Source: Sporichthyaceae bacterium
Lineage (GTDB): Bacteria; Actinomycetota; Actinomycetes; Sporichthyales; Sporichthyaceae
Length of the DNA stretch: 46,612 nucleotides
NCBI GenBank assembly: GCA_036493475.1
Contig: DASXPS010000017.1
Span: 1-46,612, forward strand
Reading direction: 5' to 3'
Shown here: positions 1 through 46,612 of the stretch, piece after piece
Numbering within the stretch: the stretch's first letter is position 1
How the letters are laid out: each line of letters starts with the position of its first letter
Notes under the pieces: generated by a model
What the model saw: the letters and a program-made list of their open reading frames with translations, nothing else
Database searches by the model: none
Told to the model about the DNA's origin: nothing
Translations under genes and position numbers: made by a program

Positions 1-30
1 CGTGATGCGCGACGGCTCTAGCCTGCCTTG

Positions 31-459
31 GTGGCAAACCTCCTCGCGTACATCGTCGACCCAAGCGTCTGGCAGCAGCGACGGCTGCGGAAGCTGCAGG
101 CGCTTGGCAAGACTGAGTGCGGTTTGCGAGTCGTGGCGGGAAGCCAGGACGGCCTCAATGAGAAGTGGACTTGGGGGTTCGCCGTCCTGCATCCGGGTTC
201 TCTTGAGTTCCTGCCGCGACTCGGCCAGACGCGGTTTCCACGCCCTGGTCAGTAGTGGCTGCGGATAACGGTGAGCGAGGCGAGCCGCGCCCATGAACGG
301 ACGAGCGAGGGCCGCGAGGCCTGGTCCGTGCCTCCCAGCCTCCGCATTGTCACGGTGCGAACCCCGGATGGGGAGTTGGAGTGTGCGCTTACGCCCCCGC
401 AGCGGGACTGGGCGCTGGACCGCCTCAACGGAAGGTCCGACGTCAAGGGCGACGGATAG
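31..459 (+). pseudogene. DUF2550-like small protein interrupted by an in-frame TAG
   Basis: One reading frame starts at GTG 31 (or TTG 28), meets TAG at 253-255, and continues without another stop to TAG at 457-459. Both halves look like one protein of about 142 residues. The first half has a hydrophobic start, then a CGLRVV strand and a WTWGFAVLHPGSLEF stretch. The second half, after the amber, holds LRIVTVRTPDGELECAL and ends DWALDRLNGRS. This order (membrane start, 'GW-x-HG' strand, basic stretch, final beta strand and amphipathic helix) resembles actinobacterial DUF2550 proteins as I remember them; that family link is weak. The second half has its own GTG at 271 and could be a separate 62-aa ORF. 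Seen: the shared frame and the single TAG. Inferred: a nonsense-mutated gene, or less likely a sequencing error or readthrough. Confidence 0.45.
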
Positions 460-534
460 CGATGTTGTTCGGTGAGGCAATGTGGTGGAGTTCAGATTCA
501 ACGTTTGACTCAGCAACCAGGCACAGGAGGACAC

Positions 535-999
535 GTGGCGCACGTCGTGAATTTCGAACACGTCTCCACCGCCGGCTTGGAGTCCTCGCCGGTGGCCGAG
601 GCGCTCGCCGGCCTGCGCGCCAACGAGGCGCGCTACTTCAAGAACAAGTACGACCACACCTTCGCCGTCGAGCCTGCGTCGAAAGCCAAGGACGTCGTCG
701 CCTACGTCAATCGCGTCCTCAAGGAGGAGCGGGACATCGTCATCGGCTCCAAGCCGCTCGAGGTAACGTCCTTAGAGGTCGAGGGCATCCGCTGGACCTA
801 CGTCTTCTACGAGTCGGGCCTGTCCATCAACGTGCTCTACAGCCTTGCGGACAGCGGGAAGCGCGCCGTCGGCTTCAAGCTCTCCGACGGGATGGACGTC
901 CCGGCCGAACTCGCCGACCGCTTCAAGTTCGCCCGCCAGAAGTCCAAGCTCGCCGGCACCATCCGCGGCTCGTACTTCGTCATCAAGGGCGAGTACTGA
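535..999 (+). CDS. hypothetical protein, 154 aa
   Basis: GTG 535 is chosen because AGGAGG lies at 525-530, four bases upstream; the frame is open further upstream but without a comparable ribosome site. The product is soluble, without signal peptide or membrane segment. It begins MAHVVNFEHVST and has a charged helical N-terminal half (LRANEARYFKNKYDH, residues about 30-45), a central region of alternating strands (WTYVFYESGLSINVLYSL), and a basic C-terminus (FKFARQKSKLAGTIRGSYFV). I recognise no family. Codon use is typical of the window. It stands alone between the amber-interrupted gene and a convergent HNH gene. It might be a small phage- or plasmid-type accessory protein, but nothing here proves that. 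Confidence 0.6.
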   Translation: MAHVVNFEHVSTAGLESSPVAEALAGLRANEARYFKNKYDHTFAVEPASKAKDVVAYVNRVLKEERDIVIGSKPLEVTSLEVEGIRWTYVFYESGLSINVLYSLADSGKRAVGFKLSDGMDVPAELADRFKFARQKSKLAGTIRGSYFVIKGEY

Positions 1000-1032
1000 T
1001 CGAGACCCGGGCTGCGAGCTGTCAGCTCCGTT

Positions 1033-1440
1033 TCAACGTTGGTCGCCAGTGGCCTCGAAGGTGACCAGCACGCGCAGGATCTCCGCCTGCCTGACCAGGA
1101 ATGCACCCTCGTCGAGCTTCTTACGGCGCAGCCACGCGGTCACCTCGGTGTTGCACTTGCTGGCGTTGCACGAGCGGCAAGCGGGCACCACATTGGTCAG
1201 CGTGTAGCGGCCGCCGACGGAAATCGGCAGCGCGCAGTCCTTCTGCAGGTGCGCGTCGGCGGCGTGGCAGTAGGCGCACCCATCCCACGCGGCCTTGAGC
1301 GCCATCCACTGCGCCTCGGTCAGGTCATGCTCGACGCGCGCCATCCGCCGCTTGCGGCGGCGAGCGTAGACGGCGGTTCGGCTCCGGGAGACCACGTTGC
1401 GAGCGTATGGACGCCCGGGCGCCATTTCGCGGACCGACAT
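1033..1440 (-). CDS. HNH endonuclease
   Basis: A 135-aa protein with a compact zinc-ribbon HNH fold. CAYC (about residues 58-61) and CRSC (about 92-95) are the two metal-binding pairs. Between them lies a DCALPISVGGRYTLTNVVPA stretch, matching the usual 'hDH.xPlsrGG.tn..Nl.p' region with LPI in place of the usual histidine-rich turn; NASKCNTEV follows. The N-terminus is very basic (ARRRKRRMARVEHDL), suiting DNA contact. I chose ATG 1440 so that the gene does not run antisense through the RNase HI gene; ATG 1344 is an alternative that drops the basic tail. The frame stays open to 1779, but that part is antisense to rnhA. It is probably a free-standing nuclease; its biological role is unknown. 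Confidence 0.7.
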   Translation of the reverse strand: MSVREMAPGRPYARNVVSRSRTAVYARRRKRRMARVEHDLTEAQWMALKAAWDGCAYCHAADAHLQKDCALPISVGGRYTLTNVVPACRSCNASKCNTEVTAWLRRKKLDEGAFLVRQAEILRVLVTFEATGDQR

Positions 1441-1552
1441 GGCCCGTCGCGTACCTGTCAGGTCGTCGTCCGCCTGTTGATTGGGGATCGACGCCGTGTC
1501 CGGCTGGGGCGCCTGACCCGGCGCGGAGTCCCTAGGCAGCAGAATCTGCTTC

Positions 1553-2020
1553 GTGTCGAACGTGTCCGAACCGGTGGTCATCCACACCGACGGTGGCTGC
1601 ACGCCGAACCCCGGCCCGGGCGGTTGGGGCGCGGTGCTGCGGTACGGCGAGCATGTCCGAGAGATCTGCGGCGGCGAGCCGGGGCTGACCACCAACAACC
1701 GGATGGAACTGACCGCGCCGATCATGGCGTTGGAAGCGCTGACCCGACCGGTCGCGGTGCACCTGTACACCGACAGCACCTACGTCCGGAACGGCATCAC
1801 GAGATGGGTGCTTGGCTGGACGCGCAACGGGTGGCTGACCGCGGCGAAGCAGCCGGTGAAGAACGTGGACCTGTGGCAGCGCCTGCAGGCCGCGTGTGCA
1901 CCGCACGAGGTCGTGTGGCACTGGGTGAAGGGCCACGACGGCGTGGCCGACAACGAACTGGCCGACCAACTCGCGACCCGCGGGATGGTGGCCGCGATGG
2001 CGGGCGCCGATGGGAACTGA
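1553..2020 (+). CDS. rnhA: ribonuclease HI
   Basis: Type 1 RNase H, which cleaves the RNA strand of RNA-DNA hybrids in the cytoplasm during replication and R-loop removal. At 155 aa it matches the length of the Escherichia coli enzyme. Conserved residues are visible: D13 (IHTDGGC), E52 (NNRMELTAP), D74 (LYTDSTYV), H128 (VKGHDG) and D138 (NELADQLA), the full DEDD set plus the catalytic histidine. The basic handle region ([16 protein letters not shown]) is also present. GTG 1553 is taken as the start; GTG 1562 is a close alternative. It is divergent from the HNH gene, with 112 bp between start codons. Confidence 0.92.
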
Positions 2021-2121
2021 CTCGGGGCCGGATGCGCTGCGCCCTCAGGTTGCGGCTCGGTAGCTATCCGAGCGACCTGGTCCCCGGCTGCGCGACGGCC
2101 GGCACGTGCGAGGCTGATGCC

Positions 2122-3177
2122 ATGTGCCAGGACGTGGGGACGGTCACCGAAGCGCGGGCGAGTGCGCCCCGACCGATTCGCGGTGCCGCCGTTGATCCGA
2201 TCGCGCTGGAACCGGTCGACGAGGTCACCATCACGGTGCTCGTCGACAACGTCTATGACGGCCTGCTCACCAACGCCGGGCCGGCGAGACGAACGCCCTT
2301 GCCGCGTACTCCATCCATGCCCGCATCGGTGTTCGAGAGCGGCCGGGTGACGGCCGGGTTGATCGCCGAGCACGGGTTCTCCGCGCTGGTGCAGGTGCGG
2401 GTGGGGGAGCGGCAACACATGCTGCTGTTTGACACCGGCATCTCACCCACCGGCATGGCCGACAACATCGAACGGCTGGGCATCGACGTCGGCGGCATCA
2501 CAGCGGTGGTGCTCAGTCACGGGCACTTCGATCACGCCGGTGGCCTGGAAGGGTTGGCCCGCCTGCGCGGGCGCAACGGGCTGCCGATAACTGTGCATCC
2601 CGAGGTGTGGACCCGGCGACGCATCCTGATGCCGGGCAACAACGAATGGCCGCTGCCCACGCTGTCCCGAGCCGCGCTGGAGGGCGAAGGCTTCGAGGTG
2701 ATCGAGCGGCGGAGCCCGTCCTTGCTGCTCGACGGCGCGGTGCTGATCACCGGCGAGGTGGACCGCACCACCGAGTTCGAACACGGCATGCCGAACCACC
2801 AAGCGTTCCGCGACGGCGCGTGGTCACCGGACCCGCTGATCGTCGACGACCAGGCGCTGGTGGTGCACGTGCGCGGCCGCGGTCTGGTGGTGTTGACCGG
2901 CTGCGGTCACGCGGGCGCCATAAACATCGCCCGGCACGCCTGCCGGCTGACCGGTGTCGATCGCCTCGATGCGTTGCTCGGCGGCTTCCATCTCAGCGGC
3001 CCGGCATTCGAGCCGGTCATCGAACCCACCGTCGCCGCGCTGACCGAGATTGCGCCGTCGCTGCTGGTGCCCGCGCACTGCACCGGGTGGCGGGCTCAGC
3101 ACCGGCTGGCCGCAGCCCTCCCGGACGCCTTCGTGCCCAACTCCGTCGGCACCAGCTACACCCTGCAGGCGGCTTGA
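2122..3177 (+). CDS. metallo-beta-lactamase-fold hydrolase (COG1237-like)
   Basis: A 351-aa MBL-fold enzyme. The zinc motif SHGHFDHAGG (HxHxDH) follows an LLFDTGIS strand, a third ligand is expected in LTGCGHAG, and another histidine lies in LLGGFHLSG. The early ITVLVDNVYDGLL segment and the GFSALV strand are typical of the group annotated as 7,8-dihydropterin-6-methyl-(ribofuranosyl)aminobenzene-phosphate synthase-like (COG1237). That name comes from archaeal methanopterin work and probably does not describe the substrate here. ATG 2122 is the chosen start; the frame is open far upstream, but that part is antisense to the HNH gene and overlaps rnhA. No signal peptide. It ends 9 bp from the convergent lipoprotein gene. 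Confidence 0.82.
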   Translation: MCQDVGTVTEARASAPRPIRGAAVDPIALEPVDEVTITVLVDNVYDGLLTNAGPARRTPLPRTPSMPASVFESGRVTAGLIAEHGFSALVQVRVGERQHMLLFDTGISPTGMADNIERLGIDVGGITAVVLSHGHFDHAGGLEGLARLRGRNGLPITVHPEVWTRRRILMPGNNEWPLPTLSRAALEGEGFEVIERRSPSLLLDGAVLITGEVDRTTEFEHGMPNHQAFRDGAWSPDPLIVDDQALVVHVRGRGLVVLTGCGHAGAINIARHACRLTGVDRLDALLGGFHLSGPAFEPVIEPTVAALTEIAPSLLVPAHCTGWRAQHRLAAALPDAFVPNSVGTSYTLQAA

Positions 3178-3186
3178 CGTTGCGTC

Positions 3187-3699
3187 TCAGCCGGGCAGGC
3201 CCGCTCCGCCCGCCGACGCGCTGCGCGCCACGCAGGCCTGTGCCTCGGCGACCCCATCGGCATCCGGCGTGACGCCCTGTTTGGTGGCCTCGCCCAGCGA
3301 GCTGTACTCCTGGGCGAAGCCGTCGACCGCCAAGGTCTGGCCCTTGCCGTTGAGCGAGTCGGTGGCGAACACGGCGTTGTAGTTCGTTCCGATGCCCTTA
3401 CCGGTCAGCCGCACGGCCACCATGTAGACCTGATCGAAGTCCGCGGAGCGCACCGCGGCGAATTTGGTCCCCTTCACGCCTGGGGTCAGCAACGCGGTCA
3501 ACGCTTTTTGCTCGGTCTTGCTGACCGAGACGCAGCGCGAAGCGGAAGCGGGCTTGGGGGTACCGGACGGCTTGGCCGTGGGTGCGGCGCTGGGGTCGGG
3601 CAGCGGGTCGTGCGCCGCGTACGCGCGCAGCCCACCGCATCCGGACAGCATGCCGACGCCGGCGATGGCCGCGACGGCGACAATGGTGCGTTTGATCAT
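3187..3699 (-). CDS. secreted lipoprotein, unknown function
   Basis: A 170-aa exported lipoprotein: the basic start MIKR, a hydrophobic core TIVAVAAIAGVGM and the lipobox LSGC, with the acylated cysteine at residue 21. A Pro/Ala/Ser/Thr-rich linker follows (residues about 30-55). The mature domain has two cysteines (SRCVSVS and AQACVARS) that could pair as a disulfide. I see no known enzyme motif. The stretch KTEQKALTALLTPGVKGTKF and the later VYMVAVRLTGKGIGTNYNAV suggest a small alpha/beta fold on the cell surface. It is monocistronic, convergent with the MBL gene and downstream of the lysozyme-like exported protein on the same strand, 86 bp apart. Confidence 0.8.
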   Translation of the reverse strand: MIKRTIVAVAAIAGVGMLSGCGGLRAYAAHDPLPDPSAAPTAKPSGTPKPASASRCVSVSKTEQKALTALLTPGVKGTKFAAVRSADFDQVYMVAVRLTGKGIGTNYNAVFATDSLNGKGQTLAVDGFAQEYSSLGEATKQGVTPDADGVAEAQACVARSASAGGAGLPG

Positions 3700-3785
3700 C
3701 AGTCCCCCGAGGGTGTTGGGACTGTGACGTTCCGCCCACCGTCGCCGGGGGCGTACTTACGGACAGTTCCGCATCCGACGTTCGG

Positions 3786-4817
3786 TTACTTGGCGTGCTT
3801 GCCCCGCCGGTGCTCCGCGACTTTTCCGTGGGTATGCCCGTTGCGGTCCGCCGCGTGCTTGGGTGCCCGGTGGCTGTGATGCGCCGCGCGAACACCGGCT
3901 CGATGCGGGACGCAGAGCAGGTTGGTGGTGCTCACCTGGCCTGGCCAGAAGCGGGAGACCAGATTCGCTGATGACTCCTCCCAGCGGGCGTAGGCCCAAC
4001 CGAACGCGGAGACCTCCACCGCTTGGGCGGCCACCGTGACCGGGACGTGCTGCCAGTTGGGGACCTTCGCCAGGAGCACCCGGTAGAACTTCCGCGAGGC
4101 GTAGGCCGGGTCGGTCACCTGGCGGTAGCTGCCCCAACCGGCCGAGGGCCGCATCTGGAACAGCCCGGCGGAGTCCAAATCTCCGCCCCGCATGTTGTTC
4201 AGCTTCGATTCCTGCTCTGCCGCGGCGATCGCGATCACCGCGGCCCGCGGTGGCAGCTGCATGTCGCGGGCAACCGAGATGATCGTGCGGGCGTTGCGCA
4301 CCTGGCCGGCGTTGTGGTCGGGATGGCGTTGCTGCCCCGGGTAGTACCCGCAGCCGCGCTGCAGGGCAACCAGGCGCGCCCGGGCGGCGGCCGCCTCCGC
4401 TCGGGCCACGGCAGCCGCTCTGGTCGCGGCCTTGGCCTCGATCGCCGCGATGCGTGCGGCGAGCAGATCCCGGGCAGTGCCGCGGGCTGCCCGTTCCGCC
4501 CGCAGCAGGTCGTCGGCCGGTGTGGTGTCGACCCGGGCCTTGGGTCCGGCCCGGTCCGCGGCGCTGATTGCCCGCGCCTGCAGCACCCCGTCACCGGCCT
4601 TGGCCGTGAGGCCGTTGGGCAGCACATGGTGGGAGACGCCCACGGTGGCAAACCCGGCCGTGGTGACCGCCGCGGCGACGGTGCCCACGAGCGCGGGTGA
4701 GACGGCCCGGGTGCGGACCGGGATCTCCTGCACTCGGGCATGTCGGGCCATGCCCGGAGGGTCACCGAACGTCGGGAAGGCACCAACCAAGCACTCGCGT
4801 GCATTGTGCAAGGACAT
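3786..4817 (-). CDS. secreted lysozyme/transglycosylase-like protein
   Basis: About 343 aa from ATG 4817; ATG 4751 is another possible start and would place the membrane segment (SPALVGTVAAAVTTAGFATVGV) nearer the N-terminus. After this signal/anchor comes an Ala-rich charged coiled-coil region (RAERAARGTARDLLAARI, then many AEAAAARAR repeats). The globular domain carries AIAAAEQESKLNNMRGGD, SAGLFQMRPSAGWGS and DPAYASRKFYRVLLAKVP, with AAQAVEVSAFGWAYARWE near the end. This is the actinobacterial lysozyme-like domain in which the E of EQES is the candidate catalytic acid. The C-terminus is a His/Lys/Arg-rich tail. It probably acts on peptidoglycan outside the cell. I looked for a c-di-AMP (ydaO) leader, common before such genes, and did not find one. 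Confidence 0.78.
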   Translation of the reverse strand: MSLHNARECLVGAFPTFGDPPGMARHARVQEIPVRTRAVSPALVGTVAAAVTTAGFATVGVSHHVLPNGLTAKAGDGVLQARAISAADRAGPKARVDTTPADDLLRAERAARGTARDLLAARIAAIEAKAATRAAAVARAEAAAARARLVALQRGCGYYPGQQRHPDHNAGQVRNARTIISVARDMQLPPRAAVIAIAAAEQESKLNNMRGGDLDSAGLFQMRPSAGWGSYRQVTDPAYASRKFYRVLLAKVPNWQHVPVTVAAQAVEVSAFGWAYARWEESSANLVSRFWPGQVSTTNLLCVPHRAGVRAAHHSHRAPKHAADRNGHTHGKVAEHRRGKHAK

Positions 4818-5209
4818 GTGCCGACCTGCCGGACATGCCGCCCGGCCCGCTTGCAGCGGGGCGTACAAGCGTGACGTTTGTGCATGGTCCGACGGGGGAC
4901 AATTGCTACATAGTTCACGCGGCGTTAAAGCTGGATACTCGCTGTGAGCCGTTCGTCGCTGCATGCGTACAGGTCGGCGCCCATAACTTCATGAATGCTT
5001 GACAACCTGGCTATCGTTTGGTTGTGGCGACCGCCCCACCCGGTCGCGACGGCAGCATTCGACTCCTTGGGCTGCCTTGGTGGAGTCAGGCACACCACGT
5101 GCGACGGTTCTCGACTTACCGCTGTTGTGGGGGCGCCTCTCGGCTCGGCCGGTCTCGGTCCGGCTTGCCTGACGCCACCGCGCCATCGTGCCGCGACGGC
5201 GAGCGCCGG
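4818..5209. other. 392-bp intergenic region
   Basis: No convincing gene. The region lies upstream of the lysozyme-like gene and downstream of the flavin monooxygenase gene, both on the minus strand. Close to the lysozyme-like start is a short hairpin, CCCGC-ttgca-GCGGG (about 4849-4863 on the plus strand). A TTGACA hexamer at about 4999 (plus strand) has no gene downstream that would use it. Base composition drops in GC around 4900-5030, which fits a promoter region for the minus-strand gene. Short ORFs here have no ribosome site or family resemblance. Confidence 0.4.
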
Positions 5210-6664
5210 TCACGGACGGGCGACCAGCTCGAATTCCTTCGCGTTCAGCCGGCGCACCGCCGTGCGGTACTGCGCCATGTAGCCGGGCCAGTTCGCGACG
5301 TTGCGGCCGCGGTCCAGGTACCAGGAATCGCAGCCCCCGGTCCACGCGGTGTTCGCGAACTTCGCCTGCAGCGCGCGGTCGCCGGCCGCCTCGACCTCGC
5401 GACGCACCTCGATGGCCGCGGCGCCGCGGGCCCGCACCAACTCCAGCGCCTGCCGCACGTAGCGGACCTGTTGCTCCAGGTACCAGATGATCGACCCGCC
5501 GGAGGTGTTGGTGTTCGGCCCGTAAAGCACGAACATCGACGGGAAGTCCGGCACGGTCATGCCCAGGTGCGCGTGCGCGCCGTCCTCCCACACCTCACGC
5601 AGGCTCAACCCGCCCCGACCGGAAATGGCCAACGGGAACATGAACTCGTTGGCGGCGAACCCGGTCGCCCAGATCAGGCAATCGGCCGCGTGCAGCTCAC
5701 CGTCACCGGTACATACCCCGCCCGGTGCGAGGCCGGTGACGCGCTCGGTGACCAGCGAGACGTTCGGGCGCAGGAAGGTCGGCAGGAAGTGGCTGGAGAA
5801 CAGCACCCGCTTGCAACCGAAGGGGTAGTCCGGGGTCAGCTTGGCGGCCAGTTCCGATGGGGCTTTGCGCAGCTGCCAACGCATGAACGCAGCGGACCGC
5901 GCTGCCGCCACCCGGCCCACCGTGCCGGGATTGCGGATCGCCGCGGTCAGCGTCTCGCTGTACTCGAACAGGAAGCCGCGCCGGAAGTCCTGCACGCCGG
6001 GCAGGCGTTGCACGCCGTCGCGGATCACCCGCGGATACGGCGTGTTCCGCCGCGGCATGAACCAGTTCGGCGTGCGCTGAAAGACCGTCAGATGTGCTGC
6101 CTGCTCAGCAACCGGGGGCACGAACTGGACGGCGCTGGCCCCGCTGCCGATCACTGCGACCCGCTTGCCGGTCAGGTCGTAGGAGTGGTCCCAGCGCGCG
6201 GAGTGGAAGATGTGGCCGGTGAAGGAGTCCAGGCCGGGTAGCTGCGGATTCCTCGGATTGCTGAGCTGGCCGGTGGCCACGATCAAGGCGTCGGCCGACC
6301 AGCGGCGTCCGTCCTGCGCCGTGATCGTCCATCGTGTCGTCTCGGCATCCCACGCGGCGTCGCAGACCCGGGTGTTGGCCTGCACCAGGCGGGCCACGTC
6401 GAACTCCCGGGCGACCCCCTGCAGGTAGGCCAGGATCTCCGAGCCGTACGCACACAGGTGCGCCCAGTCGTTGCGCTTGGCGAAGGAGTACGAATACAGC
6501 GGACTGGGCACATCGCAGGCCGCGCCGGGATAGGTGTTGAACAGCCAGGTACCACCGATGTCGGGGCCGGCCTCGAGGATCTCGACGTCGGAAAAGCCGT
6601 GCCGCATCAGCTCGATCGCGGCGCCGATACCCCCGAAGCCGGCGCCGATGATCACGATCCTCAC
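5210..6664 (-). CDS. flavin-containing (Baeyer-Villiger-type) monooxygenase
   Basis: A 484-aa FAD/NADPH-dependent monooxygenase. The FAD dinucleotide-binding motif GAGFGG is at residues 7-12 and a second one, IGSGASAVQFVP, lies near residue 185. Between them is FTGHIFHSARWD, the Baeyer-Villiger fingerprint FxGxxxHxxxW. IGGTWLFNTYPGAACDVPS is the expected N-terminal family stretch, and an ATG-type motif (IWATGFAANEF) precedes the C-terminus. Such enzymes insert oxygen into ketones, often in steroid, terpene or cyclic ketone breakdown. GTG 6664 is the start because it sits directly before RIVIIGAGFGG; the longer open frame up to 7180 is antisense to the SDR gene. It is divergent from the SDR gene (135 bp), so a shared catabolic role is likely but inferred. 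Confidence 0.88.
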   Translation of the reverse strand: MRIVIIGAGFGGIGAAIELMRHGFSDVEILEAGPDIGGTWLFNTYPGAACDVPSPLYSYSFAKRNDWAHLCAYGSEILAYLQGVAREFDVARLVQANTRVCDAAWDAETTRWTITAQDGRRWSADALIVATGQLSNPRNPQLPGLDSFTGHIFHSARWDHSYDLTGKRVAVIGSGASAVQFVPPVAEQAAHLTVFQRTPNWFMPRRNTPYPRVIRDGVQRLPGVQDFRRGFLFEYSETLTAAIRNPGTVGRVAAARSAAFMRWQLRKAPSELAAKLTPDYPFGCKRVLFSSHFLPTFLRPNVSLVTERVTGLAPGGVCTGDGELHAADCLIWATGFAANEFMFPLAISGRGGLSLREVWEDGAHAHLGMTVPDFPSMFVLYGPNTNTSGGSIIWYLEQQVRYVRQALELVRARGAAAIEVRREVEAAGDRALQAKFANTAWTGGCDSWYLDRGRNVANWPGYMAQYRTAVRRLNAKEFELVARP

Positions 6665-6799
6665 GCGCCCAGCCTGCCACGCCTGTCGGAATCCCCCAGA
6701 AAGGACTGCGACGACTGTCAAAGAACGTCTTGACGCTCGTCCACTGGGCCGGATTGGCTGAACGCACCCGCTTGCCGAACGTGCCAAGGAGGCCCTTTC

Positions 6800-7606
6800 A
6801 TGACCAATTCCACGCTGCTCGCCGGACGCCACGCGATGGTCACCGGAGGGGCCCAGGGCCTGGGTGCTGCCATGGCGCACGCGTTGGCCAAGGCGGGCGC
6901 CGCCGTGGTGATCGCCGACATCAACTCCGACCTCGGCAAGACGACCGCCCAGGAGATCCGCGACGCCGGCGGGACCGCGGAGTTCGTTGAGCTGAACGTG
7001 ACCGACGAGGCCGCCTGGGAATCCGCGGTGGCGCAGACGATCTCGAGCATCGGCGGGCTCGACATCCTGGTCAACAACGCCGGCATCGAGCTCACCGGCC
7101 TGGTCATCGATATCAATCCCGATGACGTGCGCCGCATGTGCGACGTCAACATCGTGGGCACCGCGCTGGGCTGCAAGCACGCCTTCCGCGCGATGAAGCC
7201 CGGCGGCGCCGCGGGCAACGGCGGCGCGGTCATCAACGTCGCCTCGGTGGCCTCGCTGATCGCGTTCCCCAGCATCGCCGGTTACTCCTCCACCAAGTCC
7301 GCGGTGGATCGCTTCACCCGCGTCGCCGCGGTCGAGGCGGGCAAGCTCGGCCTGGGCATCCGGGTCAACTGCATCGCCCCCGGCCTGGTGCCCACCGCGA
7401 TGGGCGCCAAGCTCGCCCAGGACATCGTCGACCTGGGCCTGGCCCCCGACGTGCCCGGCGCCATCCAGGGTGTCGTCGAGCAGACGCCGCTGGGCCGACT
7501 GGGCAGCCCCGAGGAGATGGCCGACGCGGTCGTGTTCCTCGCCTCCGATCAGGCGCGCTTCATCACCGGTGTCTCGCTACCCGTCGAAGGTGGCATGGGC
7601 ACCTGA
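6800..7606 (+). CDS. short-chain dehydrogenase/reductase
   Basis: A classical SDR of 268 aa. The cofactor motif TGGAQGLG begins near residue 15, NNAG follows the LDILV strand, and the catalytic pair YSSTK has Y162 and K166. The C-terminal motif ITGVSLPVEGGMGT is typical. Asp in the IADINSD strand end favours NAD(H). ATG 6800 is supported by AAGGAGG at 6786-6792. The substrate is unknown; closest-looking families act on hydroxysteroids or beta-hydroxyacyl compounds. It lies 40 bp upstream of the saccharopine-dehydrogenase-like gene on the same strand, presumably one transcript, and divergent from the flavin monooxygenase, so the three may share a pathway that oxidises an alcohol/ketone substrate. 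Confidence 0.9.
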   Translation: MTNSTLLAGRHAMVTGGAQGLGAAMAHALAKAGAAVVIADINSDLGKTTAQEIRDAGGTAEFVELNVTDEAAWESAVAQTISSIGGLDILVNNAGIELTGLVIDINPDDVRRMCDVNIVGTALGCKHAFRAMKPGGAAGNGGAVINVASVASLIAFPSIAGYSSTKSAVDRFTRVAAVEAGKLGLGIRVNCIAPGLVPTAMGAKLAQDIVDLGLAPDVPGAIQGVVEQTPLGRLGSPEEMADAVVFLASDQARFITGVSLPVEGGMGT

Positions 7607-7646
7607 TCTGACGCTACGTCACTTCCCACCGTCCTGACGAAAGGCA

Positions 7647-8774
7647 ATGTCTATGAACAAGCCCGTGGTCGTTTACGGCGCTTCTGGCTACACCGGTCGA
7701 CTGGTTTGTGAGTACCTGCGTGAGCTCAATCTGCCGTTCGTGGCCGCGGGCCGGGACAAGGGTCGGTTGCAGGTCGGGCTGGACACGGTGCCCGGTCTGG
7801 AGACCGCCGAGTACGAAATTGCCGAGGTCACGCACAGCGTCGAGGAGCTGACCAAGCTGCTGGCCGGGGCCAAGGTGCTGTGCAACACCGTCGGCCCGTT
7901 CATGGAGTTCGGCCCGGCCGCGGTAGAGGCCTGCTACAACGCCGGCGTCCACTACACCGACACCACCGGCGAGCAGGACTGGCTGATCTGGTGCAAGGAG
8001 AACTGGGGCGCCCGCTTCGCCGAGAAGGGCCTGCTGCTCACTCCCGGCATCGCGCAGATGTACACCGTCGGTGAGATCGCGGCGAACTACGTGCTGGAGA
8101 CGCCGGGCATCGACTCACTGGACATGGCCGTGTTCTGGAAGGGCACCCCGACGGTTGCCTCCACCGCGACCATCGTGCAGAACGCGATCCTGTCCAAGGC
8201 CTACTTCCTCGAGGAGAACAAGCTCGTGGAGTGGCCGGTCGACGCCGGTCTGTACGAGCTGACCGTGCCCGGTCAGCACGAACTCGGTCTGGCGCTGCCC
8301 TGGGGCGGTACCTCGAGCCCGATCTGGTTCGCCGACGACCCGCGGGTGAGCAGCTGCAAGGTGCTCGGCGGCGTCATCAACCGGGCGCTGATGCTCGGCG
8401 TGCCGCAGATCATCGCGGCGCTGCTGCCCGCGGTGGAGGGTAAGTCGCTGGAGGAGACCCGGGCGATCCTGGCGCAGACGTCGGCCGGTATCCGCAGCGA
8501 ATACCCGCCGCGGGAGAACCCGCGGATCAACATTTCCATCGACTCGGTGCACGGCACCGGCCCGTTGGCCCGCGCGCACTGTGTCATCTACGGCAACTGC
8601 AACTACAAGCAGACCGGTCTGCTGCAGGCCTACGCCGCCCGTCAGCTCATCGCCGGTGAGACCCGGAAGGTCGGCTTCGGCTCGGCCTGCCAGGCCTTCG
8701 GCCACCGCGAGCTGTTCGCCACCCTCAAGGCGTTCGGTCTGGTCTTCGACCCGGTGGTCACCGTCAACAGCTGA
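7647..8774 (+). CDS. saccharopine dehydrogenase-like NAD(P)-binding protein
   Basis: A 375-aa protein with an N-terminal Rossmann domain: VVVYGASGYTGRLVCEYL (residues about 6-23), then FVAAGRD and the KVLCNTVGPFMEFG strand-loop typical of saccharopine dehydrogenase-like and trans-acting enoyl reductase-like proteins. YNAGVHYTDTTGEQDW is the next family signature. The C-terminal two thirds (TPGIAQMYTVGEIAANYV, IVQNAILSKAYF, GFGSACQAFGHRELF) I cannot assign to a known substrate. It is not a lysine-pathway enzyme by context. ATG 7647 or 7653 starts it, behind GAAAGG. It is co-directional with the SDR gene 40 bp upstream and is probably its partner in the same oxidation pathway. Confidence 0.75.
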   Translation: MSMNKPVVVYGASGYTGRLVCEYLRELNLPFVAAGRDKGRLQVGLDTVPGLETAEYEIAEVTHSVEELTKLLAGAKVLCNTVGPFMEFGPAAVEACYNAGVHYTDTTGEQDWLIWCKENWGARFAEKGLLLTPGIAQMYTVGEIAANYVLETPGIDSLDMAVFWKGTPTVASTATIVQNAILSKAYFLEENKLVEWPVDAGLYELTVPGQHELGLALPWGGTSSPIWFADDPRVSSCKVLGGVINRALMLGVPQIIAALLPAVEGKSLEETRAILAQTSAGIRSEYPPRENPRINISIDSVHGTGPLARAHCVIYGNCNYKQTGLLQAYAARQLIAGETRKVGFGSACQAFGHRELFATLKAFGLVFDPVVTVNS

Positions 8775-8807
8775 GTCACCAACGCCGCACGGGCGTCGGT
8801 CTGCCGG

Positions 8808-9086
8808 TCAGCACCGGTCGATCGGCGCCCGTCGCTGTTGCGGCAGGGTGACCCGCCGCGGCTCCTGCGCACTGCGCTGGGCGGGGATCTTCACCGGGGT
8901 GAGCAGCTTGATGATCGCGCGGCGCTCCAGGTAGTTGCGGGTGGCCCGCGCCGCGACGCCGAGTATCGCCAACAGGGCCAGCGCATGCAGCAACACGACC
9001 ACCGCCAGGGCCACGAACGCCCAGTGATGCGACGCCGCGTAGTGCGCGGTCGCCGTAATGGCGATGAATGGGTCGACGTTGCCCAT
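8808..9086 (-). CDS. small single-span membrane protein
   Basis: A 92-aa product with ATG at 9086. One strong hydrophobic segment (WAFVALAVVVLLHALALLAIL, about residues 22-42) is followed by a basic cytoplasmic tail (RATRNYLERRAIIKLL, then PAQRSAQEPRRV), which by the positive-inside rule puts the C-terminus in the cytoplasm. No family is recognised. It stands alone on the minus strand, convergent with the saccharopine-dehydrogenase-like gene (33 bp). Coding is supported by the coherent topology rather than by homology. Confidence 0.55.
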   Translation of the reverse strand: MGNVDPFIAITATAHYAASHHWAFVALAVVVLLHALALLAILGVAARATRNYLERRAIIKLLTPVKIPAQRSAQEPRRVTLPQQRRAPIDRC

Positions 9087-9214
9087 GTTTCCCCCTGACG
9101 ACCGGGTCTGTCCCCGTGCACTCTTGGACGTCGGGGGGCCAGCGTGTCGGCTCGTCCGAGCGGGCAGAGCGACCCGGGCCGAACGGAGGATGCCGGATAT
9201 GCGCCGGCCGGCAA

Positions 9215-9673
9215 TCAGTCCAACGCCTTACCAAAACAGGTCGACCCGGCGTGATCGCGGTATACCCCGAACTTGTCGATGCGGGTGTAGCCGCTGGTCT
9301 CATAAAGCCTGATCGCCTCGGGCTGGGCGTGCCCGGTCTCCAAGCGCAGCCGGCGCAGCCCGGCCGCCCGCGCGGTGGCCTCCAGTTCGGCCAGCAACAC
9401 TCGGGACAGGCCACGTCGGCGGTGCGCGTCCACCACGTACATGCGCTTGATCTCGCCCAGGCCTGGCTCCACCAACCGCCAGCCACCACAGACCACCGGT
9501 TCAGTGTCCAACCGACCGACCAGGAACAACCCGTGCGGCGGACTGAACTCGGCCGGGGTCACCGCAGTGATGTCGCGGCCGCCGTAACGGACCTCGTACT
9601 CCCGTTGCACAGCCTCGATCAACGCGGCCGCGACGGGGTCGTCATAGGCGGCCGCAGTGAGCTCCAGCCTCAA
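9215..9673 (-). CDS. GNAT family N-acetyltransferase
   Basis: A 152-aa GNAT enzyme. The acetyl-CoA pyrophosphate-binding motif is MYVVDAHRRRGLSRVLL (R/Q-x-x-G-x-A/R form, residues about 77-93); RRLRLETG and IRLYETSGYTRIDKFG are the usual strand 5 and helix 4 elements. It transfers an acetyl group from acetyl-CoA to an unknown amine. The start is TTG 9673, one base after the TGA of the pterin dehydratase gene, so the two are almost certainly co-transcribed and perhaps translationally coupled. Confidence 0.82.
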   Translation of the reverse strand: MRLELTAAAYDDPVAAALIEAVQREYEVRYGGRDITAVTPAEFSPPHGLFLVGRLDTEPVVCGGWRLVEPGLGEIKRMYVVDAHRRRGLSRVLLAELEATARAAGLRRLRLETGHAQPEAIRLYETSGYTRIDKFGVYRDHAGSTCFGKALD

Positions 9674-9674
9674 T

Positions 9675-9959
9675 TCAGCCTGCGGCCGCGTCGATGCGTT
9701 TGGCGAGGTCGATGTCCAGCGAGGTGACGCCGCCGGCGGAGTGGGTGGACAGCCCGAAGGTCACGTCCCGCCACCGGATGTCGATGTCCGGGTGGTGGTT
9801 CATGTCCTCGGCCATCCGGGCCACCTCGACCACGAGGTCGATGCCGGCCGGAAAACTCGCGGCCTTGACGGTGCGACTGATGCCGCTGCTATCGCCGGAC
9901 CACTCGGGTAGCTCGGCGAGTGCGGCGGACAATTCGGACGGATTCAGTGGTGCGACCAT
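9675..9959 (-). CDS. 4a-hydroxytetrahydrobiopterin dehydratase (PCD/DCoH)
   Basis: A 94-aa pterin-4a-carbinolamine dehydratase. The signature MNHHPDIDIRWRDVTFGLST includes the HHP catalytic histidines, and THSAGGVTSLDIDLAKRID supplies the third conserved histidine and the C-terminal helix. The enzyme dehydrates 4a-hydroxytetrahydropterin formed by aromatic amino acid hydroxylases; in bacteria lacking such a hydroxylase it may serve other pterin chemistry, and no hydroxylase is seen here. ATG 9959 is the start. The gene is divergent from the NUDIX gene, 51 bp apart, and 1 bp upstream of the GNAT gene. Confidence 0.88.
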   Translation of the reverse strand: MVAPLNPSELSAALAELPEWSGDSSGISRTVKAASFPAGIDLVVEVARMAEDMNHHPDIDIRWRDVTFGLSTHSAGGVTSLDIDLAKRIDAAAG

Positions 9960-10010
9960 GATTCGACCGTGGCCCGCCGGGCCGGGCAATGTCAACTCAC
10001 GGAGGTGTCG

Positions 10011-10406
10011 GTGTCCGGCCATCGCGTGGTGGTCGGCGCGGCGCTGCTGCGGAACGGTCGGGTGCTGGCCGCCCGACGACGCGCCCCGGAGGCGGTGGCC
10101 GGCGGGTGGGAGTTCCCCGGCGGCAAGGTCGAGGCGGGGGAGTCCGAGGCAGCCGCGGTGGTCCGCGAGTGCCGCGAGGAACTCGGGGTGGACGTGGTCT
10201 GCGGATCTCGGGTGCCCGGGGAGTGGCAGGTGAACGCGGTGCTGGTGCTGCGGCTGTTCCTCGCCGAGATTGTCCGGGGCGAGCCGCTGCCCGGTGCCGA
10301 TCACGATCAGCTGCGCTGGTTGTCCGGCGCCGAGTTGTTCGACGTTGACTGGCTGCCCGCGGATCTGCCCGCGGCGATGTCACTGGCCGGGCTGCTGCCC
10401 ACCTAA
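10011..10406 (+). CDS. NUDIX hydrolase (MutT-like)
   Basis: About 131 aa from GTG 10011, which has GGAGG at 10001-10005; GTG 10005 and an ORF start at 9969 are less well placed. The NUDIX box is complete: GGKVEAGESEAAAVVRE followed by CREELGVD, i.e. GX5EX7REUXEEXGU. WEFPGG precedes it, as in MutT, and LRWLSGAELFDVDWLPAD near the end matches the MutT/8-oxo-dGTP diphosphatase C-terminus. It probably hydrolyses oxidised nucleoside triphosphates such as 8-oxo-dGTP, preventing A-to-C transversions; substrate preference is inferred. Confidence 0.87.
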   Translation: MSGHRVVVGAALLRNGRVLAARRRAPEAVAGGWEFPGGKVEAGESEAAAVVRECREELGVDVVCGSRVPGEWQVNAVLVLRLFLAEIVRGEPLPGADHDQLRWLSGAELFDVDWLPADLPAAMSLAGLLPT

Positions 10407-10482
10407 CGTTTCTGATTGCCGGTCAACGTTTTGCGGCGCTCCCGCGTCGTGGCTCGACAGCTAATTACGTCCAGGGGATCAC

Positions 10483-10602
10483 ATGCACACGACGGTTCTG
10501 ACGGTGGCTCTGCTGGCGATGCCGGCGGGCTGCGCCCAGGGTGGTACGGCTGGTGAGGCCCCCGTCGACGCCTTCCGGGCCTCCGCGGCCCAGCTCGGCT
10601 AG
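10483..10602 (+). pseudogene. 39-codon lipoprotein-type ORF, probably a truncated gene
   Basis: ATG 10483 follows AGGGGA at 10473-10478. The product has a signal peptide TVLTVALLAMPAGC with cysteine 17 at the end of a lipobox-like MPAGC, then AQGGTAGEAPVDAF, and stops at TAG 10600-10602. The same frame continues past that TAG for another 28 codons to a TGA. A 22-residue mature lipoprotein is unusually small, so a gene cut short by a nonsense change or decay is likely. The surrounding gap (10407-10870) otherwise holds only the leader element before the first binding-protein gene. Confidence 0.35.
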
Positions 10603-10763
10603 CGGGCCGTCACCGCGCACGCGCTCAGTTCGGCGGCCGTCAGGGGTATCCGGCCGGTTCGCATTCCCGGGATACTCCCAGCTACCTGATCAAGGTGGTA
10701 GCCGCGGGGTCCAGGCACTGTCCGCGGCCGAAAAACGTGAAGCACGGGTCGTGTCGATGATCT

Positions 10764-10824
10764 TTGCGTAGCCGGATTACGTACTTGTACGGCAGACGTC
10801 GCAGCGGCTGCACGCCTAATTTCA
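10764..10824 (+). promoter_or_regulatory. conserved leader element, copy 1
   Basis: This 61-nt element matches the one at 12093-12153 at about 43 of 61 positions without gaps, although other non-coding sequence around the two genes does not match. Fixed parts are TTGCGTA at the left end, TTGTACGGCAGAC in the middle and CGCCTA with TTCA at the right end. CGTA-CTTG-TACG forms a short inverted repeat. It ends 47 bp before ATG 10871. It may be a promoter plus operator or a structured 5' leader; I cannot say which. Confidence 0.55.
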
Positions 10825-10870
10825 GAGCCATCCCGCCGGGTGCCGACCCGGTGGGCGCCGAGGAGGCGTG

Positions 10871-11998
10871 ATGACCCATCAGTGGAGTCCCGAAGCCCAT
10901 ATCGACCGCCGCACCCTGTTCCGTGGCGCCGCCGGGTTGGGCCTAACCGCCGCTGCCGGAACGCTGCTGCCCGCCTGCGGCTCGGGGGGCCGCGACCAGA
11001 TCGAGAGCCGGGCAGCCGGGACGACGCCCGTGACGCAGGCGGGGGCCGGACCGACGCTGGAGACGACCAGCGTCCGACTGCACGCCTCCGCCCCTGTCAC
11101 TTGCGTCGCCGCCCAGTACATGGCGGAGCCGTTCCTGCGGGAGCAAGGATTCACCGACGTGCAGTACCCGCCGGGTCTTGCCAAAGACCTGCCTGAGCGC
11201 TTCCGCTCCGGGGATATCGACATCGGTCTGGGATACGCCGCCTTCTTCCTTCCGATGATCGAGGCCGGCGCGCCCCTGGTGCTGCTCGGCGGGGTCCACG
11301 TGGGCTGCTGGGAGATCATCGCTACCGGTGACATCAAGTCGTTGCGCGACTTCAAGGGCAAGACGGTGTCCATCGGCGGCCTTACCTTCACCGACGGCAT
11401 CTTCATGGCGATGACCCTGGCCAGCATCGGCCTCGATCTGCACAAGGACGTCAAGGTGGTCAACTACCCACCGACTGAGCACGCCCGGCTCCTCTCCTCC
11501 GGTGAGGTCGACGCGGTGGTGGCCTTCCCGCCGCTGTCCAACGACCTGAAGGCCAAGAACATCGGCCACGTGGTGATCAACTCCATGACCGATGCGCCCT
11601 GGTCGAACTACTACTGCTGCACCGTGGCGGTGCAACGAAGCTGGATGGAGAAGAACCCGGTGGCCACCAAGGCCGCGCTGCGGGCGATCCTCAAGGGCGC
11701 CGACGTGGTCGCCAAGGACCCCGACGGGACCGCACAATCCATGGTCGCTCATGGCTACACCGCCAACGAGGCCTACGCCCGGCAATCTCTGCACGAGATG
11801 CCGTACGGCATCTGGCGGGACTTCGAGCCTGCCGACAGCGTGCGGTTCTACGCGCTGCGCCTCAAGGAGGCGGGACTCATCCACAGCACCCCGGAGCAGC
11901 TCATCAAGCGGGGAACGGACTTTTCCTACCTGGCGGAGCTGAAGCAAGAACTTGGCCCAGCGCCCCAAGGTGGCGGAACCCATGTCCACCACTCCTGA
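10871..11998 (+). CDS. NitT/TauT-type substrate-binding lipoprotein, paralog A
   Basis: About 375 aa. ATG 10871 is preferred over GTG 10868 because AGGAGG ends at 10866. The N-terminus is a Tat lipoprotein signal: DRRTLFRGAAG, a hydrophobic stretch, and lipobox LPAC. The mature part is an NMT1/SsuA-like periplasmic binding fold: TSVRLHASAPVTCVAAQYMA, a GDIDIGLGYAAFF strand, GVHVGCWEI, FKGKTVSIGG and the PWSNYYCCTVAVQRSWMEK stretch with a CC pair. From memory this resembles a widespread family of stand-alone NitT/TauT-like binding proteins; ligand unknown. The C-terminus adds a short GGGTHVHHS tail that paralog B lacks. No permease or ATPase gene is nearby. It starts the block leading to the histidine kinase. 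Confidence 0.85.
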   Translation: MTHQWSPEAHIDRRTLFRGAAGLGLTAAAGTLLPACGSGGRDQIESRAAGTTPVTQAGAGPTLETTSVRLHASAPVTCVAAQYMAEPFLREQGFTDVQYPPGLAKDLPERFRSGDIDIGLGYAAFFLPMIEAGAPLVLLGGVHVGCWEIIATGDIKSLRDFKGKTVSIGGLTFTDGIFMAMTLASIGLDLHKDVKVVNYPPTEHARLLSSGEVDAVVAFPPLSNDLKAKNIGHVVINSMTDAPWSNYYCCTVAVQRSWMEKNPVATKAALRAILKGADVVAKDPDGTAQSMVAHGYTANEAYARQSLHEMPYGIWRDFEPADSVRFYALRLKEAGLIHSTPEQLIKRGTDFSYLAELKQELGPAPQGGGTHVHHS

Positions 11999-12056
11999 GC
12001 AGAGCTGGGTCAGCCGCCGCAACCTGCTGAAGCGGCAATTAGGTCCTGTGCCTTGA
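11982..12056 (+). pseudogene. 24-codon remnant of a gene start overlapping paralog A
   Basis: ATG 11982 has AAGGTGG nearby upstream and lies in another frame inside the last codons of the preceding gene, overlapping it by 17 nt as downstream operon genes often do. The product begins MSTTPEQSWVSRRNLLKR and then QLGPVP before TGA 12054-12056. The start looks like that of a real protein: either a twin-arginine signal (SRRNLLKR) or the cytoplasmic head of an ABC permease (RR...LGPV). Nothing follows. I infer that a gene, possibly the missing transporter permease, was lost by deletion here, bringing the second leader and paralog B next to paralog A. Confidence 0.4.
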
Positions 12057-12092
12057 CCAAGTCGGGCTCATCACCCGGGCTCGTCATTGTCA

Positions 12093-12153
12093 TTGCGTAC
12101 CTGCGGGCCGTATTTGTACGGCAGACAGCCGGACGGCTTCCCGCCTAGCTTCA
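12093..12153 (+). promoter_or_regulatory. conserved leader element, copy 2
   Basis: Second copy of the 61-nt element, ending 53 bp before ATG 12206. Here the inverted repeat is one pair longer (CCGTA-TTTG-TACGG), and AGCC-GGAC-GGCT gives a second short hairpin to its right. TTGTACGGCAGAC is identical to copy 1 in all 13 positions. Confidence 0.55.
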
Positions 12154-12205
12154 CCACCATCGATCACGACTTCTGCCGCTTCTCCCACCTCACGGAGCGA
12201 GGCAC

Positions 12206-13300
12206 ATGATGACGCAACAGTGGAATCCCGATGCCCGTCTCGACCGTCGCACCCTGCTCCGTGGCGCCGCCGGGTTCGGCCTGGCAGGTGCCGCCGCGAC
12301 GCTGCTGCCCGGCTGCTCCTCGAACGGCAAGGACCAGGTTGCGAGCCGGGCGGCGGCGGTGATCCCGGGGAAGCAGTCGGCGGCCGGGCCGGCCCTGGAG
12401 ACGACCAGCATCCGCCTGCACTCCATCCCGCCGGCCATCTGCATTGCCGCCGAGTACATGGCGGAGCCGTTCCTGCGGGAACAGGGGTTCACCGACGTGC
12501 AGTACACGCCGTATGCGTCCAAGGACCTGCTCGCGCACTTCGCCGCCGGGGACATCGACTTCGGCATCGGGTACGCCGCGGCCTTCATCCCCCAGATCGC
12601 CGCCGGCGCACCCCTGGTGATGCTCGGCGGGGTCCACGTGGGCTGCTGGGAGGTCTTTGCGACCGGCGACATCAAGTCGATGCGCGACTTCAAGGGCAAG
12701 ACGGTTGCGATCACTGGCCCGACTTTTACCGACGGCATCTTCATGGCGATGACCCTGGCCAACGTCGGCCTCGACCTGCGCAAGGACGTCAAACTGGTCA
12801 CCTACCCACCGACCGAGTTCGCCCGGCTTCTGTCCTCGGGTGAGGTCGACGCGGTGGTGGCCTTCCCGCCGACCTCCAACGACCTGACGGCCAAGGGCAT
12901 CGGCCACGTGGTGCTCAACTCCATGACCGATGCGCCGTGGTCGGGCTACTACTGCTGCACCGCGGTGGTGCACCGAAGCTGGATGGAGAAGAACCCAGTC
13001 GCCACCGAGGCCGCGCTGCGGGCGGTGCTCAAGGGCGCCGACGCGGTCGCCAAGGATCCCAGCGCAGCTGCCCACACGTTGGTCGCCCACGGCTTTACCC
13101 CCAACGAAGGCTACGCCCACACGGCCCTCCACCAGATGCCGTACCACATCTGGCGGGACTTCGACCCTGAGGACAGCGTGCGGTTCTACACCCTGCGCCT
13201 CAAGGAGGCGGGAATCATCGACCGCACCCCCGCGCAGATCATCAAGCAGGCAACGAACTTCTCGTACCTGGCGCAGCTGAAGCTTGAGTTGGGGGGCTAG
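12206..13300 (+). CDS. NitT/TauT-type substrate-binding lipoprotein, paralog B
   Basis: A 364-aa close paralog of the preceding binding protein, alignable over its length apart from the C-terminal tail. It has the Tat signal DRRTLLRGAAG with lipobox LPGC, then TSIRLHSIPPAICIAAEYMA, GDIDFGIGYAAAF, GVHVGCWEVFA, FKGKTVAITGP and PWSGYYCCTAVVHRSWMEK. Differences cluster where ligand could be contacted: SIGGLTF versus AITGPTF, and PGLAKDLPERF versus PYASKDLLAHF. This suggests related but different ligands. ATG 12206 (or 12209) follows GGAG. The kinase gene begins 59 bp downstream on the same strand. Both binding proteins should be lipid-anchored outside the cytoplasmic membrane, where the kinase sensor domain is also exposed. 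Confidence 0.86.
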   Translation: MMTQQWNPDARLDRRTLLRGAAGFGLAGAAATLLPGCSSNGKDQVASRAAAVIPGKQSAAGPALETTSIRLHSIPPAICIAAEYMAEPFLREQGFTDVQYTPYASKDLLAHFAAGDIDFGIGYAAAFIPQIAAGAPLVMLGGVHVGCWEVFATGDIKSMRDFKGKTVAITGPTFTDGIFMAMTLANVGLDLRKDVKLVTYPPTEFARLLSSGEVDAVVAFPPTSNDLTAKGIGHVVLNSMTDAPWSGYYCCTAVVHRSWMEKNPVATEAALRAVLKGADAVAKDPSAAAHTLVAHGFTPNEGYAHTALHQMPYHIWRDFDPEDSVRFYTLRLKEAGIIDRTPAQIIKQATNFSYLAQLKLELGG

Positions 13301-13359
13301 CCATCCGCGCTCGGGAAGGCCTTGAACGCTCGGCGCGAGGCGGCGCCCTGGTACGCCTC

Positions 13360-15665
<2,306 letters not shown>

Positions 15666-15669
<4 letters not shown>

Positions 15670-16082
15670 GCGAGATGGATACGACCGGTGCGCTGGTGCT
15701 CATCGTGGAGGACAACGTCAAGAACATGAAGCTGGCGCGTGACCTGCTCACCTACCACGGGTTCCGCACCCTGGCGGCCGGTAATGCAACCGACGGGATC
15801 GCGCTGGCCCGGGAGCACTGCCCCGACCTCGTGTTGATGGACATCCAACTCCCCGACATGGACGGCACGGCGGCGCTGAAGGAGCTGAGAGCGTCGCCCG
15901 TCACTGCCGGGTTGCGGGTGGTGGCCCTCACCGCCTTCGCCATGCGCGAGGATGAAGAGCGCCTCCGCTCCGCCGGCTTCGACGGCTACCTGGCCAAGCC
16001 GATCGACGTGCGTGAGTTCCCCGGCCAGATCCGCCGGTTCTGCGAACGGGGTCTGCCGACCCGAGACGAGGAGCAGAGATGA
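15666..16082 (+). CDS. single-domain response regulator (CheY/DivK-like)
   Basis: A 138-aa protein that is one receiver domain. The acidic pair is in VLIVEDN, the phospho-acceptor is D59 (VLMDIQLPDMDG), the conserved Thr is in VVALTAFAM and the Lys in GYLAKPIDV. There is no output domain, so it probably passes phosphate or acts by protein contact. GTG 15666 overlaps the kinase stop as GTGA, with GGAGG at 15655-15659, and its own stop overlaps the next gene as ATGA: clear translational coupling of all three signalling genes. Confidence 0.92.
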
Positions 16083-17434
16083 AGGCGATGTCCCGCATCC
16101 TGGTGGTCGACGACACCCCGGCGAACGTCAGGCTGTTGGAGGCCGTCCTGCTGCCTCGGGGGTACGACGTGCTCTGCGCCGGCTCTGGGGAGGAGGCACT
16201 CGAGTTGGTGGCCAAGGAACGACCCGACCTGGTGCTCCTCGACCTGCTGATGCCCGGCATGAACGGCCACGAGGTGTGCCGGCGGCTGCGGGAGGACCCG
16301 GCCACCGCCACCCTGCCGGTGGTCATGATCACGGCCAGCGGGGCCGGGGAGAAACTTCAGGCCCTCGAGTCTGGGGCCGACGACTTCGTCACCAAGCCTT
16401 TCGACCAGGCCGAGCTGCTGGCCCGGGTCCGCTCCCTGCTGCGGGTCAAGGAGTACCACGATCTGATCGAGGCTCAGGGTGTCGAACTGGCCGATCTGAA
16501 CCGGACGTTGACCGCCCGGGTGGCCGATCAGGTGGGAGAACTCGAGCGCCTGGGCCGGCTGCGGCGCTACCTCTCGCCGCAGGTGGCCGAGCTGTTGGTG
16601 TCCTCGGCCGACGACACTGTGACCCGCAGCCCCCGCCGCGAGGTGGCGGTGCTCTTCTGCGACCTGCGGGGGTTCACCGCCTTCTCCGAGCAGTCCGAGC
16701 CCGAGGAGGTGATGGCCGTCCTGGCCGAGTTCCACGAGGCGGTCGGGCCGGTCATCAATAGCTTCGGTGCCACCGTCGGGTTCTTCGCGGGTGACGGGCT
16801 CATGGTGTTCTTCAACGACCCACTGCCCTGTCCGAACCCGTCCGAGGCGGCCGTGCGCCTTGCGCTGGCCATGCGCGAGGCGACCGCGGAACTGGTCCGG
16901 AGCTGGGATCGGCTCGGCCGCGAACTCGGCTTCGGCGTGGGCATCGCCTTCGGCTTCGCCACCCTCGGAGAGGTGGGTTTCGACGGTCGCTACGACTACA
17001 CGGTCGTGGGCAACGTGGCCAACCTCGCCGCCCGACTCTGCGACGAGGCCGCCGCGGGCGAGATCCTGGTCAGTGGACGGGTCCAGCTGGCCGTGGGATC
17101 CCTCGCCCGGACCGAGCCGGCCGGCGACTTCACCCTGCGGGGCTTCCAGCGACCGGTGCCCGCCCACCGGGTGACGGGCCTGACCGAACCTGAGGGCACG
17201 GCGTCGGGCAAGGTCGGCGCTGCGACCGCGCCGGGTCTCGGGGCGCTCACCACCCGGGAGCGGGAGGTGGCCCGGCTGGCCGTCCAGGGCCGGACCGCCC
17301 CCGCCATCGCCCGCGAGCTGTTCATCGGCGAACGGACCGTGGAGAGCCACTTGGCCCGTACCTACGCCAAACTGGGCGTCGACTCCAAGCTGGACCTCAT
17401 CCGGCGAGCTGTCGAACTGGGCCTCGCTGACTAG
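16079..17434 (+). CDS. REC-nucleotide cyclase-LuxR HTH fusion regulator
   Basis: A 451-aa three-part protein. Residues 1-125 are a receiver with D55 (LLDLLMPGMNG). A helical linker (about 130-180) leads to a class III nucleotide cyclase domain (about 185-360) with both metal aspartates, D195 (FCDLRGFTAFS) and D239 (FFAGDGLMVFF), and the transition-state pair N315/R319 (NLAARL). The substrate-specifying lysine usually found four residues before the second Asp is F235, and the partner position is T308, so base preference and activity are uncertain. Residues about 385-450 are a LuxR/GerE helix-turn-helix (LTTREREVARLA, ERTVESHLARTYAKLGV). The combination allows phosphorylation to control a cyclase and DNA binding in one chain. 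ATGA overlap with the gene before. Confidence 0.9.
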   Translation: MKAMSRILVVDDTPANVRLLEAVLLPRGYDVLCAGSGEEALELVAKERPDLVLLDLLMPGMNGHEVCRRLREDPATATLPVVMITASGAGEKLQALESGADDFVTKPFDQAELLARVRSLLRVKEYHDLIEAQGVELADLNRTLTARVADQVGELERLGRLRRYLSPQVAELLVSSADDTVTRSPRREVAVLFCDLRGFTAFSEQSEPEEVMAVLAEFHEAVGPVINSFGATVGFFAGDGLMVFFNDPLPCPNPSEAAVRLALAMREATAELVRSWDRLGRELGFGVGIAFGFATLGEVGFDGRYDYTVVGNVANLAARLCDEAAAGEILVSGRVQLAVGSLARTEPAGDFTLRGFQRPVPAHRVTGLTEPEGTASGKVGAATAPGLGALTTREREVARLAVQGRTAPAIARELFIGERTVESHLARTYAKLGVDSKLDLIRRAVELGLAD

Positions 17435-17437
17435 GCG

Positions 17438-18253
17438 TTAGCCGTTCCTCTTCTTCTTGCTCAGCCCGAGGGCCTTGAACACCGGGTCGTACTTGCGGTC
17501 GGCCACCCGCTCCTTGAGCGGGATGATGCCGTTGTCGGTGATCTTGATGTGCTCGGGGCAGACCTCGGTGCAGCACTTGGTGATGTTGCACATGCCCAGG
17601 CCGTGCTGCTCCTGGGAGATGGCCTGCCGGTCGTTGGTGTCCAACGGGTGCATGTCCAACTCGGCGAGCCGGATGAAGAACCGTGGGCCGGAGAAGGCCG
17701 GCTTGTTCTCCTCGTGGTCGCGGATGACGTGGCAGACGTTCTGGCACATCCAGCACTCGATGCACTTGCGGAATTCCTGACCGCGCTCGACATCGATCTG
17801 TGCCATGCGGTACTTGCCGTCGGGGTCCCGCGGCTGTGGTTTGAAGGCGAGGACCTCCTGCGCCTTCTTGTAGTTGAACGAGACGTCGGTAGCCAGGTCC
17901 TTGATTACCGGGAAGGTGCGCAGTGGGGTGACCACCACGGTCTCGCCCGGCGGCAGCGCGGACATCCGGGTCATGCACATCAGCCGCGGCTTGCCGTTGA
18001 TCTCCGCCGAGCACGACCCGCACTTACCGGCCTTGCAGTTCCACCGCACGGCCAGGTCGTTGGCCTGCTCGGCCTGAATGCGGAAGATGATGTCGAGGAC
18101 GACCTCGCCCTCGTTGACCTCGACGGTGTAGTCGCGCAGGTCGCCGCCGGAGGAGTCGCCGCGCCACACCTTGAACTGCGCGGTGTAACTCTTGGACTTG
18201 TCGACGCCCGGCTGGATGGCCTTCGGGTTGTTCGACGAAACAGTCGCGGTCAC
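17438..18253 (-). CDS. sdhB: succinate dehydrogenase iron-sulfur subunit
   Basis: A 271-aa SdhB. The [2Fe-2S] site is CKAGKCGSC with a fourth Cys in PRLMC; the [4Fe-4S] motif is CIECWMCQNVC, and the last cluster ligands are in MCNITKCCTEVCP. It carries electrons from the flavoprotein to the membrane subunit at the inner face of the cytoplasmic membrane. GTG 18253 overlaps the sdhA stop by 4 bp (GTGA), so it is the last gene of a C-A-B operon. It ends 3 bp from the convergent cyclase gene, and I see no clear terminator in that gap. Confidence 0.93.
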   Translation of the reverse strand: MTATVSSNNPKAIQPGVDKSKSYTAQFKVWRGDSSGGDLRDYTVEVNEGEVVLDIIFRIQAEQANDLAVRWNCKAGKCGSCSAEINGKPRLMCMTRMSALPPGETVVVTPLRTFPVIKDLATDVSFNYKKAQEVLAFKPQPRDPDGKYRMAQIDVERGQEFRKCIECWMCQNVCHVIRDHEENKPAFSGPRFFIRLAELDMHPLDTNDRQAISQEQHGLGMCNITKCCTEVCPEHIKITDNGIIPLKERVADRKYDPVFKALGLSKKKRNG

Positions 18254-20073
18254 TTGGGCTCCTCGAACAGTTCCTTGAGTTCGTCCGGCATGACCGGCAG
18301 GGGCCGGTGGGAGAACGTCACGGTCCCGTCCTTCTCGGACAGGATGATGTTCTGCGAGCCCCAGAACGGATCGGCGGTCGGGTAGTCGTTGCGGGTGTGC
18401 CCGCCGCGGCTCTCCTTGCGCTCGATCGCGGCCACGGCGACCATCTCCGAGCAGAGCAGCATGTTCTGCAGGTCGATGGCCAGGTGCCAGCCGGGGTTGA
18501 ACTGGCGGTTGCCTTCCACGGTCAGGTTCTGCGCGCGGGCCTTGAACTCCTGCAGCTTGGCCAACGCCTCGTTCATCTCATCGGCGTCGCGGATGATGCC
18601 GACGAGCTCGTTCATGGTCGCCTGCAGTTCCTGGTGCAGCTGATAGGGGTTCTCGCCGTTCTCCCGCTCGAACGGGGCGAGCGCATCCCTGGCGGCCACC
18701 TCGATCTGACCGTCGCCGACCTGCGGTCGATTGCCCGTAGCCACGTATTCCGCCGCGTACCTGCCGGCACGTTGGCCGAACACCAGTAGGTCGCCCAGGG
18801 AGTTCCCGCCCAGCCGGTTGGAGCCGTGCATGCCGCCGGCGACCTCGCCGGCCGCGTACAGCCCGGGCACCAGCGCCGCCTGCGTATCGGCGTCCACCTC
18901 GACGCCGCCCATGATGTAGTGGCAGGTCGGGCCGACCTCCATGGGCTCCTTGGTGATGTCCACGTCGGCCAAGTCCTTGAACTGGTGGTACATCGACGGC
19001 AGCCGCTTGTTGATGTACTCCGGCGTGCGCCGCGAGGCGATGTCCAGGTAGGCGCCGCCGGCGGGTGACCCGCGGCCGGCCTTCACCTCGGCGTTGATGG
19101 CCCGGGCGACCTCGTCGCGGGGCAGCAGCTCCGGTGGGCGGCGGTTGTTCTTCTTGTCCTCGTACCACCGGTCGGCCTCGGCCTCGGTGTCCGCGGTGTC
19201 GGCTTTGAAGAACTCCGGGATGTAGTCGAACATGAAGCGCTTGCCGTCTTTGTTCTTCAGGATGCCGCCGTCACCACGCACCGATTCGGTGACCAAGATG
19301 CCGCGCACCGACGGCGGCCAGACCATGCCGGTCGGGTGGAACTGGATGAACTCCATATTCAACAGCGTCGCGCCGACCCGGGCGGCCAGTGCGTGGCCGT
19401 CGCCGGAGTACTCCCAGGAGTTCGAGGTGACCTTGAAGCTCTTGCCGATGCCGCCGGTGGCCAGGATGACCGCGGGCGCCTCGAAGGCGACGAACCGCCC
19501 GGACTCCCGCCAGTAACCGAAGGCGCCCGCGACGGGACCCCTGTTGGTGCCGTGCGCGGCCCCCCCGGTGCCGTCGGTGAGCAGCCGGGTGATCGTGCAC
19601 TCCATGTACACGTCGATACCCAGGGCCACCGCGCGCTGCTGAAGGGTGCGGATCATCTCCAGGCCGGTGCGGTCACCGACGTGCGCCAGGCGGGCGTAGC
19701 GGTGGCCGCCGAAGTCGCGTTGGGAGATCAGGCCGTCGGGGGTGCGGTCGAACAGCGCCCCCCACTCCTCCAGCTCCTGGACGCGCTCGGGGGCCTCCTG
19801 GGCGTGCAGCTGGGCCATCCGCCAGTTGTTCAGCATCTTGCCGCCGCGCATGGTGTCCCGGAAGTGGACCTGCCAGTTGTCATCCGGCCAGACGTTGCCC
19901 ATCGCCGCGGCGATGCCGCCCTCGGCCATTACCGTGTGGGCCTTGCCCAGCAGGGACTTGCAGACCACCGCGGTGCGCGCGCCCGCCTCGTGCGCCGCGA
20001 TCGCCGCGGACAGTCCGGCGCCGCCGGCGCCGATCACGAGAACGTCGTAGCTGTGCCTTTCCAGATCGGTCAT
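18250..20073 (-). CDS. sdhA: succinate dehydrogenase flavoprotein subunit
   Basis: A 607-aa flavoprotein that oxidises succinate to fumarate. The FAD motif VIGAGGAGLSAAIAAHEAG is at the N-terminus; HTVMAEGGIAAAMGN holds the usual covalent-flavin histidine region; EFIQFHPTGMVWPP and ESVRGDGG belong to the substrate site; NRLGGNSLGDLLVFGQRAG is the late FAD-contact motif. ATG 20073 follows AAAGGACC. The gene is 12 bp downstream of the membrane subunit gene. Its size and the single five-helix-type membrane partner resemble the Sdh1-type enzymes of mycobacteria (from memory). Confidence 0.94.
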   Translation of the reverse strand: MTDLERHSYDVLVIGAGGAGLSAAIAAHEAGARTAVVCKSLLGKAHTVMAEGGIAAAMGNVWPDDNWQVHFRDTMRGGKMLNNWRMAQLHAQEAPERVQELEEWGALFDRTPDGLISQRDFGGHRYARLAHVGDRTGLEMIRTLQQRAVALGIDVYMECTITRLLTDGTGGAAHGTNRGPVAGAFGYWRESGRFVAFEAPAVILATGGIGKSFKVTSNSWEYSGDGHALAARVGATLLNMEFIQFHPTGMVWPPSVRGILVTESVRGDGGILKNKDGKRFMFDYIPEFFKADTADTEAEADRWYEDKKNNRRPPELLPRDEVARAINAEVKAGRGSPAGGAYLDIASRRTPEYINKRLPSMYHQFKDLADVDITKEPMEVGPTCHYIMGGVEVDADTQAALVPGLYAAGEVAGGMHGSNRLGGNSLGDLLVFGQRAGRYAAEYVATGNRPQVGDGQIEVAARDALAPFERENGENPYQLHQELQATMNELVGIIRDADEMNEALAKLQEFKARAQNLTVEGNRQFNPGWHLAIDLQNMLLCSEMVAVAAIERKESRGGHTRNDYPTADPFWGSQNIILSEKDGTVTFSHRPLPVMPDELKELFEEPK

Positions 20074-20085
20074 CTACTCGGTCCT

Positions 20086-20910
20086 TTAGAAGAAGCGGGG
20101 GTCATGGAAGGCGCCGGATGCGACCAACGACACGTACGCGTCGGCCAATGCGACCCCGAACAACGAGACCCACGCGATCTGCATGTGACGGGTATTCAGC
20201 TTCGACACCTGCGTCCATGCCCAGTAGCGGATCGGGTGCTTGCTGAAGTGGTTCAGGCGCCCGCCCATCGCGTGCCGGCAGGAGTGGCAGGACAGGCTGT
20301 AGAGCCACAGCAGCGTCGCGTTGGTGAGCAGCACCAGCGAGCCCAGGCCCATGTGGCCCCAGCCCGCGCCGCCGTGCGCGTGCGCCAGTCCCGCCTCCTG
20401 CTTGAACGAATGAATCGCGTCCCAGGACAGGATCACGTTGAGGACCAAGCCCAGGTAGAAGAAGTACCGGTGGAGGTTCTGCCCGATCAGCGGGAGGCGG
20501 GTCTCGCCGGTGTACTTCGCGTGCGGCTCGGCCACCGCGCAGCCGGGCGGCGACTGCCAGAACGACCGGTAGTAGGCCTTCCGGTAGTAGTAACAGGTCA
20601 GCCGGAAGCCCAGCGGCACCACCAGGATGATCAGCGCCGGGGACAGTGCCCACCAGTGCCCGATCGGGGTCCCGAAGTCATCCGCGCCCGACCGGCAGCG
20701 CTCGACGACGCACGGCGAGTAGAACGGGGAGAGCAGGTGGCTCTTCTCCTGGACGTACGCCGTGTTGATGAACGCCCGAATGGTCGAGTAGATGACGACC
20801 GAGACCAGGACCACGACGGTGATCAGCGGCTGCAACCACCAGCGGTCCCGGCGTAGCGTCCGGGCGGCGATCTGCGCGCGTCCCGGCGAAAAGACTCCGG
20901 TACCAGCCAT
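20086..20910 (-). CDS. sdhC: succinate dehydrogenase cytochrome b-type membrane subunit
   Basis: A 274-aa protein with about five membrane spans: WLQPLITVVVLVSVVIYSTI, WALSPALIILVVPLGFRLTC, YFFYLGLVLNVILSW, LGSLVLLTNATLLWLYSLSC and QIAWVSLFGVALADAYVSL. Several histidines near span ends (QNLHRYF, CHSCRHAMGG, TRHMQIAW) are candidate haem ligands. It anchors SdhAB and passes electrons to menaquinone. ATG 20910 is chosen because AGGAG lies nine bases upstream; an ORF start at 20973 adds 21 residues with no ribosome site. First gene of the operon, with a CRP/GlxR-like site about 105 bp upstream. Confidence 0.85.
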   Translation of the reverse strand: MAGTGVFSPGRAQIAARTLRRDRWWLQPLITVVVLVSVVIYSTIRAFINTAYVQEKSHLLSPFYSPCVVERCRSGADDFGTPIGHWWALSPALIILVVPLGFRLTCYYYRKAYYRSFWQSPPGCAVAEPHAKYTGETRLPLIGQNLHRYFFYLGLVLNVILSWDAIHSFKQEAGLAHAHGGAGWGHMGLGSLVLLTNATLLWLYSLSCHSCRHAMGGRLNHFSKHPIRYWAWTQVSKLNTRHMQIAWVSLFGVALADAYVSLVASGAFHDPRFF

Positions 20911-21007
20911 GAATTCGGCACTCCTGCGAAGGGATCCGGTCGGTGCACCCGATGCCGGTCGTGGCGGCATCATCCCGCACTTGATGACCCGCCAGTAAAG
21001 CGGGCTG

Positions 21008-21023
21008 TGTGCCAGTTGTCACA
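21008..21023. promoter_or_regulatory. CRP/GlxR-like palindrome
   Basis: TGTGCCAGTTGTCACA is a 16-bp near-palindrome (6 of 8 pairs match) that differs from the classic CRP/GlxR form TGTGA-N6-TCACA mainly at one position of the left half. It lies in the 242-bp gap between sdhC (minus) and tmsA (plus), about 105 bp upstream of sdhC and 137 bp upstream of tmsA. GlxR/CRP control of sdh operons is known in corynebacteria; use here is inferred. Confidence 0.45.
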
Positions 21024-21152
21024 TGGCGGCAACACGATTCCGAAACGTGCGGACACCGCCCCGTCGTGTGCGCAGCGTCACGGCGCCCGGACCCCCGAAT
21101 TGCCTCCCTGGACCCCCTCCCGGACACTTGGTGGATGGGGAGTTCTCCAGCG

Positions 21153-22514
21153 ATGGATGCCGGTCACGCGCAGCGGGTGGCCGCGCTGGTCGAGCAGTAC
21201 GCCGCGATCCCGCCGGACGCCCCGGTGCGCCTTGCCAAGCGCACCTCGAACCTGTTCCGCGAGCGCGCCCGTAACGAAGGGCCGCGGCTGGACGTGCGGC
21301 CCTTCGAGCACGTGCTGGCGGTCGACCCGGCGACCCGCACGGCCTCGGTCGAGGGCATGGTCACCTACGAGGCGTTGGTGGACGCCACGCTGCCCCACGG
21401 GCTGATGCCCAAGGTGGTGCCGCAGCTGAAGACGATCACTCTCGGTGGCGCGGTAACCGGGCTGGGCATCGAGTCCAGCTCGTTCCGCAACGGCTGCCCG
21501 CACGAGTCGGTCCTCGAAATGGAGATCCTCACCGCCGACGGTCGGGTGATCATCGCGCGGCCCGATGGGGAGCACGCCGACCTGTTCCGCGCCTTCCCCA
21601 ACTCCTACGGCACGCTGGGTTACGCGCTGCGGCTGGAGATCGAACTGGAGCCGGTCAAGCCCTACGTGAAGTTGCGCCACGTCCGCCATCGGGACGCGGC
21701 GACATTCTTCGCGGCGATGGATGAGGCGTGCCGCACCCGCAACCACGACGGTGAGGGGGTGGACTTCGTCGACGGCACGGTGTTCTCCGATACCGAGATG
21801 TACCTGACGCTAGGTCAGTTCGTCGACGAGGCACCGTTTCTCTCCGACTACACGTGGATGCACATCTACTACCGATCTCTCCAGACCTACGGCGAGGACT
21901 ACCTGACCACGCGGGATTACCTGTGGCGCTGGGACACCGACTGGTTCTGGTGCTCGCGTGCGTTCGGGGTGCAGAAGCCGTGGGTGCGTCGGTTGATGGG
22001 CCGTCGCCTGCTGCGCTCGGACGTCTACTGGCGCATCGTCGCGCTGGAGCGGCGGACCCACCTCAACGCCCGCATCGAGCGCCTGCGCGGCAAGCCCGCG
22101 CGCGAGGAGGTTGTGCAGGACGTCGAGGTGCCGATCGGCCGGGCAGCGGAGTTCCTGGACTTCTTCCTGCGCGAGATCGCGATCGAACCGATCTGGGTGT
22201 GCCCGCTGCAGCAGAGCGCCCGGGATGTGGAGTGGCCGCTGTACACGTTCACTCCCGGCACGCTCTACGTGAACTTCGGCTTCTGGTCCGCGGTGGATCT
22301 GGAACCGGGCGAGCCGGACGGCACGCACAACCGGATGATCGAGGCCAAGGTCAGCGAGTTGGGCGGGCGCAAGTCGCTGTACTCCACCGCGTTCTATACC
22401 CCGGAGGAGTTCTGGCGGTTGTACAACGGCCCGGTCTATGAGGTCGTGAAGAAGAGCTACGACCCCGGTGGTCGGTTGCTCGATCTGTACGCCAAGTGCG
22501 TCGGCAGACAGTGA
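21153..22514 (+). CDS. tmsA: FAD-binding oxidoreductase, 10-methyl fatty acid synthesis (TmsA/BfaA type)
   Basis: A 453-aa PCMH-type FAD enzyme related to plant/animal sterol delta-24 reductase. FAD-contact regions are visible at VEGMVTYEALVDATLPHG (about 65-82) and ITLGGAVTGLGIESSSFRNG (about 95-114). It is directly followed by a cyclopropane-synthase-like methyltransferase gene. This pairing is the known route to 10-methyl branched acids such as tuberculostearic acid: the methyltransferase makes a 10-methylene acyl phospholipid and the flavoenzyme reduces it. ATG 21153 has GGGGAG upstream; ATG 21135 is an alternative. Gene naming follows work on BfaA/TmsA; the assignment rests on domain plus neighbour. 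Confidence 0.82.
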   Translation: MDAGHAQRVAALVEQYAAIPPDAPVRLAKRTSNLFRERARNEGPRLDVRPFEHVLAVDPATRTASVEGMVTYEALVDATLPHGLMPKVVPQLKTITLGGAVTGLGIESSSFRNGCPHESVLEMEILTADGRVIIARPDGEHADLFRAFPNSYGTLGYALRLEIELEPVKPYVKLRHVRHRDAATFFAAMDEACRTRNHDGEGVDFVDGTVFSDTEMYLTLGQFVDEAPFLSDYTWMHIYYRSLQTYGEDYLTTRDYLWRWDTDWFWCSRAFGVQKPWVRRLMGRRLLRSDVYWRIVALERRTHLNARIERLRGKPAREEVVQDVEVPIGRAAEFLDFFLREIAIEPIWVCPLQQSARDVEWPLYTFTPGTLYVNFGFWSAVDLEPGEPDGTHNRMIEAKVSELGGRKSLYSTAFYTPEEFWRLYNGPVYEVVKKSYDPGGRLLDLYAKCVGRQ

Positions 22515-22524
22515 GGAGGCCGCT

Positions 22525-23781
22525 GTGGCCCGCACGGGCATAGCGTCGGTGTTCGCCCGGGTGCTGGACCCGAGAACGCCGGTCCGGGTGATCGCGTTCG
22601 ACGGCTCCACCGCCGGGCCACCCGACGCCGAGGTCACCCTGGAGCTGTGCAACCCCACCGCGTTGAGCTACCTGCTGTCCTCACCCGGCGAATTGGGTCT
22701 GGCCCGCGCCTACGTCACCGGGCATCTGAAGGTGCACGGCGACCTGTACCTGGCGCTGACCGCGCTGTCCGCGGGCGGTGAGGCGCTCAGCCGCCGCGAC
22801 CGCATCGACCTGCTGCGCGACTTCGGCCTGCGGCACCTGCGCCCGGTGCAAGCACCGCCCGAGGAGGTCATCAAGCGCCCGGCGCTGGACTGGGTCGGGC
22901 GGCACACGAAACTGCGTGACAGCAAGGCGATCAGCCACCACTACGACGTGTCCAACCGCTTCTATGAGTGGGTGCTCGGGCGGTCGATGTCCTACACCTG
23001 CGCCTGCTTCGGAAAGCCGGACTCCTCCTTGGAGGAGGCGCAGTGGAACAAGCACGATCTGGTTGCGCGCAAGCTCGGTCTGCAATCCAGCATGCGGTTG
23101 CTGGACGTGGGCTGCGGCTGGGGCGGCATGGTCATGCACGCGGCCAAGGAATACGGGGTGCAGGCGCTGGGCGTCACGCTGTCCGCCCAACAGGCTGCCT
23201 GGGCGCAGCGTGCCATCGCCGACCGCGGCCTGTCCGACCTGGCCGAGGTGCGCCATCTGGACTATCGCGATGTGCCCGAGGACAACTTCGACGCGATCTC
23301 CTCGATCGGACTCACCGAGCACATCGGCGCCAAGCAGCTGCCGGGCTACTTCACCTTCCTGCGCGGCAAACTGCGTCCACAGGGACGCATTCTCAACCAC
23401 TGCATCACTCGCCCGGCGACGTCCTATCCGGCCAGGGCCGGCAAGTTCATCGACCGCTACGTGTTCCCGGACGGGGAGCTGGAGGCGGTCGGCGAGATCG
23501 TCTCGGCGATGCAGGGCAGCGGGCTCGAGGTGCGCCACGAGGAGAACCTGCGGGAGCACTACGCGATGACGCTGCGCGGCTGGTGCGACAACCTCGTCGA
23601 CAACTGGGACGACGCGGTCGCCGAGGTCGGCGCCAACCGCGCCCGGGTGTGGCTGCTGTACATGGCCGCCTGCCGGGTCGGCTTCGACTCCCGGGTGATC
23701 GAACTGCACCAGGTCCTCGGCGTGCGCTGCGATGACACCGGCAATGCCAACATGCCCCTGCGCCCGGACTGGAGTAACTGA
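22525..23781 (+). CDS. tmsB: SAM-dependent fatty acyl methyltransferase (TmsB/BfaB/UfaA1 type)
   Basis: A 418-aa cyclopropane-fatty-acyl-phospholipid synthase-family enzyme. Family stretches are ISHHYDVSNRFYEWVLG, MSYTCACF, the SAM-binding LLDVGCGWGGMVMHAA and the EHIG motif (SSIGLTEHIG) that in this family helps bind the bicarbonate ion. It transfers a methyl group from SAM to C-10 of an unsaturated acyl chain of phospholipids at the inner membrane face. GTG 22525 follows GAGGAGG by five bases and lies 10 bp after tmsA, so the two form an operon. Its stop codon sits in the loop/right arm of a strong hairpin. Confidence 0.85.
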   Translation: MARTGIASVFARVLDPRTPVRVIAFDGSTAGPPDAEVTLELCNPTALSYLLSSPGELGLARAYVTGHLKVHGDLYLALTALSAGGEALSRRDRIDLLRDFGLRHLRPVQAPPEEVIKRPALDWVGRHTKLRDSKAISHHYDVSNRFYEWVLGRSMSYTCACFGKPDSSLEEAQWNKHDLVARKLGLQSSMRLLDVGCGWGGMVMHAAKEYGVQALGVTLSAQQAAWAQRAIADRGLSDLAEVRHLDYRDVPEDNFDAISSIGLTEHIGAKQLPGYFTFLRGKLRPQGRILNHCITRPATSYPARAGKFIDRYVFPDGELEAVGEIVSAMQGSGLEVRHEENLREHYAMTLRGWCDNLVDNWDDAVAEVGANRARVWLLYMAACRVGFDSRVIELHQVLGVRCDDTGNANMPLRPDWSN

Positions 23782-23796
23782 GTCCGGGCGCAGGGG
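23755..23796. terminator. perfect 16-bp hairpin at the end of tmsB
   Basis: CCCCTGCGCCCGGACT at 23755-23770 is the exact reverse complement of 23781-23796, with a 10-nt loop. The left arm codes for the last residues of TmsB and the TGA (23779-23781) is at the loop/right-arm border. The formate/nitrite channel gene ends 19 bp further on the other strand, so the hairpin can serve both directions. Confidence 0.8.
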
Positions 23797-23815
23797 TGGC
23801 GCTGCCCCGCGCCGC

Positions 23816-24679
23816 TCAGGTGGTGGCCGGCTCCAGGGCCTCGGCACGCCGGTGCCGAATTACGGCCGGTGCCGGCTCCTCGGCCTGACCGGGCCGTGCG
23901 GGCGCCGCGATCAGGTAGGGGATCGCGACGAGTACGGCGCCGCCCACGATGTTGCCGGGAACGGTCAGCAGGAGGTTGTGCCCGAGATCACTCCACTGCG
24001 CCGTGCCCTGGAAGATGGCCAGGGAGAAGATCGTGACATTCGCGATCGAGTGGTCGTAGCCGGTCGCGATGAACGCGAGCAGCGCCCAGAAGAGCACGAT
24101 GCACTTGGCCGAGTCACTGGTCGCCCGCGAGGCCATCCACATGCCCAGGCAGACGAGCATGTTGCACAGCACCGCGCGCCAGAACAGCTGCCCGTCGGTG
24201 GCGGCGATCTTGCCGTGCGCGATGGTGTTGATCATGGCCGCGCCGGGTGCCGGCTTGCCGGGCTTGCTGCCCGCCGCGAGGGCCCCGGAGCCGTAGACCA
24301 TCGCGGCGAAGCCGATGGAACCGGCGATGTTGCCGACCAGCGAGGCGACGTTCACGGCGATCGCGTCGAGGAGGCTGACGCGGCCGCGGAGCCAGCCGAT
24401 GGTCATGATCATGTTGTTACCGGTGAACAGCTCCGCGCCGGCGAACACCACCAGCGTCAGCGCGATGCCGAAGACGGCACCGCCGGTCAATTTGGTGGCC
24501 GGTGAGTTCGCGGCGGCTAGGGGTCCGGCGGCAGCGGCGAGCAGGACCACCGCGACCCCGACGTAGGCACCGGCGAGCATCGCGCTGATCAGGTAGCGGG
24601 GCAGGTTGCGGGCCGCTACGGCCTTGTCTGCGGCCAGTTCGGCGGCGTCGTCGACAGATTGGGGGATGGGCTGAGGCAC
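23816..24679 (-). CDS. formate/nitrite transporter family channel
   Basis: A 287-aa FNT protein with six spans. Family signatures are FGIALTLVVFAGAELFTGNNM (first repeat) and IATGYDHSIANVTIFSLAIF (second repeat), the latter carrying the central pore histidine. The loop between repeats is longer than usual (SGALAAGSKPGKPAPGAAMI). It moves small monovalent anions such as formate, nitrite or hydrosulfide through the cytoplasmic membrane; I cannot tell which. GTG 24679 follows GGAGGACC. Upstream (24705-24727) an imperfect TAAAAGAC/GTCGTTTTA inverted repeat could be an operator. The gene is convergent with tmsB. Confidence 0.87.
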   Translation of the reverse strand: MPQPIPQSVDDAAELAADKAVAARNLPRYLISAMLAGAYVGVAVVLLAAAAGPLAAANSPATKLTGGAVFGIALTLVVFAGAELFTGNNMIMTIGWLRGRVSLLDAIAVNVASLVGNIAGSIGFAAMVYGSGALAAGSKPGKPAPGAAMINTIAHGKIAATDGQLFWRAVLCNMLVCLGMWMASRATSDSAKCIVLFWALLAFIATGYDHSIANVTIFSLAIFQGTAQWSDLGHNLLLTVPGNIVGGAVLVAIPYLIAAPARPGQAEEPAPAVIRHRRAEALEPATT

Positions 24680-24833
24680 GAGGACGGTCCTCCCGGACGA
24701 GCGATAAAAGACTGGCTGGTCGTTTTACTGTGAGCTCGACCGTAGGCAGCCGGTGTTTCCGTCCCGCGGAATTGGCGTTACGAGGTTGCTACCGCGTTCT
24801 ACCCGGATGGCGGGGCAGGGGTGCGGGAAGCCC

Positions 24834-24868
24834 GAAGGCCCCCCGCAACGCTGGTGCGGAGGGCCTTC
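24834..24868. terminator. 14-bp hairpin terminator
   Basis: Left arm 24834-24847 and right arm 24855-24868 pair over 14 bp with one C-A mismatch, around a 7-nt loop. It lies 73 bp after the stop of the LivK-like gene on the minus strand and before the FNT gene, so it probably ends that transcript. No T-tract follows, as is common at high GC. Confidence 0.7.
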
Positions 24869-24885
24869 GAGGTGGTGCAGGAACC

Positions 24886-24954
24886 GCTTACTTCCAGGTG
24901 TTCGCTTCGCTCAACCCTGTTCGATCGCTCTGCGCTCGGCTCACTTCCAGGTGT
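24886..24954. repeat. short direct repeat of a gene 3' end
   Basis: Sixteen bases at 24939-24954, which contain the last codons (TWK) and stop of the LivK-like gene on the minus strand, recur with one change at 24886-24901. The first copy would again read T-W-K-stop. The units are 53 bp apart. This looks like a local duplication of the gene tail. Confidence 0.55.
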
Positions 24955-26524
24955 AGATAACGAACTGCTTGTCGTCCGGGGCGAATCCGTTCGGCGAACC
25001 ATCGGGGTTCGACGTGGTGTTCGTGCCCGTGTACTTGTAGATGAATTCCCGGCCCTGGCCCATGTCGTGCGACCAGTTGTCACCGTTGCGCTCGGAGTTG
25101 GCGTAGGAGAAGCGCTGATCCAGCGAGGCATCGGCGGTGTAGACGTCACCGTTGTTCAGCTGGGCCATCAGTCGGTCACGGGTCAGGTTCGGACCCACTT
25201 CCTTGGCGGCGCGTTCGAAGATGTTCACGCCGACGTAGGAGGCCTGCACGATGTGGTGGTTGATGCCGCGGTTGCCCTTGGCGTACTTGTTCATCGTGGC
25301 GATGAACTCCGGGCCCCACAGCTTGTAGGTGGTGTTGGTCCAGTAACGACCCACCGGCCACTTGCCGAACAGCGAACCGAGCACCTCGGCCGCGAGGTGG
25401 TTCCCGGAGATACCCAGCGGCGGGTAGTAGCCCTGCTGGGCCGCCTCGACCATGAACTTCGCCATGGTCGCCGGGTTGATCACGTAGTGGATGATGTGAT
25501 CCGGGTTAGCCGCGCGCATCGAGAGCACGTAGGCCGACATCGAGGTCTCCGAGATGGAGACGTCCGCGCGCTTGACCAGCTTCGAGCCCGCGGCGTCCAT
25601 GATCTTGGTGACGTTGTCACAGGCCAGTTGCATCTCCGGCGAGGTCAGGCAGACCAGGCCGTAGGTCTTCGGCTGGATCACGTTGACCGCCCAGTGGGCG
25701 TTGGCCATCGCCTCGTGAATCATCGACATGTGCGTCGGGAACATGAACGGGTCCTGCCACTCGGTCTGGGAGTAGGCCCAGGTCCCGATCGCCGGCAGGT
25801 GATACTGCTTCAGATCGTCGTGCACCGAGGCGCTGCCCCAGCTGGAGACGCTGAGCAGGGAGAAGACGTGGTCGGAGCCGACCAGCTTCTTGATGCAGGC
25901 CTTGGTTCGGGCGACCTCACCGGGGCCGTCGTCGCAGTCGGTGAGTGAGACTCGGCGGCCCAGGATGCCGCCGCGGTCATCGATCGCCTCGATTGCGGCC
26001 TCGATGCCACGCACCAGGGGAGCGGCCAGCACGTTGCCCAGCGCCATGCCGTGCATGGTCACCGTGCCGAGCTTGATCTGGTCCTTGGTGACGCCGGCGT
26101 CGGTGGCGCCCGCCTTGTCGTCGTACGCCTTCTGGTTGGCGTCCGCATCCGCGGCGCTGTCGAGGGAGTGCAAGCCGCTGTCGCCGCCGGCTGCGCCGGC
26201 GACGGCCTTGGCCGTGGTTTTGCCACCCTTGGTCTTGGTGGCGGTCGCAGCCTCGGCCGGCTTGGCCGCCTTGGCCGCCTTCGCGGGTGCGGCGGCCGGA
26301 GCCGCGGGTACCGCGGCGGCAGCTGCCGCCCCCTGGGCAGGAGCAGCAGCCGCGGGGGCGTCTGCCGCCGGTGCGGCCGGTGCCGCCGCCGAGGTGTCCG
26401 AGGCCGGAGCAGCGGGCTGCTGCGCCACGGACGAGTTACTCGAACCGCCACCACAGGCCGCGAGCACCAGCGCCGCACTCGCGACGACTGGCACGGCCGT
26501 CATGGCTCTACGGGAGAACTTCAC
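24941..26524 (-). CDS. orphan branched-chain amino acid-type ABC substrate-binding lipoprotein
   Basis: About 527 aa from GTG 26524, which follows GGAGG; ATG 26542 is possible but lacks a ribosome site. Signal peptide ending in lipobox LAAC, then a very long Ala/Pro/Lys low-complexity linker (about residues 30-115), then a LivK-like type I periplasmic binding fold: ITKDQ-type start (VTKDQIKLGTVTMHG), AIEAIDDRGGILGRRV, and paired cysteines around DCDD/KACIKK and VCLTSPEMQLACD. The long linker probably spans the cell wall. No liv permease or ATPase genes are present. It is 39 bp downstream of an acyl-CoA synthetase gene on the same strand, which suggests that the ligand may be an organic acid; this is inference. 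Confidence 0.85.
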   Translation of the reverse strand: MKFSRRAMTAVPVVASAALVLAACGGGSSNSSVAQQPAAPASDTSAAAPAAPAADAPAAAAPAQGAAAAAAVPAAPAAAPAKAAKAAKPAEAATATKTKGGKTTAKAVAGAAGGDSGLHSLDSAADADANQKAYDDKAGATDAGVTKDQIKLGTVTMHGMALGNVLAAPLVRGIEAAIEAIDDRGGILGRRVSLTDCDDGPGEVARTKACIKKLVGSDHVFSLLSVSSWGSASVHDDLKQYHLPAIGTWAYSQTEWQDPFMFPTHMSMIHEAMANAHWAVNVIQPKTYGLVCLTSPEMQLACDNVTKIMDAAGSKLVKRADVSISETSMSAYVLSMRAANPDHIIHYVINPATMAKFMVEAAQQGYYPPLGISGNHLAAEVLGSLFGKWPVGRYWTNTTYKLWGPEFIATMNKYAKGNRGINHHIVQASYVGVNIFERAAKEVGPNLTRDRLMAQLNNGDVYTADASLDQRFSYANSERNGDNWSHDMGQGREFIYKYTGTNTTSNPDGSPNGFAPDDKQFVIYTWK

Positions 26525-26563
26525 AAAACCTCCAAAATGCATTTCCAGGGACCGCGGGTGCGG

Positions 26564-28129
26564 TCAGTTGACCGCTCTCGTGCGGCCGCCCCAGTACTGC
26601 TTGCGGAGGGCGGGCTTGTCGTGTTTGCCCACCGCGGTAAGTGGAATCGAATCGACAAAGTCGACAGTTTTAGGGGTGTTGACCGATCCCTTCTGACCCT
26701 TCACCCAGGTGATGAGGTCGTCGGCCGAGACGGGCGCCGCCGGGTCAAGCACGACCACGGCCTTGACCGCTTCGCCCCATTTGTCGTCCGGGACGCCGAT
26801 CACGCAAGCATCGCGCACAGCGGGGTGGGTGAAAAGGGCGGATTCGATCTCTTTCGGATACACGTTGTAACCGCCAGAAATGATCATGTCCTTCTTGCGA
26901 TCCACGATGTACAGGAAGCCGCGCTCGTCCGCGCGGGCCACGTCACCGGTGCACAACCAGCCCTCGCGCAGCGCCGCGGCGGTTTCCTCGGGCCGATTCC
27001 AGTAACCGGTCATCACATGCGGGCCCTTGGCGCAGATCTCACCCTCCGCGCCCGGCGCGACCTCGTTCAGGTCGTCGTCCAGCAGCGCGACCTCGGCGAT
27101 GGCCACCGGCCGGCCGCAGGAGGACAGCGGGGTCAGGTCGCCGGTGCGGATCGCCTCAGCGTGGTCGTCCTTACGCAGCGTGGTCAGCTGGTTGGGCGCC
27201 TCGGTCTGGCCGTAGAGCTGGGCGAACACCGGGCCGAACCGCTCCAGGCCCTCGACCAGCCGCTCGGTGCCCATCGGCGCCGCGCCGTAGACGATGGTCT
27301 GCAGCGAGGAGGTGTCCGCGGTCGTGGTGGCCGGGTCGTCCAGCAGGACGTAGATCATCGTGGGCACCAGCAGGGTGGCGGTGACCCGCTCCTTCGCGAT
27401 CGAGGCCAGCAACTTGCTGGGGTCGAACCCGCCCATCACCACGTTGGTGCCGCCGCGCATCCAGACCGGCAACACGAAGCCGCCCGAGGCGTGCGTCAAC
27501 GGTGCGCAGTGCGCGAACACGTCGGCCTCGCCCAGCCCCAGCTCGAGCAGTTCGCTGAACAATGCCGCGGAGAACGTGCGGTGGGTGTGCACCACGCCCT
27601 TGGGCCGTCCGGTGGTGCCGCCGGTGTAGTAGATGCCGAACATGTCATCGGGGCTGACTGCCGGACGGCCCGGTTCGGCACTCTGCGCCGCGGTGAGCTT
27701 GGCGAACGGGGTTCCACCGTCCAGCACGGCGTTGGTGTCCACGGACAGCCGGTGTTCGACCGCGGTGGCATCGATGATGCCGCTCAACCGCTCGGCGTAG
27801 GCGGCGTCGTGCACCACGGCCCGCGCGCCGGAATCGGACAGGATGTACTGCTGGTCCTCGGCCCCCAACCGCGCGTTGATCGGGACTGCACCCAGGCCCG
27901 CCCACAGCGCGCCGTAGAAGGCGTAGAGCACCTCGGGGCGGTCCGGCATGAGGATCGCCACCCGGTCGCCGGGGTTCAGCCCGGTGCCGAGCAGTGCCCG
28001 ACCGGCCCGGCGGACCTCGGTGATCATCTCGGCATAGCTGATCCGCCGGTCCCCGGCGATGATCGCGGTACGCGGCGCGTAGGCACGCGCGGATCGCTCC
28101 AGCAGACTGCCGATGGTGGTCTCGAACAA
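26564..28129 (-). CDS. acyl-CoA synthetase (AMP-forming)
   Basis: A 521-aa ANL-superfamily ligase that activates a carboxylic acid with ATP and CoA. Motifs in order: YYTGGTTGRPKGVVHTH (phosphate loop), LYGQTEAPNQ (A5), LCTGDVARADERGF and VDRKKDMIISGGYNVYP (hinge), and GKHDKPALR near the end with the adenylation lysine. The acid specificity is not evident; medium/long-chain or aromatic acids are possible. TTG 28129 is taken as start, since the family N-terminus (TIGSLLERSARAYAPRTAI) begins there. It lies downstream of a PucR-type regulator and upstream of the LivK-like gene, all on the minus strand. Confidence 0.9.
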   Translation of the reverse strand: MFETTIGSLLERSARAYAPRTAIIAGDRRISYAEMITEVRRAGRALLGTGLNPGDRVAILMPDRPEVLYAFYGALWAGLGAVPINARLGAEDQQYILSDSGARAVVHDAAYAERLSGIIDATAVEHRLSVDTNAVLDGGTPFAKLTAAQSAEPGRPAVSPDDMFGIYYTGGTTGRPKGVVHTHRTFSAALFSELLELGLGEADVFAHCAPLTHASGGFVLPVWMRGGTNVVMGGFDPSKLLASIAKERVTATLLVPTMIYVLLDDPATTTADTSSLQTIVYGAAPMGTERLVEGLERFGPVFAQLYGQTEAPNQLTTLRKDDHAEAIRTGDLTPLSSCGRPVAIAEVALLDDDLNEVAPGAEGEICAKGPHVMTGYWNRPEETAAALREGWLCTGDVARADERGFLYIVDRKKDMIISGGYNVYPKEIESALFTHPAVRDACVIGVPDDKWGEAVKAVVVLDPAAPVSADDLITWVKGQKGSVNTPKTVDFVDSIPLTAVGKHDKPALRKQYWGGRTRAVN

Positions 28130-28260
28130 GGCCGCACCGCCCTCAGTAAGCCGGCTAACCTCGGGATTGAATCAACATTACCCGCCAGTAGCCATGGTGA
28201 TTTCGGCTCAATCGTCCGCAACAGGCTGGTGGAAACCCACTATTGCCCGAACGGGCGATT

Positions 28261-29493
28261 TCACATAGGCGTGGGTGGGCGCAGCGGTCCGAACAGTTGC
28301 GCCAGGCGGAGCGCAGCGAGGATCTCGGCGCGCCGGTCGGCCAGTCCGTCGGCCAGCACCTCCTCGGCGTACCGGATGCGCAGCCGAACGGTGTTCTCGT
28401 GCACACCGAGCCGCGTGGCGGCTCCCGCCTGGGAGCCGGTGGTGAGCCAGGCGAGCAATGTCTCCCGGGTGCGCACGGCGCGTTCGTCCGCGCCCGCTAC
28501 CTCGCCGAGTTCATCGGCGACGAACTGCCGCGCGGTGGGTTCGTCGCTCAGCATGAGCAGTTCCAGCCGGACGTCGGAAAACCACAGCACGTCCCCGAGC
28601 CCGTCGAACCGGCGGCGCAGCCGGGTCGTGTCCAGGGCCTGCAGGCCGGTGCGGCGCAGCCCGGCCAGGCCCTCGCCCGGCGCGCCGACCGCCAGCGGGA
28701 TCTCCGCTGCCCCGGCGACCTCGGCCACCGCCGCGCGCACCTTGCCGTCGGGGGTGGCCGGAAACCCCAGCCAGGCCAACCAGACGCCCGGTGCGTGCAG
28801 GGTCAACAGCGAGCCGACAGCCCCGGTACGGGTGAACAACTCGGCGCGCACCCGCTCGGCCCGGGCCCGCTGGTCGACCTCCATCGCCAGCGCGACATGC
28901 ACGCCGCGCAGTCGATAGCCCAACGTGTTCTCCACGTCCTGGCCGCCCGTGGTGAGCCGGCCGTCCAGGATGTCGGCGAGCACCGCCCGGCGCCGGTCCT
29001 CCTGGTTGCGCAGGATCTCCGCGCGGGTGGCGTCATAGCGGCTGACCACGGCGCCGAGGATGTGAATGATGTATTCGAACAGCAGGTGGGTGGCCGGCCC
29101 GAGCAACTCGGCCAGGCTGCCCTCGGCGCCCGCCTCGCGGCGGGCCTCGGCGAACCACAATCGCCAGAACGACTGCACGCCTACCCAATAGCCGCTCTCC
29201 AGTTCGCTGACCGGAATGCCCAGTTCGGCGGTGAGGTCGGCGAAGCCGAACGCACCCTGCGGGTCGGTCTCGGCGATGATCAGCCGACCAGCGAACAGCG
29301 CGACGATGGCCCGCACGTTGTCGCGCACGGACAGGCGCAGCGCCTCCCGGAAATCCGGGTCGCGGGTGTGCACCGGCCAGACCCGCTCGGCGATGTCCGC
29401 GGTGACGATCTCCGCCATGGCATCGGCGTCGATGCGCGCGGCCAGCGACCGCATCGCGTCCATGTTGATGCCCTCGGGCGGAGGGAGCTCCAC
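28261..29493 (-). CDS. PucR/CdaR-family transcriptional regulator
   Basis: A 410-aa regulator. The N-terminal half (about 1-170) is a helical sensor region (AEIVTADIAERVWPVHTRDP, LESGYWVGVQSFWRLWFAEAR), the middle has the GGDEF-like fold remnant common in this family, and the C-terminus is the PucR helix-turn-helix: ETLLAWLTTGSQAGAATRLGVHENTVRLRIRYAEE split across about residues 345-380. GTG 29493 has AGGA upstream. The regulator sits between a PPDK-like gene and the acyl-CoA synthetase gene, all minus strand, and probably controls the downstream acyl-CoA synthetase/binding-protein genes. Confidence 0.85.
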   Translation of the reverse strand: MELPPPEGINMDAMRSLAARIDADAMAEIVTADIAERVWPVHTRDPDFREALRLSVRDNVRAIVALFAGRLIIAETDPQGAFGFADLTAELGIPVSELESGYWVGVQSFWRLWFAEARREAGAEGSLAELLGPATHLLFEYIIHILGAVVSRYDATRAEILRNQEDRRRAVLADILDGRLTTGGQDVENTLGYRLRGVHVALAMEVDQRARAERVRAELFTRTGAVGSLLTLHAPGVWLAWLGFPATPDGKVRAAVAEVAGAAEIPLAVGAPGEGLAGLRRTGLQALDTTRLRRRFDGLGDVLWFSDVRLELLMLSDEPTARQFVADELGEVAGADERAVRTRETLLAWLTTGSQAGAATRLGVHENTVRLRIRYAEEVLADGLADRRAEILAALRLAQLFGPLRPPTPM

Positions 29494-29557
29494 ACGTCGA
29501 TCCTAGGCGGGTGCGCAGACCCACCCGAAAACGCATGACGTGCGCAATCGATGGTGG

Positions 29558-30883
29558 TCAGCCCGCGGCGCCCGCCTCGCGCAGTGCGGCGCCCAGTTCC
29601 TCGCTGACCGGATGCTGCTCCGACCAGGCGGCGAACCGGGCCAGGTCGGTGAGGCTCGCCTCGGGCACGCCGAGTGGTAGCTGCCCGGCGTATACCCGGC
29701 CGGTGGCCCCGTCGACGGATAGCCACGTGCCCTCGTCGTACTTGGCGCCGTCGACGCCGAACACGCCGGCCCCGGGATCCACCTCCAGGCCGGTGCAGCC
29801 GCACACGCACGGCTTGTGCACGGAACGGCAGACGACGGCGGCATGTGAGGTGGCCCCGCCCCGGGCGGTGACCACAGCCCTGGAGACCAGCATGCCGGGC
29901 AAATCCTGCGGGCCGGTGGTGGGCCGGACCAGGATCACATCCTCGCCCGCGCCGGCCCGGGCCGCGGCCCGGTCGGCATCCAGCACGGCAATCCCGACGG
30001 CGTGCCCCGGCGCGGCGCCGATGCCGGTGAGCAACGCGCCGGCGGCCTCCGCCGCGGCCAGGCCGTCGGCGGTGAACACAGGCGTGAGCAGGGCACGGAC
30101 GTGCTCGGCGGTGAGCCGGCGCAGCGCGGTCGCCGGGTCGATGAGGCCCTCGTCGACCAGATCCAGCGCGATGCGCACGGCCGCGGCCGCGGTGCGCTTG
30201 GCCGCGCGGACGCCGAGCAGGTACACCGCGTCGTCCTCGACGGTGAACTCGATGTCCAGGGCGTCGGTGTACTCCCGCTCCAGCCTGCGTCCGTGCGCCT
30301 CGAGCTCGGCGATGGTGGCCGCCCAATCGGGCCGCGAATCGGCCGGGAATTCGCCGCACAACACGTTGTTTCCGGTCTTCGGGTCGCGGGTGTGCGCGAC
30401 GCCGCTGCCGGACGAACCGCCGGAGTCGATCACCATGGCCTGCACGACCACCGCGGTGCCCGGGTCGTCGGGGATGTCGTGCTGCCTGCGGTACGCCGTC
30501 GCGCGCCGGGAATCCCAGGAGGCGAACACTGCCCTTATCGCTGCGAGAAGGTGGTCGTGCGTATCCACCGTGTCCATCGTGCCGGGCATCGAGATCCCGG
30601 AGCGCACCGAGAGCAACAGCGGTCGGCCGTGGGCGGCGGCAAATGCCTTACCGGTGAGCGATTCCAGCCGCGCCACGGCCGCCCGCACGGCGTCGGCGAG
30701 GCCGTCCGGCAGCGCGCCGCCTTGGTGCCGGTAAACCCGGCAGGCCTCGGCGTCGACGACGAAGGCCGGGGACACCGGTAGCCCCAGGCGGTGCATGCGT
30801 GCCAGGTCCGCGCCCCGGTCACCGAGCAGGGTGGTGTCGGACGGGTCGAGGTCGCCGAGGTCGTGCACGTGTGCGTCGGCCAT
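29558..30883 (-). CDS. half-length pyruvate phosphate dikinase-like protein
   Basis: A 441-aa protein with only the N-terminal half of PPDK (usual length about 880). ATP-grasp part: [55 protein letters not shown] and [22 protein letters not shown]. Phosphohistidine domain: [17 protein letters not shown] with the swivelling histidine, then KPCVCGC. The C-terminal PEP/pyruvate TIM barrel is absent, and insertions between the ATP-grasp motifs are shortened. It may phosphorylate its own histidine from ATP and hand the phosphate to another protein or to a small molecule; no such partner is visible. It starts 3 bp after the VIT-family gene, so the two are co-transcribed. Confidence 0.75.
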
Positions 30884-30886
30884 GGC

Positions 30887-31600
30887 TCAGTTCACCGCGG
30901 CACCGGCCAGGTGGCCGATGAAATAGGTCACCGCCAGGCCGATCGAACCGCCGATCAGCACCCGCACCATGGCCCGACCCGGCCGCCCGCCGCCCACCTG
31001 GGCGCCGGCCCAGCCGGTGATGGCCAACGCGACAAGCACCACGGCCACCGCGATCGCAACCCGCCGGTCCCGCGGCGGCAGCACGATGGCCAGCAGCGGG
31101 ATCAGCGCACCCAGCGTGTAGGAGATCGCCGAGGCCACCGCCGCGCCCACCGGGTCGACCAGGTCGTCGGGGTCGATGTGCAACTCGACCTCGGCGTGCG
31201 CGGCCAGCGCGTCGCGGGCGGTGAGCTCCTCGGCTACCTTGCGGGCGGTCTCCTGGCTCAGCCCCTTCTCCCGGTAGAGCATGATCAGCTCGGTCAGTTC
31301 GCCGGCCGGGTCCTCGCGCAGTTCCAGGCGTTCCTTGGCCAGTTGGTCGCTCTCCGCGTCCCGCTGGCTGCTGACCGAAACGTATTCGCCCAGCGCCATG
31401 GACACCGCGCCGGCGGCCAGGCCGGCCACCCCAGCGGTGATCAGTGGGGCGCGGGCGGTGCTCGCCCCGGCCACCCCGATGACCAGGCCCGCCTCGGACA
31501 CGATGCCGTCGTTGGCGCCGAGCACGGCCGCGCGCAGCCGGTTCAGCCGGGCGGCGAGCCTGGCCTCGTGGGCCTCGCCGGGGTGGGTGGGCGCCGTCAT
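30887..31600 (-). CDS. VIT1/CCC1-family metal transporter
   Basis: A 237-aa membrane protein. The family start [25 protein letters not shown] is at about residues 19-43, with the next span [26 protein letters not shown] charged cytoplasmic segment ([30 protein letters not shown]) corresponds to the metal-binding helices, and three more spans follow ([55 protein letters not shown]). Relatives move Fe(II) or Mn(II) out of the cytosol. ATG 31600 is chosen over the longer frame to 31645. It is divergent from typA, and a partial iron-box-like site lies 38 bp upstream. Confidence 0.86.
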
Positions 31601-31637
31601 GCGCACATCGTGGCGTGTCCGCTGCCGGGTCGTTGGG

Positions 31638-31656
31638 TTAGGCACGCCTCACGTTG
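31638..31656. promoter_or_regulatory. possible IdeR/DtxR-like iron box
   Basis: TTAGGCACGCCTCACGTTG matches the DtxR/IdeR consensus TTAGGTTAGCCTAACCTAA at about 12 of 19 positions, including TTAGG and GCCT in the right places. It is in the typA/VIT divergent gap, 38 bp upstream of the VIT start. The match is partial and may be chance. Confidence 0.25.
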
Positions 31657-31720
31657 GTCCGGGGCACCCGCCACATGCGGGACAATGGGGTATCCCCGAT
31701 TGACTGTCAGGAGTTCCGCC

Positions 31721-33580
<1,860 letters not shown>

Positions 33581-33643
33581 CGGGAGCGGGGAGCGCCATT
33601 CATTTTGCTTGCAGAGATGGGAAATCCGCGAGATACTGAACGC

Positions 33644-34396
33644 ATGTTCGAGTCGGGTGAGACCACGTGGTGTTCCGCGGAGGACATCGCCCGCTGGTGG
33701 TCACTGTGTTCGGACGAGGACATTGCCGCCGCCGAGCGCGACGACCCGGGTCCGGGGTATGTCGAGCCGGACCCGTTGGATCTGATCGCACGCGAGGAAC
33801 GCAACCAAGCCATCGCGTTGGGCCACCAGATGCGGGCCATGGCCGCGCACATCGACCGGGTGGTGGCTACTGCTGGGCCGCGACGGTGCCGAACCCGCCC
33901 GGATGGCCGACGGCTCCCCCATCCCCGACGACCTCGCGCTGGCCATCGCCACCGACGCCCGCCGGCCATCGCCACCGACGCCCGCCGGCGTCTACTGCTC
34001 ACCGACCCGCTGACCCGCCACCTGCTCGACGTCGGGGCCAACACCTACCAACCACGCAAGAGACTGGCCCGGTTCCTGCGCCTACGCGACCGGCGCTGCC
34101 GCTGGCCCGGCTGCGGCCAACCCGCGCGCCGCTGCGAGATCGACCACCAGATCAAATTCCGCTACGACGGACTGACCATCGCCATCAACACCGCCAACCT
34201 GTGCCGACGCCACCACCAGGTCAAGGACATGCCCGGCTGGTCAGCCATCCAAGACCCAGCCACCGCAGCGATCACCTTCACCACCCCACACGGTGACCGC
34301 TACACCACCCGACCACCCACCATCGACGGAGACACCCACCCCGTCGTCACCGTGCTCGACGCTGACCGCGCCGAGGCCGGCATCCCACCGTTCTGA
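33644..34396 (+). pseudogene. degenerate DUF222/HNH (13E12-type) endonuclease gene
   Basis: Start ATG 33644. The N-terminal piece (WCSAEDIARWWSLC ... AAHIDRVV) and the C-terminal HNH (RDRRCRWPGCGQPARRCEIDHQIKF, split between about 34087 and 34160, then NTANLCRRHHQVKDM) are in one frame, but the middle is not. From 33867 to 33963 a DUF222-like sequence (LLLGRDGAEPARMADGSPIP, then DDLALAIATDARR) is in another frame. A 23-bp tandem duplication returns the reading to the first frame, giving a nonsense Arg/His/Pro-rich bridge. The family is normally 400-500 aa, so an internal deletion between HIDRVV and LLLGRDG is also likely. Relic, probably non-functional, though an ORF of 251 aa remains open. 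Confidence 0.8.
33941..33986 (+). repeat. 23-bp perfect tandem duplication
   Basis: GGCCATCGCCACCGACGCCC plus GCC (23 bp) occurs twice head-to-tail, 33941-33963 and 33964-33986. Both units can be read as AIATDAR, but in different frames. Removing one unit restores one continuous DUF222-HNH frame from 33867 onward (DDLALAIATDARR then RLLLTDPLTRHLL). Confidence 0.9.
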
Positions 34397-34420
34397 CGCG
34401 GTCCGGCATGCTACGGCGCC

Positions 34421-35557
34421 ATGACCCGCTACTTGATGGTGACTGTCGACGGGGCGGGCAACCTGGTTCCGACCCTCGGCCTGGCGGCCCGACTCAGCGC
34501 GCTCGGGCACGACGTCCGGTTGCTCGGGCATCCCTCGATCCATGAGCGGTGCGGCATGCACGGCTGGCGTCCGGTCTCCTTCAGCCGGGCTGCCCCGTAC
34601 GACAGCACCTGGCCGATCGATCAGGCCGAGGAGATGGCGAAGTTCGCGGAGCTGATCTTCTTCGACGCCGGCATCGGAATGGACACCCTCGCCGAACTCG
34701 AGCGTGAACCCGCAGACGTGCTCATCGTGGACTGCCTAGCCTGGGGTGCTGGCGCGGCGGGCGAGGTCGCCGGTATTCCCACTGCCCTGCTCATCCACAC
34801 CCCGCCGTCGCTGTTCCGGCAGGGCCCGCTGGTCGAGATGATCGAACCGGCGCTGCCGCTCCTGCATCGCATGCGCGCCGAACTCGGGGCGCCGCCGGTG
34901 CAGAGCCTGGCCGAGGCCCACGACGCCTGCGCGCTGGGCCTGGCGACGCTGCCCGCGGAGTTCGACGTGCCGGTCCCGCTGCCGCCGCAGTACCGCTACG
35001 TCGGGCCGATCCTCGATGGCCCAGCGCTGGGCGAGTTCGAGCCCACCCCGGCGAGAACGGCGGATCCGCTGGTTCTGGTCAGCTTCAGCACCAGCTTTCA
35101 GGACCAGCGCGGCGCGCTGCAGTGGGCGATCGATGAACTCTCCGGCCTGCCCGTCCAGGTCGTGGTCACCACCGGGCACGCCGTCGACCCGGCCGACCTC
35201 GTCGCCGCCGACAACACCGTCGTGGCCCGCTTCCTCGCGCACAGCGAACTGTTGCCGCGGGCGACGGCGCTGGTGACGCACTGCGGGCTGGGCACGGTGT
35301 TGAACAGCTTGGCGCACGGCGTGCCCATGGTCTGCGTCCCGATGGGCCGGGACCAGATGTTCAACGCGGCGATGGTCGTTCGACTCGGCGCGGGACATCC
35401 GGCAGAACTGCTGAAGCCCGGCGCGATAAGCCGGGCTGTGGAGCACGTGATCTTCGATACCAGGACGCAGGGCGCCGCCACCTACATCGCCGGGGTCATC
35501 GCCGGCTACCGCGGCGCGGAGGCCGCGGTGGAAGCGCTGGAGGAGTTGGCGCGTTAG
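34421..35557 (+). CDS. GT1-family glycosyltransferase
   Basis: A 378-aa GT-B glycosyltransferase of the UDP/dTDP-sugar-dependent GT1 (MGT/erythromycin-type) family. The N-terminal acceptor domain starts MTRYLMVTVDGAGNLVPTLG; the donor-binding C-terminal part has FLAHSELLPRATALVTHCGLG then TVLNSLAHGVPMVCVPMGRD and QMFNAAMVVRLGAG, close to the family signature. It probably glycosylates a hydrophobic small molecule; acceptor and sugar are unknown. ATG 34421. It overlaps the convergent MarR gene by 4 bp. Confidence 0.87.
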   Translation: MTRYLMVTVDGAGNLVPTLGLAARLSALGHDVRLLGHPSIHERCGMHGWRPVSFSRAAPYDSTWPIDQAEEMAKFAELIFFDAGIGMDTLAELEREPADVLIVDCLAWGAGAAGEVAGIPTALLIHTPPSLFRQGPLVEMIEPALPLLHRMRAELGAPPVQSLAEAHDACALGLATLPAEFDVPVPLPPQYRYVGPILDGPALGEFEPTPARTADPLVLVSFSTSFQDQRGALQWAIDELSGLPVQVVVTTGHAVDPADLVAADNTVVARFLAHSELLPRATALVTHCGLGTVLNSLAHGVPMVCVPMGRDQMFNAAMVVRLGAGHPAELLKPGAISRAVEHVIFDTRTQGAATYIAGVIAGYRGAEAAVEALEELAR

Positions 35558-36012
35558 TCGAACTCCAGGCGCTTGTTCAGGGCCTGGCCCGCGGGCAGGG
35601 TGTCGATGAGGTTGTGCAGGAACGCGAGGACCGCGTCGGTCTCCAGGCCCTCGGTAGCAGCCTCGATCGAGGAGTAGAGAAACTCTTCGATCGCGGCGAC
35701 CGCGGTGGCCAGACGCTCACCCTCGGGAGTGAGGCTCAGTTGGAGGTAGCGGCGATCGCCGGCATCGCTGCGGCGCTCGACCAGCCCCGCCGTGACGGCA
35801 CGTTCGACCAGCCTGCTGGGGTTGGTGCCGCTCTCGCACACCAGAAGCTGTCCGAGGCCGTTGAGGCTCAAGGTGCCGTGCCGCTGGAGCAGGCGCAGCA
35901 CCTCGGCCTGTGACGGGGTGATGCCGTGCGGTTTGAGCGCCCGGGTCAGCAGCCGGTTGCCTTCGCGTTGGGCTGCCAGGATGGCGAATCGCAGATGTTC
36001 GGCCTTACGCAT
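35554..36012 (-). CDS. MarR-family transcriptional regulator
   Basis: A 152-aa winged-helix regulator: helix 1 RFAILAAQREGNRLLTRALK, recognition region LSLNGLGQLLVCESGTNPSR then LVERAVTAGLVERR, wing DAGDRRYLQLSLTPEGERL. It acts as a dimer on palindromic DNA, usually repressing its own operon until a phenolic or similar ligand binds. ATG 36012 lies 8 bp inside the end of the alpha/beta hydrolase gene, so the two are one transcript. The likely operators are the palindromes upstream of that hydrolase. Confidence 0.9.
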   Translation of the reverse strand: MRKAEHLRFAILAAQREGNRLLTRALKPHGITPSQAEVLRLLQRHGTLSLNGLGQLLVCESGTNPSRLVERAVTAGLVERRSDAGDRRYLQLSLTPEGERLATAVAAIEEFLYSSIEAATEGLETDAVLAFLHNLIDTLPAGQALNKRLEFD

Positions 36013-36763
36013 CGGCGCATTCTGGGGTGGCCGGCGGAGCGACGGCGAGGAAGTCCTTGGCCGCGGCGGCGTAGGTGACCGGATGGGTGAAGCGGAACAT
36101 GTGGCCGGTCCGCGGCAACACGACCTCCCTGGCGTCGGGGATGCCCGCGAGCATGATCGTGGAGGCGTTCTCGCCGATCAGCACGTCGTGCGAGGGGGTC
36201 AGGATCAGAGTCGGTACCTGGATCCGGCCGAGCACGTCGACGTAGTCGGCGGTGAGGACGGCCTGCACGCGCGCGCCGAAGGAGGCCGCCGGGGTGCTGG
36301 TGAGAAACAGCTCGCGGCTGCGCGCCTCGCTCCAGGGCACCTGTCCGTCGCCGTCGAAAGGGGAGGCGAGGCGGTGGGCATGGGCTCGCAGCGTCAGCTG
36401 CCGGTAGAACGGGCCGCGGGTTTTGCCGATCACCCGCATCAGGGCCCTCCACGGCTTCGAGTCGATCGGGTTCGCCGCGAATCCGCCGGACAGCACCAGG
36501 GCGCGTAGGCCCGGCGGGCGGCGGGTGGCGAGCGCGAGCGCGATGTTCGCGCCGAAGGAGTCGCCGACCAGCACGTAGTCCTGGAGGTCTGCGATCGCCT
36601 CCTCGACGAAGTCGGCGTAGCGCTCGATGTCGTTCACGCCCTCGGGCAGCCGCAGGGAGCGCTGGGGCGCCTCGCCGTAGGGCGCGAGTTGTTCGGCGCT
36701 CCACGGGGCGCCGGAGAAGCAGGGGATGAAGACCAGGGTCGGGTTCTTCTCGGTAGTGTCCAT
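36005..36763 (-). CDS. alpha/beta hydrolase
   Basis: A 252-aa alpha/beta-fold hydrolase. The nucleophile elbow is VLVGDSFGANIALAL; the acid is likely the Asp of LTPSHDVLIG and the base the His in RTGHMFRF, giving Ser-Asp-His. LVFIPCFSGAPWSAEQL holds the oxyanion-hole region. It probably cleaves an ester or lactone. ATG 36763 is directly downstream of an AT-rich region with AACATGTT palindromes, and the gene is co-transcribed with marR. Confidence 0.87.
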   Translation of the reverse strand: MDTTEKNPTLVFIPCFSGAPWSAEQLAPYGEAPQRSLRLPEGVNDIERYADFVEEAIADLQDYVLVGDSFGANIALALATRRPPGLRALVLSGGFAANPIDSKPWRALMRVIGKTRGPFYRQLTLRAHAHRLASPFDGDGQVPWSEARSRELFLTSTPAASFGARVQAVLTADYVDVLGRIQVPTLILTPSHDVLIGENASTIMLAGIPDAREVVLPRTGHMFRFTHPVTYAAAAKDFLAVAPPATPECADA

Positions 36764-36766
36764 AGC

Positions 36767-36804
36767 AACATGTTACACAACATACATGTCGTATAACATG
36801 TTAT
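36767..36804. promoter_or_regulatory. palindromic operator cluster before the hydrolase-marR operon
   Basis: AACATGTT at 36767-36774, ACATGT at 36784-36789 and the perfect 12-bp palindrome ATAACATGTTAT at 36793-36804 share the core ACATGT. Centres are 16 and 12 bp apart. They sit immediately upstream of the hydrolase start (36763) in an unusually AT-rich stretch. They are good candidates for MarR dimer sites overlapping the promoter. Confidence 0.6.
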
Positions 36805-36809
36805 CTGGC

Positions 36810-37343
36810 TCACACCAGTCTGCGTCGCATGGCCACGCCCGGCATGACCACCCCGTCCGGCATCACCAGGTCCTCCGGCTGCTCGCCGGAAAAGCCCCAC
36901 GATCGGTACAGCGGCATGCCGGGCATGGTCGCCATCAACGACAGCTCGGAGAATCCCTCGACGCGGGCGGCTGCGGCGCAGGCGTCGAGGATGCAGCTGC
37001 CCAGCCCGCGGCGGGTCCAGTCGCCGTGTACGAACATGGCCCGGACCCGGGCAGGTTCCCGGGCCGGGTCGAGCAGGCGGGCCTCCCGGCCGCTGGGCGC
37101 CTCGCCGCTAAACAACTTGTCCCGCCGACTCCACCCCCCGCAAGCCGCGAGGCTGCCGTCCGGCGCGAGGACGACGAAGTAGGTGCCGTCCTCGATCAGC
37201 ATCCGGTCCAGCGCGCCGATGTACCGCACGCCGCTCGCGGTCTGCGTCGCGTCGTAGAACGCCGGGAAAATCGCCTGCACCGACGCGGTCATCAACGCCT
37301 GGATCGCCGCGGCGTCAGCCATCGTCGCGACGCGCAACTCCAT
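36810..37343 (-). CDS. GNAT family N-acetyltransferase
   Basis: A 177-aa GNAT protein with motif A MFVHGDWTRRGLGSCILDAC (about residues 102-121), preceded by LAACGGWSRRDKLFSG and followed by LSLMATMPGMPLYRSWGF. The substrate is unknown. ATG 37343 is chosen; the longer open frame is antisense or overlaps the osmC-like gene. It lies 5 bp downstream of that gene, so the two form an operon. Confidence 0.83.
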   Translation of the reverse strand: MELRVATMADAAAIQALMTASVQAIFPAFYDATQTASGVRYIGALDRMLIEDGTYFVVLAPDGSLAACGGWSRRDKLFSGEAPSGREARLLDPAREPARVRAMFVHGDWTRRGLGSCILDACAAAARVEGFSELSLMATMPGMPLYRSWGFSGEQPEDLVMPDGVVMPGVAMRRRLV

Positions 37344-37348
37344 CGACG

Positions 37349-37849
37349 TCAGGGCCGCACCAGCTCCAACTTCGGCGAGTTCGCCAGGGTCTGCAGCACC
37401 ACGCAGTACCGCTCGGTCAGCCGCAGCAGGGTGTCCACCTGGTCGGCGGGAGCGTCGGTGTCCAGGTCGACGTGCAGCCGGATCGCGGTGAAGCCCACGG
37501 ACGCGTCCTTGGCCACGCCCAATGTGCCGCGGAAATCGAGGTCGCCCTCGGCGCGTAGGGTGCCGCCGCGGATCGGGACCTCCAGCGAAGTGGCGACCGC
37601 GCGCAAGGTGACACCGGCGCAGGCGACCAACGCCTGCAGCAGCATGTCGCCGGAGCACGCGAGCGCCCCGGTGCCGCCGGTGGCCGGATGCAGACCCGCC
37701 TCGACGAGCGCCTTGCCGGTCTGCACCGAACAGGCGATGCCGTCGTCCAGGGATCCCTGCGCGGACAGCGTGATCAGCGCCGCGTCGGGCTCGGTGCGGT
37801 ATTGGTCCTTCAGCGGCGCCTGCAGCGCCTGCAACTCGGTCTTGTCCAT
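37349..37849 (-). CDS. OsmC family protein
   Basis: A 166-aa OsmC/Ohr-type protein. The two redox cysteines are in ACSGDMLLQALVACAG (first cluster, about 64-80) and TERYCVVLQTLAN (about 145-157); the beta-rich N-terminus LITLSAQGSLDDGIACSV is typical. Relatives reduce organic peroxides with the cysteine pair, but the OsmC/YhfA-like branch is less well understood. ATG 37849. It is divergent from the BKACE gene (28 bp) and upstream of the GNAT gene. Confidence 0.8.
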   Translation of the reverse strand: MDKTELQALQAPLKDQYRTEPDAALITLSAQGSLDDGIACSVQTGKALVEAGLHPATGGTGALACSGDMLLQALVACAGVTLRAVATSLEVPIRGGTLRAEGDLDFRGTLGVAKDASVGFTAIRLHVDLDTDAPADQVDTLLRLTERYCVVLQTLANSPKLELVRP

Positions 37850-37877
37850 GACCCGAACGCTAGGCCAGGCTGACCGC

Positions 37878-38747
37878 GTGCGTGAGGTGTGGGTGGAGGC
37901 TGCGGTCAACGGGCCGTGGACGCGGGCACGGCAACCGAAGATCCCGATCACGGTGGACGAGATCGTCGCCGACGGCATCGACTGCGTGCGGGCCGGCGCG
38001 GCGATCGTGCACGTGCACCCCTACGACCCGGTGACCGGACTGCAGCGCGAGGACCCGGACGTCTATCAGGCGATCATTGACGGCATCCGGGCCGAGGTGG
38101 ACGCGATCGTCTACCCGACGTTGGCGCTGCTGGGCGACCCCAACGGCGAGCGCCCCATGTCGGCCGCGGAACGGTTCGCCGCTGTCGCGGAACTCTGTCG
38201 CCGCGGGGTGCTCGAGTGGACCGTGGTCGACCCTGGCTCCGCGCACATGACCCACGTCGAGACGCCGGGCGAGGGCTTCCTCTATCTCAACCCGGACGAC
38301 CACATTCGCTACGGGCTCGACCTGGCCGCGGCCAACGGAGTGCGTCCGGCCTACGCCTGCTACGAACCCGGCATTACCCGCCTCGGCGCGCTGCTGGCCC
38401 GCGCCCGCCCCGGACTGCCCGAGCCTGTCTACCGGTTCATGTTCTCCGACGACCTGAGCTTCGGCTTCCCGCCGCGGGACTGGGCGCTGGACGCCCACGT
38501 CAAGTTATTGGCAGAGGTCGCGCCGGGCGGCGCGTGGATGGTCGCCGGCCTGTGCGTGGACATCTGCCCGTTGATCCCGCACGCCGTGACCCGCGGCGGT
38601 CACGTCCGAGTCGGCTTGGAGGACCAACCGTTCGGGTCGGGGCGGACCAACGTCGAATTGGTCACCGACGCGGTCAACCGCATCAGCGACGCCGGCGGGC
38701 GTCCGGCCACCGCGGCCGAGGTCCGCGCCGCGTTGGCCGGCCGCTAA
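37878..38747 (+). CDS. BKACE-family beta-keto acid cleavage enzyme (DUF849)
   Basis: A 289-aa TIM-barrel protein. The family's metal-binding HxH is present in AAIVHVHPYDP (residues about 43-53), and the late Glu ligand is in HVRVGLEDQPFG. ATYPTL-like strand AIVYPTLALLGD and WTVVDPGSAHMT follow the family pattern. Members cleave a beta-keto acid with acetyl-CoA to give acetoacetate and an acyl-CoA (3-keto-5-aminohexanoate in lysine fermentation is one case). Here HVHPYD replaces the common HVHARD, which may shift specificity. GTG 37878 is the start because the family N-terminus begins there. It overlaps the convergent S9 peptidase gene by 4 bp. Confidence 0.82.
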   Translation: MREVWVEAAVNGPWTRARQPKIPITVDEIVADGIDCVRAGAAIVHVHPYDPVTGLQREDPDVYQAIIDGIRAEVDAIVYPTLALLGDPNGERPMSAAERFAAVAELCRRGVLEWTVVDPGSAHMTHVETPGEGFLYLNPDDHIRYGLDLAAANGVRPAYACYEPGITRLGALLARARPGLPEPVYRFMFSDDLSFGFPPRDWALDAHVKLLAEVAPGGAWMVAGLCVDICPLIPHAVTRGGHVRVGLEDQPFGSGRTNVELVTDAVNRISDAGGRPATAAEVRAALAGR

Positions 38748-40855
38748 CCGACGCTCAGCGCCCGGCGCAGGAAGTCGAGCTGGAACAGCAGCAGGTTCTC
38801 CGCCACGACCTCCTGCGGCGTCATGTGGGTGACCCCGGACAGCGGCAACACCTGGTGCGGCCGACCGGCGGCGAGCAGCGCCGCGGACAACTGCAGGGTG
38901 TGCGCGGCCACCACGTTGTCGTCGGCCAGCCCGTGCACCAGCAGCAGCGGGCGTTCCAGCTTCTCGGCATCGGTGATCAGGGAGGTAGCGGCGTACACCT
39001 CCGGGTGCGAGGCCGGCGTGCCCAGGTACCGCTCGGTGTAATGGGTGTCGTACAACGCCCAGTCGGTCACCGGCGCCCCGGCGATCGCGGCATGGAACAC
39101 GTCCGGGCGACGCAGCACCGCTAATGCGGCCAGGTACCCGCCGAACGACCAGCCCCGGATGCCCACCCGGCTCAGGTCCAGGTCCGGGCAGACGGCGGCG
39201 GCCGCGTGCAGCGCGTCCACCTGGTCGGCCAGCACCGGCGTGGCCAGATCCAGGTGCACCGCGCGCTCCCATTCCGAGCCGCGGCCCGGTGTGCCGCGAC
39301 CGTCGGCGATGACCACCGCGAAGCCCTGGTCGGCCCACCACTGGGATTCCAGGAAGGCGTTGGCGGTGGCCAGTACCCGCTGCGCGTGCGGGCCGCCGTA
39401 GGGGTCCATCAACACCGGCAGCGAGGTGCCCGGCCGATGCCCGGTGGGTAGCAGCAGCGCGGTGCGGATCTCGCCGGGGCCGGCCAGCAGCATCCGCGGC
39501 TCCGGGCGCAGGCCGGGGTCATCGGCGGAGTCAGCCACGGCGCCCAGCGCCACCCCGTCCCGCAGCACCGTCGAGCGGCGGCCCGGCCGGGTAAGCACGG
39601 CCGAGGTGACCACCATGGTGGCGCCGGCCGCGGTGGCCGAGTGCACACCGGCGCCCTGGGACAGCTCCACCGGGCCGGCCGGATCGGTCCGGTACACCCG
39701 CACCTCGGTGGGCTCGTGCGCGGATGCGGTGAACAGCACCTCGGTCCGGTCATGGCCGGGCACCGTCCCGGCCACCGCGCGGACCTGCAGTTCGGCGGAG
39801 ACCATGGCCTCCCCGACGAACAGCCGGCGCCGCCCGTCGGCGTCGGCCACCCGGACCAGCTCGCCGTCCGGGGTCCAGGCCGGCACCCCGTCGACCAACT
39901 CCACCCACGCCGGGTCGTGATCGGTGTGCAGCACGCCGGTGGCCCCGGTGAGCGGGTCCATGGTCAGCGTCTGCACCCGGCGCTGGTCCCGGCTCTGTAC
40001 GGACAGCAGCGGCGGGCCGAATCGCGACCAGTGCACGGCGCACAGGTATTCGAAGGCCTGGCTGTCCCAGTGGGCGCGCACCGGGCCACCGCCGTGGAGC
40101 GGCAATACGTGCAGCTCGACCTCGGCGTTGGCCGAGCCGGCCGCGGGATAGGCGATCTCGTGCGGGGCGCGGCCGGGGTGCGCCGGGTCGGCGATCTGCC
40201 AGCGGGACACCGGTGAGGTGTCCACCCGGGTGGCCAGCAATGCCGAGGAATCCGGGGACCACCAGTATCCGCGGGAGCGGCCCATCTCCTCCGCGGCGAT
40301 GAACTCGGCCAGTCCCCAGCTGACGTTCGGCGCTTGGTCCTGCCCCGGCACCGCTCGGTCGTTTCCGGTGGCGACGCCCACGAGGCGCAACATATTGTCG
40401 GCCACGTAGGCAATCTGACGGCCCGTCGGGTCCAGCCGGGGGTCGAACACCGGCCCGGCCACGGCCAGCTCGCGTACCCGCGGCTCACCGGTCAACTCCG
40501 CGACGTACAACCGCCCGGACAACACGAAGGTCGCGCGGCTGAGCGCGCGGTCGGTGGCGAACGAGACGATCCCGGCCGCCCCCTCCCGGGCCCGTTCCCG
40601 CCGCGCCCGCTCGGCGTCGGACAGCGTCTCGTCGTCCGCGGTCAACGTGTGCGGGTCGGCGATGACCCGTTCCCGAAGACCGCCGCCGGCCAGGTCGGCC
40701 ACCCACAGCATGGTGCGTCGGTCGGTGCCCGACGGGGTGCGCAGGAACACGACGCGACTGCCGTCGGCGGAGACCACGAAGTTGCGCGGCAGCCCGAGGC
40801 TGAACCGCAGCGTCCGTGCGCTGCGCCGGGGGAAGCTCAGCTGTGGCTCCGTCAT
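38744..40855 (-). CDS. S9-family prolyl oligopeptidase
   Basis: A 703-aa serine peptidase of DPP IV type. The N-terminal beta-propeller part (about 1-450; [22 protein letters not shown]) is followed by an alpha/beta hydrolase domain with S570 in [12 protein letters not shown], Asp in [12 protein letters not shown] and His in [20 protein letters not shown] precedes the catalytic domain, as in the family. There is no signal peptide, so it is probably cytoplasmic, trimming proline-containing peptides. ATG 40855. Confidence 0.9.
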
Positions 40856-40944
40856 GGACGAATCCTGACACCGCGGCGACCGGCTTCGCTTATCGGCCGG
40901 GCGAAGTCCCGGGCAGGCGCCCGGCGTCGACTAGATTTCCCGTC

Positions 40945-41841
40945 ATGTGCGCCGCCCCCGCCGCGTCGTCCGCCACCCACCGGATGGTCGTCGTGCACGC
41001 CCATCCGGATGACGAGGTGATCAACACCGGCGCCACCATGGCCATGTATGCCGCACAGGGCGCCGGGGTCACCCTGGTGACCTGCACGTTGGGCGAGGAG
41101 GGCGAGATCCTGGTGCCCGGGCTCGCCCACCTGGCCGCCGATCGGGAGGACGGCCTCGGGCGGCACCGCATTGGCGAACTTGCCGCGGCCATGGTGGCCC
41201 TGGGCGTCGGTGACCACCGATTCCTCGGCGGCCCCGGCCGTTACCGGGACTCCGGGATGATGGACACCCCGGCCAACCGGCGCGCCGATTGCTTCTGGCG
41301 GGCCGAGGTGGACACCGCGGCGGCCGACCTGGTCGCTGTGCTGCGCGAGGTCCGCCCGCAGGTGCTGATCAGTTACAACGAGAACGGCGGGTACGGCCAC
41401 CCGGACCACATCCAGGCCAATCGGGTCATGCGCCGCGCCGCGGAGCTGTCCGCAGACCCCGCGTTCCGCCCGGATCTGGGCGCGGCGTGGGCAGTGGCCC
41501 GGATCTACTACACCGTGGTGCCCTACTCCTTCCTGCAAGCCGGCATCGACGCGCTCGCGGCAGCCGGGCAGAGCGAAATTTTCGGCAACGCCACCCGCGC
41601 AGAGGAGGTCGGCTTCGGGGTGCCCGACGAGCTGGTCTCGGTGATGATCCAGGCCGAGGAGTTCGTCGAGGCGAAGATGGCCGCGATGCGGGCGCACGCC
41701 ACCCAGATCACCGTCGACGGCCCGTTCTTCGCGCTGTCCAACCACCTCGGGCAGAAGATCTGGGGCACGGAGTGCTTCCAGTTGGTGCACGGGGAACTCG
41801 AGTCCGTCCGCCCGGCGTCCGATCTGTTCGCCGGCCTGTGA
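40945..41841 (+). CDS. mshB: N-acetyl-glucosaminyl-inositol deacetylase (mycothiol synthesis)
   Basis: A 298-aa LmbE/PIG-L-family zinc deacetylase. The zinc motif HAHPDDE is at residues 18-24 and [13 protein letters not shown] supplies the third ligand. [10 protein letters not shown] and [19 protein letters not shown] are characteristic of MshB (and Mca), and the length fits. MshB removes acetyl from GlcNAc-inositol so that cysteine can be added to form mycothiol. Mca, the paralogous amidase, cannot be fully excluded, but the following small membrane gene is the common mshB neighbour. ATG 40945. Confidence 0.87.
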
Positions 41842-42353
41842 AGCAGGGCAGGGGCACTGCCCGGCCCGGTGCGACGCCGCAACGGCGGCCGCCGCCCGGT
41901 CCGTCCGCCGTGAAACGACCGACCGCGACGCCGGCCGCCCCGGCCTGGCACGCGCTGTTCGCCAAATCCGAGGGTGTGGCCGATTGGGTGGCCCGTGCGG
42001 GTCTGCCCCGGGTGATCGCGGTGTCCGTCGGTGTGGCCCTGCTCGGCTTCGTCGTCGCGGTGGCCGGTGCGTTCGAGCACGCCGAGAAGGCGCCGGTGGG
42101 ACTCCTCGTCTCGCTGCTCGCCGAAGGCTCGGTGGCCTTCGCCGCCGGGGTGCACACCCGCAGCCGGTTCGGTGCCGCACTGCCCGTGCTCGCCTGGGTG
42201 GCCGCCACCCTGCTCGGGGCCACCGAACGCCCGGAGGGTGACCTGGTCATCCCGGCCGATTCGCTCGGATATGCCTACCTGCTGGGCGGTTTGGTGCTGT
42301 TGGGACTGTTGACCCTGCTGCCATATGGCGGATCTCTCCTCCCCGACCGGTAG
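41838..42353 (+). CDS. small multispan membrane protein (DUF6113-like)
   Basis: A 171-aa protein with a basic, Pro-rich cytoplasmic start ([20 protein letters not shown]) and about four spans: [58 protein letters not shown] and [22 protein letters not shown] 41838 overlaps the mshB stop as GTGA, so it is translationally coupled. Similar small membrane proteins follow mshB in streptomycetes (from memory); the function is unknown. Confidence 0.75.
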
Positions 42354-42435
42354 CAGTGCGCGTGGTTGCCCTGCGGGCGCGTGTTCGTTTGATGTACTGA
42401 GCGCGGAAGGATTCGGCGAGCTTGCGAGCCGATCA

Positions 42436-44301
42436 ATGAGCGCCGCCGAAGGGGGACTGGGCGTGGCCGCACCGACGCCTCTGCCGCACCGGCGGGCGGT
42501 GCGACCCGGCATGGTCGCTGGGGTCGTGGGCGCCCCCGTCGTACTGCTGATCGGTCTTTACCTGATCGGCGTGGCGCTGACCGGGTCCAACGTGCCGCGG
42601 GGCACCGAGGTGTTCGGGGTGAACATCGGCGGGAACTCATCGGCCGCCGCGCAGGCGAAATTGGCCAGGGATCTGCCCGCTGTCATGCCTGCCACGTTCA
42701 CGGTGAACGCCGGTGACAAGAGCTTCCCGTTGGAGGCCACCAATCTGGGGCTGTCCGCGGACCCGGCGGCCACGGTGACGGCGGCCCGGCATGGCGCGCA
42801 CCGACCGTTGAGCGCCTACAAGTCCCTGCTCGGCATAAACCGCCGGATCGCCCCGGTGCTGGCCGTGGACACCCCGAAGCTCACCGACGTGCTCAACACC
42901 CTGTCCACCAACATCCACCAGGACCTGGTCGAGGGCAATCTGGTGTTCACCGACGGGGTGGCCTCGGCGGTGGAGCCGGTGCCCGGCCGGGTGCTGGACG
43001 TGCCCGGCACCATCGCCGCAGTGGAGCAGGCCTACCGGGTCGGCTTCGACCAGGTGCCCGCCGCGTTGACCCTCACCAAGCCGGCCGCCACCGCGGATGC
43101 TGTGCACCGGGCGTTGGTCGACTTCGGCGTCAAGGCCATGTCCGGCCCGATCACGGTCACCGTGGGCCCGGACTCGGTGGAGATCACCGCGCAGGAGTTG
43201 GGCAGCCACCTGTCGATGACGCCGGACGGTAACGGCGGCCTGCGCCCGGTGCTCGGCGGGGTCGGGCTGGCCGCGGACATCATGGCCAAGGCCCCGGACC
43301 TGGGCACCAAGGCACGCAACGCGACCTTCAAGATCGTCGATGACGAACCGGTGATCGTGCCCAGCCAGGCCGGTGCGGCCATCGACCCGGACAAGTTGGC
43401 CTCCGGCGTGCTGGACATGCTCGCCGGCACCGGACCCCGCGAGGTCACCGCCGCGGTCGCGCAGACGCAGGCCAAATTCACCACCGAGGACGCCCGGGCC
43501 CTGGGCATCGTGGAGAAGATGTCCACGTTCAAGACCTACTTCCCGATCGCTCCCTACCGGCTGACCAACATCGGGCGGGCGGCCAAGTTGATCAACGGCT
43601 CGATCGTGAAGCCGGGCCAGACGTGGAGCCTGAACAAGACGGTCGGCGAGCGCACCGAGGCCAACGGCTTCGTGAAGGGCTTCATCATCAAGGGCGACAA
43701 GTTCGCCGAAGACCTCGGCGGTGGCGTCTCCCAGTCCGCCACCACCACGTTCAACGCGGTGTTCTTCGCCGGTCTGCAGGACGTCGAGCACCACCCGCAC
43801 AGCCTCTACATCTCGCGCTACCCGGCCGGTCGGGAGGCCACGGTGGCGTGGCCGGACAAGGACCTGCGCTGGAAGAACGACTCCGGGCACGGCGTCTACA
43901 TGCAGGCCGTGATGAAGCCGGGCTGGATCTCGGTGACGCTGTGGGGCACCAAGTTCTGGGACAAGATCGAGTCGATCTCCGGCCCGCGGCACAACATCAA
44001 GCACCCGGGCGACCCGATCATCTCCACCGATCCGACGTGTCACGCCACCGAGCCGGTCGACGGCTTCGACATCGACGTGACCCGGGTGTTCTACCGGGAC
44101 GGTGCCGAGGCCAATCGGGAGACCTTCCACACCCACTACGACCCCACCTTCAAGGTCATCTGCAAGCCGGCGCCGACCGCATCGCCCACGCCGGGTGCCA
44201 CCGACAGCCCGGACCAGACATCGGCGCCGGATCCCGGTAGCCAACCGGACCCGGGCATGACTGCGGACTCCACGCCGGCCCCGACCTCCAAGCAGCACTG
44301 A
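42436..44301 (+). CDS. VanW family protein with PG-binding repeats
   Basis: A 621-aa exported protein anchored by one N-terminal span (about 26-49, MVAGVVGAPVVLLIGLYLIG). The extracellular part has two related repeats of the peptidoglycan-binding-4 type (GTEVFGVNIGGNSSAAAQAKL near 56 and a second around 190-330), then a VanW domain with STFKTYFPIAPYRLTNIG, GERTEANGFVKGF and EDLGGGVSQSATTTFNAVF. A Pro/Thr/Ser tail (PTASPTPGATDSPDQTSAPD) closes it. VanW proteins occur with vancomycin-resistance clusters, but in actinobacteria most are housekeeping surface proteins of unknown role. ATG 42436 is the chosen start; the frame is open from 42325, overlapping the gene before. Confidence 0.85.
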   Translation: MSAAEGGLGVAAPTPLPHRRAVRPGMVAGVVGAPVVLLIGLYLIGVALTGSNVPRGTEVFGVNIGGNSSAAAQAKLARDLPAVMPATFTVNAGDKSFPLEATNLGLSADPAATVTAARHGAHRPLSAYKSLLGINRRIAPVLAVDTPKLTDVLNTLSTNIHQDLVEGNLVFTDGVASAVEPVPGRVLDVPGTIAAVEQAYRVGFDQVPAALTLTKPAATADAVHRALVDFGVKAMSGPITVTVGPDSVEITAQELGSHLSMTPDGNGGLRPVLGGVGLAADIMAKAPDLGTKARNATFKIVDDEPVIVPSQAGAAIDPDKLASGVLDMLAGTGPREVTAAVAQTQAKFTTEDARALGIVEKMSTFKTYFPIAPYRLTNIGRAAKLINGSIVKPGQTWSLNKTVGERTEANGFVKGFIIKGDKFAEDLGGGVSQSATTTFNAVFFAGLQDVEHHPHSLYISRYPAGREATVAWPDKDLRWKNDSGHGVYMQAVMKPGWISVTLWGTKFWDKIESISGPRHNIKHPGDPIISTDPTCHATEPVDGFDIDVTRVFYRDGAEANRETFHTHYDPTFKVICKPAPTASPTPGATDSPDQTSAPDPGSQPDPGMTADSTPAPTSKQH

Positions 44302-44305
44302 GCCC

Positions 44306-44752
44306 GTGGACCCGCTCGACGCGCAGATCATTGCCGCGTTGCGGGTCGACGCCCGGACTTCTTACGCCGATATCGGTGAGGTCGTCGGCCTGTCCGCGCC
44401 CGCGGTGAAGCGTCGAGTGGACCGCCTGCGCACCAGCGGCGCCATCAAGGGGTTCACCGCGGTGGTCGATCCCGCCGCGTTGGGCTGGACCACCGAGGCG
44501 TTCGTGGAGTTGTACTGCGTGGACCGCACGACCCCGGCCACCATTCGGGCGGCGGTGTCCCGCTACCCGGAGGTGGTGGCCGCCTCCACGGTGACCGGCG
44601 AACCGGACGCCCTGCTGCATGTACTGGCCGCCGACATCGGCCATCTTGAACGGGTGGTCGAACAGATCGGCGCGGAACGCTTCGTGGCGCGTACCCGTTC
44701 GCACGTGGTGATGTCCGCGTTGCTGCGTCGGGAGCCGGGTAGCACGGGCTGA
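44306..44752 (+). CDS. Lrp/AsnC-family regulator
   Basis: A 148-aa regulator. N-terminal HTH: DPLDAQIIAALRVDARTSYA then DIGEVVGLSAPAVKRRVDRL. C-terminal RAM ligand domain: EAFVELYCVDRTTPATIRAAV and VVAASTVTGEPDALLHVLA. GTG 44306 starts 4 bp after the VanW stop. Lrp-type proteins sense amino acids. The next genes catabolise arginine derivatives, so this is probably their regulator. A GCTGA/TCAGC hairpin at 44748-44764 overlaps the stop. Confidence 0.9.
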   Translation: MDPLDAQIIAALRVDARTSYADIGEVVGLSAPAVKRRVDRLRTSGAIKGFTAVVDPAALGWTTEAFVELYCVDRTTPATIRAAVSRYPEVVAASTVTGEPDALLHVLAADIGHLERVVEQIGAERFVARTRSHVVMSALLRREPGSTG

Positions 44753-44929
44753 TGGTCCGTCAGCGCGCGAACGCCCAAAACCGAGTGAAATACCGCGATC
44801 TGCGCCACGGGCCCATCCTTCCCGCAGCAACTCGCCGCCACGCCGGCAGGACACGCAATGATCCGTCGGCCGCGCGCAACGTTTTCGCCTGCCGGGCCCC
44901 TGTGTGGGTTCCACCATGGAGGTATGACG

Positions 44930-45829
44930 ATGCCTCAGCCCGCCGCTCGCGAGACCATGGCGTCCGCCGCGCCACAGCGTCCGATCCCTTCGGCCGCCAC
45001 GGTCACCGCACTGCCGACCGTGCGCACCGCGCGGACGCGGCACTACCTGATGTGCCGGCCCACCTACTTCGAGGTGAGCTACGCGATCAACCCGTGGATG
45101 GACCCGGAAGTGCCGGTGGACCCGAAGCTGGCCATGCGCCAGTGGGAGGGCCTGCGCGACACCTACCGGAGCCTCGGTCACACGGTCAGCTTCATCGAGC
45201 CGGTGCGCGGCTTGCCGGACATGGTGTTCGCGGCCAACGGCGCGCTGGTGGTGGACGGCAAGGTGCTCGGCGCCCAGTTCCTCAACCCGCAGCGCGGCCC
45301 CGAGGGCCCCGCATACCTGCGCTGGATGGAGGAGGACGACACCTTCGCCGAGTTCGCCACCACCGAGTCGGTGAACGAGGGTGAGGGCGACTTCCTCGAC
45401 CTCGGCGACGTCATCCTGGCCGGAACCGGGTTCCGCACCGAGCGCACCGCACATGCCGAGGCGCAGGAATTCTTCGGTAAGCCGGTGATCTCGCTGACCC
45501 TGGTCGACCCGCGGTTCTACCACCTGGACACCGCGATCGCGGTGCTCGGCGACCACGACGTCGCCTGGTACCCGCCCGCGTTCTCGCCGGGCAGCTGCGC
45601 GGTGCTCACCCGGATGTTCCCGGACGCCATCATGGCCACCGACCATGACGCCGTGACCTTCGGGCTGAACGCGGTCTCCGACGGTCGGCGCGTGGTGATC
45701 CCCGAGGAGTCGGTGGACATGATCGAGGCGCTGGTCGCGCGCGGCTACGAGCCGGTGCCCGTGGCGATGTCGGAGTTCCGCAAGTCCGGCGGCGGCCCGA
45801 AGTGCTGCACCCTGGAGCTACGGACATGA
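44930..45829 (+). CDS. dimethylarginine dimethylaminohydrolase-type amidinohydrolase
   Basis: A 299-aa guanidine-modifying enzyme fold (DDAH/arginine deiminase superfamily). Substrate and catalytic regions are visible: [17 protein letters not shown] near the N-terminus, [27 protein letters not shown], the catalytic His in [12 protein letters not shown], and the nucleophile Cys in [10 protein letters not shown] (residue 292 or 293). It hydrolyses a guanidino compound to citrulline or a related ureido/ornithine product. ATG 44930 is preferred over ATG 44924, because GGAGG (44918-44922) is 7 bp from 44930. It overlaps rocD by 4 bp, so the product probably feeds ornithine breakdown. Naming as ddaH is likely, but an ornithine-forming relative cannot be excluded. 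Confidence 0.85.
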
Positions 45830-46612
45830 CGCTCTCGCTACCGCTCGAGCGTGCGGCCACCCTGGACAGCGCGACCGAGCGCTGTGCGCACAACTACCAC
45901 CCGCTACCGGTAGTGGTGGCCTCGGCCAAGGGTTGCTGGGTCGTTGATGTGACTGGTCGTCAGTACCTGGACTGCCTGGCCGCCTACTCCGCGCTGAACT
46001 TCGGCCACGGCCACCCGCACCTGCTGGCCGCCGCCCGCGCACAGCTGGGCCGGGTCACCCTGACCAGCCGCGCGTTCGACCACGACCAGCTTTACGAGTT
46101 CTGCGCCGAACTCGGTGACCTGGCCGGCAAGCAGATGGTGCTGCCGATGAACACCGGCGCCGAGGCCGTGGAGACCGCGATCAAGGTGGCCCGCAAGTGG
46201 GGCTACACGGTCAAGGGCGTACCGGCCGGCCAGGCCACCATCATCGTCGCCGCGGACAACTTCCACGGCCGCACCACCACCATCGTGTCCTTCTCCACCG
46301 ACGCCGGTGCGCGCGACGACTTCGGTCCGTTCACCCCCGGCTTCAAGGTCGTCCCCTACGGCGACGCCGCCGCGTTGGAGGCGGCGATCGACGCCACCAC
46401 GGTGGCCGTGCTGCTCGAGCCGATCCAGGGCGAGGCCGGCGTGGTCGTGCCGCCGGCGGGTTACCTGCCCGCGGTACGCGAGGCCTGCACCCGCAACAAC
46501 GTGCTGTTCATCGCGGATGAGATCCAGTCCGGCCTCGGCCGCACCGGCGCGACGTTCGCCTGCGAGAACGCCGACGTGGTGCCGGACATGTACCTGCTCG
46601 GCAAGGCGCTGG
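45826..46612 (+). CDS. rocD: ornithine-oxo-acid aminotransferase, partial at the window end
   Basis: The first 262 codons of a class III PLP aminotransferase. Visible: [40 protein letters not shown] (PLP phosphate site), [31 protein letters not shown] and [14 protein letters not shown], with the Asp that contacts the PLP nitrogen. The window stops in LLGKAL, just at the Schiff-base lysine. RocD moves the delta-amino group of ornithine to 2-oxoglutarate, giving glutamate semialdehyde. ATG 45826 overlaps the ddaH-like stop (ATGA). The rest of the gene is beyond the window. Confidence 0.9.

Follow-up and report, generated by a model that had tools for sequence, protein, structure and literature searches.

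Two neighboring genes for secreted, NMT1/THI5-like binding proteins, found in a 46,612-nucleotide stretch of DNA from a Sporichthyaceae bacterium (the window), are each preceded by a copy of the same 61-nucleotide element. This repeat is not due to chance, and we consider it reasonably likely that the two stretches are the 5' flank of a binding-protein gene that was copied in tandem, the duplication having included about 107 bp 5' of the gene. Judging from its sequence, the flank probably carries a promoter, and a promoter or operator within the shared element is a fair guess; the main rival to a residue of duplication is an operator maintained by selection. As a duplicated upstream region, the element is a real but ordinary repeat that matters little beyond this locus. 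In the portions of the literature covered by our search, we recognized no publication on this cluster or element.

Table 1. Features of the binding-protein locus, in window coordinates
Feature	Position	Strand	Remarks
Element copy 1	10764..10824	+	Matching run 10761-10832; 43/61 identical to copy 2
Palindrome TACGTAC-TT-GTACGGC	10778..10793	.	Imperfect 7-2-7; 5/7 pairs; at least 5/7 in 69% of the window's 61-nt stretches
Candidate promoter 1, CAGACG - 18 nt - TAATTT	10793..10822	+	Putative, by eye; -10 TAATTT at 10817-10822
Spacer 1	10833..10867	+	Unlike spacer 2; GC-rich 10-bp hairpin at 10832-10855
Binding protein 1, NMT1/THI5-like	10868..11998	+	PF09084, PF13379; twin-arginine-type N-terminus by eye
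24-codon ORF MSTTPEQSWVSRRNLLKRQLGPVP	11982..12056	+	Tentatively, what is left of a third gene for a secreted protein
Element copy 2	12093..12153	+	Matching run 12090-12161
Palindrome GCCGTAT-TT-GTACGGC	12107..12122	.	Imperfect 7-2-7; 6/7 pairs; equally good in 15% of the window's 61-nt stretches
Candidate promoter 2, CAGACA - 18 nt - TAGCTT	12122..12151	+	Putative, by eye; -10 TAGCTT at 12146-12151
Spacer 2	12162..12205	+	Unlike spacer 1
Binding protein 2, NMT1/THI5-like	12206..13300	+	Pfam domain scan
Hybrid histidine kinase	13360..15669	+	HAMP, HisKA, HATPase, two receiver stretches
Single receiver domain protein	15639..16082	+	Domain scan
Receiver - nucleotide cyclase - LuxR/GerE protein, supposed regulator	16079..17434	+	PF00072, PF00211, PF00196

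Our recount bears out the ungapped agreement of 43 of 61 positions between 10764-10824 and 12093-12153 reported in a preliminary description of this DNA, and the block described there as identical is indeed so, with TTGCGTA and TTGTACGGCAGAC matching at 10764 and 12093 with 0 mismatches. The best ungapped run is somewhat longer, with 50 of 72 positions identical between 10761-10832 and 12090-12161, and its score of 28 is far above the highest value among 300 dinucleotide shuffles (15); with gaps allowed, the upstream regions score 64, where the best of 1000 shuffles reaches 37. Further 5', the likeness between 10407-10760 and 11999-12089 is at shuffle level (a score reached by 221 of 300 shuffles), such that the match begins at 10761/12090 as expected for the edge of a duplication. 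The element is free of coding signal: the differences between its copies are evenly spread over codon positions, which led us to reject a coding remnant there even though two reading frames cross it.

Each copy of the element precedes one member of a duplicated gene pair, with 73% protein identity and 82% DNA identity over 363 codons, and 79% identity at 156 fourfold sites. Measured against this pair, the earlier view that selection on the element is likely finds no support: at 70% identity the element does not exceed the fourfold sites, and the probability of at least 43 matches in 61 at the fourfold rate of 0.788 is 0.95. The element is thus no more conserved than near-neutral sites. Third-position identity along the genes is 70% in codons 1-80 and 101-140, 62.5% in codons 281-320, and 85% in codons 141-280, where the greater likeness would fit some gene conversion. 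Because the element's 70% equals that of the less-alike coding stretches, we prefer a residue of duplication. Promoter regions get copied along with tandemly duplicated bacterial genes, and in relatives the binding-protein genes often stand in tandem arrays, so duplication is usual for these genes; their median gap is 43 nt (106 neighboring pairs, the window's own included), compared to 207 nt here.

We propose that an ancestral binding-protein gene and the roughly 107 bp preceding it were copied in tandem as one unit within the slot between a NUDIX gene and sdhB, and that both copies would have diverged since. If the flank holds the gene's promoter, each copy would have kept a promoter of its own, with RNA polymerase starting from TAATTT or TAGCTT, each 18 nt after CAGAC(G/A). 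Streptomyces promoter motifs are reported to be a -10 TANNNT and a -35 NTGACC (PMC4895711); by eye, both candidate -10 hexamers fit TANNNT, and the -35 match is partial. A scan with the sigma-70 consensus found no promoter. The center of the palindrome would then lie near -43, where an activator could sit, yet under a simple duplication the palindrome need have no function.

The spacers between the element and the start codons do not follow the rest of the copied unit. Earlier spacer lengths of 47 and 53 bp are close to ours, with the likely starts giving 46 nt (ATG 10871) and 52 nt (ATG 12206), or 43 nt for the first spacer if the alternative start GTG 10868 is used. The spacers had been said not to match, and this holds: their local score of 12 is equalled in 217 of 300 shuffles, the level of chance. 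Their identity is 10 of 35 positions (P about 4e-6 if 67% is expected), although a neutrally diverging spacer of 35-44 nt inside the copied unit should keep about 65-79%. A residue of duplication would leave the rest of the copied flank equally alike, and the spacer mismatch is too strong for the same clock as the rest of the unit. It can reflect one local replacement, or an older divergence with a selected element. Either a separate event befell the spacer, or the element was held by selection while conversion between the genes kept their coding parts young; the latter option requires that the coding parts were made alike by conversion. Under the duplication that we favor, at least one of the copies probably had its spacer replaced or scrambled. 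Shortly 5' of the start of binding protein 1, and absent before binding protein 2, is the GC-rich 10-bp hairpin at 10832-10855. We considered this hairpin as a mobile repeat and rejected that possibility, since it occurs just once genome-wide when up to 3 mismatches are allowed.

The strongest alternative is that the element is a selected promoter/operator. In such a scheme, the regulator encoded in the cluster itself (16079-17434) would bind the GTACGGC palindrome through its LuxR/GerE tail and drive both binding-protein genes in a form of autoregulated sensing; we hold this to be possible but doubtful. The regulator is encoded in this very cluster, and within the data searched both the element and the regulator's LuxR tail were seen only here. 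Both TTGCGTA and TTGTACGGCAGAC are unchanged between the copies, whereas the spacers agree no better than chance, yet a 13-nt identical run within 61 nt arises with a probability of 0.14 at 70% identity and 0.44 at 78.8%. The palindrome's 7-2-7 layout shares its geometry with the BldM homodimer site TCACcCgnncGgGTGA (PMC4125116). Against this, palindromes like these are common by chance, with 6 of 7 pairs reached in 15% of the window's 61-nt stretches, and in 53% when any center of 0-6 nt is allowed. The preliminary description reported CGTA-N4-TACG in both copies with an extended outer pair in copy 2, and this is correct: the outermost bases pair as C-G in copy 2 (CCGTATTTGTACGG) but are A/G in copy 1. 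We further find an inner C-G pair in copy 1 that is missing from copy 2. The changes between the copies therefore make one pair and break one, and show no covariation.

Searches for the element elsewhere returned nothing above control. Within the bacterium's own genome, a search for the bipartite pattern that allowed up to 3 mismatches finds the two copies and no other, and a pattern around the palindrome (CGTAYTTGTACGGCAGAC, up to 3 mismatches) gives 6 matches including the two copies, against 8 for the reversed control. An operator would recur before further target genes, but the other genome matches are at control level, and there is no copy of the element before the kinase or regulator genes. 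Across the other 392 genomes of the class, the element matched at 18 places, one each in 18 genomes, with 2-3 mismatches each, whereas the reversed pattern gave 28 hits (a total counted by hand from the table). The element is absent from 92 fetched loci (960 kb, 19 of the loci surrounding distant matches only), where the best place agrees at 27 of the 43 agreed positions, the same as the best reversed control. A motif search, as suggested earlier for a check, yielded no further copies above control in this genome or its class; the nearest binding proteins among the matches listed are at most 50% identical. An apparent excess of CGTA-N4-TACG upstream of binding-protein genes in relatives proved unconvincing on inspection: of 8 such sites outside the window, 5 are YDY codons inside the preceding gene (by eye), 2 are one intergenic site in two Sinorhizobium americanum strains, and 1 (in locus L102) is unplaced. 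Residual identity from duplication with no conservation in other species, the outcome named at the outset as refuting selection, is close to this result, and falls short of proof because no close relatives were found.

The cluster sits between a NUDIX gene, recognized by Pfam, and sdhB, and an orthologous locus was not found in the relatives examined. In the three family relatives with both flanks in one stretch (L137, L138 and L139; L140 has the sdh side alone), other genes lie between NUDIX and sdhB, with product names other than NUDIX read from translations. The slot of a genome of the same genus (L137, 7926-12810) holds, by its translations, a branched-chain-type ABC transporter set, and those of two other family relatives consist of 1.3-1.9 kb with a hydrolase-like ORF. 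The region 10407-17437 is thus a variable slot whose content differs within genus and family. No match to the binding protein was found in the other 4 family genomes (E 0.001). With at most 5 first-look candidates scored per genome, such that a relative may be missed, it has no match in the other 392 class genomes (E 1e-20), and in a phylum sample 19 of 395 other genomes have matches at 1e-10, all of them 25-31% identical. Closer relatives, at most 50% identical among the matches listed, come from rhizobia, Microvirga, Rokubacteria, Deltaproteobacteria and others. A scan of named genomes with two window proteins alone gave no relative, and with rhizobial proteins added gave 68 loci (from the best 80 of 94 matches). 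Viral contigs gave no confirmed relative.

Upstream of and between the two binding-protein genes, several small ORFs drew our attention. A decayed third binding-protein gene was hinted at by a twin-arginine-like SRRNLLK in the 24-codon ORF, but DNA alignment gives no support: the likeness of 11999-12089 is at shuffle level against binding protein 1 (61 of 300) and binding protein 2 (170 of 300), and an apparent gapped match was lost on shuffling. Across 12 comparisons of upstream pieces with three genes, the lowest value was 13 of 300, obtained when element 1 together with its spacer was compared to binding protein 1, and we do not count it as signal. A short lipoprotein-like ORF (MHTTVLTVALLAMPAGCAQGG...) at 10483-10602 ends early, 5' of element copy 1. 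Pfam searches at E of up to 1 with four small ORF translations found nothing in three; the lipoprotein-like ORF has a match at E 0.33, below the cut-off.

The less usual part of the locus is its LuxR-tailed receiver-cyclase. Among 37 regulator homologs (E 1e-40; the window and the loci then compared), a GerE tail occurs only in the window's own protein; of the 36 others, 2 are truncated where their locus stops and 2 represent a single record. Among 386 genomes of the phylum, 11 others have a regulator homolog (1e-40), and none of these matches extends past residue 396 of 451; in 4 of these regulator neighborhoods, the fetched stretches yielded no binding protein of the NMT1/THI5-like family. 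Five proteins scanned between 10407 and 17437 include no permease or ATPase, which suggests a possible role of the binding proteins in sensing instead of uptake. A more specific proposal is that a locus-specific two-part operator, TTGCGTA plus the GTACGGC palindrome, arose together with the LuxR tail fused to the receiver-cyclase regulator, such that a widespread sensory cluster that elsewhere probably acts through nucleotide signaling would here directly control its own binding-protein genes. We regard this proposal as improbable. Were an operator reading true, it would show a cyclase-output signaling module gaining a direct DNA output and target sites together, and would provide a defined site for testing binding.

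Two further readings place the function of the element in the transcript. A structured RNA leader, for instance a riboswitch or attenuator within the 5' UTR of each gene, had been suggested earlier; the element's position before the genes would fit this, and copy 2 does contain a small hairpin, CCGTA-TTTG-TACGG; the whole leader of copy 1, with the 10-bp hairpin in its spacer, also folds slightly better than shuffles (z -1.42; 21 of 200 as good). The whole leader of copy 2 has a z of 0.37, however, and the folds of the 61-nt elements do not surpass those of shuffles (z 0.21 and 0.03) and differ between copies. Together with the lack of covariation in the palindrome, this makes an RNA leader very improbable; Rfam has no family at gathering score within the window. 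A leader peptide would come from a TTG-started ORF that runs through each element (with YLYGR in both) and whose TGA overlaps the start of the binding-protein gene, so that translation would be coupled. This reading is equally hard to credit: each frame stays open as far as the start codon and closes there, but the TGA is forced by the GTGATGA/ATGATGA start, and the differences number 5-7 at each codon position in all three frames, an even spread that gives no sign of protein constraint.

The cluster shares its overall composition with rhizobial and other clusters in which NMT1/THI5-like binding proteins stand in tandem with a histidine kinase, a receiver and a receiver-cyclase; the binding proteins are 36-50% identical and the receiver-cyclase is homologous. 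On three annotated plasmid stretches, such binding-protein genes have a kinase gene, a receiver gene and a further response-regulator gene as neighbors, and the last of these is a receiver-cyclase in both plasmid cases scanned. The regulators examined in these clusters, in contrast, lack the LuxR tail, and the distance between neighboring binding-protein genes there is mostly in the tens of bases. In the one rhizobial kinase that was scanned, GAF domains were recognized but no receiver, and three rhizobial clusters include an SCO-family gene. As a DNA site, the palindrome resembles the group I sites of BldM, a LuxR-type response regulator of Streptomyces: these also have two 7-nt halves and a 2-nt center upstream of genes (PMC4125116), with the sequence TCACcCg rather than the GCCGTAC seen here. 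The palindrome of this locus is present in two copies for which no regulon was found. The likeness to promoters copied with tandem genes lies elsewhere: apart from a spacer that has lost all likeness inside the copied unit, both situations present a short upstream stretch before each paralog that has diverged about as much as near-neutral sites.
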